Shown here: positions 1 to 52,262 of the stretch, piece after piece
How the letters are laid out: the number at the start of each line of letters is the position of its first letter
How positions within the stretch are numbered: position 1 is the stretch's first letter
From: Devosia sp.
GTDB lineage: Bacteria; Pseudomonadota; Alphaproteobacteria; Rhizobiales; Devosiaceae
Direction: 5' to 3'
Assembly: GCA_030680995.1 (NCBI GenBank)
Contig: JAUXUM010000130.1
Span: 1-52,262 of the forward strand
Length of the DNA: 52,262 nt
Notes under the pieces: model-generated
Databases searched by the model: none
Told to the model about the DNA's origin: nothing
Seen by the model: the letters and a program-made list of their open reading frames with translations, nothing else
Translations under genes and position numbers: made by a program

Positions 1-1
1 G

Positions 2-148
2 AAACAGATTGAGACGCCTCGCTCTCCTGACCCCATCATGCGGCGGCCCAGCGCCGACCGCGAAGAGAAGCGAGTGACCCACGGAACGGTCCAGGAAAAA
101 ATACAGGAGCAGCTTGACCGCAACGACCCAATCAGAGAGGATTCTTAA
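2..148 (+). CDS. possible C-terminal end of a truncated ORF
   Basis: An open frame runs in from the left window edge and ends at TAA 146-148, giving 48 residues rich in Arg, Glu, Asp and Gln and ending IREDS. I do not recognise it. It has no visible domain, and a stop-free stretch of this size can occur by chance in G+C-rich DNA. It is listed because it is the only reading frame that could account for the left edge. The sequence to the left of the window would decide. Confidence 0.25.
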   Translation, partial: KQIETPRSPDPIMRRPSADREEKRVTHGTVQEKIQEQLDRNDPIREDS

Positions 149-272
149 TTCAAAATGAACATCCGCAAGCAGAGCTCTGCAACCAGCGCATGACTGTTCT
201 GAGAAATGGACCTCTGCTCATTCCAGTCCGATGCCACTAGATATCTCTCTGTAAACGAAAGGAGACTTCCGA

Positions 273-422
273 ATGGGTATTCGTCAGACACTAAAGAAGT
301 GGGCCGCCTACCAGCAGACCGTTCGTGAGCTTACCGCTCTCGACAATCGTCAGCTGAACGATCTGGGCATTAACCGCACCGACATCCAGCGTATTGCCCG
401 CGATCATGCTTCTTCGATCTAA
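273..422 (+). CDS. DUF1127 (YjiS-like) small protein
   Basis: This 49-residue ORF is MGIRQTLKKW... with the family's C-terminal signature LTALDNRQLNDLGINRTDI followed by R-IARD. DUF1127 proteins are Arg-rich micro-proteins, abundant in Alphaproteobacteria, where some affect phosphate and carbon metabolism and RNA turnover. No exact role can be given here. A good ribosome site (AAAGGAGA at 258-265) sits 7 bases before the ATG, and a strong hairpin follows at 461-487. It therefore looks like a monocistronic, well-expressed gene. Confidence 0.85.
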   Translation: MGIRQTLKKWAAYQQTVRELTALDNRQLNDLGINRTDIQRIARDHASSI

Positions 423-460
423 TGGCTCGAAGACTGGTTGCAGCGCAGCAACAATCCGAA

Positions 461-487
461 CGCCCGCTCCCTTCTGAAGAGCGGGCG
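461..487 (+). terminator. terminator-like hairpin after DUF1127 gene
   Basis: A perfect 9-bp stem (CGCCCGCTC at 461-469, GAGCGGGCG at 479-487) has a 9-base loop and is followed by TCCTGGTTTATT, a weak T-rich tail. It lies 38 bases after the DUF1127 stop and 54 bases from the end of the convergent GST gene, so it may serve both directions. Confidence 0.65.
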
Positions 488-541
488 TCCTGGTTTATTG
501 GGGCTTGGATACCCCACCCGACAGGTTCGCGTGCGTCACCT

Positions 542-1192
542 TCAGAACGCCAGGCGCCCCACCAATTCCTCGTATGAGACGCAGACGCCCTTGCGGAATG
601 CCGCCCGCTCGTTGAGACTGGCATACCAGGCCTCGAGATTGGGCATGAACGGCCGGTCTATCGGCATGGTCATCCAGCGATACATCGAGGCACCGGCAAC
701 GATGTCGGCGTAGGTCAGCCGCTCTCCTCCCAGATACGGCGCCTCCCCGAGCCGATCCTCGATCATCGCGTAGCAACGCAATGACGCGGCGACCGCCTTG
801 TCGATCGCGGCCTTGTCGTGCTGGGCCGCCGGGGTGCGGACCAGGAGCCAGAACACCGACATCCATGCCGGCTGGAACGTCGTCGCTGCCCAGTCCGCCC
901 ACTGATCCACGATGGCCCGCGCCTTCGGATCGACCGGAAAGAGCAGGCCGCTGCCATAGGCCGCGCTCAGATAGCGCACGATGGCGTGGCTCTCCCAGAC
1001 CACCAGATCGCCGTCACGCAGGGTCGGCACCAGCCCATTGGGGTTCATGGCCAGATAATCGGACGAATCGAGCCCCTTGAATGGCCCGCCCAGCGGGATG
1101 TGCTCATGGGGCAGCTCCAGTTCCTCGAGCACCCAGACCACTTTTTGCACATTGCCCGAGCTGAGCCGCCCCCAGAGCGTGATGTCGGTCAT
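542..1192 (-). CDS. glutathione S-transferase family protein
   Basis: This 216-residue cytosolic GST-fold protein probably conjugates or reduces small electrophiles with glutathione. The N-terminal thioredoxin-like domain begins MTDITLWGRLSSGNV, with Ser of the SSGN stretch in the usual catalytic position. NPNGLVPTL carries the cis-Pro, and WESHAI holds the Glu-Ser pair that binds the gamma-glutamyl group. The all-helical C-terminal domain fills residues 85-216. I chose the ATG at 1192 because AGGAGA lies 7 bases upstream and family members start here; a longer frame to 1252 adds 20 unrelated residues. It is divergent from the DJ-1/PfpI gene. The substrate is unknown. Confidence 0.85.
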   Translation of the reverse strand: MTDITLWGRLSSGNVQKVVWVLEELELPHEHIPLGGPFKGLDSSDYLAMNPNGLVPTLRDGDLVVWESHAIVRYLSAAYGSGLLFPVDPKARAIVDQWADWAATTFQPAWMSVFWLLVRTPAAQHDKAAIDKAVAASLRCYAMIEDRLGEAPYLGGERLTYADIVAGASMYRWMTMPIDRPFMPNLEAWYASLNERAAFRKGVCVSYEELVGRLAF

Positions 1193-1271
1193 GCCGTTGT
1201 CTCCTACTGCCGATCCGGAACCCCGAACACGATTGCGCCGTTTCCAATACATTCAGACAGGGAGCAGCGCC

Positions 1272-1832
1272 ATGCGCGATCTAACGGGCAAGACCATCGC
1301 CATCCTCGCGACCGACGGCTACGAGCAATCGGAGCTGGAGGTGCCGCTGGCGCGTTTTGAGGAGGCAGGCGCGAAAGTGGACATCGTGTCGCTGAAGCCC
1401 GGGGTCATCAAGGGTTGGCACCATGGCGACTGGAGCCGGACGGTCGACGTCGACAAGGTGCTCGGCGAGGTCTCGGCGGACGATTACGATGCCGTCGTCC
1501 TTCCCGGCGGGTTGATCAACCCCGACCATCTGCGGGTGGAAAGGCCGGCACTCGATTTCATCAAGGCGTTCTGGGCGCAGAACAAGGTGGTGGCGGCGAT
1601 CTGCCATGGGCCATGGCTTCTGGTCGAAACCGGGATCGTCAGGGGCCGCAACGTCACCTCGCATCATTCGATCAGGACCGACGTGATCAACGCCGGTGGC
1701 CGCTGGCAGGACACCGACGTGGTCGCCGACGAGGGCCTGGTCACCAGCCGCAAGCCGAGCGACCTCGAAAGCTTCTGCCTCAAGGTGGCCGAGGAGGTCG
1801 CCGAAGGCCGGCGCGAGCGGCGCGCGGCCTAG
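1272..1832 (+). CDS. DJ-1/PfpI family protein (class I amidotransferase fold)
   Basis: This 186-residue protein of the DJ-1/PfpI/YhbO family includes glyoxalase/deglycase-like and stress proteins. Visible family marks are the N-terminal strand [19 protein letters not shown], the nucleophile-elbow region [12 protein letters not shown] with the conserved Cys-His, and the acidic residue of GYEQSE that contacts the Cys. The PGG motif ([14 protein letters not shown]) is also present. The start at 1272 follows GGGAGC with proper spacing. It ends 50 bases before trmFO. The cellular substrate cannot be inferred; protease annotations in this family are often legacy names. Confidence 0.85.
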
Positions 1833-1882
1833 TCACATTCCCTGAGGTTGCGTGGGCCGGGTACGCTTGCTATCTCCCGCGC

Positions 1883-3268
1883 ATGCAAGAAAACCAACCC
1901 ATCCATGTCATCGGCGGCGGGCTCGCCGGATCCGAGGCAGCCTGGCAGGCGGCTGAGGCCGGCGCCCAGGTCATCCTCCACGAAATGCGGCCGCACCGCA
2001 TGACCGAAGCCCACCTGACCCACGGTCTCGCCGAACTCGTCTGCTCCAACAGCTTCCGGTCCGATGATCACGATCACAATGCCGTCGGGCTGCTGCACGA
2101 AGAAATGCGGCGCTGTGGATCGCTGATCATGCGCGTGGCCGACACGCACAAGCTGCCGGCCGGCGGCGCGCTGGCCGTCGACCGCGTCGCCTTTTCCGAT
2201 GCCGTTACGGCAGCGATCCACAATCACCCCAACATCACTGTCGAGCGCGGCGAGATCACCGGGCTGCCACCGGCCGAGTGGCAGAACGTCATCGTCGCCA
2301 CCGGCCCCCTCACCTCGGCGCCTCTGGCCGAAGCGGTCCAGAAGCTGACGGGCGAGGACGCCTTGGCGTTTTTCGACGCCATCGCTCCCATCGTTCATGC
2401 CGAGAGCATCGACCGCTCCGTCGTCTGGGCGCAATCGCGCTACGACAAGGCGGGGCCGGGCGGAACGGGCGCGGACTATCTCAACTGCCCGATGAACGAA
2501 GAGCAGTACGACAATTTCGTCGACGCCCTGCTGACCGGCGACAAGCACGTCTTCCACCAATGGGAGAACGTGCCCTATTTCGACGGCTGCCTGCCGATCG
2601 AGGTAATGGCCGAGCGCGGCCGCGAAACATTGCGTTTTGGACCGCTGAAGCCGGTGGGTCTCACCAATCCGCGCGATCCGGAGGTCAAGCCCCATGCCGT
2701 GGTGCAGTTGCGGCAGGACAATGCGCTCGGCACGCTCTGGAACATGGTCGGGTTCCAGACCAAGCTCAAATACCGCAAGCAGGCGGAGATCTTCCGGCTG
2801 ATCCCGGGGCTGGAAAACGCCCAGTTCGCCCGGCTGGGCGGCCTGCACCACAACACCTTCCTCAACTCCCCCAAGGTCCTGGGGCGCGATCTGAGGCTCA
2901 AGGCCGATCCGCGGCTGCGGTTCGCAGGCCAGATCACCGGCGTCGAGGGCTATGTGGAGAGCGCCGCCATCGGACTGATCGCGGGACGCATGGCCGCGGC
3001 GGATACGCGGGGCGAGGCGATCGCCATGCCGCCGGAGACCACGGCGATGGGCGCCCTGCTCGGCCACATCACCGGCGGGCACCTCGCCGCCGAAGGCGAG
3101 CCCGGGCCGCGCTCGTTCCAGCCGATGAACGTCAACTTCGGATTGCTGCCGCCGGTGACGATATCCAAGCCGGAAGGGGTCAAGCGATGGAAGACGGCCG
3201 AAAAGCAGCTCGCGAGGAAACGCGCGGCGACGGCGAGGGCGCTCGAGGCCATCATGGCCTGGGCATAG
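1883..3268 (+). CDS. trmFO: tRNA (m5U54) methyltransferase, folate/FAD-dependent
   Basis: This 461-residue flavoprotein methylates U54 of the tRNA T-loop using methylenetetrahydrofolate and FADH2. The N-terminal FAD-binding motif is [15 protein letters not shown]. Family motifs follow: [23 protein letters not shown], and the C-terminal [20 protein letters not shown]. The length is normal for the family (about 450-475). Only one Met precedes the Rossmann strand, so the start at 1883 is secure even though no strong ribosome site is seen. It is convergent with the NDUFAF6-like gene, with 13 bases between them. Confidence 0.95.
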
Positions 3269-3281
3269 GCTCCGGCAGGTC

Positions 3282-4127
3282 CTATCGGTTACGCCAGCCC
3301 CACCAGACGAGGACCGCGATCTTGCGCCAATCGGCGATCTGACGCGGCGGCGCGAAAAGCGTTTCCTCCGCCGCTTCCGCCAGCCGCAAATATGGCCGCA
3401 GCAACGCAATCGGCGCGAAGGCGGGCCACAGCCACCGCGGCAGCACGGCGACTGCGGCTTCGGCTTTGGTGAGGTGATCGCGTGCGATATCGGCCAGTTG
3501 CGCGTGTGCTGCCAAGAGGCCCTCGCTCCGGGTGCCGGAAAACACTTCCTCCTCGGTGACGCCGTTGGCGGCAAAGATCGACCAGGGCAGGAAGATGCGG
3601 CCCTGCGCCGCATGGAAGCCGAAGGCGCGAAGATGCCCGATCAGGGCGTACGCCACGCCCAGATGCCCGGCGGCGTCGCCGGTTTCGACTTCGACACCCT
3701 GGTTCAGGATCATCGCGGCGAGATGATAGAGCACCGAAACCGTTTCGCCGGCATAGCCCTCGAAGCTGATGAGATCAGGCATCGGGTCGCCGTAGAGGTC
3801 GAAGCGCCGCGCCGCGATCAGCCGCTGCAGGGGGGCGGTGGGGAGCCGAAATTTCCCGATGGCGTCGAGCAGTGCGTCGGCAAGCGGGTTCTGGCGGACG
3901 CCGCCATGCCCCTCCCCCGAGAGGGCATCCACCCACCATCGCAGGCGAATTTCCCCCGGGGCCGGTTCCTTCGCGCGGTCGCGCACGCTGGCGACATCGG
4001 CGTTGAAGGCATAGAGCGCCTGCACGGCGTCGCGCGCATCGCCCGCCAGCAGCAGGCTGGCTAAATAGCGGTCCGGGTCGCTGCTCTTGAGATACTCGGC
4101 AGCGTGCTTGGAGCTTTCAGCCGACAT
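3282..4127 (-). CDS. squalene/phytoene-synthase-fold protein, NDUFAF6-like
   Basis: This 281-residue all-alpha protein has the isoprenoid-synthase fold. The first Asp-rich motif of true squalene/phytoene synthases is degraded here to AFNADVASVRD, followed by EIRLRWWVDAL; the second region reads YGDPMPDLISFEGYAGETVS. This pattern resembles mitochondrial complex I assembly factor NDUFAF6 rather than an active prenyl synthase. Its start overlaps the end of the Mth938/NDUFAF3-like gene by 11 bases (4117-4127), which points to translational coupling. It is the last gene of the yajC-secDF transcription unit. A role in respiratory complex assembly is inferred from this pairing; prenyl-transferase activity is less likely. 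Confidence 0.8.
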   Translation of the reverse strand: MSAESSKHAAEYLKSSDPDRYLASLLLAGDARDAVQALYAFNADVASVRDRAKEPAPGEIRLRWWVDALSGEGHGGVRQNPLADALLDAIGKFRLPTAPLQRLIAARRFDLYGDPMPDLISFEGYAGETVSVLYHLAAMILNQGVEVETGDAAGHLGVAYALIGHLRAFGFHAAQGRIFLPWSIFAANGVTEEEVFSGTRSEGLLAAHAQLADIARDHLTKAEAAVAVLPRWLWPAFAPIALLRPYLRLAEAAEETLFAPPRQIADWRKIAVLVWWGWRNR

Positions 4128-4518
4128 CGCGCGGGTAGCGGACGCGTTCGACGGCGATCAGCGCGGCCGCGACCGCCCGCTCCTCGCCGAGCAGGAGGTT
4201 GTAGGTTCGCACCGCCCCGCCGGTGGCAATCCCCTCGACGATGATCCTTTCGGCCCGCAGCGCCTCGCGGATATCCGGGTCGATGGCCGCGATATCCGGC
4301 CCGAGCCCGATCAGCAGCACGTCGATATCGGCTGCCGCCGCAAAAACGGGCGCCAGACGCTCGAGGGTCAGCTCCGCCGGTTGCGTGACGCCCCAGGCGT
4401 GCATGCCGGTCGGCAGGCAGAGCAGCGAGCCGCGATGCGACATGCCGGCGAAACGGAAACCCCCATTGCCATAGGCATCAATGGGAGCCTGGTAGGGATA
4501 GTGACCCTTGGCCGGCAC
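4117..4518 (-). CDS. Mth938/DUF498 domain protein, NDUFAF3-like
   Basis: This 133-residue protein reads VPAKGHYPYQAPIDAYGNGGFRF..., with the family's IDAYGNGGFRFAGMSHRGS and a central DVLLIGLGPDI strand. The family includes the mitochondrial complex I assembly factor NDUFAF3. I place the start at GTG 4518, which overlaps the secDF stop as TAGTG, so translation is probably coupled; longer in-frame versions would run inside secDF. The 3' end overlaps the NDUFAF6-like gene. Linkage of NDUFAF3 homologues to secDF/yajC is known from alphaproteobacteria and was used to argue for a membrane-assembly role. Confidence 0.85.
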   Translation of the reverse strand: MPAKGHYPYQAPIDAYGNGGFRFAGMSHRGSLLCLPTGMHAWGVTQPAELTLERLAPVFAAAADIDVLLIGLGPDIAAIDPDIREALRAERIIVEGIATGGAVRTYNLLLGEERAVAAALIAVERVRYPRDVG

Positions 4519-7064
4519 TAGACGGCAGCGCCGTCCGCGCGCTTTTCCGCTGTCTGATCCTTGGCGACGTCCGCCCGTGACTTGAGCCCGAGATAGATCA
4601 GGATCGGCGCGGCGATGAAGATCGACGAATAGGTGCCCACCAGCACGCCCCACGCCATGGACATGGTGAAACTGCGAATCACCTCGCCGCCGAAGAGCAC
4701 CAGCGCCATCAGGGCAAGAAAGGTCGTCGCTGCGGTGAGGATGGTGCGGGGCAGGGTCGAATTGATCGCGATGTCGACCAACTCGTTGAGACTCATCTTC
4801 TTGTATTTGAGCCGGTATTCCCTGATCCGGTCATAGATCACCACCGTGTCGTTGAGCGAATAGCCGATAATGGTGAGGATCGCCGCAATACTCGAGGCAT
4901 TGAACTCGAGCCCGCTGAAGGCGAACAGCCCGATGGTCAGGACCACGTCGTGCGCGGTTGCAATGATCGCGCCGACGGCAAACTGCCACTCGAACCGGAA
5001 CCACAGGTAGATGAGAACGCCGGCCAGGGCGACCGAAAGTCCGACAATGCCCGTGACGGCGAGTTCGCCCGAGACGGTCGGCCCAACGACCTCGGTCCGC
5101 CGAACCTCGTATTGGTCGCTGGCAAGCGCCTCGGTCACTTTGGTCACGACGAGTTGCTGCGCGGCGTCACCGCCGGGCTGTGTTTCGATGCGGATCAAGA
5201 TATCCTCAGGAGCACCGAAGCCCTGCACCTGCACTTCGCCCAGATCGAGCGCATTGAGCAGCTGGCGCACGGTCGCCGGGTCGGCCGGGCCCCGCAGCGA
5301 CTGCACCTCGATGGCACTGCCGCCCTTGAAGTCGATACCCAGATTCATGCCGTGGATGCCGAACCACCCCAGCGACACGATCCCGGCGAGTACGGAAGCG
5401 GAGATGGCGAACTTGCGCCAGGCCATGAAGGGGATCCTGGTGCCGTCCGGGATGATCCGCAGCAGTTGCACCTTGAGCGTCTTTGGCCGGACGAAACGGT
5501 ACCACCGACCGACGATGAACTGCGTCACCATATAGGCGGTGAAGAGCGTCGTCATGATGCCGAGGGCCAGCGTCACCGCAAAGCCCTGCACCGGACCGGA
5601 CCCGAGGAAAAACAGCACGACAGCCGCGATCAGCGTGGTGATGTTGGCGTCCAGAATGGTGCCCATGGCGCGCTGGAACCCGGTCTCGATCGAGGCGATG
5701 ATCGATTTCCCGGAGGCGATCTCCTCGCGGATGCGCTCGTAGATCAGCACATTGGCGTCGACCGCCATGCCGATGGTCAGAACGATGCCGGCGATGCCGG
5801 GCAGCGTCAGCGTCGCCCCGAGCATGGAAAGGGCGCCCAGGATCAGCACCACGTTGAGCGCCACGGCAATGTCGGCGAAGACGCCAAACAGGCCGTAGCC
5901 GGCAATCATGAACACGATGACGGCAATCGCCCCGATAATGCCGGCGACCATGCCGGCTTCGATGCTGTCGGCACCAAGGCTCGGACCGACGGAGCGCTCC
6001 TCGACGATGTCGAGCGTCGCCGGCAGGGCGCCGGCTCGCAACAGCACGGCGAGATCATTGGCGCTCTCGGTGGTGAAATTGCCGCTGATCTGCCCCGAGC
6101 CGCCGGTGATCGGCTGCTGGATCACCGGAGCGGTGATCACCTGGTTGTCGAGGACGATGGCGAAGCGTTTGCCGACGTTCTTCGACGTGATCTCGCCGAA
6201 GGTGATGGCGCCGCGCGTATCGAACTTGAAAGTGACCACCGAGCGCGACGTCTGCTGGTCGAATCCGGGCTGGGAATCCACCAGCGACTCGCCGCCCAGT
6301 TCGACCTGCTCGTTGATCAACTCGCCGCCGCCATCGGCGCTGGGCAGGATCATGTAGCCCATGGGGATGCCCTGAGCCTCGGCCTGCGCCGCGGTCATGC
6401 TCGGGTGTACGAGGTGGAAAGTCAGCCGCGCCGTGCGCGAAATGATGTCCTTGAGACGCGTGGAATCCTCGAAGCCCGGCACCTGCACCAGCACACGCTC
6501 AGTGCCCTGGCGCTGGATCGCGGGTTCGGTCGTGCCCAATTCGTCGATGCGGTTGCGGATGACCTCGATCGACTGGCTGACCAGCGAGGACATACGCTCG
6601 TTGACGCCCTCGGGGGTCAGGGAAAGGACGATCCTGCCGTCGGGTGCGTCGGCGAAGGCGATCTCCTGCACGCCGCCGACCGCAAATACGGAATTGGACA
6701 GCGTATTCTGAAGCGTCTGCAGTGCGGCGCGGGCAGCGTCACGCTGGGTGGGATCGGTGAGTTCGACGAAAATCGAATCCGCCGATGTGGTGATGATGTT
6801 GCCAATGCCGTTGTCATTGGCAAGGACGGACCGGGCGTCGCGCCGCAACTCCTTGATCCGCTCGGAGACGATGCTCTCGCGGTTGACCTGCAGCAGCAGA
6901 TGCGATCCGCCCTGCAGGTCGAGGCCGAGGGTGATCGTCTGCTTGGGCAGCCAGTCGGGCCAGGCGGCATACACGTCCTTGGGAAGGAAGCTCGGCACCG
7001 CGAACAGAATTCCCATGAGGGAGACGATGACGATGAGCGCTGTGCGCAGCGGCGAGAAATGCAT
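4518..7064 (-). CDS. secDF: protein translocase subunit SecDF (fusion)
   Basis: This 848-residue fused SecD-SecF membrane protein uses the proton motive force to help SecYEG finish protein export. The SecD half begins with a membrane segment (residues 7-25) and LGLDLQGGSHLLLQV (from about 47). A long periplasmic P1 region follows, then five membrane segments. The SecF half starts near residue 560 with LGIDFKGGSAIEV around 575, followed by GYSLNDTVVIYDRIRE. Bacillus and several alphaproteobacteria have this fused form, whereas E. coli has two genes. yajC lies 78 bases upstream, and the stop codon overlaps the GTG of the NDUFAF3-like gene. Confidence 0.97.
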   Translation of the reverse strand: MHFSPLRTALIVIVSLMGILFAVPSFLPKDVYAAWPDWLPKQTITLGLDLQGGSHLLLQVNRESIVSERIKELRRDARSVLANDNGIGNIITTSADSIFVELTDPTQRDAARAALQTLQNTLSNSVFAVGGVQEIAFADAPDGRIVLSLTPEGVNERMSSLVSQSIEVIRNRIDELGTTEPAIQRQGTERVLVQVPGFEDSTRLKDIISRTARLTFHLVHPSMTAAQAEAQGIPMGYMILPSADGGGELINEQVELGGESLVDSQPGFDQQTSRSVVTFKFDTRGAITFGEITSKNVGKRFAIVLDNQVITAPVIQQPITGGSGQISGNFTTESANDLAVLLRAGALPATLDIVEERSVGPSLGADSIEAGMVAGIIGAIAVIVFMIAGYGLFGVFADIAVALNVVLILGALSMLGATLTLPGIAGIVLTIGMAVDANVLIYERIREEIASGKSIIASIETGFQRAMGTILDANITTLIAAVVLFFLGSGPVQGFAVTLALGIMTTLFTAYMVTQFIVGRWYRFVRPKTLKVQLLRIIPDGTRIPFMAWRKFAISASVLAGIVSLGWFGIHGMNLGIDFKGGSAIEVQSLRGPADPATVRQLLNALDLGEVQVQGFGAPEDILIRIETQPGGDAAQQLVVTKVTEALASDQYEVRRTEVVGPTVSGELAVTGIVGLSVALAGVLIYLWFRFEWQFAVGAIIATAHDVVLTIGLFAFSGLEFNASSIAAILTIIGYSLNDTVVIYDRIREYRLKYKKMSLNELVDIAINSTLPRTILTAATTFLALMALVLFGGEVIRSFTMSMAWGVLVGTYSSIFIAAPILIYLGLKSRADVAKDQTAEKRADGAAV

Positions 7065-7142
7065 GCGGATCGTGGTCCTGTGACTAAGCCCTTGCGGGCG
7101 GCGTCAGCCGGCCCAAGGCCGGCTGATCGTCGAGATGCCGGA

Positions 7143-7484
7143 TCAGGCCGGCTTGTTGTCGTTTACCGGAGTCGATTTGGAGCGGACGTCGGCGATCATG
7201 GTGCGGACGACCTTGACGCGGGTCCCCTGCGCGATCTCGACTTCGAGGTCCTCGCCGTCGACCGCCTTGGTCACCTTGCCGATGATCCCGCCCGTGGTCA
7301 CCACCGTGTCGCCCCGGGTGATTGCGCCCAGCATGGCCTGCTGCGCCTTCATGCGCTTCTGCTGCGGCCGGAAGATCAGGAGCCAGAAGATGACGACCAA
7401 CAGCAGGATCGGCATCAGCGAGGTCACGATATCCATCGCTCCGGCGCCACCGGCGTCCTGCGCAAAGGCGGGGGTCACGAACAT
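7143..7484 (-). CDS. yajC: preprotein translocase accessory subunit YajC
   Basis: This 113-residue protein has a short periplasmic N-terminus, one hydrophobic segment (about residues 20-42, SLMPILLLVVIFWLLIFRP), and then the typical PQQKRMK and a small cytoplasmic beta domain (GDTVVTTGGIIGKV). It forms part of the SecDF-YajC complex at the inner membrane. GGAGCC lies before the ATG at 7484. It heads the unit yajC - secDF - NDUFAF3-like - NDUFAF6-like and is divergent from the DUF815 ATPase gene, with the promoters presumably in 7485-7673. Confidence 0.95.
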   Translation of the reverse strand: MFVTPAFAQDAGGAGAMDIVTSLMPILLLVVIFWLLIFRPQQKRMKAQQAMLGAITRGDTVVTTGGIIGKVTKAVDGEDLEVEIAQGTRVKVVRTMIADVRSKSTPVNDNKPA

Positions 7485-7673
7485 ATAAGGCTCCTTGTCG
7501 AGTTGGCTGTCGGCTTGTCAAAATGCCGTTGATTGTCCCATATAGGAAACGCTTCCGGCTATGGGCAGGCCCACCCGGCACAAAATCGCGCGGACTATAG
7601 AGGCGAACCCGGACGATTGCAAAGGCAATCCAGTGCTGTAAAACCGGGCCCTTCTGCCGGAGGAAATCGCATC

Positions 7674-8546
7674 ATGAGTGAGGAATTCCTGGGCGCCATT
7701 GCTGCGTCTCTGGCTCGTATTGCGCAGGCGCTCGAGGCCATGCATCCGGCCGCCAAAGCCATGGGGCCGGCGCTGCATGACGCCGATGCCTATCACTGGG
7801 ATGTCGCATCCGGGAGCCTCGCCCCTGTACTCCGGGTAGCGCGGGTGCCGCTGGCGCTGCTCAAGGGCATCGAGGATGTTCGGGAGATCCTGCTGCGGAA
7901 TACGCTGCAGTTCGCGCACGGTTTTGCAGCCAACAATGCCCTGCTCTGGGGTGCCCGCGGCATGGGCAAGAGTTCGCTGGTCAAGGCCATCCACGCGCAT
8001 GTCGCGTCTGAACAATCCGGAATCAAGCGACTGATTCTGGTCGAGATTGCGCGCGAGGATATCGAGACTCTCCCCAGGTTGATGCGGATCATCTCCAGGG
8101 AGGACGCCCGCTTCATCGTCTTCTGCGACGACCTGAGCTTCGACAAGGACGAAACCAGTTACAAGTCATTGAAGACCATCCTCGACGGCGGCCTCGAGGG
8201 CCGGCCCGAGAACGTCTTGTTCTACGCCACCTCCAATCGCCGGCACCTGATGCCGCGGGAGATGATCGAAAACGAGCGCTCGACCGCCATCACGCCAGGC
8301 GAAGCCGTGGACGAGAAAATCTCGCTGTCGGACCGGTTCGGGCTGTGGCTGGGGTTCCACAATTGCGACCAGCCCACCTTCTTTTCCATGATTCGCGGAT
8401 ACTGCGACCACTACGGGCTCGCGATCGACGACGAAACGCTGCGCGCCCGCGCCGTCGAATGGTCCGCGACGCGCGGCGCCCGCTCCGGTCGCGTCGCCAT
8501 CCAGTTCGTCCGCCAGCTGGCCGGCGAGCAAGAGAAGACGGCGTAG
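7674..8546 (+). CDS. DUF815 family AAA-type ATP-binding protein
   Basis: This 290-residue P-loop protein carries a Walker A of LLWGARGMGKSSLVKAI (about residues 94-110) and a Walker B of FIVFCDDLSF, followed by the sensor-like LFYATSNRRHLMPR. It has the family's EKISLSDRFGLWLGF. DUF815 ATPases commonly stand next to yajC in alphaproteobacteria, as here, where the gene is divergent from it. Function is unknown; an AAA-type remodelling role is only inferred. The start at 7674 follows GGAGGAAA with good spacing, and the longer frame from 7533 adds a low-complexity leader without homology. Confidence 0.85.
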   Translation: MSEEFLGAIAASLARIAQALEAMHPAAKAMGPALHDADAYHWDVASGSLAPVLRVARVPLALLKGIEDVREILLRNTLQFAHGFAANNALLWGARGMGKSSLVKAIHAHVASEQSGIKRLILVEIAREDIETLPRLMRIISREDARFIVFCDDLSFDKDETSYKSLKTILDGGLEGRPENVLFYATSNRRHLMPREMIENERSTAITPGEAVDEKISLSDRFGLWLGFHNCDQPTFFSMIRGYCDHYGLAIDDETLRARAVEWSATRGARSGRVAIQFVRQLAGEQEKTA

Positions 8547-8934
8547 GACACACACCCCTCATCCTGCCCTTCGGGCCGGCCTCTCCCCTCAGGGGCGAGG
8601 TATCCCGGTGAGGCCCGCGTGATCGAGGTTACGGGCGGACTCCGGCAAGGCGAAAAATGCGACTCCTGCGCGGCACAATTTGTTTTTATCAATGCGCATA
8701 TATTCTTGATCCGCCTTGACCTGCATCAAATGGGCAGCGGATGGAAATGAGTACAATGTCATTGTAGCCTTCAGTACAGGGCGTCGCGAGTTGGGGGTGC
8801 CGAAATTACACGAGATCCAGTCCGTCGGCGCTCCGCATTGCCGAGCTCGCGGCCTTCGACAACTCAAGCCGTTGGCTGCATCGACATGTCGCGACATCGC
8901 TGTCCTAAACCATGAGAATTAGAGGAGTCATAAA
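8547..8934. other. 388-bp intergenic region upstream of cytochrome genes
   Basis: There is no coding signal I trust here. The first 60 bases after the ATPase gene contain small G+C-rich inverted repeats (for example GCCCTTCGGGCC and CCCCTCAGGGG at about 8566-8595) without a T-tract. The middle is A+T-richer (around 8680-8770) and holds the FNR/FixK-type box described separately. The last 160 bases would form a long 5' leader of the cytochrome gene if the promoter sits at the box. Confidence 0.5.
8716..8729 (+). promoter_or_regulatory. FNR/FixK/DNR-type box
   Basis: TTGACCTGCATCAA matches the CRP/FNR-superfamily anaerobic consensus TTGAY-N4-RTCAA in all ten fixed positions. It lies 205 bases before the ATG of the two-haem cytochrome gene that precedes napC/nirT. 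Control by low oxygen or nitric oxide is inferred from the motif and the neighbours; no transcription start is known. Confidence 0.65.
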
Positions 8935-9639
8935 ATGCGCCTCGCCTTCGCTGCAATAACCATCTCGCTCAGTTGCCTACTCGGGTCATTCGCGGCCGCT
9001 GCCGAGACAGATGCCGGGAACACCGTTCGCGGTGGTCGTCTCTATGACAAGTGGTTCAAGGAGGCCAAAGTGACGCCGCCGGAAGGCAACCACATTGCAT
9101 GGCCGGAGAGCAACACCAAGAAGTCGGGCGCGGACACCTTCCGGTGCAAGTCCTGCCATGGGTGGGATCTGCTCGGCAAGGACGGCGCCTACTCCAAGGG
9201 CTCGTGGGTCACCGGCATCGTGGGCGTCAAGGCCGCCGCCGGCAGGGATCCGGCCGCCATCGTGGACATCCTCAAGGATGCCACCCACGGGTTCGGCGGC
9301 GCGATCGCCGACGCCGATCTGGTGGCGCTTGCGACGTTCGTCTCCCTGGGCCAATACGATATGGATCCCTTCATTGACCGGGAAACCAAGAAAGCGCTGG
9401 GCGACGCCGTGGTGGGCGCCGGGATTTACGAGACGGTTTGCGCCGGATGCCATGCCGCCGACGGCAAGGGTGTCAAAGACGCCGAGCCTATGGGCGTCAT
9501 TTCTAACGACAATCCCTGGGAAACGATGCACAAGATCTCCTTCGGTCAACCCGCCGAGGCGATGCCGGCGATGTGGGCCTTCGGTCCCGGGGTCGCGGGT
9601 GACATACTGGCATATCTCCAGACTTTGCCCGCCGAATAG
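8935..9639 (+). CDS. periplasmic two-haem c-type cytochrome
   Basis: This 234-residue secreted protein has a Sec signal peptide (residues 1-23, [19 protein letters not shown]). Two haem-c sites, CKSCH (about residues 77-81) and CAGCH (about 172-176), lie in two cytochrome-c-like halves. Met residues near the C-terminus (EAMPAMWAF) could act as the sixth ligand of the second haem. It lies 68 bases upstream of the NapC/NirT gene and is probably co-transcribed with it, so it may take electrons from that quinol dehydrogenase and pass them to an enzyme encoded elsewhere. I do not recognise a named gene. The start at 8935 follows AGAGGAG. Confidence 0.85.
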
Positions 9640-9707
9640 GGGCTTCTTCCTGCCAGGGCGTGATGGCGAAAGCGCCGTCACGCCCGCTCCCACAGAAAGT
9701 GCACATT

Positions 9708-10301
9708 ATGTCCGAAAGTCGAGACGCCCGCGGTGGGGTGATTGGTCGTGCTTGGAGAGTACTCTGGAGACCGTCCGCGCGCTGGAGCATCATGGCGCTC
9801 CTGGTGGTCGGCGGGGTCGGGGGTGTTGTGTTCTGGGGTGGTTTCAACATGTTCATGGAACACACGAACACGTTGGAGTTCTGTATCTCCTGTCATGAGA
9901 TGAGGGATACAGTGTACGAGGAATACAAGACTAGCGTGCACTACACCAATGCCTCCGGCGTGAGGGCGGTCTGTTCGGACTGTCATGTCCCGAAGGATTG
10001 GACGGCGAAGCTGATCCGCAAGATCCAGGCGACGGGCGAGGTCTTCAGCCACCTGGCCGGCACGATCGACACACCCGAGAAATTTGCCCAGGAGCGGCCC
10101 CGGCTGGCCGAGCATGTCTGGGCGACGATGAAGGCCCGCGACTCGCAGGAGTGCCGCAACTGCCACAGCTACGGGGCCATGGACTTCCACCGGCAAACGG
10201 CTCGCGCCGCTGAAAAGATGCAGGAAGCCATGCGCGCGGGGCAGACCTGCATAGACTGTCACAAGGGCATTGCGCACAAGCTGCCGCCGAGCGACGATTA
10301 G
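9708..10301 (+). CDS. NapC/NirT-family tetrahaem cytochrome c
   Basis: This 197-residue membrane-anchored quinol dehydrogenase has an N-terminal [12 protein letters not shown], a single membrane helix (about residues 25-45) and [22 protein letters not shown]. It has four CXXCH sites: CISCH, CSDCH, CRNCH and CIDCH. NapC/NirT proteins move electrons from the quinol pool to periplasmic reductases such as NapAB, NirS/NirK or TMAO reductase. No reductase gene is present nearby, so the partner is unknown. The start at 9708 fits the family; ATG 9663 or GTG 9660 would add 15-16 residues with little ribosome-site support. Confidence 0.9.
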
Positions 10302-10443
10302 GTCCCTGCGACGTCAGACCGGCGCATCCAGTGTGCGTTCATCCCGCGCCGGCCATCGCATATCGATCGCGCCGGGTAAGGCAGCACAAACAGCGGAGCG
10401 GCCCCGGATCGCCCAGGGCCGCAAATTGCCTGATGCCGAAACC

Positions 10444-11598
10444 TCAACTCGCCAGCAGCGGTACCGGATCGATCGGGGTGGCGCCCTTGCGCAGCTCGAA
10501 ATGCAGCTGCGGGCGCGACACGCCGCCAGTCATGCCGGCCGAGCCGATATTGTCGCCGCGGCTGACCACGTCGCCCTTCCGCACCGTCATCTCCTTGAGA
10601 TGGGCATAGGCCGAGACATAGCCGTTGGGGTGGCGGATCAGCACGAGGTTGCCGTAGCCCTCGACGCCGGAACCGACATAGATCACCTGGCCGTTCTCGG
10701 CGGCGCGGATGGCGGCGCCCTCCGGGGCCTCGATATTGATGCCGGTGCCCTTGGAATTGGCAAAATCGGTGATCACCCGGCCGCTGACCGGCCAGCGGAA
10801 CTTCTCCGCGCCCGAGAGCTTGGGCTCAACCGCGGGTTGCGCCAGCGGCTTGGCCGCCGCGGTGACCGGCGTATCGGTCTGGATCAGGTCCGGGCTGGCG
10901 ATCGGCGTGTAGCCGGCAGGTGCGGCCGAGGCGACCATCATCGGAGCCGCGATGCCGGTGGCCGGGCCTTTTTTCGCCAGGAGATCGGGACGACCCGGGA
11001 TCACGATCTTCTGCCCGACGAAAATCTTGTCGGGTGAGTCGAAACCATTTGCCTGGATGATCGCCTGCGCGGTCACGTCGTAACGGCGAGCGATAGTGTA
11101 GAGCGATTCTCCGCTCTCGATCACGTGGATGTAGGCGTCGCTGGCAACCGAGACGAGGTTCGGCGAGGCGGCGGAGGCGCCCAGCATGGCGGTCTTGGGT
11201 GCGACCGCAACCGGGGCAATAGAGGGCTGAGCGGACATCGGCGTTGCATTCCCTGAGGTTGACGAGGTGAGCACAGGCAAGTCTTCGGTCGAAACTGAGC
11301 CCATTGGCCGCTCCTGCCCCGCTGCGACAGGCGCCAGCGCGGTGACGTAGCCGCCGCCATCGCCGATATCGGAGGGTGGGACAAAGGGACCGGCGGCAAG
11401 ACGCGTGGTCGTACCCAGGGCTTTCGGCATGGCCTGGGAACTGCTTCCCACGCCGTTGGCCGAGGCAGACCCGGTGGTCGTGCGGTCGGCGAAGGCCCGA
11501 CTGCCCAAGACCGTGCACCCCGAAAGCGCGGCGCCGCCGGCCAGAATGCCAACAAACGCAACTGTCTTAAGCGCCTTACCGGTAACGCGATTACTCAT
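10444..11598 (-). CDS. LysM + degenerate LytM/M23 lipoprotein (NlpD-like)
   Basis: This 384-residue lipoprotein has a signal peptide with lipobox LSGC (Cys28). A long Ser/Ala/Pro-rich linker follows, then a LysM domain (about residues 147-195, YIHVIESGESLYTIARRYDV) and a C-terminal LytM/M23 domain (about 265-384). The zinc ligands are eroded. The usual HxGIDIA reads GTGINIEAP, so the first His is absent and Asp is Asn, and the usual HxHFE reads PQLHFEL. This suggests a non-catalytic activator of cell-wall amidases, as for NlpD and EnvC, rather than an endopeptidase. It stands downstream of surE as nlpD does in many proteobacteria. Confidence 0.85.
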   Translation of the reverse strand: MSNRVTGKALKTVAFVGILAGGAALSGCTVLGSRAFADRTTTGSASANGVGSSSQAMPKALGTTTRLAAGPFVPPSDIGDGGGYVTALAPVAAGQERPMGSVSTEDLPVLTSSTSGNATPMSAQPSIAPVAVAPKTAMLGASAASPNLVSVASDAYIHVIESGESLYTIARRYDVTAQAIIQANGFDSPDKIFVGQKIVIPGRPDLLAKKGPATGIAAPMMVASAAPAGYTPIASPDLIQTDTPVTAAAKPLAQPAVEPKLSGAEKFRWPVSGRVITDFANSKGTGINIEAPEGAAIRAAENGQVIYVGSGVEGYGNLVLIRHPNGYVSAYAHLKEMTVRKGDVVSRGDNIGSAGMTGGVSRPQLHFELRKGATPIDPVPLLAS

Positions 11599-11800
11599 CA
11601 GTCCACTCGTACGCAGGTACTCAATGGAGCTGAAGTTAGGCCGTTAAGGTAAAGATCAGTTTAAATTGGATGCGAATTGCGCGGGTCTTGCCGGGGCGGA
11701 TTCAGGGGCTGGCAGGGTTACTGCCCCGGCCTACCTGCCGCGTACACCCCACCCACCGGCCGCCATCCGGCCCCACCACCGATCCCTAACGCCACCGGTC

Positions 11801-11853
11801 GTCATCCCGGGCGAAACCCCCGGACTTGATCCGGGTCAAGGGCCAGGGATGAC
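11801..11853. repeat. REP-like palindromic repeat
   Basis: The element is bounded by GTCATCCC (11801-11808) and GGGATGAC (11846-11853), with an inner palindrome CCCGGA-CTTGA-TCCGGG (11818-11834). It lies between the surE and nlpD-like genes, 18 bases beyond the surE stop. Intergenic repeats of this type with GTCATCCC ends are widespread in alphaproteobacterial genomes. It may also work as a transcript-stabilising or attenuating hairpin. Confidence 0.55.
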
Positions 11854-11871
11854 GGCCCGTGGGGAGGCCCT

Positions 11872-14159
<2,288 letters not shown>

Positions 14160-14275
14160 CTATGAAGCGCTCTGCTTTACTAGAGTATGGCGGGCAATCA
14201 AGCCCTTGCATCGGAGCGCCCGCGACCGGACGTGAGGCAAGGCCGGGTTTTGGCACCTTATCGCCCACCCACCGA

Positions 14276-14415
14276 CGTCATTCCGGCGGACGCCGGAACC
14301 CAGTGCTCAGGGCCTACAACGCTCTCTAGCCATGCCGACCCATCACGGGTGGACCGGATGGATCGAGGGTACGGCGCTGTTCGAGCAGTAGGTTCCGGCG
14401 TCCGCCGGAATGACG
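14276..14415. repeat. REPIN-like element with perfect 25-bp inverted ends
   Basis: The left arm 14276-14300 and right arm 14391-14415 are exact reverse complements over 25 bases (starting CGTCATTCCGGCGGACG). Each arm also contains its own small palindrome (TTCCGGCG..CGCCGGAA). Pairing continues imperfectly inward for about 11 more bases. The 90-base core has no ORF. The element fills most of the 294-base gap between tatC and serS. It looks like a paired REP (REPIN) or MITE moved by a transposase acting in trans. Confidence 0.8.
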
Positions 14416-14441
14416 CCGTGGGTGTGGGGAGTGAGACGGCG

Positions 14442-15284
14442 CTAGTCCGTCTTGGCGGTCTCGGTGGCTTCCGCCTCAGCAACCCCAGCCGCCTCTGCAG
14501 CCAGCGCGGCGGCGCGGGATCGCTCGACCCAGCGGACCGAAAGGATCGAGAGTTCGTATAAGAGGTACATCGGCAGGGCAAGGCCGATCTGGGAGATCGG
14601 ATCGGGGGGCGTGATGAACGCCGCGACCGCCAGAATCGCCACGATGGCGTAGCGCCGGCCCTTCTTCAGGGTGGCGGACGTCACGAGCTCGATGCGCGCC
14701 AGAAGCGTCAGGACCACCGGCAGTTGGAAGCAGATGCCGAAGGCAAGGATCAGGGTCATGGCCAGGCTCAGATACTCCGAGACCTTCACCAGCATCTTGA
14801 TTTCGTCCGTCTGCATCGACTGGAAAAAGCGCATGGCCAGCGGCAGCACCGCGAAATAGACCATGGCCGCGCCCAGCACGAAGAATACAGGAGTAGCAAT
14901 CAGATAGGGGATGAAGGCCCGGCGCTCCTTCTTGTAGAGGCCGGGGGCGACGAAGCCGTAGATCTCGACCGCCAGATAGGGGAAGCCGATGAACAGCGCA
15001 CCGAAGAAGGCGAGGCTGAGCTGGGTGAAGAAATACTCCTGCGGCGCCGTATAGATGAGCTGCAGGTCCTCGGGCACCGCCACCACCGAGCGGTAGGGCT
15101 CGAGCAGGATATCGAAGATGGTGGTAGCGAAGAAGAAGCAGGCGATCAACAGCATGAACAGCACGATCACCGAGCGGATCAGGCGCTTGCGCAGCTCGAT
15201 CAGATGGTCGAGCAGCGGGGCCTCGCTGCCGGCGAGTTCGTCTTCGTCGACCTTCGGGCCTTCAAGTTGTTTGGGTTCGGCCAT
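14442..15284 (-). CDS. tatC: twin-arginine translocase subunit TatC
   Basis: This 280-residue inner-membrane protein with six predicted membrane helices binds twin-arginine signal peptides. Family marks are PLLDHLIELRKRLIRS near the N-terminus, PQEYFFTQLSLAFFGALFIGFPYLAVEIYGF split around helix 2, FVAPGLYKKERR, and FGICFQLPVVLTLL. The charged C-terminal tail is typical. It begins 3 bases after the tatB stop and is the last gene of tatA-tatB-tatC. The N-terminal extension (residues 1-20, acidic) is common in Rhizobiales. Confidence 0.96.
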   Translation of the reverse strand: MAEPKQLEGPKVDEDELAGSEAPLLDHLIELRKRLIRSVIVLFMLLIACFFFATTIFDILLEPYRSVVAVPEDLQLIYTAPQEYFFTQLSLAFFGALFIGFPYLAVEIYGFVAPGLYKKERRAFIPYLIATPVFFVLGAAMVYFAVLPLAMRFFQSMQTDEIKMLVKVSEYLSLAMTLILAFGICFQLPVVLTLLARIELVTSATLKKGRRYAIVAILAVAAFITPPDPISQIGLALPMYLLYELSILSVRWVERSRAAALAAEAAGVAEAEATETAKTD

Positions 15285-15287
15285 GCT

Positions 15288-15929
15288 CTATAACTTCTTG
15301 GTAGCCGGGCGGCGCGGCGCGGCCACGGCTTTGGGCTTCGCCGGCGCGGCGGGCTTGGCCTTCGCCGGCTTTTTGGCGGGCGCCAGCGCCTCGACGGGCG
15401 CCGGGCTCTCGACCGGCTTCACCTTGGCGGCGGCACGCTTGGAGGCCGGCTTGACCGGGGCCAGTTCGGCCGTCGCGACAGGCGCTGTCGGCGCCGGTTT
15501 CACCTTGGCGACGCGCTTGGCCTTGACCGGCGCAGCGGTGATCGGCGCAGCGGCCGCGGCGGGCGGCTGAGCCGTCATGCCGGCGGCGGCCTTGATCTCG
15601 TCCACCACGCTCTCGGCCTTGGGGTCGGCCGGCTTGATCACGCCCGAGGGCTGGACCGCCCCGGTCGAGCCGATGGTATTGAATTCCTTGCGGATGGCGT
15701 CGGTGGTCTGCTTCAGCGGCGCGGTGATCGACGTACGCAGGTTGCGCACCTCATCGAGGCCCGTGGTCTTGTTGAGCTCGCGCTGGAAATCGGCGCCCAT
15801 GCGGCGGATTGTGCCGGCAAAGCGGCCAAGCTTCTGCATCAGCGCCGGCAGCTCCTTGGGGCCGATGACGATCAGCGCCACCACCCCGATGACGAGCATC
15901 TCAGTCCAGCCGATACCGAGCATTGCCAA
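15288..15929 (-). CDS. tatB: twin-arginine translocase subunit TatB
   Basis: This 213-residue protein has one membrane helix (LGIGWTEMLVIGVVALIVIG), the TatB Glu in WTEM, and the hinge GPKELPALMQKLGRF. An amphipathic helix follows, then a long Ala/Lys/Pro-rich tail (about residues 110-213) that is low in complexity and of no known function. It works with TatC in signal-peptide recognition. It lies 42 bases downstream of tatA and 3 bases upstream of tatC. Confidence 0.94.
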   Translation of the reverse strand: MAMLGIGWTEMLVIGVVALIVIGPKELPALMQKLGRFAGTIRRMGADFQRELNKTTGLDEVRNLRTSITAPLKQTTDAIRKEFNTIGSTGAVQPSGVIKPADPKAESVVDEIKAAAGMTAQPPAAAAAPITAAPVKAKRVAKVKPAPTAPVATAELAPVKPASKRAAAKVKPVESPAPVEALAPAKKPAKAKPAAPAKPKAVAAPRRPATKKL

Positions 15930-15971
15930 TTTCCCTTAGAGCGCGCCCGTCATGGGCCGCGCGCCGGACGC

Positions 15972-16181
15972 TCAGGCGTCCTTGCTCTTCTCGGCTTCCC
16001 GGGCCTCGACCGGGGCGTTTGTGTCAAGCCGCTGCGGCTTGTCTTCGTCCCTGAGCCCCTTCTGGAAGGCCTTGATGCCCGAGGCGACCTCACCCATCAT
16101 GGACGAAATCTTGCCGCGGCCGAAGAGCAGCACCACCACTACAGCCACGATGATTATGCCCCAAATCCCTGGCGCGTGCAT
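15972..16181 (-). CDS. tatA: twin-arginine translocase subunit TatA
   Basis: This 69-residue protein begins with membrane helix [20 protein letters not shown]. The hinge [20 protein letters not shown] leads into an amphipathic helix and a short charged tail. TatA multimers form the pore for folded proteins. AGGAGAAG precedes the ATG at 16181. It is first in tatABC and follows an orphan ABC ATPase gene by 51 bases. Confidence 0.94.
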
Positions 16182-16232
16182 TCCTGCTTCTCCTCGATAA
16201 CTCGACGTCTACACTAAATAGGAGAAATAGGT

Positions 16233-17333
16233 TCAATCCTTGGCAAACACAAGGACGTGTTCAGGATTGAGGGTGAGGAAAACGTCGCAGCTGGCGACGA
16301 ATTTCGGGTCCGAACGCTGCCGGATGCTGATCGGCTGCTCGATGCCGGACACCCATATCTCGCACAGGTCGAAGCCGATCGCGTCGCGCTTGGAAAGGAT
16401 GCGCGCCGGCACGCCCCGCCCCTCCGTTGACATCTCGAGCGCCCCGACCGGGCGGATGGCGACGATCACTTCGGTGCCGTCGCCATATCCGGGCGCGGGA
16501 ACCGGTCCGAGCGGGGTGGCGGCGACGCCATCACTGACGGTGGCCGCGATCTCGCTCAGCGGCGAGAAGAAGCGCGCCGCGCTCAGGTCGATCGGCGATT
16601 TGTAGATGGCCGCTGCGGTGTCGATCTGGGCGATGCGGCCGTACCGCAGCAGCGCGATCCGGTCGCCCAGCACCATGGCTTCTTCGGGATCGTGGGTGAC
16701 GATGATGGTGGTCGCATGGGTTTCGCGCAGCACCGCAAGGGTCTCTCCGCGCACCGTTTCGCGCAGCCTGGCGTCGAGGCTCGAGAACGGTTCGTCCAGC
16801 ATCAGGATGCCGGGACGCGGCGCGATCGTGCGCGCCAGCGACAGCCGCTGCTGCTGACCGCCGGAAAGCCGGTGCGGGTAGTCGTGCTCGCGATCGTCGA
16901 GCCCCACCCGGGTGAGCGCCGCCCGCGCCTGCGCCAGCGCCGCGGCGCGGCCAAGCCGCTTGAGCCCGAAGGTGACGTTTTCGAGCAGCGTCAGATGCGG
17001 AAACAGCGCGAAATCCTGGAACATCAGGCCGATGCCCCGCTTGTCGGGCGGCAGGTGGACCCCGCGACCCGAGACGAGCTCGTTGTTGATGCGAACGCTG
17101 CCGCTGTCGATGCGCTGGATCCCTGCGGCGACGCGCAGCACGGTGGATTTGCCCGAACCGGACTCGCCCAGCAGGCAGACGATCTCGCCGGGCGCCAGCG
17201 CCAGGCTGAAATTATCGAGCACGACGCGGCCACCCAGGGTGACGTCGACGCTGTCGAAGGTGAGGGCGGAGGCAAAGCTGACACCGGCCGTGCCGCGCCG
17301 GCCCCAGCCGGCCAATTCATCCGCGGCGGTCAT
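16233..17333 (-). CDS. ABC transporter ATPase, CUT1/FbpC-like, no partner genes
   Basis: This 366-residue importer-type ATPase has a Walker A of GESGSGKST (about residues 56-64), Q-loop FQDFALFPHL, signature LSGGQQQRLSLARTI, Walker B ILMLDEPFSSLD and switch His in VTHDPEEAM. A C-terminal TOBE region (about 270-366) follows. The closest type is the Fe3+/spermidine/thiosulfate class (FbpC/PotA/CysA). No permease or binding-protein gene is nearby. The start ATG overlaps the scpB stop (ATGA, 17330-17333), so it is coupled to scpB. It may serve a transporter encoded elsewhere. Confidence 0.85.
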   Translation of the reverse strand: MTAADELAGWGRRGTAGVSFASALTFDSVDVTLGGRVVLDNFSLALAPGEIVCLLGESGSGKSTVLRVAAGIQRIDSGSVRINNELVSGRGVHLPPDKRGIGLMFQDFALFPHLTLLENVTFGLKRLGRAAALAQARAALTRVGLDDREHDYPHRLSGGQQQRLSLARTIAPRPGILMLDEPFSSLDARLRETVRGETLAVLRETHATTIIVTHDPEEAMVLGDRIALLRYGRIAQIDTAAAIYKSPIDLSAARFFSPLSEIAATVSDGVAATPLGPVPAPGYGDGTEVIVAIRPVGALEMSTEGRGVPARILSKRDAIGFDLCEIWVSGIEQPISIRQRSDPKFVASCDVFLTLNPEHVLVFAKD

Positions 17334-18010
17334 CTGTCGTCTTCACGCTCGACGGCGTCAGCCAAATCCTCGGGGTCGAGCGGATCCTCGTCGTCGCGCA
17401 GCGGCCCGTCGAAAGGCAATGGAATCTGCATCGAGGGCGGCAGGCGGCTGGAGAGAAGACCGGCACCCTTGAGCTCTTCGAGCCCGGGCAGATCGGCGAG
17501 GCTCTCGATCCCGAAATGATCGAGGAAGGCTTCGGTGGTCCCGTAGGTAACGGGCCGGCCGGGCGTACGCCGGCGGCCGCGCATCCTCACCCATCCGGCC
17601 TCCATCAAAAGGTCGAGCGTACCCCGGCCAGTGGCCACCCCCCTCACCTCTTCGACTTCCGCGCGCGTGGCCGGCTGGTGATAGGCGATGATCGAGAGCG
17701 TCTCCAGGGCAGCGCGCGAAAGCGTCCGGCTCTCGGTTTCCTCGCGGCGCAGCAGGAAGCCTAGATCCTCGGCAGTGCGGAAGGCCCATTTGTCGCCGCG
17801 CCGTACCAGATTGACGCCGCGCCCGGCGTAGCGCTGCACCAGCATGTCGAGCAGCGCCGCCACGTCGGCGCCATCGCCCAGATTGGTCGCGATGTCGGCC
17901 GGCGCCAGCGGCTCGGTCGAAGCGAAGAGCAACGCCTCGAGGATGCGCAAATTGCGTTCGACCACCTCAAGGCGTTCGATTTCGTCCTCGATTTCGCCTT
18001 CTGGCATCAA
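17330..18010 (-). CDS. scpB: segregation and condensation protein B
   Basis: This 226-residue two-winged-helix protein forms the SMC-ScpAB condensin with ScpA. Family features are ILEALLFASTEPL near the N-terminus, LSRAALETLSIIAYHQPATRAEVEEVRGV, and the second winged helix with PGRPVTYGTTEAFLDHFGI. An acidic tail (DEDPLDPEDLADAVERE) follows. It overlaps scpA by four bases (ATGA, 18007-18010) and the ABC ATPase gene by four bases, so all three are translationally coupled. Confidence 0.94.
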   Translation of the reverse strand: MMPEGEIEDEIERLEVVERNLRILEALLFASTEPLAPADIATNLGDGADVAALLDMLVQRYAGRGVNLVRRGDKWAFRTAEDLGFLLRREETESRTLSRAALETLSIIAYHQPATRAEVEEVRGVATGRGTLDLLMEAGWVRMRGRRRTPGRPVTYGTTEAFLDHFGIESLADLPGLEELKGAGLLSSRLPPSMQIPLPFDGPLRDDEDPLDPEDLADAVEREDDR

Positions 18011-18810
18011 TTGGTGTCCTTGGCGCCGCGATCCCCCGCCCGGCGCCGCACGAAGAGCGGGCCGAAGGCATCGTTCTGGCGCAGTTCTACGTGGCCCTGA
18101 CGCACGAGTTCAAGGCTGGAGGCGAAACTCGAGGCCATGGCGGTGACGCGCTCGGCGGGAGAAGTCAGGTACTGGGCGAGATAGGTCTGCATCGGCACCC
18201 AGTCAAGACTGTCGCCGATCAGGCGTTGCAGGATCTCCCGCGCTTCCTGCAAAGACCACACCGTGCGCTCCTCGAGTTTGTAATCGTTCGGAATGCCGCG
18301 TTCGCGCTGCGTTGCATAGGCCTTGAGCAAATCGAAGAGGCTCGCCTCCCACAAATTCCGCCGGTGAACGGTGATCGGCTCGGGGATGCCCCGGACATAG
18401 ACCTGAAAGCCGAGGCGCGGCCGGTTCATGAGCTGGCCCGCCGCCCTGCGCATCGCTTCCAGGCGCTTCAAACGGAACTGCAGCAGCGCCGCCATCATCT
18501 CGCCGGTCGGCTCCTCGTCGTTCGGCGATTGCGGCACCATCAGCCGGCTCTTGAGGTAAGCCAGCCATGCCGCCATCACCAGATAGTCGGCGGCGATCTC
18601 GATGCGCTTCTCGCGCACCGTCTCGATGAAGGCGAGGTATTGCTCGGCGAGCGCCAGAACGGAAATGCCGGCGAGATCGACCTTCTGGCGGCGCGCGAGA
18701 TCGAGAAGCAGATCGAGCGGCCCCTCATAGCCGCCCACATCGACATGCATCACTTCGTCGTCGGGCGCCAGCGCCGGCGCCTCGAACCACTCGGTGGATG
18801 TGTTGGTCAT
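18007..18810 (-). CDS. scpA: segregation and condensation protein A
   Basis: This 267-residue kleisin subunit of the SMC-ScpAB condensin carries the N-terminal signature GYEGPLDLLLDLARRQKVDL (about residues 27-46), then YLVMAAWLAYLKSRLMVP, and a C-terminal winged helix (about 200-260) with AQYLTSPAERVTAMASSFASSLELVRQG. I chose ATG 18810 because the domain begins shortly after it; the frame reaches 18882 without support. It lies 93 bases downstream of the SPOR-domain gene. nagZ, which often sits between those two genes in Rhizobiales, is absent. Confidence 0.94.
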   Translation of the reverse strand: MTNTSTEWFEAPALAPDDEVMHVDVGGYEGPLDLLLDLARRQKVDLAGISVLALAEQYLAFIETVREKRIEIAADYLVMAAWLAYLKSRLMVPQSPNDEEPTGEMMAALLQFRLKRLEAMRRAAGQLMNRPRLGFQVYVRGIPEPITVHRRNLWEASLFDLLKAYATQRERGIPNDYKLEERTVWSLQEAREILQRLIGDSLDWVPMQTYLAQYLTSPAERVTAMASSFASSLELVRQGHVELRQNDAFGPLFVRRRAGDRGAKDTN

Positions 18811-18903
18811 GGCCGCCGTGCTCAAAAGTAACGAGGGACCTTGGCCTCTCGCCCAATCGCCGTCAAGCGAGCCGGAGCGCAACCAGACAAGAGTCCGGCG
18901 CGA

Positions 18904-21345
18904 TCAGCCGTTGGTCGCGAAGCAATCGCCGCCATTGGCCTTGATCGATGCACAGATCTGGGTGGCATCCTGCAACGAGGCGGCAGGAAGGCGAACCCGA
19001 TAATAGACCCCTTTCTGACCGAGGTCGGCACGCTGGATTTCCAGTGTGTTGCCGCCGAACAGGCTACCCCAGCGCGACTGGGCGTTGCGCAGCGAGGCTT
19101 GCGCGTCGCCCTCGCTGCGCTGCGAGTAAAGCTGGACATAGGCGGCGGCGCCCGCACTCGTTGCCTGCTGGGTCACCGCGACCAGAGGCGTAGAGGCTGG
19201 TGCGTTGGCGCGAATGGTCGCGGTTGGCGCAGCAGCCACTGCCCCGCCCGCGCCGTTGAGACGGCCACGGTCGGTCGGGCGCGGCATCGGTGTCGGCGCG
19301 ACGATGCTGGCATCGAAGACGGCCGGGGTGGCGGACGGGGCGAGCGCGGCAAGATCGAGCGGCGCAGGTTGTTCAGCGTCATTGCCCACGATTGCCGCGG
19401 CGATAGGATCGAGTTCTGCAACCCGCCCGGCGCCTGTATCGGATGTCGTGGCCCCGGTGTCTGCCGCAACCGCGGCCGTCAACAGATCGGACGGTGCGGT
19501 GGCCGCTCCCGGCACAACCGGTACGTTCGGTCGTTCGACCGGCAGCGCCGCGGTCCCGGCCACGGCCTCGTCGCCGTTGACGATAGTGCCATCCGGGCGG
19601 ACGGTCACGGTGCGGACCTTGCGGTTGGCAAGACCGGATTCGGTGTTCTCGGTCGAATCCGGAGTCACCACGCTAGCGACATCGGCGACGCTGGCGCCCG
19701 CCGTCTCGTCCCGCGAAACCAGCGTTTCGGCGCTGTCGGCCGCCGCAATGCCGTCAATTTCATCGAACACCACCGACCGGGCCGGCTGAGCGGTTTCGGT
19801 GGCCGTGACCGCCGGAACCTGCTTGGAGGGCGTGGCATCCGCGGTAAGCACGGGAGCCGTGCCGTCACCGCGCCCCATGCCAAGCACCCAATAGAGACCG
19901 AATCCGGCCGCGAGCAGCAGCGTTCCGGCCACTGCCATGCCTACATATTGGCGCACGCCGCCAAACATGTTGGCCCTCTGCGGTTTCATCTTTACGCGCT
20001 TGTAGGGCCGATCCTCGCCCGCCTCGGCGTCGATACGGCCGACCTCCGCACCCGTCGCGGCAGCCGCGGCGAGAATCGCCGCCTCGGCGGATTTGATCTG
20101 CGGCTCGTTGTCCTTGAGACCGGCGCGACGCGGCGCGAAACCAGTGGTGAGAGGCGGCACGACCGGGGCCGCGGGCGTCGGAGCCTGCGTGGCCGCGGCC
20201 GCCGTGTCCGCTCCGGACAGCTCCATCCGGACGGCCTCGCCGATCAGGTTCTCGATTTCATCCATCGGGTCACTGTCGACCCGCGGGGCGTTGGACGTGA
20301 CAGGAGCCGAAGGTCCAGGCTGCGGCGGGCTCGCCGTTGCCGACTCCGGAGACGGCGTGGGCGCAGGCTTGGCGCCGAGCCCGAACGCCGGCGCCACGGC
20401 GAACTTGTCGCTTTCCGCCGGCTTGGGTGCCTGCGGCGGCGGCCTGAAAGAGACCGGCGCCGCCGGCATTGGCCGCGGAGCGGTTGCTCCGCTCGTCCGG
20501 GCGATCAGGCCCGGAGCCTGCCCGGCCGTATTGTTGCCGAAATTGCGGGCTGGGACTGCCTCGACCGAGGCCGGGAACACGGCTGCAGCCGGCATGGTTT
20601 CCGCCTTGGGCGTCTCGGGCTTCACCGGCTCGGCCTGTGCCGCGTCGAGTTCGGCGGCGATCAAATCGGCGATCGGGTCGTGCTCCGGCGCGCCTGCGGG
20701 CTTGGGCGCATTCCCGGACTTCGCGGAGGTCTGCTCCTTGTCTTCGGTGGACGCGGCACCGGAGTTGAATTCGAAATCGAAGTTGAAGCTGCCTGCGGGC
20801 GCTGGCTTGGCTTCCGCCTGCGCCGGCGGCGGCACAGCGGCGGAAGCGGGTGCGGCTGCGACAGGGGCCTCGATCCGATCCGTGGCGTGGAGCTTGGCAT
20901 CCGAGGCAGGATTTGCCTCGGGCTGAACCGGTTCCGCGGCCGAAGGGGACGGCGTCGACGGTGTCTGCGCCGCGAGTTTGGGAGCAGCGGGCGTGGATTC
21001 GGCGGACGCCGGCTCACGCATTTCCCTGCCTTGCCGGTTGGACAGCGGTTCGGAGGCGGTGCGCGCGACAACCGGCGGCGTATCCACGCTGGCGGGTTTT
21101 TCCATGCCGGGAATGCGGACGGCAGGCGCCACGGTTGCCGGCGCGGCTGGCGCATCCATGCCAGGAATACGGATCGGCGAAGTCCGCGGGACCGTTGCTT
21201 CGCTGAGCGGCGCGAGCTTGATGACGGTGGGCTTGGGCTCGCTTTCACTGCCCTGCGCATTGCTCGCCATCAGCTTCGCGAGTTCCGCAATCAGGTCGTC
21301 GGATTTATCCTGGGTATCAGACATTTGCTGCGGTTTCGCTGGCAT
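18904..21345 (-). CDS. SPOR-domain membrane protein
   Basis: This 813-residue protein is mostly Ala/Pro/Glu-rich and of low complexity. One membrane helix sits near residues 465-487 (GMAVAGTLLLAAGFGLYWVLG), and a C-terminal SPOR domain (about 735-813, AAAYVQLYSQRSEGDAQASLRNAQ) binds denuded septal peptidoglycan. The first 450 residues would be cytoplasmic and the rest periplasmic, as for alphaproteobacterial cell-division SPOR proteins. It lies directly downstream of argS. The start at 21345 follows AGGGGG; ATG 21324 (MSDTQDKSDDL) is possible. The size is at the high end, and length varies widely in this family. Confidence 0.85.
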   Translation of the reverse strand: MPAKPQQMSDTQDKSDDLIAELAKLMASNAQGSESEPKPTVIKLAPLSEATVPRTSPIRIPGMDAPAAPATVAPAVRIPGMEKPASVDTPPVVARTASEPLSNRQGREMREPASAESTPAAPKLAAQTPSTPSPSAAEPVQPEANPASDAKLHATDRIEAPVAAAPASAAVPPPAQAEAKPAPAGSFNFDFEFNSGAASTEDKEQTSAKSGNAPKPAGAPEHDPIADLIAAELDAAQAEPVKPETPKAETMPAAAVFPASVEAVPARNFGNNTAGQAPGLIARTSGATAPRPMPAAPVSFRPPPQAPKPAESDKFAVAPAFGLGAKPAPTPSPESATASPPQPGPSAPVTSNAPRVDSDPMDEIENLIGEAVRMELSGADTAAAATQAPTPAAPVVPPLTTGFAPRRAGLKDNEPQIKSAEAAILAAAAATGAEVGRIDAEAGEDRPYKRVKMKPQRANMFGGVRQYVGMAVAGTLLLAAGFGLYWVLGMGRGDGTAPVLTADATPSKQVPAVTATETAQPARSVVFDEIDGIAAADSAETLVSRDETAGASVADVASVVTPDSTENTESGLANRKVRTVTVRPDGTIVNGDEAVAGTAALPVERPNVPVVPGAATAPSDLLTAAVAADTGATTSDTGAGRVAELDPIAAAIVGNDAEQPAPLDLAALAPSATPAVFDASIVAPTPMPRPTDRGRLNGAGGAVAAAPTATIRANAPASTPLVAVTQQATSAGAAAYVQLYSQRSEGDAQASLRNAQSRWGSLFGGNTLEIQRADLGQKGVYYRVRLPAASLQDATQICASIKANGGDCFATNG

Positions 21346-21433
21346 AGTACGCCGCGCCCCCTATAGTGTTTCCGGTCCTCGCCCCGGACCCCGCCGAGCG
21401 TTGCGGGCCAGTCAACACACCAATGCGCCCGAA

Positions 21434-23179
21434 TTATGAAAGCTCATCTGGTGCCAAAACCCCTAATATTGTGAGGCCGTTGACTAAAACCTGCCGCACT
21501 GCGCCGACGAGTGCGAGTCGCGCCAGCGTGAGTGTCGGGTCTGCGGCGTTAACAAAGCGTAAGCTAACATCTTCTTTGCCTTTGGCCCAGAAGCCGTGGA
21601 AGGCCGCGGCGAGATCGTAGAGATAGAAGGCGATGCGGTGCGGCTCGTGGGCCAGCGCCGCGGCGGACACAGTGCGGGGCCATTGCGCCACCGACCGGAC
21701 GAGGTCCAGTTCCGCCTCGGTGGAAAGCCGTTCCACGGCGGCCGACCGCAGCGCCAGCAGAGACAGATCGACACCCGGCATCTCCCGCTCGGCCACCCGG
21801 AACACCGAACAGGCCCGCGCATGGGCGTACTGCACATAGAACACGGGATTGTCGCGGGTCTGTTCCTTGACCAGGGCAAAATCGAAATCCATGGCCGCAT
21901 CATTGCGCCGGAACAGCAGCATGAAGCGAGTGGCGTCGGCGCCCACCTCCGCAACCACGTCGGCGACAGTGACGAGGTCGCCTGAGCGCTTGCTCATCTT
22001 GAACGGCTCGCCGTTCTTCATCAGCCGCACCAACTGGCAGATGCGCACATCGATATCGGCTTCGCCTTGCGAGACAGCCTTCACCGCCGCCTGCAGACGC
22101 TTGACGTAACCCGAATGATCGGCACCCAGCACATTGACCATGTGCTTGAAGCCACGCAAATACTTGTTGCGGTGATAGGCGATGTCGGCGGCGAAATAGG
22201 TGTAGCTGCCGTCCGACTTCACCAGCGGACGGTCGATGTCATCGCCGTAGTCCGTAGCCCTGAACAGGGTCTGTTCGCGGTTTTCCCATTCGTCCGGCGT
22301 CTTGCCCTTGGGCGGCTCCAGCCGGCCCTCGTAGATCATGCCCTGCTCGCGCAGCCAAGCGAGGGTCTGGGCGATGTCTCCGTCGGGGCCGTGCAGCGTC
22401 CGCTCGGAAAAGAAGACGTCGTGGTGGATGCGCAAGTCGGCAAGGTCGGCCTTGATCAAAGCCATCATGGCGTCGAGCACCCGATCCTTGACCAGCGGCA
22501 CCGCCTCGCTCTCCGGCATTCCGAGCAGCGTATCGCCGAATTCCTTCGCCAGTGCCTGCCCGACCGGGACCAGATAGTCGCCGGGGTACAATCCCGACGG
22601 GATGTCGATGCTTTCGCCCAATGCCTCGCGGTAGCGCAGAAGGGTCGAGCGGGCGAGCGTTTCGATCTGGCTGCCGGCATCGTTGATGTAGAATTCCCGG
22701 GTGACGTCGTAGCCGGAATATTCCATGAGCGAGGCCAGCGTGTCGCCGAAGACGGCACCGCGCGTATGGCCGACATGCATCGGACCGGTCGGGTTGGCCG
22801 AGACGTATTCGACATTGACCCGCTCGCCCCCGCCGACATTGGTGCGGCCGAAATCAGCCCCTTCCTGGCCGACCGCGCGCAGGACGTCGAGCCACAGCGC
22901 GTCAGCAATACGGAAATTGACGAAGCCGGGGCCGGCGACCTCGGCGGAGATCACGTCCTTGTCGGAAGCAAAATGGCCGGCGAGCGCGGCGGCTGCCTCG
23001 CGCGGGTTCCTGCCCAGCGGCTTGGCGACAACCATGGCTGCATTGGTGGAGAGGTCGCCATGGGCCGGATCACGCGGCGGCTCGACCACAAGGCGCCCCA
23101 GCGCGTCCTCGGTTACCTCGGGATAAAGGCTCTTGAGGGCAGCGGAAACACGTGTGGCGAACAGCGCAAAAACGTCCAT
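21434..23179 (-). CDS. argS: arginyl-tRNA synthetase
   Basis: This 581-residue class I synthetase charges tRNA-Arg. Its HIGH-type motif is HVGHTRG (about residue 135) after VEYVSANPTGPM, and the KMSKS-type motif is KMSKRSGDLV (about 393). An N-terminal Add-1-like domain (residues 1-105) contacts the tRNA elbow. The C-terminal anticodon-binding domain ends with LVNGLTILGVLAPDELS. It lies 31 bases downstream of dgt and 89 bases upstream of the SPOR gene. Confidence 0.97.
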   Translation of the reverse strand: MDVFALFATRVSAALKSLYPEVTEDALGRLVVEPPRDPAHGDLSTNAAMVVAKPLGRNPREAAAALAGHFASDKDVISAEVAGPGFVNFRIADALWLDVLRAVGQEGADFGRTNVGGGERVNVEYVSANPTGPMHVGHTRGAVFGDTLASLMEYSGYDVTREFYINDAGSQIETLARSTLLRYREALGESIDIPSGLYPGDYLVPVGQALAKEFGDTLLGMPESEAVPLVKDRVLDAMMALIKADLADLRIHHDVFFSERTLHGPDGDIAQTLAWLREQGMIYEGRLEPPKGKTPDEWENREQTLFRATDYGDDIDRPLVKSDGSYTYFAADIAYHRNKYLRGFKHMVNVLGADHSGYVKRLQAAVKAVSQGEADIDVRICQLVRLMKNGEPFKMSKRSGDLVTVADVVAEVGADATRFMLLFRRNDAAMDFDFALVKEQTRDNPVFYVQYAHARACSVFRVAEREMPGVDLSLLALRSAAVERLSTEAELDLVRSVAQWPRTVSAAALAHEPHRIAFYLYDLAAAFHGFWAKGKEDVSLRFVNAADPTLTLARLALVGAVRQVLVNGLTILGVLAPDELS

Positions 23180-23209
23180 GGGAATTCCAGATGCAAGGAA
23201 GCCGCCGGG

Positions 23210-24403
23210 TTACCCCAATCGGCGCGCAGCGTCAAACAGCCGGGCGTGCTGTTCCAGCGCGTAGGGGTCGGTCATCCCGGCGATGAAGTCGCAGATGATC
23301 CGGGCTCTCTGGGTCTCACTCGCGGCGGCGCGGACGGCATTGCCCCAGCGGCCGGGCAGGTCAAGCATCGTCTGATAGTGGTCGAACAGTTCACCGACCA
23401 CGGCCTGGCTTTTACGTACCGGCGCCATCACCGCCTCGCTCCGGTAGACGTTGTCGAACAGGAAGCGCTTGAGCCCCTGCTCCGCATCGGCGATCTCACC
23501 GGAAAACTGGATCAATGTTCGTCCGGCGTGGCGCACATCGTCGGCGCTTTGTGGACCGGCCGCCGCGATCGCGGCATTGCTGGTGGTGATCACGTCCTCG
23601 ATGCTCTGGGTGATCAGGCGCCGCTGCACCTCGTGCGCCTGCCGGCTGCGTTCGATGTCGGGCCAGCGCGACAGGACATCGCGCACGATCGGCCCCGCCA
23701 GCGGTACACCGACGAGATCGCCCAGCCGGATAAGGCCCGCGCGCAGCGCGTCGTCGATATCGTGCGCATTGTAGGCGATGTCGTCGGCGATCGCGGCCGT
23801 CTGCGCCTCGAGACTGGCATGGGTGGAGAGCTGCAGATCCTCGCTGGCGGAGATGTCGTCGAGGCCAAATGGCAAACCCTCGCGCAGATAGCGGCCCACC
23901 GGACGGCCCTCCCGGTCAACGAGCGGACCGTTATGCTTCAGGATGCCTTCGAGCGTCTCCCAGGTGAGGTTGAGCCCGTCATGCCCGGCGTAGCGGTTCT
24001 CCAGCCGGGTGACGACGCGGATCGCCTGCATGTTGTGGTCGAAGCCGCCGAACTCGGCCATTTTTTCGTTCATCACCCGTTCACCTGCGTGGCCAAAAGG
24101 TGTGTGACCGAGGTCGTGGGCCAGTGCCACCGCTTCCGCCAGATCCTCGTCAAGCCCCAGCGCCCGGGCGATCGAGCGCGCCATCTGGCTCACTTCGAGC
24201 GTGTGCGTCAGCCGGGTGCGGAAGTGCTGCCCCTCATGGTGCAGGAAAACCTGGGTTTTGTGCTGCAGCCGCCGGAACGCCGTCGAATGGATGATGCGGT
24301 CGCGGTCGCGCTGATACTCCGAGCGGGTGGGGCTGAGGCTGGCGCCATGAATGCGGCCGCGGCTCTGTGAAGGTTCCGAAGCGTAGGGCGCGCGCTCGCT
24401 CAT
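23210..24403 (-). CDS. dgt: dGTPase-like HD-domain phosphohydrolase
   Basis: This 397-residue protein of the dGTP triphosphohydrolase-like type 2 subfamily hydrolyses dNTPs to nucleoside and triphosphate. HD-domain ligands are seen in FRTRLTHTLEVSQMARSI and VALAHDLGHTPFGHAGE (His-Asp at about 97), with a later Asp in AAIADDIAYNAHDIDD. The ATG at 24403 is preceded by AAAAGGG. TTG 24427 would add 8 residues. It is divergent from erpA, and the 94-base gap must hold both promoters. It heads the dgt-argS-SPOR-scpAB unit. Confidence 0.93.
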   Translation of the reverse strand: MSERAPYASEPSQSRGRIHGASLSPTRSEYQRDRDRIIHSTAFRRLQHKTQVFLHHEGQHFRTRLTHTLEVSQMARSIARALGLDEDLAEAVALAHDLGHTPFGHAGERVMNEKMAEFGGFDHNMQAIRVVTRLENRYAGHDGLNLTWETLEGILKHNGPLVDREGRPVGRYLREGLPFGLDDISASEDLQLSTHASLEAQTAAIADDIAYNAHDIDDALRAGLIRLGDLVGVPLAGPIVRDVLSRWPDIERSRQAHEVQRRLITQSIEDVITTSNAAIAAAGPQSADDVRHAGRTLIQFSGEIADAEQGLKRFLFDNVYRSEAVMAPVRKSQAVVGELFDHYQTMLDLPGRWGNAVRAAASETQRARIICDFIAGMTDPYALEQHARLFDAARRLG

Positions 24404-24497
24404 GGTTGAAGACAAGACCCTTTTCAATTCAGCCGCGGATACCTAGGTTATGGCTTGGCGCGCCGCCTTGAGCGGCGTGACACGGCAAAGGCTCGAA

Positions 24498-24851
24498 ATG
24501 AGTGCAGTCTCTGTAGCATTGAACGACGTCGTTTTGACAGACCGCGCCGCGCGGAAGATTGGACGCATCCTTGCCAGGGAACCTCAGGGAACGGTGTTGC
24601 GTATTGCCGTTTCCGGCGGCGGGTGCTCCGGCTTCCAGTACGAATACAAGCTCGTGCAGGAAAAGCCGGCCGATGGCGATCTGGTGCTGGCCAAGGATGC
24701 CGCGACGGTGTTGATCGATTCGCTCAGCCTTGAATTCATGAACGGCGCCGAGATCGACTATGTCGACGACCTGATCGGTCAGTCCTTCCAGATCAAGAAC
24801 CCAAACGCGGTTGCCTCCTGCGGCTGCGGCACCAGCTTCGCGGTCGCCTGA
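24498..24851 (+). CDS. erpA: A-type iron-sulfur cluster carrier (ErpA/IscA)
   Basis: This 117-residue A-type carrier inserts Fe-S clusters into target enzymes. The three ligand cysteines are Cys43 (SGGGCSGFQYEY), Cys108 and Cys110 (ASCGCGTSFAV). The start at 24498 is the Met just before the conserved SVALNDVVLTDRAARKI; a start at 24450 would add 16 unrelated residues. Linkage with dgt (divergent) and xth (downstream) is the usual Rhizobiales order, here interrupted by a serine hydrolase gene. Confidence 0.93.
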   Translation: MSAVSVALNDVVLTDRAARKIGRILAREPQGTVLRIAVSGGGCSGFQYEYKLVQEKPADGDLVLAKDAATVLIDSLSLEFMNGAEIDYVDDLIGQSFQIKNPNAVASCGCGTSFAVA

Positions 24852-24912
24852 GCCGCCCTTGATCCGATTCATCACGGCCGTTAGCGTTCGCCCCTGATTG
24901 GAGAGGAACCAT

Positions 24913-26019
24913 ATGAATTTGCAGGAACGTCTTGATGCAGTGATCGAGGCCTCGCTTGGCCGGCGCATCGTCGGCTCGGTGACGCTGGTTTCGCGCGATG
25001 GCGAGATCGTCTATCGCCGGGCCGCAGGCTTTGCCGATCGCGAGGCCGGCAGGCCGATGCAGGAGGACGCGATCTTCCGGCTTGCCTCCGTCACCAAGCC
25101 GCTGGTGGCGGCGACGGCGCTGGCGATGATCGAGCGGAACCTGCTTGGGCTGGACAATTCCGTGGCCGATCACCTGCCCTATTTCCGGCCCAGGCTGGGC
25201 GACGGCAGCGAACCCAGGATCACCATCCGGCACCTCCTCACCCACACATCGGGGCTGGTCTACGACTACCCCGCCGACCCCGAGATCACGACCGGTCTCC
25301 AGGACACCGATCTCGATTTCGAGGAAACGTTCACCCGCGTGGCACGAATCCCTCTCGCCTTCGCGCCCGGCACCGGCTGGCAATACGGCATCAGCATCGA
25401 CGTCCTGGGCGCGGTCATCGCCAGCATCCATGGTGGCACGCTTGGCGACGCGGTCGAGCACTATGTGACCGGGCCGCTGGAGATGCGCGATACCGGCTTT
25501 TTCGTCCGAGACATGGCCCGACTGGCGGTGCCCTATGGCGACGCCACGCCCGAACCGGTGCGCATGGGCGATCCGCATACGGTGATCGACGCGAATGGCG
25601 GCACGACGGTGTTCTCGCCCGGCCGCATCTTCAATCCCAAGGCCTACCAGTCCGGTGGCGCCGGGATGGCGGGTACGGCCGGAGATTTCCTCAAGTTCCT
25701 GGAGGCTTTGCGCAATCGCGGCACGCCGATTCTCAATCCCGACACCGTCGCACAGGCGACGCGAAACCAGATCGGCGATCTGCCGCGCGAGGAAAAGGAC
25801 GCGGGCCAGCGGTTCGGTTTCCTTTCCGCAATCGTCGTCGACCCCGTCGCGGCGCAGCGGCCGCAGGCGCCGGGCACATATCGATGGGGCGGTATCTACG
25901 GTCACGATTGGTTCGTCGACCCGGCCAATGGACTCTCGGTCGTCGCCATGACCAATGCCGCAGTCGAAGGCTGCGTCGGCAACTATACCAAGGAAGTCAG
26001 CGAGCCGGTCTATGGCTAG
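24913..26019 (+). CDS. serine hydrolase, beta-lactamase (class C-like) family
   Basis: This 368-residue protein of the S12/class C beta-lactamase-like family (PF00144) carries the nucleophile motif SVTK (Ser59, Lys62), a second motif around Tyr158 (WQYGIS), and HTSGL. No signal peptide is visible, so it is probably cytoplasmic and more likely an esterase or peptidase than a drug-resistance enzyme. The ribosome site GAGAGG lies 8 bases before ATG 24913. It lies between erpA and xth, where most relatives have no gene. Confidence 0.88.
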   Translation: MNLQERLDAVIEASLGRRIVGSVTLVSRDGEIVYRRAAGFADREAGRPMQEDAIFRLASVTKPLVAATALAMIERNLLGLDNSVADHLPYFRPRLGDGSEPRITIRHLLTHTSGLVYDYPADPEITTGLQDTDLDFEETFTRVARIPLAFAPGTGWQYGISIDVLGAVIASIHGGTLGDAVEHYVTGPLEMRDTGFFVRDMARLAVPYGDATPEPVRMGDPHTVIDANGGTTVFSPGRIFNPKAYQSGGAGMAGTAGDFLKFLEALRNRGTPILNPDTVAQATRNQIGDLPREEKDAGQRFGFLSAIVVDPVAAQRPQAPGTYRWGGIYGHDWFVDPANGLSVVAMTNAAVEGCVGNYTKEVSEPVYG

Positions 26020-26071
26020 CATTGCCGGCGGCGCCGCCGCTCGGTAGCATTCTGACGACGGAGGAATGGCC

Positions 26072-26851
26072 ATGCGCATCGCGACCTGGAACATCAACGG
26101 CATCAAGGCGCGACAGGGCCTGCTCCAGACCTGGCTTACACAGCAAAGCCCCGAGATCGCCTGCCTCCAGGAGATCAAGACCATCGACGAAGGTTTCCCG
26201 CGCGCCGAGATCGAGTCGCTCGGCTACAATGTCGAGACCTTTGGCCAAAAGAGCTGGAACGGGGTCGCGATTCTCTCGAAGCTCCCCTTCGACGAGGTGA
26301 CGCGCGGGCTACCAGGCGACGACAGTGACGAGCAGTCGCGGCTGATCGAGGGCGTATTTTCCGTCGAGGGCGGCGCCATCCGCATCTGCTGCATCTATTT
26401 GCCCAATGGCAACCCGGTCGACAGCGAGAAGTTTCCCTACAAGTTGAGCTGGATGGACCGCCTCATCAGCTACGTCGAGGGCCGGCTGGCGCTGGAGGAG
26501 CCGTTTGTCCTCCTGGGCGACTTCAACATCATCCCCGCCGCGATTGACGCCAGGCACCCGGAAGCCTGGGTTGGGGACGCGCTCTTCCGGCCGGAAAGCC
26601 TCGAACGGTTCCGAACACTGTCCAACCTGGGGATGACGGACGCGCTGCGGGCAGTCAGCAGCGAGCCCGGTTACACATTCTGGGACTTCAAGACGTTTGG
26701 CTGGGAGCGCGACAATGGCATCCGCATCGACCATCTGCTGCTCTCGCCGCAGGCGGCGGACCGGCTCGACGGCGTCACCGTGCATCGCGAGGTGCGCGGC
26801 TGGGACAAGCCGAGCGATCACGTGCCGGTCGAAGGCAATTTCGCGTTCTGA
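26072..26851 (+). CDS. xth: exodeoxyribonuclease III (AP endonuclease)
   Basis: This 259-residue enzyme repairs abasic DNA and has 3'-5' exonuclease activity. Catalytic motifs are ATWNINGIKAR at the N-terminus, CLQEIK (metal-binding Glu), YLPNGNP, LLGDFNIIP (Asp-Asn) and SDHVPV (Asp-His) near the end. ATG 26072 is chosen because GGAGG lies 7 bases upstream; ATG 26066 is too close to it. The stop overlaps the next ORF by one base (TGATG). Confidence 0.95.
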   Translation: MRIATWNINGIKARQGLLQTWLTQQSPEIACLQEIKTIDEGFPRAEIESLGYNVETFGQKSWNGVAILSKLPFDEVTRGLPGDDSDEQSRLIEGVFSVEGGAIRICCIYLPNGNPVDSEKFPYKLSWMDRLISYVEGRLALEEPFVLLGDFNIIPAAIDARHPEAWVGDALFRPESLERFRTLSNLGMTDALRAVSSEPGYTFWDFKTFGWERDNGIRIDHLLLSPQAADRLDGVTVHREVRGWDKPSDHVPVEGNFAF

Positions 26852-27060
26852 TGCCCGCTATGATCCCTGAGCTGGCCGAGATCGAAGCCGTGGTCGCCAG
26901 GATGGAGGTGCGCCATGGCCAGGACCCGCTTTTCCCGGTCTATCGGCGGCTCTGCCAACGCTTCACGGAGGATTTGGCGGGTTCTCGCGATCTGGCGCTG
27001 TCCAAGGCGGCGGCGCTGATACTGATCAAGTTTCGCACCGAGGACGAGCGCTCGATCTGA
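26851..27060 (+). CDS. small conserved-looking protein downstream of xth
   Basis: This 69-residue, largely helical and acidic/basic-mixed protein (MPAMIPELAEIEAVVARME...) has no domain I recognise. Its ATG overlaps the xth stop as TGATG, which is typical of coupled genes and makes it more credible than a chance ORF. It is convergent with the exoR-like gene, leaving 7 bases between them. No function is proposed. Confidence 0.65.
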   Translation: MPAMIPELAEIEAVVARMEVRHGQDPLFPVYRRLCQRFTEDLAGSRDLALSKAAALILIKFRTEDERSI

Positions 27061-27067
27061 CGTCCTG

Positions 27068-27898
27068 CTACAGGCCGCCGAACCGCGTTCCGAGTGAATC
27101 CGCCAGATGAACAGCTTCGGCCCGATGCTCGGGAGTGGTAACCGACATGGCGTCCTGCAGCAGACCCTGGATCCACCGCTCGTCGATCGTACCGGCAGCG
27201 CGGCGGCTGGCAATCGTGAGCCACATCAGACCCTCGACAGGATTGGCCTCGATGCCGTCGCCATTGAACAGCATATTGCCCAGTTGCGCCTGGGCGCCGG
27301 CGTGGCCCTTGCGCGCCGCAAGAGAAAGCCAGCGGGCGCTTTGCAGCGGATTGTCGCCCAGCTCCTCGTCATCGAGATAGAGCTTGCCCACCCGGTACTG
27401 GGCGTCCGCGTCGCCGAAATAGGACGCGGCGTGCATCATGAGCTTGTTCGAGTAGTCTTCGTCCTTCGCAATTCCGGCCTCGGGCAGACCCTCGCGATAG
27501 TATTCGCCGACCTTGACGAAGGATTGGGCGACGATGTCGGCCTCGACGCTCTTGGGTGCGGTGTCGGCATGCTCATCGGCGATCTGGCTGAAATAGCCGA
27601 AGGCCTTGACCGGGTCCTTTTTAACCCCCTCGCCGTTCTCGTACATCAGACCGAGTTGCCAGAGCGCCATGGGCTGACCGGCAGCGGCTGCATCCTCGAG
27701 CGCCAAGATGAGGGCATCGCTCGATATCCCGCCACCGGCGCCGTCGAGGATGTTGGCCATGTTGAGCGCCGCGTCCACGGCCGTTTCACCCGGCAGCGCC
27801 GCGAGAATAGCTTGTGCCTTGGCCGGCAGACCGGTGAGCGCAAGCGCTGCACCGGCCGCAACGGAAATCAGGGCGTTGGTAACCCTAAATGTCCGCAT
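27068..27898 (-). CDS. ExoR-like periplasmic Sel1-repeat protein
   Basis: This 276-residue exported protein has a signal peptide at residues 1-29, ending LPAKAQA. At least three Sel1/TPR-like repeats follow (for example [23 protein letters not shown] split around residue 80, [15 protein letters not shown], and [18 protein letters not shown]). The layout and ending ([21 protein letters not shown]) resemble ExoR, the periplasmic inhibitor of the ExoS-ChvI two-component system controlling exopolysaccharide and motility in rhizobia. Orthology is inferred by eye. It overlaps the end of ilvD by 14 bases (27885-27898) and is probably translated from the same mRNA. Confidence 0.75.
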
Positions 27899-29609
27899 AG
27901 CACTCCTTCTCGCCCTTGGCGCCGGGATGGGTCAACGCGCCGTAGCGCGCCGGCCCGACCTGCTGGGCATACTTCCAAATCGCCCCAGAACCGAACTGGG
28001 TTTCGCGCGGGGACCATTGGGCCTTGCGCTTCGCGAGTTCCTCGTCGCTCAAATCGACCGACAAAACGCCGTCGATCGCGTCAAGCGTGATCATGTCGCC
28101 ATCCTGGAGGAGAGCGATCGGGCCGCCAACCGCCGCTTCCGGGCCGACGTGGCCGACACAGAAGCCGCGCGTTGCGCCGGAGAAGCGGCCATCGGTGATC
28201 AGGGCGACCTTGTCGCCCATGCCCTGGCCATAGAGTGCTGCGGTCGTCTGCAGCATTTCGCGCATTCCCGGCCCGCCTCGGGGGCCTTCGTAACGGATGA
28301 CGAAAACGTCGCCCTCATTGTAGGTCTTGTTTGTGACCGCATTGAAGCAATCTTCCTCGCGGTCGAAGCAGCGGGCCGGGCCGGCGAATTTCAGGACCTT
28401 CATCCCGGCAACCTTGACGATGGCACCGTCCGGGGCAAGGTTGCCGCGCAGACCGACCACACCGCCCGTCTTGGTGATCGGATTGGAAGCGGGACGGACC
28501 ACGTCCTGCTGATCGTTCCACTGCACCTTCTCGAGGTTCTCGGCGATGGTCCTGCCGGTGACCGTCAGACAGTCGCCGTGGAGAAAGCCTTCGTCCAGCA
28601 GCGTTTTCATCAGCAGCGGGATGCCGCCGGCCTCGAACATGTCCTTGGCGACATATTTGCCGCCCGGCTTCAGGTCGGCGACATAGGGCGTGCGCTTGAA
28701 GATTTCGGCGACGTCGAAGAGATCGAATTCGATGCCGGCCTCATGCGCCATGGCCGGCAGGTGCAGCGCGGCATTGGTGGAACCACCCGAGGCGGCAACG
28801 ACCGTCGCGGCGTTTTCAAGAGCCCGTCGGGTGACGATGTCGCGCGGCCGGATACGCTGGCGCACCAGTTCCATCACCTGCTCGCCCGCGGCGGAGCAAA
28901 AGGCATCGCGGATTTCGTAGGGCGCTGGGGCGCCTGCCGAATAGGGTAGCGCGAGGCCGATGGCCTCTGAAACCGTGGCCATGGTATTGGCCGTAAACTG
29001 GGCGCCGCAGGCGCCCGCGGAGGGACAAGCCACCCGCTCCAGTTCATCGAGCTCCTGTTCGTCCATCCGGCCGACCGAATGCAGGCCAACGGCCTCGAAG
29101 AGGTCCTGCACCGTGACCTGGCGGCCGCGATGGCTGCCCGGCAGTATGGAGCCGCCATAGATGAAGATCGAAGGTACGTTGAGGCGGATCATCGCCATCA
29201 TCATGCCGGGCAGCGACTTGTCGCAGCCGGCCATCCCCACCAGTGCGTCGTAGGAATGGCCGCGCATGGAGAGCTCGACGGAGTCGGCGATCACGTCGCG
29301 CGAGGCGAGCGATGCCTTCATGCCCTGGTGGCCCATGGCGATGCCGTCGGTGACGGTGATCGTGGTGAATTCGCGCGGTGTCCCCCGGGCAGCGGCGACA
29401 CCCTTCTTCACCGCTTGCGCCTGGCGCATCAGCGAGATGTTGCAGGGCGCGCTTTCATTCCAGCACGTCGCCACGCCCACCAGCGGCTGATGGATCTGCT
29501 GGTGGGTGAGACCCATGGCATAGAGATACGACCGATGCGGCGCCCTGGATGGGCCCTCGGTGACATGCCGGCTCGGCAACCGGGATTTGTCGACGTAATT
29601 GCTATTCAT
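27885..29609 (-). CDS. ilvD: dihydroxy-acid dehydratase
   Basis: This 574-residue Fe-S dehydratase makes 2-keto acids in valine, leucine and isoleucine synthesis. Cluster cysteines lie in [20 protein letters not shown] and [16 protein letters not shown]. The C-terminal active-site Ser region is [18 protein letters not shown]. IlvD is preferred to Edd (6-phosphogluconate dehydratase) because of the length and the GGSILPG..GR region, though the IlvD/Edd family also includes sugar-acid dehydratases. ATG 29609 follows GGGGATGG; the frame extends to 29648. The exoR-like gene overlaps its 3' end. Confidence 0.9.
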
Positions 29610-29938
29610 ATTTCCATCCCCTTGCCCGGATTGATCATCCCGGCGCATTTACGAAGGCGCTCGTGATCGGCACCCGGACAAGGCTCCAAGACGGACGGCA
29701 AAGCCTTCCAGCGCGCAAGTGATCTTGCGGCTCAACAGCTCTGGATTGCCCATCCTGCCCCGGTGTCGTCTGCCCCTTTTAGGGTCAGATTGTGGCGAGG
29801 TTCTTCAGTAAATGGTTGATGGCCAAGGGGGCCGGGTGGGATTCGCCAATGCTGTTGCAAAAACGTCACGAGAGGCCGATGGGTCCAGGAACAGTCCAAC
29901 GCGAGACATGGCTTTCAGATCGATAGGAGCCTTGGTCC
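29610..29938. other. 329-bp intergenic region between ilvD and valS
   Basis: This region must carry the ilvD promoter on the minus strand and the end of the valS transcript. I see no branched-chain leader peptide rich in Leu/Val/Ile, no convincing terminator hairpin with a T-tract, and no repeat. The frames crossing it are short and look like chance. Confidence 0.4.
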
Positions 29939-32782
29939 TCAGCTCAGCCGCGCCAGCGCGGCGGCGATGCGCTCGCGGCGGTCGATGGCCTCGGCCCGGC
30001 GCGTGCGCTGCTCTTCGATCACCTCTTCTGGCGCCTTGGCGACGAACTGCTCATTGCCCAGCTTGCGATCGATCTTTTCGACGTCTTCGTCAAGCTTGCC
30101 GATTTCCTTCTCGAGGCGGGCACGCTCGGCGCCGAGGTCGATGATGCCAGCCAGCGGCAGCACGAAAGTTGCTTCCCCAAGCACCAGCTGCGCCGATCCC
30201 TTGGGTACGTCGGAGACATAGTCGACACTCCCGAGCCGCGCGAGGCGCATCAGGGCCGCCAGCTGGCTTTCGACCCGCGTGCCGGTCTCCACCCCAGCCC
30301 CGATGATCTGGAGCGGGATTTTGGCAGCGGCCGGCACGTTCATCTCGGTGCGAACCGAGCGGATGCCGGAAACGAGATCGATCAGCCAGCCCATCTCGGC
30401 TTCGGCTTCGGCATCTTCCAGCCCGGCCAGATCCGGCCATTCCGAAACGATCAGCAGCTTTTCGCGCCTGGGACCGGCCTTGCCGGTCTCGCCCCACAAT
30501 TCCTCGGTGACGAAAGGCATCATCGGGTGGAGGAGTTTAAGAATCTGGTCGAGAACAAAGGCTGCGGTCGCCTGCGTCTCCGCCCTGGCCTCGGCGTCGT
30601 CGCCGGTGAGGATCGGTTTCGCCAGTTCGACATACCAGTCGCAGAAGGTTCCCCAGACAAAGTCGTAGGCCGCGCTGGCGGCTTCGTTGAACTTGTATTC
30701 CTCGATGCCCCGGGTCACGGCAGCGGCAGCCCGCGCGGTTGCACCGACGATCCAGCGGTTCACCGGGAGCCGGCACGACTTTGGATCAAAGCCGGCAACG
30801 CGGCGACACTCGTTCATCTCCAGGAAGCGCGCCGCGTTCCAGAGCTTGGTGACGAAGTTGCGGTAGCCCTCGACCCGGCTCATGGCGAGGCGCAGATCGC
30901 GCCCCTGCGCGGCCATGGCCGCGAGCGTGAAGCGGGTGGCGTCGGCGCCATAGCCCTCGATCAGGCCGAGCGGATCGATGACGTTGCCGCGCGTCTTGCT
31001 CATCTTCTGACCGCGCTCGTCCCGCACCAGCGCGTGCATGTAGACGGTATGGAAGGGCTCTTGATGGGTGAATTCAAGACCCATCATCATCATCCTGGCA
31101 ACCCAGAAGAAAATGATGTCAAAACCGGTCACCAGTACGTCGGTCGGATAGTACTTCTTCAGCTCGGGCGTATCGTCCGGCCAGCCCAGCGTTGAAAACG
31201 GCCAGAGCGCGGAAGAGAACCAGGTATCGAGCACGTCCTCGTCGCGATGCAGCGGTACCTTGCTGTCACGCAATTCGGCAAAGGGATCGTCCTGCTTGAT
31301 CTGCGCCCAGGTCTGCGGGGTCAGCCGGTCGCGCTGCGTGGTCTCGAAGGCAGCGTAAGCCTTGAGGTAGGCACCCGACTGCAGGCCGCCCGTATGCACT
31401 TCCACGGCGCGGCCGTAATAGGCCATCGCCTGCTTGACCGCCTCGGCTTCGGTCGCCGCCACGAAGACTTTGGGCCCGGCATCGGCGCGGTTGAAATCGG
31501 GGTCGGCGTTGTTGCGCGGGCCATACCAGGCCGGAATCTGATGGCCCCACCAGAGCTGACGGGAGATGCACCAGGGTTTGATGTTCTCCATCCACGCGTA
31601 GTACGTGTTCTCATACGACTTCGGCACGAAAACGGTGCGCCCTTCCCGCACCGACTTGAGCGCCGGCTGCGCCAACACCTCGGCGTTGGCGAACCACTGG
31701 TCGGTCAGATAGGGTTCGATGACCACCTGCTTGGTCTTTTCGTCGTAGGGCACCATGATCTTTTTTTCTTCGACCCAGACCAACGCGCCCATGGCGTCGA
31801 GGTCGGCGACGATCTTTTCCCGGGCTTCGAAGCGATCGAGGCCGCGGTACTCTTTGGGGGCGTAGCCGTTGATCCTGGCTTGGGGCGTGAAGATATTGAT
31901 CGGCCGCAGATCGTGGCGGACGCCGACCTCGAAATCGTTGAAGTCATGCGCGGGCGTGATCTTGACCGCGCCCGAGCCGAGTTCGGGATCGGCGTATTCA
32001 TCGCCGACAATGGGAATTCGGCGTCCGACGATCGGCAGGATCACATGTTGGCCGATCAGTTGCCTGTAGCGCTCGTCGTCGGGATGCACCGCAACAGCAG
32101 TGTCGCCAAGCATGGTCTCGGGACGCGTCGTGGCCACCACGACATACTCGTCGGAATTGTCGACGGGGTATTTGAGGTGCCACATCTTGCCGTTGGTCTC
32201 GATGTTCTCGACTTCGAGATCGGAAATGGCGGTCTCGAGGCCGGGGTGCCAATTGACCAACCGTTTGGCGCGATAGATCAGCCCCTTGGCGTGCAACTCG
32301 ACGAAGACCTTGCGGACGGCCTCGGAGAGGCCCTCGTCCATGGTGAAGCGCTCGCGCGACCAATCCGCCGAGGCGCCGAGGCGCCTGAGCTGGTTCATGA
32401 TGGTGCCGCCGCTTTCGGCCTTCCATTCCCAGACGCGGCGCAGGAATTCCTCGCGGCCGAGCTCGCGGCGCGACGGCTGCTGGCTTTCCATGAGCCGGCG
32501 CTCGACGATCATCTGCGTGGCGATACCGGCGTGGTCGGTCCCCGGCTGCCAGAGCACGTCCTTGCCACGCATCCGCTCGAAACGGATCAGGATGTCCTGT
32601 ATGGTATTGTTGAGCGCATGTCCGATGTGGAGCGACCCGGTGACATTGGGCGGCGGGATGACGATCGAGAAGGTCTCTGCCCCCGGTTTGGCTCCCGCCC
32701 CGGCGGCAAAGGCGTTGGCGTCGAGCCAGCTTTGATAGATGCGGCCCTCGACGGCGCCGGGTTCGTAGGTCTTTTCGATCAT
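29939..32782 (-). CDS. valS: valyl-tRNA synthetase
   Basis: This 947-residue class I synthetase charges tRNA-Val and has an editing (CP1) domain. Its HIGH motif is NVTGSLHIGHALN (about residues 42-54), the editing domain has TTRPETMLGDTAVAVHPDD, and the KMSKS motif is GQKMSKTRGNVIDPL. The C-terminal coiled-coil arm (about residues 880-947, ERARLEKEIGKLDEDVEKID) is present. ATG 32782 follows GGAAG; a TTG at 32800 would add 6 residues. It lies downstream of popZ, the usual order in Rhizobiales. Confidence 0.97.
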   Translation of the reverse strand: MIEKTYEPGAVEGRIYQSWLDANAFAAGAGAKPGAETFSIVIPPPNVTGSLHIGHALNNTIQDILIRFERMRGKDVLWQPGTDHAGIATQMIVERRLMESQQPSRRELGREEFLRRVWEWKAESGGTIMNQLRRLGASADWSRERFTMDEGLSEAVRKVFVELHAKGLIYRAKRLVNWHPGLETAISDLEVENIETNGKMWHLKYPVDNSDEYVVVATTRPETMLGDTAVAVHPDDERYRQLIGQHVILPIVGRRIPIVGDEYADPELGSGAVKITPAHDFNDFEVGVRHDLRPINIFTPQARINGYAPKEYRGLDRFEAREKIVADLDAMGALVWVEEKKIMVPYDEKTKQVVIEPYLTDQWFANAEVLAQPALKSVREGRTVFVPKSYENTYYAWMENIKPWCISRQLWWGHQIPAWYGPRNNADPDFNRADAGPKVFVAATEAEAVKQAMAYYGRAVEVHTGGLQSGAYLKAYAAFETTQRDRLTPQTWAQIKQDDPFAELRDSKVPLHRDEDVLDTWFSSALWPFSTLGWPDDTPELKKYYPTDVLVTGFDIIFFWVARMMMMGLEFTHQEPFHTVYMHALVRDERGQKMSKTRGNVIDPLGLIEGYGADATRFTLAAMAAQGRDLRLAMSRVEGYRNFVTKLWNAARFLEMNECRRVAGFDPKSCRLPVNRWIVGATARAAAAVTRGIEEYKFNEAASAAYDFVWGTFCDWYVELAKPILTGDDAEARAETQATAAFVLDQILKLLHPMMPFVTEELWGETGKAGPRREKLLIVSEWPDLAGLEDAEAEAEMGWLIDLVSGIRSVRTEMNVPAAAKIPLQIIGAGVETGTRVESQLAALMRLARLGSVDYVSDVPKGSAQLVLGEATFVLPLAGIIDLGAERARLEKEIGKLDEDVEKIDRKLGNEQFVAKAPEEVIEEQRTRRAEAIDRRERIAAALARLS

Positions 32783-32802
32783 TACCGCTTCCAACAGCAA
32801 CA

Positions 32803-32839
32803 GCCCGCCGCAACACGGACGATGCGTTGCCGGGCGGGC
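32803..32839 (-). terminator. strong hairpin between popZ and valS
   Basis: GCCCGCC-GCAAC (32803-32814) pairs with GTTGC-CGGGCGGGC (32826-32839) with a 2-base bulge and an 11-base loop. On the minus strand it follows popZ by 70 bases and ends 20 bases before the valS ATG. There is no real T-tract, so it could equally be a 5'-UTR structure of valS rather than a terminator. Confidence 0.35.
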
Positions 32840-32908
32840 CAGAAATCAGGACTCAGGTCTAAAGCAAAGGCGCGGGGCCAAAGTCAACAGGCGTGCCCGG
32901 TGCGGGAG

Positions 32909-33745
32909 CTATTCGACGCCTCGGGAGATGCGGGCGATTTCCTTTTCGACCATACGCTCGACGATCGAGGGCAGGTTCTCGTCCAGCCATTCCTTGAGCA
33001 TCGGGCGCAACATGTCGCGCATCATGTCCTCGAGGGTCACCCCGGTCCCCACCATGGACAGGCCGCTCAACCGCGAAAAGGCATACTTGACCGCCGATTT
33101 CGTCGTCGGCTCCAGCAACTGCTCGGCAATGTCGCTGCTCAATGTCGGATCGGGCATCGGTGCCGCCTGGGCAACGCTGGGCGCCGGGCGCGGCACCGGC
33201 CGCGCCGACGGGGCCGCAGGCTGTACGGCCGCGGACTGTATGATCGCTGTCTGCACGGCCGCGGGCTGCGGCGCGATCATCGGTTTGTCGACGGGTACCG
33301 AAAAATCCGGGAACTCGGCCGTCTCCGGTTCCCCGTCGGCTTCGAAGGCAATATCCTCCGGATCAACCAGTTCGGGCTCGCCTGTAAAGGCGGCTGGCTC
33401 ATCTTCGGTTCGCTCATCGTCTGCGAGAATGTCCTCAAAGCTCAGCGCGCTGGCCGGCTCGTCGTCATCCTCGTCAGCGAGGATCTGTTCCGGCGATAGC
33501 GCCAATGGCTCGAGAGCCTCGGGCTCGGGCCGAAGCACCGGCGGCTGCGGTGCAGCGACGGTCGGCTTTGGAACTGGTGTCGCCATCGTCGGAAATGCGC
33601 GGGAAGCGGGCGCCGCGGCCTGCAACGGCACCGACAGCGGAGCAGGCTGTTTGGGCACAATAGCCGCATCGTCGTCGGCGATGATCTGCCGAATGGACGA
33701 CAAAATTTCGTCCATCGAGGGCTCTTTGGGCGCAGGCTTATTCAT
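32909..33745 (-). CDS. popZ: polar organising protein PopZ (DUF2497)
   Basis: This 278-residue protein has the PopZ arrangement. The N-terminal helix EPSMDEILSSIRQIIADDD recruits partners, the central part is Pro/Glu/Asp-rich and disordered (about residues 30-200), and the C-terminal oligomerisation helices include MMRDMLRPMLKEWLDENLP then IVERMVEKEIARI. PopZ forms a polar condensate that anchors the ParB-parS centromere. Position between tolC and valS is standard in Rhizobiales. ATG 33745 follows GTGAGG. Confidence 0.9.
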   Translation of the reverse strand: MNKPAPKEPSMDEILSSIRQIIADDDAAIVPKQPAPLSVPLQAAAPASRAFPTMATPVPKPTVAAPQPPVLRPEPEALEPLALSPEQILADEDDDEPASALSFEDILADDERTEDEPAAFTGEPELVDPEDIAFEADGEPETAEFPDFSVPVDKPMIAPQPAAVQTAIIQSAAVQPAAPSARPVPRPAPSVAQAAPMPDPTLSSDIAEQLLEPTTKSAVKYAFSRLSGLSMVGTGVTLEDMMRDMLRPMLKEWLDENLPSIVERMVEKEIARISRGVE

Positions 33746-33943
33746 CAATGCCTCACTTCACGTGCCAATAGACGCGGCCAAATCAATTCGCAGCCTTGAT
33801 TCGTCAATGAGCACTCTAACCAGACGGTTCACTTCTTGGGAACCGAAGCTGGTCCCTGCGGCGGCACCTTCCACTGAAGTTTGTGCGGCCGGAGGCGAGG
33901 TCAGGTGGGGATATGGCCCCGTCCGACCTGAGCCAAGGCAGGC

Positions 33944-35305
33944 TCACTCGTCGATCGAGCGGAGTTCCTGCCAGATGTCCTCGACCTTGGCGGTATAGGC
34001 CTCGCCGGATTTCACCTCGACATTGAGCCCCAGATCGACCGGATTCAAACGCCCGGCAGCCGCGATAAGCGCGAAGGACGCAATGACGCGGCTGGTCGTC
34101 GCCCCGATCAGGCCCTCACGCGCCGAGGTAAGTTCGGCCTGGGCGTTGAGCACATCGAGCGTGGTACGCTGACCGACGTCCCGCTCCTGGATCAGGCCCT
34201 CGACGACCAGTTGTCCGGAAGCCACTGCCGACTGGGCCGATTCGATCTGAGCATTGGCGTTCTGCAGGGCGCTCCAGGCGGAGATCACCGACTCGCGCAC
34301 CTGGTCGCGGGCGGAGAGCGCATCGACCTCGCTCTTGATCTGCTCGATATTGGCTTTTCGCATGGAAGCGCCGAGTGCCCCGCCGGCATAGAGCGGAATG
34401 GAGAGTTGCAGGCCGACGGAGCCGGTCATTCCCGGCTGGTCCGGGTTGCCGCCGAAGCAGCCCACTGCGCACAGCGAGCCGATGAGGTTGAGGGTGGGTC
34501 CGAACGTGGCCTTGGCAGCATCCGCTCCGGCCATGGCGGCGCGGATCGAAGCCCGGGCACCCAGGATTGCCGGGTGGCGCTCCTCGGCCGACGCCACGGC
34601 GGCATCGATCGAGGAAGGAATGAGGCCGGTAAAACCGAGGTCCTGGCTGAGATTTTGCGGCTTGTGCCCGACCCAGCGCTGGTAGCTGGCCTGGCTGGTC
34701 TGCAGGCTGGCGATGGCCGACCGGTAGGATGCCACGCTCTGCGCCAGGCGGCTCTGTGCCTGCGATACGTCAATCCTGGTACCCTCACCCAACCGCAGCC
34801 GCTGCTCTGCCGAATCCGCCTGCGCCTGGAAGAAGGCGACATTTCCTTCGCGCAACTGCACCAGTTGGGTGTCGCGACTGACGCTCATATAGGCTGTGGC
34901 GACCGAAAGCAGGACGTTCTGCTCGGCGTTGCGTAAAGCATAGGTTGTGAGTTCGGAAAAGGCCCTCGCCTGCTCGATTTGCGACTCGGTTTTGAAGTTG
35001 TCGAAGAGCGTCTGCCGGTAGGCCATGCCCAGGCTGTAGCTGTGGCTGGCGGTGGCGGTGCCGTTGGTCACGGCAAAGCCCGCTCCCACATTCGCGTTGA
35101 GCGAGATGGTGGGCAACTTGCCGGCCTTGCGCAGGGCAATGTCCTCTGCCGCGGACTGGACGCTGAGGAGGGCCGACATGAGGTCCGGGTTGTTCGCATA
35201 GGCGCGCTCAAGCGCCTGGCGGAGCGATTCCGCCTGTGCTGTGAACGGCACGAAAGCCAATACAAGTGCTATCGCACCCACGCACAACACCCGACGAGAG
35301 AACAT
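33944..35305 (-). CDS. tolC: TolC-family outer-membrane efflux protein
   Basis: This 453-residue exported protein has a signal peptide at about residues 1-26 (VGAIALVLAFVPFTAQAES) and two outer-membrane efflux repeats of the TolC type, rich in long helices (for example LRQALERAYANNPDLMSA and DVLNAQAELTSAREGLIGA). It forms a trimeric channel joined to inner-membrane exporters. ATG 35305 is preceded by GGAGG with 8 bases between. The pcm-like gene lies 158 bases upstream in the same direction, and popZ follows 198 bases downstream. Confidence 0.92.
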   Translation of the reverse strand: MFSRRVLCVGAIALVLAFVPFTAQAESLRQALERAYANNPDLMSALLSVQSAAEDIALRKAGKLPTISLNANVGAGFAVTNGTATASHSYSLGMAYRQTLFDNFKTESQIEQARAFSELTTYALRNAEQNVLLSVATAYMSVSRDTQLVQLREGNVAFFQAQADSAEQRLRLGEGTRIDVSQAQSRLAQSVASYRSAIASLQTSQASYQRWVGHKPQNLSQDLGFTGLIPSSIDAAVASAEERHPAILGARASIRAAMAGADAAKATFGPTLNLIGSLCAVGCFGGNPDQPGMTGSVGLQLSIPLYAGGALGASMRKANIEQIKSEVDALSARDQVRESVISAWSALQNANAQIESAQSAVASGQLVVEGLIQERDVGQRTTLDVLNAQAELTSAREGLIGATTSRVIASFALIAAAGRLNPVDLGLNVEVKSGEAYTAKVEDIWQELRSIDE

Positions 35306-35463
35306 GGACACGACCTCCAAACCGCGGGACAGTATGCTGGCCATATGGGGTTCTCAACTATTATGGACAGGAGTTGCAAAACTTTAACGAAAGTTTTCCA
35401 CGGCACGTGATTCGGAGGCAACACCCAGACCCGGCCGGTCAGTTGCAGTACCGGCCCGCCCGC

Positions 35464-36126
35464 TCAGAAAATGAACTCGTCCTCCACAGCGGGCCCGCCC
35501 AAGGGTGGAAGACTGGCATTGAATTCGGCCCGGCCGGCAACGTCCTTGCCCGATTTGACGAACAAATTGGCGACTGCCGTCGCGCCGCGGCGGATCAGCG
35601 CCACCAGCCTGCCGCCGTCGGCGAGCTGGCCAAAGAGGGCAGCCGGTACCGCGTCCACCACGCCCTCGACGATTATGACATCGAACGGCGCGTGCCCGGG
35701 CGCGCCTTCCGCAAGTGGCGCCTCGATGATCATCGCATTGTCGATGCCGAGCGCCTGCAAATTGTCGCGTGCCAGGGCGGCCAGGTCGGCTTGATCGTCG
35801 AGCGCGACCACGTGGGCGGCAAGGGCGGCCAGCACCGCGGTGGAATAGCCGGTCCCGCAGCCAAGATCGAGAATCCTGTCGGTGTGCTGGAGGCCGGCGA
35901 GCTGCACGAGCTTGGCAAACGGGGCCGGTGCGGGAAGGGCCCGTCCGGAGCGGCCCGGCTGGAGCAAGTGGGCTCCGTCGATATGAGCCAGCGTCTGGCG
36001 CTCCGCCGGCACGAAACGCTCGCGCGGAACTTGCCCCATGACCGCCAGCAGGCGCCGGTCAGTAATATTGCTGGTCCGCAACTGGTTGTCGACCATGGCT
36101 TTGCGTGCATGCGCGAAATCGACCAT
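35464..36126 (-). CDS. pcm: protein-L-isoaspartate O-methyltransferase-like
   Basis: This 220-residue SAM-dependent methyltransferase of the PCMT family repairs isoaspartyl residues. The N-terminus is MVDFAHARKAMVDNQLRTS, motif I is ILDLGCGTGYSTAVLAALA (about residues 80-98), followed by VVALDDQADLAALA, and the DVIIVEGVVDAVP strand. ATG 36126 gives the common MVDF start; the frame extends to 36312 without support. This tolC-linked copy differs from the surE-linked copy of many proteobacteria, which is missing here. Sequence alone does not prove isoaspartate as substrate. Confidence 0.88.
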   Translation of the reverse strand: MVDFAHARKAMVDNQLRTSNITDRRLLAVMGQVPRERFVPAERQTLAHIDGAHLLQPGRSGRALPAPAPFAKLVQLAGLQHTDRILDLGCGTGYSTAVLAALAAHVVALDDQADLAALARDNLQALGIDNAMIIEAPLAEGAPGHAPFDVIIVEGVVDAVPAALFGQLADGGRLVALIRRGATAVANLFVKSGKDVAGRAEFNASLPPLGGPAVEDEFIF

Positions 36127-36306
36127 CTTCTCGGAATTCCTCATTGAAAACATGCCGTCGCTTGGCATAGCGCTGCGGGGACGCGCATTCAAGGACGGGT
36201 GGAGAGCGCGACAAAAGGTGTCAATCCAACCAGCCCCGGACTGCCGCGGTTCAAGCATTCTTGCCTTGTTTGGTGCTTTCGTATAGCACCGCCTTTGGTT
36301 ACTCGG

Positions 36307-36380
36307 GGCCACGTGGCGGAGTGGTTACGCAGCGGATTGCAAATCCGCGTATTCCGGTTCGATTCCGGACGTGGCCTCCA
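36307..36380 (+). tRNA. tRNA-Cys (GCA)
   Basis: The acceptor stem GGCCACG (36307-36313) pairs perfectly with CGTGGCC (36370-36376). The anticodon stem GCGGA/TCCGC encloses loop TTGCAAA with anticodon GCA at 36339-36341. The T-arm TCCGG-TTCGATT-CCGGA is intact. Discriminator T is at 36377 and CCA (36378-36380) is encoded. It stands at the border between the conserved housekeeping genes and the accessory sugar cluster. Confidence 0.97.
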
Positions 36381-37007
36381 ACCACTCAAAGTCCGAACCG
36401 GGCGCTGTCGCCCTTGTTCCGGGCATCACAGCCGATAATCTCCCGAAATCCCGCCAGTTCGGCTGCTGGATCGGGGCCGGCCTGGAATCCCACGACGTCC
36501 CACGACCGTCCAGCGCATCCTACCAGAAGAGGTCCGTGCGGTGCGTTGGGCGGTCGCCTGAAGCGCATGGAACTCGGCCCTTATCGGCTGGTTGGCAGGT
36601 CATGCCTCGCCGTTGCGACCGGCGAGACCAGCGCCGGCTGCGCCAGCCAACTCTTCGCTTGAACCTTTGACTTATGGCGAAGAGGGGCTTGGCCGAGCCT
36701 TGTCCGGCAGCTCCAAACAGTGAATCCGCTGGTTCCAATCCTGGAAATGTTCGCGGCGCCAAAGGTTCGAGTTACTGTCCGGCGTCTGTCCGCCCGCAAG
36801 CTTGCCCGGTTCTTCTCGCAGCAGCTGATGCGATGCCGTAAGTTGCATGCCATGTACAGGGTTTTGCCCGACCCCTGACCACAGCGCAAGGACCGGGCAT
36901 TCACGGCATACAAACTGGAGCACATGATTGGGGGCCAAAGGGCGGATTGCCGAGAACACATAATTATTATAATAGCATAATGATTATCAGATGAGGACGC
37001 GCATAGC
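36381..37007. other. 627-bp region without recognisable gene
   Basis: I find no frame here that resembles a protein; the frames on both strands are short and compositionally random. There is no integrase remnant and no repeated tRNA 3' end that would mark an att site. Only the last 50 bases have a clear role, as the operator-bearing promoter of the SDR operon. The rest may be decayed sequence between core and accessory DNA. Confidence 0.45.
36961..36986. promoter_or_regulatory. operator-like site 1 (SDR operon)
   Basis: This 26-base A+T-rich dyad has half sites TAATNATTAT and ATAATNATTA. It contains, on the minus strand at 36966-36982, the 17-mer CATTATGCTATTATAAT, identical to site 3. A TATAAT hexamer (36968-36973) lies inside, so a bound repressor would cover the -10 region. 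It ends 22 bases before the first SDR gene. The proposed ligand-responsive regulator is the GntR/UTRA protein at 49593. Confidence 0.65.
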
Positions 37008-37787
37008 ATGCACTGCGATTTGAGCGGCAGGGTGGCGTTCGTCACTGGCGCGGCGGGGGCGATCGGGAGCGTGATTGCCGAGCGCCTGGCCGAGAACGGG
37101 GCCGCGGTGGTGATCGCCGACATCGACCTTGCGGGCGCCGAGGCGGTCGCCGCCAGCCTTGGAACGGCGATGGCCTGCGCTGTCGACATCGGCAGCGCAA
37201 CGTCGGTCGAGACGGCGGTCGGGCGCGCGCTCGAACGCTTCGGTAGGCTCGACATCCTCGTTAACAATGCGGGTGTCAACACGCTCGCCCACCGGGTGAA
37301 CATCGATCAGTTCCCCGTCGAAGAATGGGACCGGATCACCCGCATCGACTTCGACGGTCTCTATCTCATGAGCCGCGCCGCGCTCAGGCCCATGCTCGCC
37401 GCCGGCGCGGGCGGGCGTGTCATCAACATCGCCTCGGTGGTCGGGCTCGCGGCCATGCGGTTGCAGAGTCCGTTCGTCGCGGCGAAAGCCGGCATCATCC
37501 ATTTGACGAGGTCCATGGCGCTCGAACTCGGGCCGCAAGGCGTCCTCGTCAACGCCATCGCTCCCGGCTCGGTAATGACCGAACTCACCAAGAAGCTCTT
37601 CTACGGCAAGGATGGAAAATTCTTCGCGAAAACCGAAGAGTTCATGAAGCACGTGCCGCTCGGTCGCCCGGGCCGGCCGGAGGAGATCGCCGAGACTGTG
37701 CTGTTCCTCGCCTCGCCAGGGGCCGGCTACATCAACGGCCAGGTGCTGGCGGTCGACGGCGGCTGGACCGCCGGTTACATGATGTAG
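37008..37787 (+). CDS. short-chain dehydrogenase with catalytic Tyr replaced by Phe
   Basis: This 259-residue classical SDR fold has the NAD(P)-binding motif TGAAGAIG (residues 13-20), NNAG (86-89) and catalytic Ser143. Where the YxxxK motif belongs it reads FVAAK, so Phe156 replaces the catalytic Tyr while Lys160 is kept. It should bind cofactor but be impaired in proton transfer. The next gene, 6 bases downstream, is a shortened SDR with the opposite defects. The pair may form one mixed enzyme. The expected sugar or sugar-acid oxidation role comes only from context. Confidence 0.9.
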
Positions 37788-37793
37788 GGGCCC

Positions 37794-38372
37794 ATGCGGA
37801 TCGAACTCAAGGACGCCCTCGTCGAACTGCGCGGCGACAACAACGCGGTGGTTGCGGCAGCGCTGGAGAGCCTTGTGGCCAATGGTGCGACGCTGGCCGA
37901 CGGCGAAACGGCCCGCCTGCCCGACATCCTGCTCCTCTCCCTGCCCCTGGTGCCGCGGGACGGATTGGAAGTGGAGCCGCTGCTCGCGGCGGCCCGGTCG
38001 ACCGCGGAGGCGATGGCGCAGCGCGGCGGCGGGCGTCTCCTCTTCATCCTCTCCGCGGCGGCCACCATGCCGATGCGCCGCCATCCCGGTTATTCGGTGC
38101 AGATGGCGGCAGCGCTGGCGGGCATGCGCGGGCTCGCCATGGAATTCGGCCCCAAGGTGCTGGTCAACGCGCTGGGCGTCGGCGCCATCGGAGAACCGGT
38201 GCTGGCCGGCGACACCGCCATGCTCACGCACGCCTCCGTGGGCCGAGCCGGAACGCTGCAGGAGGTGACCGACACGGTGCTGTTCTTCTGCGATCCGTAC
38301 AACAGCTATACCAGCGGGCAATTGCTGGCGGTCGATGGCGGCTGGAGCGCCGGCTATGGCCGCAATTTCTAG
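37794..38372 (+). CDS. degenerate SDR-like protein without Rossmann glycine motif
   Basis: This 192-residue protein aligns with the C-terminal two thirds of SDRs: GRLLFILSAAA (Ser87), YSVQM at the YxxxK position (Tyr100 present, Lys replaced by Met104), MEFGPKVLVNALGVG, and the ending SGQLLAVDGGWSAGYG, which closely matches the end of the preceding SDR. The N-terminal TGxxxGxG and NNAG motifs are absent, so it cannot bind NAD(P) in the normal way. It is most likely a pseudoenzyme subunit partnering the upstream SDR; a decaying duplicate is the alternative. Confidence 0.8.
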   Translation: MRIELKDALVELRGDNNAVVAAALESLVANGATLADGETARLPDILLLSLPLVPRDGLEVEPLLAAARSTAEAMAQRGGGRLLFILSAAATMPMRRHPGYSVQMAAALAGMRGLAMEFGPKVLVNALGVGAIGEPVLAGDTAMLTHASVGRAGTLQEVTDTVLFFCDPYNSYTSGQLLAVDGGWSAGYGRNF

Positions 38373-39252
38373 AGATGTGGCGCTGCGCGCCGGCGCATTG
38401 AGCGTGGGGCTTGTGCCCGGGCTGGGCGGCAGCGTCAGCCATTTCCGTTTCGCCGGCATCGACCTGATGCGGCCCCTGTCGGACGCCGACCGTCTGGCGG
38501 GCAATGTGCTCGGAGTCGCGATGTTTCCGATGACCCCCTATGCCAACCGCATCGCCGGCAATGCCTTTGCGTTCGGCGGCCGGACCTGGCGCTTCGCGCC
38601 GAACAATACCGCAGAGAAGTACAACGTGCATGGCACGGGCTGGCACCGCCCATGGACGCTGAAACTGGCCAATGCGGCCGAGGCGGTGCTAACCCTCGCG
38701 ATCAAGGCATCCCGGGAGGCCTATTCCTATCGGGCGACACAGCGGTTTCTGCTGACGGAAGGCGGACTAACCGTCGCCATGTCGCTGACCAATGCCGGAC
38801 CAGTCGCCATGCCCTTCGGCTTCGGCCTGCACCCCTGGTTCGAGCGCGATAACGATGTGACGCTGCAGTTTTCGGCCAAACGATACTATCTAGAAGAACC
38901 GGACGGGGTATCGGGCGATCCGGTGACCCTGCCACCCGAGCTCGATTTTGCCGAGGCGCGTCCCCTGCCCGGCGGCTGGCGCAACAACAACTATGGCGGC
39001 TGGGAGGGCGTGGCGCCGCTGCGTTACCCGTCGCGCGGCGCCGGACTGACAATCCGCGCCGACGCTATGTTCGGCCATCTCATGCTCTATGCCGACCCGA
39101 CAAAACCCTATTTCTGCGTCGAGCAGCAGAGCAATGCGTCCGGCGCCTTCAATCGCGCCGGCGGCTTCGCGGATCCGGACGAGGGCGTGATCGTGCTGGC
39201 GCCCGGCGAGACCGCCGAAGGCAGCGTCCGGTTCGAGCCGTTCAGACTCTAA
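38356..39252 (+). CDS. aldose 1-epimerase family protein
   Basis: This 298-residue galactose-mutarotase-fold protein interconverts alpha and beta anomers. Expected family features are PYANRIAGNAF, NVHGTGWHRPW (first catalytic His), FGFGLHPWFE (second His), and the Glu region CVEQQSNASGAFNRAGG. I start it at ATG 38356, preceded by GGAG; it overlaps the degenerate SDR gene by 17 bases. It is the third gene of the operon driven from operator site 1 and is convergent with the intact SDR (4-base tail overlap). It suggests that the pathway starts from a free aldose. Confidence 0.88.
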   Translation: MAAISRDVALRAGALSVGLVPGLGGSVSHFRFAGIDLMRPLSDADRLAGNVLGVAMFPMTPYANRIAGNAFAFGGRTWRFAPNNTAEKYNVHGTGWHRPWTLKLANAAEAVLTLAIKASREAYSYRATQRFLLTEGGLTVAMSLTNAGPVAMPFGFGLHPWFERDNDVTLQFSAKRYYLEEPDGVSGDPVTLPPELDFAEARPLPGGWRNNNYGGWEGVAPLRYPSRGAGLTIRADAMFGHLMLYADPTKPYFCVEQQSNASGAFNRAGGFADPDEGVIVLAPGETAEGSVRFEPFRL

Positions 39253-40016
39253 AGCAGCCGGGCCAGCAGCCCGCCATCGACCTGCATGGCGCTGCCGGTG
39301 ACGAATGAGGCGGCATCGGAAATCAGAAAGCCGATGGCGGTGGCGATTTCGCGCGGATCGGCGATACGAGCAATCTTGTTGAGCGCGAAGGAGAGGCCCA
39401 GGGCCTCGGCGCCACCCGCCGCCTCGAGCCCGTCGAGCGTCATCCTGGTCGCGACCGAGCCGACCAGCACCGCGTTCACGCGGATGCTGTCCACGGCATA
39501 GTCCAGCGCCAACTGGCGCGAGAGGCCAACGACTGCCGCCTTTGTCGCGGCGTAGGCGGGGACCCCTGGGACGGTGGCATCGGCATGCACCGAGGCAACA
39601 TTGACAACCGACCCGCCGCCCGCCTGCCGCAGCAGCGGCAGGGCCGCCCGGCACACACGGAAGATGGCGGTCAAGTTGACCGCGATGGTTCGGTCCCAGT
39701 CTGCGTCACTTACGTCCTCAAGTCGCTTGCCGGTTGGGTAAACGCCGGCGCAGTTGACGACGGCGTCGAGCCCACCCATCCGCGCAACCGCGCCCGAGAC
39801 TGCTTCCTGTACAGCCCGCTCCTGAGTCAGGTCGGCCTCGCGAAACAGTAGTTCGGGCATTTGCCCGGCATATCGAGCCGCTAATTGCCTCCCCTCTTCT
39901 CCATCAAGCCCTGTGCCAAACACCCGTGCGCCTTGTGTCAATAGATATTCGGACGTCGCCCGACCGATACCGGTCGCGGCGCCGGTTATGAAGACGCGCT
40001 TGCCGGAAAGGGTCAC
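39249..40016 (-). CDS. short-chain dehydrogenase/reductase (intact)
   Basis: This 255-residue classical SDR has cofactor motif TGAATGIG (about residues 11-18), NCAG, Ser in VVNVASVHAD, and the complete YAATK motif. The C-terminus VTGSAMQVDGGLLARLL is typical. Unlike the SDR pair on the other strand it keeps the whole catalytic triad. Its ATG overlaps the stop of the sugar ABC ATPase gene (ATGA, 40013-40016), so it is the last gene of the transporter operon and probably oxidises the imported sugar. Confidence 0.92.
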   Translation of the reverse strand: MTLSGKRVFITGAATGIGRATSEYLLTQGARVFGTGLDGEEGRQLAARYAGQMPELLFREADLTQERAVQEAVSGAVARMGGLDAVVNCAGVYPTGKRLEDVSDADWDRTIAVNLTAIFRVCRAALPLLRQAGGGSVVNVASVHADATVPGVPAYAATKAAVVGLSRQLALDYAVDSIRVNAVLVGSVATRMTLDGLEAAGGAEALGLSFALNKIARIADPREIATAIGFLISDAASFVTGSAMQVDGGLLARLL

Positions 40017-41581
40017 GGCGATACCCCGGAAAGCGCCGAGGTCTGGTTTCTGGCCTGCGCGGCGGCGGCGGCCCGCAGGACGCGGTCCTCTCCGCCTTCC
40101 CCGCGGCGGAACTCATCAACGATGCGCCCGTCAGCAACCGTCAGAACGCGGTCGCAAAGCCCGACGATCTCTTCAAGTTCGGAGGCAACCACAACGAGGG
40201 CGACACCCTTTTGCGCTAGCTCCACCACCAAGCGGTAGATCTCGAGCCGCGTTGCCGCATCGACACCCTTGGTGGGCTCGTCGAGCAGAAGCACCCTCGG
40301 GGCGCGCATCAGGACGCGGGCAAACAATAGCTTTTGCTGGTTGCCGCCCGACAGGTGTGCGACCGGGGCCTGAGGCGACGACGCTTTGATGTTGAGCGCC
40401 CGCATGGACTCGAGAACGGCGCCGCGTTCGCGTTCGCCGCTCACCGTCCCGTGCCGCGACAATGGCTCGAGATTGCCGATAGTGATGTTGGCTCCAATCG
40501 GCAGATTAAAGAGCAGGCCGTCGCGCTTGCGGTCCTCGGTGAGCAGCGCGATGCCAACCGCGCGGGCGTCGCGCGGCGACCTGATCGTCGCCGGCAGGCC
40601 ATCCACCAGGATTTCGCCGGTGGCAGGCACGCGCCCGTAAATGCCGTGCAGGATTTCGCTACGTCCCGATCCGAGGAGGCCGGCGAGACCGACGATCTCG
40701 CCGCCCGCAACCGAGAAGCTTATGTCCCGCGCCCCGTGTATGGCGCCGGGCTGGCCGGGCACCGTCAAATGCCGCACCTCCAGCACCGTCGGCGCGCCGA
40801 CCGGCGCCACATGCTGCGGGAACAGCCGCGACAGCTTCTGCCCAGACATGGCGAAGATGAAGCGTTCCTCGTCAAAGTCCTCGCGGGCGATCTCGGCCGC
40901 CACCTGCCCGTCGCGCAGCACCGTGGCGCTGTCGCAGACTGCGAGCACCTCGGGCAGCCGATGGGTGATGTAGATCATGGTGACACCCTGCGCCCGGAGC
41001 CGGCGCAGCACGCCGAACAGCGAATCGACCTCGGTGCCGGAAAGCGATGCGGTAGGCTCGTCGAGCATCAGCACGCGCGGCCTCAGCGCCAGGGCGCGGG
41101 CGATCATCACCAGATGGCGCTGCGCCGAGGTCAGCAACGCGACGATGGCGCGCGGATCGATATCGAGCCCCAGATCGTCGAAGATCTCACGCGTTCGCTC
41201 CTCGAGCTTCCTGCGGTAGAAGATAACGCCCTGCCCGAGCCCGGTATGGCCGGCAAACACGTTCTCGGCGACCGAGAGCTGCTCCAGCACCTCGATCTCC
41301 TGCGGCACATAGCCGACGCCATGCGCCGTCGCCTCGGCGGGCGACGCAAAGCTCGCCGGCTGCCCGGCAATGGCGATGCTGCCGCCATAGGAGCCGGCCC
41401 GATGCACGCCGTTGAGGATCTTCACCAGCGTCGACTTGCCCGCGCCGTTCTGCCCGAGCAGCGCGTGGATATCGCCCGCCCTCACCGCAAAATTGATGCC
41501 GCGCAGGGCCTGCACGCCGCCGAAGCTCTTGGTGATCCCCCTCGCCTCGATGACGTATTGAGTGTCGGCCGCCTGCTGCAT
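40013..41581 (-). CDS. CUT2 sugar ABC transporter ATPase (RbsA/MglA-like)
   Basis: This 522-residue protein has two tandem ATPase domains. The first has Walker A GQNGAGKSTLVKIL, Walker B VLMLDEPTASLS and a signature-like LTSAQRHLVMIARAL. The second has a degenerate Walker A region (GLLGSGRSEILHGI), the strong signature LSGGNQQKLLFARVL and Walker B LLLDEPTKGVD. This split is normal for the ribose/galactose (CUT2) class. It lies 59 bases downstream of the binding-protein gene and is coupled to the SDR gene. Confidence 0.95.
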   Translation of the reverse strand: MQQAADTQYVIEARGITKSFGGVQALRGINFAVRAGDIHALLGQNGAGKSTLVKILNGVHRAGSYGGSIAIAGQPASFASPAEATAHGVGYVPQEIEVLEQLSVAENVFAGHTGLGQGVIFYRRKLEERTREIFDDLGLDIDPRAIVALLTSAQRHLVMIARALALRPRVLMLDEPTASLSGTEVDSLFGVLRRLRAQGVTMIYITHRLPEVLAVCDSATVLRDGQVAAEIAREDFDEERFIFAMSGQKLSRLFPQHVAPVGAPTVLEVRHLTVPGQPGAIHGARDISFSVAGGEIVGLAGLLGSGRSEILHGIYGRVPATGEILVDGLPATIRSPRDARAVGIALLTEDRKRDGLLFNLPIGANITIGNLEPLSRHGTVSGERERGAVLESMRALNIKASSPQAPVAHLSGGNQQKLLFARVLMRAPRVLLLDEPTKGVDAATRLEIYRLVVELAQKGVALVVVASELEEIVGLCDRVLTVADGRIVDEFRRGEGGEDRVLRAAAAAQARNQTSALSGVSP

Positions 41582-41640
41582 CTTCCCCTCCGTATTGTCC
41601 CGGGACCTCTGGCCCCGGGACTGTTCGTTTCGTCGGCCTG

Positions 41641-42618
41641 TTACTGGCCGGCGCTTTCGAGCATCTTGTAGTAGGGGTCAAGGTCGGCTGCGGTGATCAC
41701 CGCAGCCGGCAGCGGGTTGAGGTAGGTGACGGTCTTGCCCTGGGCGAGGTCGCCGAGGAGTTCGGCAACCTTGGCGCTCTCTTCATAGAGCGGCTGCGCC
41801 ACGATGCCATAGGCAGCGCCCGACTTCACCAGGTCGAGGTTCTGCCGGATATAGTCCATGCCGATGATGACGACGTCGCGTCCGGCCTTGCGGGCCGCGC
41901 CCGACCAGGTCTGGATGCTGTTGCCGGTGGTCCCGAAGGCGGCGGTCACGTCCGGGTTGCCCTGCAGGATCGCCACGGCTTTCGCTTCGGCGGCCGACGG
42001 CTCGAAACCTTCCATCTGGGTGTCGAGCACCTTGATGTCCGGATACTTCGCCGCGATGGTCTTGCGGAAGGCATCCGACATGGCGTTCTCGGTGTCGTTC
42101 GAGGCGCCCTGCGTCAGTGCCACCGTGCCCTTGCCGCCGAGTTTCTCGCCGATGGCGATGGCGGCGTTCTCGCCGGCATTGGGAATGTCCTCGCCGGTCG
42201 CGGCCTTCAGCCCTTCGACTGTGCCCTCGGGCGGCAGCACGTGCCAGGTGACGACCGGGAAGCCTTCCTTGGCAAGCTTGGAGATGTACGAATAGATCGC
42301 CGGATCCGGCCCGTAGACGCCGATGGCGTCGTATTTGGTACGGGCGATCGCGGCTTCCGCCAGCGGCAGCGTCGCGGGAATATCCCAGTTGGTAGCGCTC
42401 GGATCGCCGACCACTTCGCAGATATAGCCGAGCTCCTTGCACCTATCGAGGAAGCCCGCCTGCATCAGCCGGTGCACCGGGTGGTCCTTCATGGCCTGCA
42501 CCCAGAGCAGTTTGATTTCCGCGCCGTAGCCGACGCTCGCCGAACCGATCGACGCGGCGAGCACGGCGGCGCCGAGCGCCGCGCGCGTAAGCCGGTTCTT
42601 CAGAGTGGTGTGTTTCAT
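41641..42618 (-). CDS. periplasmic sugar-binding protein (RbsB/XylF type)
   Basis: This 325-residue periplasmic-binding-protein-like I solute-binding protein has a signal peptide at residues 1-33 (ending SVGYGA). The family layout is visible: DAIGVYGPDPAIYSYISKL in the first lobe, GTVALTQGASNDTEN at the hinge, and FGTTGNSIQTWSGA then VVIIGMDYIRQNLDLVKSG in the second lobe. The ligand is unknown. ATG 42618 follows GGGAGAGGA. It is the middle gene of the transporter operon permease - binding protein - ATPase - SDR. Confidence 0.92.
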   Translation of the reverse strand: MKHTTLKNRLTRAALGAAVLAASIGSASVGYGAEIKLLWVQAMKDHPVHRLMQAGFLDRCKELGYICEVVGDPSATNWDIPATLPLAEAAIARTKYDAIGVYGPDPAIYSYISKLAKEGFPVVTWHVLPPEGTVEGLKAATGEDIPNAGENAAIAIGEKLGGKGTVALTQGASNDTENAMSDAFRKTIAAKYPDIKVLDTQMEGFEPSAAEAKAVAILQGNPDVTAAFGTTGNSIQTWSGAARKAGRDVVIIGMDYIRQNLDLVKSGAAYGIVAQPLYEESAKVAELLGDLAQGKTVTYLNPLPAAVITAADLDPYYKMLESAGQ

Positions 42619-42683
42619 TGGGTCCTCTCCCTTGTTCACCGGCATCATTGCCGGTGTGAAATAGCTTCGTTCAGATTCCGCCT

Positions 42684-43739
42684 TCAGCTGGCGCTCTTGT
42701 TGGGCGTTGCCTTCTTGGCACCCCGGGCACCGGCGCCGACGGTGAAATAGCGACGGCGCAGGATGTCGAGACCGACGGCGAGCACCATGATCACGCCGAC
42801 CGCGATCTGCTGCCAGTTGGAGTTGACGCCGATGACCACCAGCCCGCTCTGCACGACCTTCAGCATAAGGATGCCGACGACGCCGCCGGCAACGGTACCG
42901 GCGCCACCGAACAGGCTGACGCCGCCCACCACCACGCCGGCGATGACCGTCAATTCCCAACCGCTGCCAATCGAAGTCCCGCCGCTGGAGAGATCGGCCA
43001 TGACGAACATGCCCGCGACCGCCGCCAGCGCACCGACGGTAACGAAGGCGCCGATCTTGTAGAGGCTGGTATTGATGCCCACGAGGCGGGCCACTTCCTG
43101 GTTGCCTCCGGTGGCATACATGTTGCGCCCGAGCACGGTACGCCGCAGCGCAAAGTCGGCGACGATGGCGGCGACGATGAAGAAGGCAAAGCTCCAGCCC
43201 AGCCCGAACGCGAGACTGGTGGTGCCGATGGCGCTGACTTCGGGCGGCAGCGGATAGACCGGGTAACCGGCGGTCACCAACTGGATCAACCCCTGCCCGA
43301 TGAACAGCATGCCCAGGGTCTGGATGAAGGCGGGGATGCGGAACTTGACGACGATCAGACCGTTGATCAGCCCGACCAGCGCGCCGACACCGACGCCGCC
43401 GAGAACCGCCACCGGCACCGGTAGGGCAACGGCCGTCATCAGCTTGGCGGCGACCACCGCAGACAGCCCGGCCACCGAACCGACGGACAGATCGAACTCG
43501 CCGTTCACCAGCAGGATGGTTTGGCCGATGGCGATGATGCCGACGAACGACACGACATTGAGGATGGCGCGGATATTGCGCTCCGAAAGGAACGCCGGCT
43601 GCACGAAGTAGAAGAACGCCACGAGGAGCACCAGCGCTGCGATCACCCCCACCTCGCCGATGGCGATGAACCCAATGACCCGACTGCGCCACGACGGTGC
43701 GGCTTGATCCTGCGTGGTGGCCGAGGCCGCGCTGTTCAT
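42684..43739 (-). CDS. CUT2 sugar ABC transporter permease (RbsC-like)
   Basis: This 351-residue inner-membrane permease has about ten hydrophobic segments. It carries the family motifs IAIGQTILLVNGEFDLSVGS and GGVSLFGGAGTVAGGVVG. ATG 43739 is preferred because GGGAGG lies 6 bases upstream; ATG 43745 would touch that site. It is the first gene of the minus-strand transporter operon. Operator site 2 lies about 95-110 bases upstream. Its complete length contrasts with the damaged permeases at 50.5-51.9 kb. Confidence 0.95.
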   Translation of the reverse strand: MNSAASATTQDQAAPSWRSRVIGFIAIGEVGVIAALVLLVAFFYFVQPAFLSERNIRAILNVVSFVGIIAIGQTILLVNGEFDLSVGSVAGLSAVVAAKLMTAVALPVPVAVLGGVGVGALVGLINGLIVVKFRIPAFIQTLGMLFIGQGLIQLVTAGYPVYPLPPEVSAIGTTSLAFGLGWSFAFFIVAAIVADFALRRTVLGRNMYATGGNQEVARLVGINTSLYKIGAFVTVGALAAVAGMFVMADLSSGGTSIGSGWELTVIAGVVVGGVSLFGGAGTVAGGVVGILMLKVVQSGLVVIGVNSNWQQIAVGVIMVLAVGLDILRRRYFTVGAGARGAKKATPNKSAS

Positions 43740-43832
43740 GCTCATCCTCCCTGACGCGGCCGCGCTGTTGCGGAGACGAACCCCGGTCAGCGCTTCGCCA
43801 ATGCCAACCGCTTCGGTCAACAACTGATAAAC

Positions 43833-43849
43833 TATTATACTATTATAAA
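43833..43849. promoter_or_regulatory. operator-like site 2 (transporter operon)
   Basis: TATTATACTATTATAAA matches the 17-base motif of sites 1 and 3 at 14 positions. It lies in an A+T-rich island (about 43824-43853) between the permease gene and the enolase-superfamily remnant. It presumably controls the minus-strand transporter operon and once also the remnant gene. Confidence 0.55.
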
Positions 43850-43854
43850 TGTCA

Positions 43855-44429
43855 ATACCTTTCGCGCCTTCTGGCTGCGCGCGCATAGGGACGCCGGCAT
43901 TATCGGCATCGAGTTGCACGACCGCACGCCGGGCAGCGCCTATGTCGGCGCGCGATTCCGGCGCCGAATTGCGCCGCAATTCGGCGGTCGACATCGCGCT
44001 ATGGGACATCTACGGCCAGGCGCTGGGCGAGCCGCTATGGCGGCTGCCCGGCGGGTGCACGCACCAGTCGATACCCATCTACAACACCTGTGCTGGCCAC
44101 AAGCATGTGCCGGCCAGCAAGCGCAATGCGCTGTTCGAGCGCACCGAGGGGACTGGTCGCTCAAGGCGGGCGATTCTAACGAAGGTCCCCATGAGAATCT
44201 CTTGGCTTGGCGCTTCAAAGCCGGTGAACTGGCCAAGAGCCTGCTTTCGGAAGGCATCCGCGCGATGAAAATCTGGCCGATGGACGGCCTTGGCCTTGGC
44301 CTTGGCCTTGGCCTTGGCCTTGGCCTTGGCCTTGGCCTTGGCCTTGGCCTTGGCCTTGGCCTTGGCACGAGCCTGCGTCCGGAACTGTTCCAGCGGCCCG
44401 ACGCCACGGTACACGTGACGCGGGGCTGA
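43855..44429 (+). pseudogene. enolase-superfamily (mandelate racemase-type) dehydratase remnant
   Basis: Pieces of one protein are spread over the reading frames. FRAFWLRAHRDAG leads to IELHDRTPGSAYVGAR. After a shift near 43945-43955 comes SGAELRRNSAVDIALWDIYG and IYNTCAGHKHVPASKRN. After a second shift in the G run 44148-44151 comes LAWRFKAGELAKSLLSEG and IRAMKIWPMD. A GGCCTT repeat follows at once, and the last piece SLRPELFQRPDATVHVTRG (stop 44427-44429) looks like the family C-terminus. About 90 N-terminal and 150-200 internal residues are missing. The intact ancestor was probably a sugar-acid dehydratase of this cluster. Confidence 0.8.
44286..44366 (+). repeat. hexanucleotide (GGCCTT) tandem repeat, 13.5 copies
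   Basis: There are 13 uninterrupted copies of GGCCTT (44286-44363) plus GGC. The array encodes Gly-Leu repeats in the remnant's frame and Ala-Lys repeats on the other strand. It sits exactly where the internal part of the dehydratase pseudogene has been lost. No other simple repeat of this length is present in the window. Confidence 0.97.
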
Positions 44430-44445
44430 GCCGCATCGGTTCCGA

Positions 44446-45213
44446 CTACTTGGCCCGCACCGCCTCGGCCACGCCTTTCAATCCGACAAGGATATGCGCC
44501 GTATCGACGCCGACTCCCACCAGGGTGACGCCGCGGCCCAGCCAGCGTCGTGCCGAGTCGGGCGTTCCGGCGAAGATAGCGGCGACGAGGCCCGCCGTGC
44601 CCACCGCTTCGATCACCGCTTCGATGGTCTGAACAACCTTCGGATGCCCCATCTCTCCGGGTACGCCGAGCGCATGCGAGAGGTCCATCGGCCCGAGGAA
44701 GATACCGTCGAGCGTCGGCACGGTAAGGATTTCCGGCAATGCCGCCACCCCGTCGGCGCCTTCCACCATCAACAGGACCGCGACGTCTTCGTTGGCCTTG
44801 GCGAACCATTCGGCCCGGCCGCTATAGTCGGCGCCGCGTACGAACGGATTGGCGCCGCGATTGCCGTCCGGGGCGAAGCGGGCCGCGCGCACGGCCCGTC
44901 GCGCCTCCTCGGCCGAACCGATCTGCGGCACGATGACCCCGGCCGCGCCCGCATCGAGTGCCGCGCCGATCTCGGAGGGCTCACCGGTGCGCACCCGCAC
45001 CAGCGGATAGATGCCACGGGCCCTTGCGGCGAGCACCAACGGCCCTAGCGATTCCGTACCGTAGGCACCATGCTCCATATCGAGGATAATGCCGTCGAAG
45101 CCCGCCAGCGCCACCAGCTCGACGATCTCGACCGCGGCGATGATCGAAAACGTCACGATAAAGGGGGCGCCGGTCTTGAGGCGCAACCTCAGTGAATCCG
45201 TCGGCTGCAGCAT
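44446..45213 (-). CDS. HpcH/HpaI-family class II aldolase
   Basis: This 255-residue divalent-metal aldolase of the HpcH/HpaI/CitE superfamily carries the signature GIILDMEHGAYG (catalytic His48 in DMEHG), the pyruvate-binding Arg in YPLVRVRTGEP, metal Glu in LLMVEGADGV and metal Asp in GIFLGPMDLSHALG. Such enzymes split 2-keto-3-deoxy sugar acids (for example 2-keto-3-deoxy-L-rhamnonate) or 4-hydroxy-2-oxo acids to pyruvate and an aldehyde. Operator site 3 lies 56 bases upstream of its ATG, shared with the divergent E1 fusion gene. The substrate is inferred from context only. Confidence 0.9.
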   Translation of the reverse strand: MLQPTDSLRLRLKTGAPFIVTFSIIAAVEIVELVALAGFDGIILDMEHGAYGTESLGPLVLAARARGIYPLVRVRTGEPSEIGAALDAGAAGVIVPQIGSAEEARRAVRAARFAPDGNRGANPFVRGADYSGRAEWFAKANEDVAVLLMVEGADGVAALPEILTVPTLDGIFLGPMDLSHALGVPGEMGHPKVVQTIEAVIEAVGTAGLVAAIFAGTPDSARRWLGRGVTLVGVGVDTAHILVGLKGVAEAVRAK

Positions 45214-45268
45214 TTGGCCCTCCCATCCGACCCATCACTACCGTGGTCATCGAAAACTTCATCCTAGA

Positions 45269-45285
45269 CATTATGCTATTATAAT
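45269..45285. promoter_or_regulatory. operator-like site 3 (aldolase / E1 fusion)
   Basis: CATTATGCTATTATAAT is the exact 17-mer of site 1 (there on the opposite strand). It includes TATAAT at 45280-45285 and lies between the divergent aldolase and 2-oxoacid dehydrogenase genes, 56 and 79 bases from their starts. One bound regulator could shut both promoters. Confidence 0.65.
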
Positions 45286-45363
45286 CTATTCTCGAGTACA
45301 ATGGAATGCGAACGGCACCACGGCTAGAGCAGTGACCGACTGAAACAAGTGGGAGGGGTTGGC

Positions 45364-47757
45364 GTGGCGATTTCCGTGGCACGCAAGGGCGGGCAGCAAG
45401 CGAGTGCCGGCAATCTGCCGGATCGCGCCGTCCTGATGGGATTGTTCGAGCAGATGGTGCTGCTGCGCCGCTTCGAGAGCACGGCGCAGATCGCCTGCCG
45501 CAAGGGCGAGACGCCCGGCTTCCTGCACCTTTATATCGGCCAGGAAGCGACCGGCGTCGGCGTCTGCGCGCATCTGCGGCATAGCGACTGGGTCACGTCC
45601 ACGCATCGCGGCCATGGTCATGCCCTCGCCAAGGGCGCCGATCCCAAGCGCGTGATGGCCGAACTCTTCGGCAAGGTAGACGGCATCTGCGGCGGCCGCG
45701 GCGGAACCATGCATCTCTATGACCGCACCGCCGGCCTGTTCGGCACCAACGGCATCGTGGCGGCGGGTATCGGCCACGCGGTCGGCATCGGCATGAGCGC
45801 CCACCGACAGGGCCGCGACGATATCGGCGTCGCCTTCTTCGGCGATGGCGCGGCCAATCATGGTGGCTTTCACGAGGCGCTGAATTTTGCCGCCGTGCAA
45901 CGCGCGCCGGCGGTATTCGTGTGCGAGAACAACCTCTACGCCACCGCGACCCCGCTCAAATCGGTCACCCTCAATCCCGAGATCGCCAGCAAGGCGGCGT
46001 CCTACGGCATGCCGGGCGTTGCCGTGGACGGCAACGACGTCTTCGCCGTCTGGCTGGCGATGAAGGAAGCCACCGAACGTGCCCGCTCGGGCAAGGGCCC
46101 GACCCTGATCGAGTGCAAGACCTACCGCACAGTGGGCCACCATGAGGGCGATCCGGTCGTCGGCACCTACCGGACGCAGGCCGAAGTCGACGCCTGGCTC
46201 AAGCGCGATCCCATCGACATGTTCCGCAAGCGCCTGATCGAGGATTATGGCGTCGCCGACGCGGAGGACCTCGCCGATATCGAGGCCCATGTCGAGAGGG
46301 TGGTGCAGGAGGCGCTGGAGTTCGCCCGCAACTCGCCCGAGCCGGACCCGGCGACGGTACGCCGCCATGTCTTCGCCGACCCGATCAACCCGCCCGAGGC
46401 GTTGCGTCCGCAGCCGGCGGGCGAGACCCGGGTACAAGGCTGGCTGGAAGCGGTGCGCGACGGCATTGCCGAGGAAATGCGCGCCAATTCCGCCATCCTC
46501 TATTTCGGCGAGGGCACCGGCGAGCGCGGCGGCAGCTTCGCCCACACCAAGAATCTCTGGCAGGAATTCGGCGCCGAACGGATGGTCGACACGCCGATCT
46601 CCGAGCAGGGTTTTACCGCTGCTGCCGTCGGCGCTTCGGCCACCGGCGCCAGAACCGTCTCGGACCTGATGTTCGCCGATTTCGCCTTCGAGACGGCCGG
46701 CCAGATTTTCCTGCAGGCCGCAAAGCTTCGCTACATGAGCAATGGCGCGATGAATGCGCCAATGGTGGTGCGGATCGGTGCCGGAGCGCTGCGCAGCTCC
46801 GGGCCGCACCATAGCGGCATGTACCACCCGGTCTTCGCGCATATGCCGGGGCTCGTGGTTTGCGTGCCCTCGACCCCCGCCGACGCCAAGGGGCTGATGA
46901 AGACGGCGCTGCGCGCCGGCGATCCGGTGATCATGCTGGAGCCGAAGGCGCTCTTCGCCTCCAGGAGCGAAGTCCCGGTGGGAGAGCACTACGTGCCGTT
47001 CGGCGTTGCGCGCATCGCGCGGTCCGGCGCCGACATCACTATCGTTGCCGCCGGGCAGATGGTGCCGCGTTCGCTCGAAGCGGCGGCACTCCTTGCGGCT
47101 GAGGGGATTGAGGCCGAGATCATCGACTTGCGCACGATCATGCCGCTCGACGTCAATACCGTGGTCGAAAGCCTCAAGAAGACCCACAAACTGCTGGTCG
47201 TCGACGAGGCCTGGGCCATGTGCGGCATGGGCGGCGAAATCGCCCAGACCATCAACGAGCTGGCCTTCGACGAGCTGGACGCACCGGTCGGCCGACTGCA
47301 TACGGCGCCAACCTCGCATCCATTTGCGCCGGTACTGGAACACGCCATGCTGGTCGACACGCCCCGCATCGTCGACGCGGCCCGTAAGGTGATTGCCGGT
47401 ACCCCGCCGGTGCCCGATCACTGGCATGCGACAGGCATAAGGTCGGCTACAGCTCCGGCATCTGCCGCGCCTGCCCCGGCCGTGCCGGCCGCGCCCACTT
47501 CCACATCTGCCGCATCCGGGAACGAGGAGCCGATCAACATGCCGTTCGGCGACCTCACGGTATCCGAAGGCACGCTGGTCAAGTGGCTGAAGGCGGTCGG
47601 CGATGCGGTCGAGGAAGGCGAAGTGGTGGCCGAAATCGAGACCGACAAGACCGTGGTGGAGATCGAAGCCCCGATGAGCGGCACGCTCGCCAGCATCGAC
47701 CAGCCGGTCGGCGCGGTCGTGCCGATGGGCGGCCGGATCGGTGCCGTCGGAAAGTAA
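45364..47757 (+). CDS. 2-oxoacid dehydrogenase: E1alpha-E1beta-lipoyl triple fusion
   Basis: This 797-residue protein joins three normally separate parts. Residues about 20-340 are the thiamine-diphosphate E1alpha with FFGDGAANHGGFHEALNFA and VCENN. Residues about 365-690 are the E1beta transketolase-like half, with TPISEQGFTAAAVGAS and APMVVRIGAGALRSSGPHHS. An Ala/Pro linker leads to a C-terminal lipoyl domain (about 720-797) with the lipoylation Lys in EIETDKTVVEIEAP. GTG 45364 follows GGGAGGGG. It belongs to the pyruvate/acetoin/branched-chain class; the substrate is unknown. An E2-like gene follows, but there is no E3 in the window. Confidence 0.93.
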   Translation: MAISVARKGGQQASAGNLPDRAVLMGLFEQMVLLRRFESTAQIACRKGETPGFLHLYIGQEATGVGVCAHLRHSDWVTSTHRGHGHALAKGADPKRVMAELFGKVDGICGGRGGTMHLYDRTAGLFGTNGIVAAGIGHAVGIGMSAHRQGRDDIGVAFFGDGAANHGGFHEALNFAAVQRAPAVFVCENNLYATATPLKSVTLNPEIASKAASYGMPGVAVDGNDVFAVWLAMKEATERARSGKGPTLIECKTYRTVGHHEGDPVVGTYRTQAEVDAWLKRDPIDMFRKRLIEDYGVADAEDLADIEAHVERVVQEALEFARNSPEPDPATVRRHVFADPINPPEALRPQPAGETRVQGWLEAVRDGIAEEMRANSAILYFGEGTGERGGSFAHTKNLWQEFGAERMVDTPISEQGFTAAAVGASATGARTVSDLMFADFAFETAGQIFLQAAKLRYMSNGAMNAPMVVRIGAGALRSSGPHHSGMYHPVFAHMPGLVVCVPSTPADAKGLMKTALRAGDPVIMLEPKALFASRSEVPVGEHYVPFGVARIARSGADITIVAAGQMVPRSLEAAALLAAEGIEAEIIDLRTIMPLDVNTVVESLKKTHKLLVVDEAWAMCGMGGEIAQTINELAFDELDAPVGRLHTAPTSHPFAPVLEHAMLVDTPRIVDAARKVIAGTPPVPDHWHATGIRSATAPASAAPAPAVPAAPTSTSAASGNEEPINMPFGDLTVSEGTLVKWLKAVGDAVEEGEVVAEIETDKTVVEIEAPMSGTLASIDQPVGAVVPMGGRIGAVGK

Positions 47758-47871
47758 CGGGGACCGCTGCCGGCGGCCGGGGGACAAGCAATGTAAATTC
47801 TATGCACCAACTGTCAGGCCTCGGACGAGGCCGAACTCGAGCGCGAGCACTATCCCGGTATCGAGTTCATT

Positions 47872-48807
47872 GTGGCCAGATCGACCACCGACGTCGCCGC
47901 TACGCTCGACCCCGAAATCTGCAAATCCGTGGACGCGGTCATCAACTATTCGCCTACCCTAAATGTCGCGGCGGCGCCCTCCGCCTTCCCCAATGCGAAG
48001 ATCGCCGTCCGCTCCGGCGTCGGCTTCGACAATATCGACACGGCCGGCTGGGGCGCCCGCAATATTCCCGCCTGCAATGTGCCCGACTATGGCACCACCG
48101 AAGTCGCCGACCACGCCATCGGCCTGATGCTGGCGCTGACCCGCGGTACATCGAGCTATGGACCGGAGCTGGTGCGGGATGGTTTCGACGGCTGGAATTT
48201 CTCCAAGGCGCCGCTGGTCCGCCGTCACAGGGGCGCGACGTTCGGCGTCGTCGGTCTCGGGCGCATCGGCTTTGCCGCAACGCGCCGCGCCGCGGCCTTC
48301 GACATGAAGGTGATGTTCTACGATCCGCACCTCTCATCAGGTGTCGACCTTTCCACCGGCTATGAGCGTGTGCACTCGCTTGCCGAGCTGATGGGCCGCA
48401 GCGACGTGGTTTCGGTGCATGCCCCGCTCAGCGCGACCACCCGCGGATTGCTCGGAGCGGAAGCGTTTGCCGCCGCCAAGCCGGGACTGATCCTCATCAA
48501 CACGGCACGCGGCCCCATCGTCGATTTGTCGGCGCTCGAAGCGGCGATGCGGAACGACATCGTGGCCGGCGCGGGACTCGATGTGCTGCCCAACGAACCG
48601 GGTGATCTCGACCACCCGCTGCTCGCCGCCTGGCGCCGCGACGAGGCCTGGATCAATGGGCGCCTGATCGTGACCCCGCACGCGGCATTTTTTAGCCCGG
48701 CCGCGATGCGCGACCTGCGCCTCAAATCCACCGAAGTGGTACACGCCTTTCTCACCGAAGGCCGGCTGACCAATTGCGTCAATGCCGAGTATCTGAGGGC
48801 TCGATGA
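47872..48807 (+). CDS. D-isomer-specific 2-hydroxyacid dehydrogenase, N-terminus in doubt
   Basis: This NAD-dependent dehydrogenase of the CtBP/phosphoglycerate-dehydrogenase type has GVVGLGRIGFAATRRAA (Rossmann motif), catalytic Arg in NTARGPIVD, Glu in VLPNEPGD and His in VTPHAAFFS. GTG 47872 gives 311 residues. In the same frame the sequence upstream (47797-47871) still encodes a fitting N-terminus (ILCTNCQASDEAELE, then YPGIEF). The best start, ATG 47791, with GGGGGA 6 bases upstream, is followed at once by TAA (47794). The gene is therefore broken at codon 2 or starts unusually. It is coupled to the E2-like gene (ATGA, 48804-48807). Confidence 0.75.
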   Translation: MARSTTDVAATLDPEICKSVDAVINYSPTLNVAAAPSAFPNAKIAVRSGVGFDNIDTAGWGARNIPACNVPDYGTTEVADHAIGLMLALTRGTSSYGPELVRDGFDGWNFSKAPLVRRHRGATFGVVGLGRIGFAATRRAAAFDMKVMFYDPHLSSGVDLSTGYERVHSLAELMGRSDVVSVHAPLSATTRGLLGAEAFAAAKPGLILINTARGPIVDLSALEAAMRNDIVAGAGLDVLPNEPGDLDHPLLAAWRRDEAWINGRLIVTPHAAFFSPAAMRDLRLKSTEVVHAFLTEGRLTNCVNAEYLRAR

Positions 48808-49508
48808 CCACAGCACCCCTGCAGTCCGCGCGCCGCGCAGTGTCGCCCTATGCACGGCGGCTTGCCCGCGAGCGCGGAATCGCGCTGGAGTCGCTGACGG
48901 GTACCGGCCCCGCGGGCCGAATCATTGCGGCCGACGTTGCCGGTTTCGTCCCCCATACGGCAGAAGTTTTGCTCCGGAATACCGGCCTGCGGACCTCCGC
49001 CCTCGGGGCGACAATCCAGATGGAGACGCTGCAGCGCCTGCTGGCCGGGTTTGCCGAGGCCGATACGCCCTTCGTCCTGGAAGACGTAACGCTGCGCGCC
49101 GCCGGCTGTGCACTCGACGATGTCCCCGGTACCAGCGGCCTAGAGGGCTTGCCGGTCGCCCTCGAAACGATGCTGGGCCAGCGGCGCGGCCAGATCGTTT
49201 TCGCCGACATCCGCAAAGGTTCGCTGGCGCCGCTGCGCTTGCGCCGGCTCGCTGCTCTCGAAGCAGCCGCTGATCAGTCCGGCGCGCCCGCCGCGCTGTC
49301 CCTGCGGCTGTTACAGGTCGGCGACATCCGCCCTGTCCTGATGCCGCTGCTGCCGGGTCGCGTCATGCGGCTGGTGCTTGCGGCCGGTCCCGCCTCGGCC
49401 GAGTGCCTACTGTCATTCGATGCGGACGCTGTGGACGAGGACGCGGCCACCGAATTCCTGGCCAGGTTCAAGAGCTACCTGGAGGTCCCGCTGCGCCTGC
49501 TGGCATAG
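48804..49508 (+). CDS. E2-like protein: E1/E3-binding domain + inactive acyltransferase core
   Basis: This 234-residue protein starts with a peripheral-subunit-binding domain (about residues 8-48, VSPYARRLARERGIALESL). A shortened 2-oxoacid dehydrogenase acyltransferase domain follows, ending LLSFDADAVDEDAATEFLARF. In active E2 the last motif is DHRVVDGA; here it reads DADAVDED, so the catalytic His is gone. The protein has no lipoyl domain; that domain is fused to E1 two genes upstream. It may be a scaffold holding the E1-lipoyl protein, not an acyl-CoA-forming enzyme. The overlap with the hydroxyacid dehydrogenase gene indicates one operon. Confidence 0.8.
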   Translation: MTTAPLQSARRAVSPYARRLARERGIALESLTGTGPAGRIIAADVAGFVPHTAEVLLRNTGLRTSALGATIQMETLQRLLAGFAEADTPFVLEDVTLRAAGCALDDVPGTSGLEGLPVALETMLGQRRGQIVFADIRKGSLAPLRLRRLAALEAAADQSGAPAALSLRLLQVGDIRPVLMPLLPGRVMRLVLAAGPASAECLLSFDADAVDEDAATEFLARFKSYLEVPLRLLA

Positions 49509-49546
49509 CTGGGGATGGCGAAAATGCCCGCGCCTACGGAGGCAGC

Positions 49547-49563
49547 GAGCATGCTATTATGAT
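49547..49563. promoter_or_regulatory. operator-like site 4 (gntR promoter)
   Basis: ATGCTATTATGAT (49551-49563) matches the right 13 positions of the 17-base motif at 12. The A+T island continues to ATTATACC (49564-49571). It lies 30-46 bases before the gntR ATG, the place expected for autoregulation. Confidence 0.55.
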
Positions 49564-49592
49564 AATTATACCTATCGAGGCTGGCTGTATCA

Positions 49593-50363
49593 ATGGACGA
49601 CTTGACATCCAATATCGACCTTCTTCCGAAGCGATCGCTGGCCCGTGCGCACGGACCTCTCTACCGGCAGCTGGCCGATATCCTGCGCGAGCCCATTGCG
49701 AACGGCGCATTTCCGGTGGGCGGGGAGCTGCCGAAGGAAGCGACGATTGCCGACCATTTCGGGGTGAGCCTCATCACCGTGCGCCAGGCGTTGCGCGATC
49801 TCGAGACCGACGGGCTGATCAAGAAGCGCTCGGCCAAGCCCGCGGTCGTCACCGCCCGCAACCCGTCGGTAACTCTCAGCTGGGATTTCAGGAATTTCGC
49901 CGACATGGCGGCCTTCACCAAGGACGCGCAGCTCAAGATCAAGTCCTACCGCAAGGAGGTGGCGCCGGTGCTGCAGCGTCATTTCGGCATGGGCAAGGAT
50001 GAGGCCGGCTACTGCCTGCGCAGCGTGCTGTCGGTGGGAACGCAGAAGAAGGCGCAGGTCACCACCTATTTCCCGCCCGACGTCGGCGCCCAGTTCAAGC
50101 GCGAGGATTTCACCGATGTGCTGATCTTCCGCTCGGTGCAGAAGCACCTCAACGTGCGCATGGTGGTCGCCCATGTCACCGTGCGGGCCGAGATTGCCGA
50201 CGAGGCGGTGGCGGCCGATCTCGACATCGCCGAGGGGGCACCGCTCCTCACCGTCGAGATGCTGTACCAGTCGGACGAGCAGCGCAATGTCGAGCTCTCG
50301 ATCGCCCGCCACCGGGCCGATCTGTTCAGCATCACCTATGACGCACCGAATGACATGGCCTGA
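49593..50363 (+). CDS. GntR-family transcriptional regulator (HutC/UTRA type)
   Basis: This 256-residue protein has an N-terminal GntR winged helix (about residues 20-85) with LYRQLADILREPIANGAFPVG, LPKEATIADHFGVSLITVRQ and ALRDLETDGLIKK. The C-terminal UTRA effector-binding domain (about 110-256) is of the type that binds sugars or small acids. It probably represses the cluster by binding the A+T-rich sites at 36.96, 43.83, 45.27 and 49.55 kb and releases them on binding a pathway metabolite. The start Met at 49593 is the only one before the HTH, although the GAGG site is rather far away (13 bases). Confidence 0.9.
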   Translation: MDDLTSNIDLLPKRSLARAHGPLYRQLADILREPIANGAFPVGGELPKEATIADHFGVSLITVRQALRDLETDGLIKKRSAKPAVVTARNPSVTLSWDFRNFADMAAFTKDAQLKIKSYRKEVAPVLQRHFGMGKDEAGYCLRSVLSVGTQKKAQVTTYFPPDVGAQFKREDFTDVLIFRSVQKHLNVRMVVAHVTVRAEIADEAVAADLDIAEGAPLLTVEMLYQSDEQRNVELSIARHRADLFSITYDAPNDMA

Positions 50364-50375
50364 GGCCGGCGTTCC

Positions 50376-50459
50376 GGGCGCGTCGCGGCCACGCTGGAAG
50401 GCGACCGCATTTCCGGGGAAGGCATCCTGCGGGCCGCCGTGTTGGACGAGGCCGCCTGA
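50376..50459 (+). pseudogene. 3' remnant of a sugar ABC ATPase gene
   Basis: A frame ending at TGA 50457-50459 encodes GRVAATLEGDRISGEGILR then AAVLDEAA. This resembles the very end of CUT2 ATPases (RbsA/MglA type), where a strand like GRVVAEL and a helix like ISEEAIL close the second domain. The remaining roughly 1.4 kb of the gene is absent, and gntR ends only 12 bases upstream. The next gene is a permease, so the order ATPase-permease-permease is what would be expected before the deletion. Confidence 0.6.
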
Positions 50460-50461
50460 CG

Positions 50462-51295
50462 ATGACCGCGTCCACCGCGATGACACTGATGCTCGCCGCA
50501 ACCGGCCAGACCATCGTGCTGATCCGCGGCGGCATCGACCTCTCGATCGGCGGCATGATCAGCCTGGGCACGGTGATTGCAGCCACCCAGTTCGGCACCG
50601 ACCCGGCCAATATCGGGCTGTGGTCGATCATCATCCTGGCACTGGGCTTCGGGGTTGGCGCCCTCAACGGCCTGTTGATCTCGGCCCTCAAGCTGCAGCC
50701 CTTCCTGGTAACGCTCGCCAGTTGGTCGATCCTCAACGGCACGGCCATGCTGATCCTGCCTACCGACGGCGGCAGCGTGCCGGGCTTGTGGATCGGCTTC
50801 GGCTATGCCCAATTCCTCGGACTGGCGAGTCCGGTCTGGATGCTGCTGGCACTGATCCTGTTCTGGTACTGGTTCCGCGCCACCCGGCTCGGCATCGCCA
50901 TCCAGGCCACCGGCTCGAGCGAGAAATCCGCCTTCCTCTCGGGCGTCTCAACGACCCGCATCAACCTCATCGCCTATGGCCTTTCAGGGCTGTTTGCGGC
51001 CGGCGCGGCGCTCTACCTGACGACGCAGACCGGCGCGGGCTCGCCGACCATCGGCAAGGACTACATCCTGCCCTCCGTCGCGGCGGCGGTGATCGGCGGC
51101 GTCAGTCTGTTCGGAGGCCGCGGACATCTGCTCGGCACCCTTGTCGGCGCCTATATCCTCACCCTGATCGGCAATCTGGTCTTCGTGCTGCGAGTCTCCA
51201 GCTACTGGCAACCGGTGATGTCGGGCGCCATCCTGCCGCTCGCGGTGCTGGCCAGCTCGCTTGCCGAAAAGACGGCGCGGGAGCAGCACCGGTGA
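50462..51295 (+). CDS. CUT2 sugar permease, apparently N-terminally shortened
   Basis: This 277-residue permease enters directly at MTASTAMTLMLAATGQ followed by the family motif QTIVLIRGGIDLSIGG, which in full-length relatives lies after about 50-60 residues including the first membrane helix. The rest is complete, with the second motif AAVIGGVSLFGGRGHLLGT and about seven hydrophobic segments. The complete CUT2 permease in this window has 351 residues. Loss of the first helix suggests it is inactive. Its stop overlaps the GTG of the second permease. Confidence 0.8.
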   Translation: MTASTAMTLMLAATGQTIVLIRGGIDLSIGGMISLGTVIAATQFGTDPANIGLWSIIILALGFGVGALNGLLISALKLQPFLVTLASWSILNGTAMLILPTDGGSVPGLWIGFGYAQFLGLASPVWMLLALILFWYWFRATRLGIAIQATGSSEKSAFLSGVSTTRINLIAYGLSGLFAAGAALYLTTQTGAGSPTIGKDYILPSVAAAVIGGVSLFGGRGHLLGTLVGAYILTLIGNLVFVLRVSSYWQPVMSGAILPLAVLASSLAEKTAREQHR

Positions 51296-51900
51296 GCACC
51301 TTTTTCGCCCGCAACCGACTGATCATCCTTGCCTATATCGGCATGCTGGTCCTGCTGCTGGTCACCGCGCTGTTCTCGCCGGGGTTTCTTTCCGAATCCA
51401 ACCTGCGTGCGACGGTGGTCCTGGCCGCCTTCGTCGGCATCGTGGCGCTGGGCCAGACCTTCGTCATGATCGGCAGCGGCATCGACCTTTCCGTGCCCTG
51501 GGTGCTGAATTCGGGGGCAATCCTGATGACCCTGCTTTGCGCCGGGCAGGATCTGCCGCTGCTCTGGGTGGTGCCGCTGGTGCTTGCCGGCGGGGCCACG
51601 ATCGGTCTGCTCAACGGGATCGGTGTGGGCAATTCCTACCTGTTCACCTTGATCGCCGCCGTGGCCATCGGAGGGGCATCGATCCTGGGCGGCAGCGGCC
51701 ATTATCTGAGCACGGTGGCCGGCGCGCTGGTGCTGACCATCCTCACCGGCCTGTTGCCGGCGCTGCACCTGTCGAGCGGCGCCCTGCTCGTCGTCTACGG
51801 GGCCGTGATCCTGTTGACGGTCTCGATCGGCAGCGAGACCTTTGCCACCCTCTGGGGACTGGCGTTCAGGACCCAGAACAACAGAAAGCCGGGAGAATAG
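51292..51900 (+). CDS. CUT2 sugar permease with internal deletion
   Basis: This 202-residue ORF has a normal N-terminus (first helix LIILAYIGMLVLLLVTALF, motif ALGQTFVMIGSGIDLSVPW) and a normal C-terminus (IAAVAIGGASILGGSGHYLS to the end). The middle is missing: IGLLNGIGVG near residue 107 is followed directly by the C-terminal block, where relatives have about 110 further residues and several helices. The frame is kept. It probably encodes a non-functional permease. GTG 51292 overlaps the previous stop (GTGA). Confidence 0.8.
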   Translation: MSTFFARNRLIILAYIGMLVLLLVTALFSPGFLSESNLRATVVLAAFVGIVALGQTFVMIGSGIDLSVPWVLNSGAILMTLLCAGQDLPLLWVVPLVLAGGATIGLLNGIGVGNSYLFTLIAAVAIGGASILGGSGHYLSTVAGALVLTILTGLLPALHLSSGALLVVYGAVILLTVSIGSETFATLWGLAFRTQNNRKPGE

Positions 51901-51902
51901 CG

Positions 51903-52262
51903 ATGGTGGATATCACCTGTGTGGTCGATGCCAAGGCGGAGCTGGGCGAAGGCACGCTCTGGGATCCGGCCGACGGCATGCTGTGGTGGATCGACATCTG
52001 GAGCAAGCTCATCCACCGCTACAGTCCCGCCACGGGCGCGGACGACACTTGGGAAGCTCCCGAGTACCTCGGCTGCCTCGGCCTGCGTGAGAAGGGCGGA
52101 CTGGTGGTGACAATGGTGAGCGGCTTCCATTTCTTCGATCCCGAAACAGAGAAGTTTGACCCCATCGTCGACCCCGAAGCGCATCTCGCGGACACCCGCT
52201 TCAACGATGGCAAGCCTGATCGTCAGGGGCGCTTCTGGTCGGGCACGATGTTCGAGGTGCCG
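51903..52262 (+). CDS. SMP-30/gluconolactonase-family sugar lactonase (partial)
   Basis: The 120 residues seen before the window ends begin a six-bladed beta-propeller lactonase. The metal-ligand Glu lies in AELGEGTLWDP (LGEG motif). LWWIDIWSKLIHRY follows, and RFNDGKPDRQGRFWSGTM carries the conserved Asn and Asp. Such enzymes open sugar-acid lactones formed by a sugar dehydrogenase. It follows the second permease by 2 bases, so it belongs to the same operon. It runs off the right edge. Confidence 0.9.
   Translation, partial: MVDITCVVDAKAELGEGTLWDPADGMLWWIDIWSKLIHRYSPATGADDTWEAPEYLGCLGLREKGGLVVTMVSGFHFFDPETEKFDPIVDPEAHLADTRFNDGKPDRQGRFWSGTMFEVP

What the first reader, a model, noticed from the sequence alone, without database searches (positions are those of the whole stretch)
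45364..49508. Rearranged 2-oxoacid dehydrogenase complex: lipoyl arm on E1, E2 without catalytic His
E1alpha, E1beta and a lipoyl domain form one 797-residue protein. The separate E2-like protein holds only the subunit-binding domain and a short acyltransferase core in which DHRVVDGA has become DADAVDED. With no active-site His the complex should not make acyl-CoA in the usual way. It could release a free acid, or use the E2-like protein just as a scaffold, with E3 borrowed from another complex. A D-2-hydroxyacid dehydrogenase gene lies between them in the same operon. This arrangement is new to me.
Basis: partly seen in the sequence, partly recalled or inferred. Interest (0 to 1): 0.78.

Follow-up and report, generated by a model that had tools for sequence, protein, structure and literature searches.

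The report
Enzyme complex with its arm moved
A bacterium carries a rearranged version of a common energy-metabolism enzyme machine: the swinging arm sits on the first enzyme, and the second enzyme has lost its active site yet is still kept by evolution, probably as a docking piece.

Summary
One 797-residue protein is E1alpha-E1beta-lipoyl, with the E1 residues checked and the lipoyl lysine intact. The separate 234-residue protein is a subunit-binding domain (PSBD) plus a shrunken acyltransferase (CAT) core without catalytic His, Asp-Gly or Ser.
Relatives suggest a history. The E1-lipoyl fusions form one clade. Planctomycete members near its base pair the fusion with a lipoyl-free E2 that keeps DHRxxDG (3 of 3 complete). 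A Rhizobiales clade has the degenerate E2 (His absent in 27 of 27 readable). The Rhodospirillales-type, verrucomicrobial and acidobacterial members seen have no E2 in the flanks held.
The degenerate protein is not junk: its core is under purifying selection, and its most conserved parts are the PSBD and the C-terminal end. In 397 genomes of the order its core was found 15 times, each time beside a fusion.
Best reading: it works like the eukaryotic E3-binding protein, with E3 (and perhaps acyl transfer to CoA) borrowed from housekeeping complexes. Release of a free acid is not excluded.

The parts
45364..47757 (+). E1alpha-E1beta-lipoyl fusion (797 aa): E1alpha about residues 30-329, E1beta about 360-669, Ala/Pro linker, lipoyl domain 732-791 with lipoyl lysine K762 (ETDKT)
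   Evidence: Pfam; E1 residues kept in 49 to 52 of 52 rows per site; lipoyl Lys in 48 of the 48 rows that reach it, L129 repeating L047
47791..48807 (+). D-2-hydroxyacid dehydrogenase (PF02826/PF00389); expected ATG 47791 is followed by TAA, next in-frame start listed GTG 47872; stop overlaps the start of the E2-like gene
48804..49508 (+). E2-like protein (234 aa): subunit-binding domain (residues 13-45) plus degenerate CAT core (about 65-234)
48840..48938 (+). peripheral subunit-binding domain (PF02817)
49419..49442 (+). DADAVDED, the place of DHRxxDGx; D206 invariant in 26 of 26, His absent in 26 of 26
49482..49505 (+). C-terminal end ExPLRLLA: P, L, R, L invariant in 26 of 26 E2-like proteins
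49593..50363 (+). GntR/UTRA regulator, recurrent neighbour of the fusion
44446..45213 (-). HpcH/HpaI-type aldolase, divergent from the fusion
36987..37784 (+). short-chain dehydrogenase (SDRa), recurrent neighbour of the fusion
37791..38369 (+). short SDR-like protein (SDRb, 193 aa), recurrent neighbour of the fusion

Best explanation
It is a dehydrogenase of the 2-oxoacid dehydrogenase type whose swinging arm has moved from E2 to the C-terminus of a fused E1. Shown from sequence: the fusion, its intact E1 residues and lipoyl lysine, and an E2 partner that keeps the subunit-binding domain but has no acyltransferase active site. Inferred: E1 decarboxylates (or cleaves) its substrate and loads the acyl group on its own lipoyl arm; the E2-like protein is a non-catalytic adaptor, working like the E3-binding protein (E3BP/PDHX) of eukaryotes, that uses its PSBD to bring E3, borrowed from the housekeeping complex, to the arm, and uses its kept C-terminal end to bind itself or a housekeeping E2 core. 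Weakest step: the acyl group then goes to CoA on an intact housekeeping E2 core. This would be the mirror image of actinobacterial OdhA, which brings E1 and E2 activities and borrows the arm. The likely setting is oxidative sugar or sugar-acid breakdown (inference from neighbours).
For: E1 residues and lipoyl Lys conserved. Core homologous to CAT yet His, Asp-Gly and Ser gone. 26-sequence alignment: PSBD mean top-residue share 0.77, core 0.47, residues 226-233 0.78 with PLRL invariant. Pooled dN/dS over 10 chosen close pairs: PSBD 0.18, core 0.27, C-end 0.17, so it is selected as protein. PSBD Arg at positions 18, 22, 39 in 23, 24 and 26 of 26; that these are the E3/E1-contacting arginines is recalled. 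Adjacency to the fusion in 15 of 15 hits of the order sample. Three E2s with DHRxxDG and an Lpd exist elsewhere in the genome. No Lpd hit beside the fusion in 54 sources. Planctomycete members have fusion plus lipoyl-free intact E2, so this E2 most simply lost, rather than never had, the active site.
Against: The E2-like gene is absent in some members of the Rhizobiales clade that keep the fusion (L038, L042, L074, L178) and in other lineages, so it is not indispensable. Its dN/dS is about 1.6 to 5 times that of the fusion in the 11 pairs where both were read, as expected of relaxed constraint too. Nothing here shows docking to a housekeeping E2 or transfer to CoA. E3 rather than E1 as the PSBD's partner is not shown.
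Confidence: 0.48

Rival explanations
1. The complex no longer makes acyl-CoA at all: the acyl group leaves the arm as a free acid (by hydrolysis) or as a lactone when the acyl chain carries a suitable hydroxyl group, and E3 on the E2-like adaptor re-oxidises the arm.
For: Active-site His lost in 27 of 27 readable E2-like proteins (26, L035); no E2 in the flanks held beside the fusion in a sister clade (7 of 7 rows) and no whole E2-like core elsewhere in 13 of the 15 genomes without one beside the fusion, those being all that one search tested of them. Ten other E2 loci from six genomes were looked at: nine lie beside an E1 or E3 of their own, the tenth (L149) starts at a contig end. A Ser-to-His change beside an active-site His (residue 260) marks the fusion clade: His in 50 of 52 rows, Ser in 9 of 10 non-lipoyl relatives.
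Against: Members near the base keep an intact E2, so acyl-CoA was probably the ancestral product. No dedicated thioesterase is known to me beside the fusion, but none was searched for; FAA-hydrolase-family genes occur in some loci.
Confidence: 0.22
2. The E2-like protein is a vestige on the way out: the fusion uses housekeeping E2 and E3 without it, and the gene is being lost.
For: Absent beside the fusion in L038, L042, L074, L178 and not found elsewhere in those genomes; frame breaks in L035 and L066; looser dN/dS than the fusion.
Against: Kept in 15 of 16 fusion-bearing genomes of the order sample; core dN/dS 0.27 and C-end 0.17; conserved PSBD and invariant PLRL.
Confidence: 0.17
3. The E2-like core still binds CoA or the arm and catalyses transfer with other residues.
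For: An Asp at the DHR Asp position and an Arg (189) are invariant (26 of 26); distant CAT homology remains.
Against: His, catalytic Asp-Gly and Ser positions are lost and the His position holds six different residues; the N-terminal part of CAT is missing from the aligned range.
Confidence: 0.05
4. The architecture is a sequencing or assembly artefact of this MAG.
For: The window's dehydrogenase start and a neighbouring mandelate-racemase-family gene look damaged.
Against: Same fusion and E2-like gene in isolates and MAGs of several genera.
Confidence: 0.01

Closest known systems
E3-binding protein (E3BP/PDHX/PX) of mammalian and fungal pyruvate dehydrogenase complexes
   Same: PSBD plus E2-homologous core without the catalytic His; fold reduction of the core is discussed for fungal forms (passages of PMC10156792)
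   Different: Here no lipoyl domain on the protein; bacterial; no active dedicated E2 beside it; the arm is on E1
Canonical 2-oxoacid dehydrogenase E2 (dihydrolipoyl acyltransferase)
   Same: PSBD and remote CAT homology
   Different: No lipoyl domain, no DHRxxDG, shorter core
Lipoyl-free E2 (PSBD plus intact CAT) beside E1-lipoyl fusions in Planctomycetes (L059, L062, L177)
   Same: Same partner, same lack of lipoyl domain
   Different: Keeps DHRVMDG/DHRAVDG and scores as PF00198 (L059 and L062 tested)
Actinobacterial OdhA/KGD (E2o-E1o fusion depending on the arm of E2p; passages of PMC10415282)
   Same: Domains redistributed between E1 and E2; parts borrowed from PDH
   Different: OdhA has active CAT and borrows the arm; here the arm is present and the CAT is dead
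Alphaproteobacterial PDH E1beta with a lipoyl domain (frames of L146 and L150 match both; that it is N-terminal is recalled)
   Same: A lipoyl domain on an E1 chain
   Different: On E1beta alone, beside an E2 that has its own lipoyl domain

Membership tests
2-oxoacid dehydrogenase E1 (alpha2beta2 type) | E1alpha and E1beta domains with TPP motif and catalytic His residues | tested here: met
   (which residues are catalytic is recalled)
2-oxoacid dehydrogenase E1 (alpha2beta2 type) | acts on a 2-oxoacid | not testable with these tools
   substrate unknown; the THRGHGH motif recalls acetoin dehydrogenase E1alpha (recalled, no call)
2-oxoacid dehydrogenase complex | lipoyl domain with lysine | tested here: met
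   present on E1 rather than on E2; lysine in 48 of the 48 rows that reach it, one a duplicate (ETEK forms of L054 and L060 read); lipoylation itself not tested
2-oxoacid dehydrogenase E2 | lipoyl domain N-terminal on E2 | tested here: not met
2-oxoacid dehydrogenase E2 | catalytic DHRxxDG in a CAT domain over the PF00198 cut-off | tested here: not met
   14.6 bits against 23; His absent in 26 of 26
E3-binding protein (E3BP) | E2-homologous chain with PSBD | tested here: met
E3-binding protein (E3BP) | catalytically inactive core | tested here: met
   by sequence only:
E3-binding protein (E3BP) | lipoyl domain on the chain (mammalian E3BP has the domain topology of E2; passage) | tested here: not met
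   so it is not filed as a member, only as working like one
E3-binding protein (E3BP) | PSBD selective for E3; associates with an active E2 core | not testable with these tools
   needs binding experiments

The most novel reading that the evidence does not exclude
A branch of the 2-oxoacid dehydrogenase family found in several phyla has given up CoA: an E1 with its own lipoyl arm, plus E3 on a dead-E2 adaptor (or no E2 at all), oxidises its substrate to a free acid or self-released lactone, so the acyltransferase step long treated as obligatory is dispensable.
Probability: 0.2. Interest if true: 0.82.

Novelty: new variant of a known kind. Interest (0 to 1): 0.6.

Why it matters
These complexes are textbook machines built round an active E2 core that carries the arm. 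Here one can read a likely order of events in living relatives: arm on E1 with an armless but intact E2, then an E2 without active site, then no E2 beside it. That makes two questions testable: can the acyltransferase step be outsourced or skipped, and does a dead E2 become an E3 adaptor in bacteria as it did in eukaryotes?

Tried and rejected
Second complete E2 for this E1 inside the cluster: none in the window; the three PF00198 genes of the genome lie with a sucA-like frame, an lpd or an E1beta of their own. E2-like on plasmids: no match; E1 fusion on plasmids at E 1e-150: none; E1alpha alone finds 355 plasmid records, all under 60% identity, which did not help with the substrate. Searching 385 class genomes with the single E2-like protein gave 279 with matches; in the rows read these cover the PSBD part of ordinary E2s, so a core-only profile was used instead. 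A lipoyl-end query over 31 genomes found only the window, but it also missed the fusion of G399 that one search found, so I do not use it. Small PSBD frames that I opened were contig-end E2s or, in two Verrucomicrobia, a lipoyl-PSBD protein not near the fusion; the other PSBD hits were not opened. Literature: searches listed no paper whose title or abstract start describes such a fusion with a degenerate E2 (one search listed 10 of 25, one search listed 13 of 14); only open-licence papers are held, and I saw only passages of two papers.
Full report
WHAT IS THERE. The window is a 52,262-base contig of a 3.14-Mb genome of 257 contigs, 96% complete. On the + strand, 45364-47754 encodes a 797-residue chain with E1alpha (PF00676), E1beta (PF02779, PF02780) and a C-terminal lipoyl domain (PF00364). 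The next gene is a D-2-hydroxyacid dehydrogenase, and the third (48804-49505, 234 aa) holds an E3-binding domain (PF02817, E 6e-14) and only a weak C-terminal trace of the acyltransferase family (PF00198, 14.6 bits; cut-off 23). Its start overlaps the stop of the dehydrogenase (ATGA), which fits one operon. The motif DHRxxDG is replaced by DADAVDED.

IS THE CORE REALLY A CAT DOMAIN? Yes, remotely. A profile of seven E2-like cores aligns with a profile of seven E2s over 166 columns (probability 93%, E 5e-7), with internal deletions and without the N-terminal part of CAT. In the 26-sequence alignment the His position is Ala 14, Glu 5, Pro 3, Thr 2, Gly 1, Ser 1; the catalytic Asp-Gly positions are not kept either. 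Controls: 7 of 7 E2s in alignment A5 have D-H-R..D-G (three of them are the planctomycete partners of fusions). Of long frames in L065-L112 that passed a motif filter, 9 of 9 have the motif; the filter itself asks for CAT-like motifs and passes few frames, so this control is weak.

E1 AND ARM ARE INTACT. Across 52 fusion rows (L129 repeats L047) the TPP motif, the Glu and the active-site His positions tested are kept in 49 to 52 of 52 depending on site, and the lipoyl Lys in 48 of the 48 rows that reach it; the other 4 (L043, L061, L063, L071) end at contig ends, so their lipoyl part is not seen. A His next to an E1alpha active-site His (residue 260, GHHEGDP) is found in 50 of 52 rows and in 0 of 10 non-lipoyl relatives (Ser 9, Tyr 1): a clade signature of unknown meaning. 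That it sits at the first phosphorylation serine of human PDH is recalled.

RELATIVES. A profile of the E2-like core alone (A3) hit 15 of 397 genomes of the order and 2 of 385 of the class, one of them the window's own (the other, G072, is a partial 28.9-bit match in a 409-aa frame, not looked at). All 15 order hits lie beside an E1-lipoyl fusion (window plus 14 fetched). In the same 397 genomes 17 had an E1 match at E 1e-170 or better; one (G466) lacks the lipoyl part by its match range, so 16 fusions, 15 with the E2-like gene. The 16th (G641, L178) has an Ldh2-family gene directly after the fusion instead. In all I have 28 distinct E2-like loci; 26 are in the alignment; L035 and L066 are frame-broken and were left out; L035 still shows no His, L066 cannot be read there. 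So His is absent in 27 of 27 readable. Two records carry odd titles: L066 (Exiguobacterium profundum MAG) and L068 (Burkholderiales MAG).

INTACT FORM IN PLANCTOMYCETES. Beside fusions, L059 and L062 have PSBD plus full CAT (PF00198 E 3e-64 and 3e-58) without lipoyl domain, with DHRVMDG. L177 has DHRAVDG and what reads as two PSBD-like segments, the first degenerate. L060 is cut by its contig end before the motif. In L059 another open frame lies between the fusion and the E2. Of 199 genomes of that phylum, 7 have an E1 match at E 1e-150 and 2 of these reach the lipoyl part, one being L059's own genome.

NO E2 BESIDE THE FUSION. Fifteen of the 47 fusion rows in the tree have none in the stored flanks (flanks differ, e.g. 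2.7 kb downstream in L050 and 0.4 kb upstream in L055; a very divergent E2 could be missed). One search covered 13 of these genomes, and 2 with an intact E2, for the E2-like core: 6 hits in 5 of the 15 genomes, at most 25.1 bits and each covering part of the core, 4 of the 6 its C-terminal end; no whole core. L178's genome (G641) gave no hit; L050's was not searched.

TREE. On E1 alone (56 rows, quick method; the program warned of long branches, L177 and L064 among them) the fusions form one side of a branch (SH-aLRT 100); L054, L064, L177 and the L056/L059/L062 group come off at an unresolved base, then L060; 38 rows, Alphaproteobacteria but for the odd title of L066, form a clade (100) split into a no-E2 clade of 7 (97; mostly Rhodospirillales by title, L055 titled Hyphomicrobiales) and a Rhizobiales clade of 31 (98) with 27 degenerate E2s and 4 without. 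All labels together need 9 changes against a shuffled mean of 25.3. Read with the E2s, this suggests fusion first, with intact lipoyl-free E2; then decay or loss. Direction rests on the outgroup, and the base is open.

IS THE E2-LIKE GENE SELECTED? Nei-Gojobori dN/dS in 13 chosen pairs is 0.18-0.46, against 0.07-0.15 for the fusion in the 11 pairs where both could be read. Pooled over 10 of the pairs: PSBD 0.18, core 0.27, C-end 0.17. So it is a protein under purifying selection, more loosely than E1. The C-terminal PLRL is invariant in 26 of 26; in E2p the terminal 3-10 helix is described as involved in trimer-trimer contacts (passage of PMC10415282).

SETTING. Recurrent neighbours are an SDR (SDRa), a short SDR-like protein (SDRb, in 20 of 53 distinct sources), a GntR regulator, and either a D-2-hydroxyacid dehydrogenase or an Ldh2-family dehydrogenase; FAA hydrolase, KDPG-type aldolase, HpcH aldolase and a mandelate-racemase-family gene occur in some (54 sources, L129 repeating L047, with seeds taken from these loci). 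No Lpd hit occurs in any of them. The hydroxyacid dehydrogenase is between E1 and E2-like in 12 of the 28 E2-like loci, so that position is not general. I infer oxidative sugar-acid breakdown in which a 2-hydroxyacid or a derived 2-oxo compound feeds the E1. The substrate is not known.

MECHANISM AND VERDICT. The adaptor reading explains a selected, PSBD-bearing dead E2 found only with E1-lipoyl in the genomes searched. E3BP is the known parallel: inactive core, PSBD for E3, core reduction in fungi (passages of PMC10156792). What takes the acyl group is open: a housekeeping E2 (OdhA-like borrowing, reversed), or water or an internal hydroxyl. The absence of any E2 beside the fusion in a sister clade suggests that this E1 does not need a dedicated acyltransferase, which is the most surprising result. 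It is a new variant of a known kind; the CoA-free reading would be more.

Noticed in passing
window 43849-44429: Fragment of a mandelate-racemase-family gene (a 417-aa frame upstream of the fusion in L041) broken in this window and containing 13.5 perfect GGCCTT hexamers at 44286-44366.
   Followed up: partly
window 47791-47796: ATG followed directly by TAA where relatives start the D-2-hydroxyacid dehydrogenase; the frame after it is open. Sequencing error, other start, or decay.
   Followed up: partly
window 37791-38369: Short SDR-like protein (193 aa) seen with a full SDR beside E1-lipoyl fusions; SDRb hits in 20 of 53 distinct sources. In the rows shown its matches to SDR families start at about residue 60. 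Possibly a second pseudo-enzyme in the same cluster.
   Followed up: partly
L143 4300-4812, L144 2312-2836: In two Verrucomicrobia with E1-lipoyl fusions, a small lipoyl-PSBD protein without a CAT domain, next to genes that read like KDO-8-phosphate synthase and CTP synthase, not near the fusion (gene names by eye).
   Followed up: partly
L042 7302-7750 minus strand: A fragment resembling an E2 C-terminus with DYRAVDG lies antisense at and after the end of the E1-lipoyl fusion of a Devosia MAG; so 'no E2' there is qualified.
   Followed up: no
L066 and L068: Records titled Exiguobacterium profundum and Burkholderiales carry the fusion with the degenerate E2; L066's fusion falls inside the Rhizobiales clade. 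Probably mislabelled or mis-binned MAGs.
   Followed up: no
window 46141-46143: Residue 260 of the fusion: Ser-to-His change beside an active-site His of E1alpha, His in 50 of 52 fusion rows and 0 of 10 non-lipoyl relatives.
   Followed up: partly
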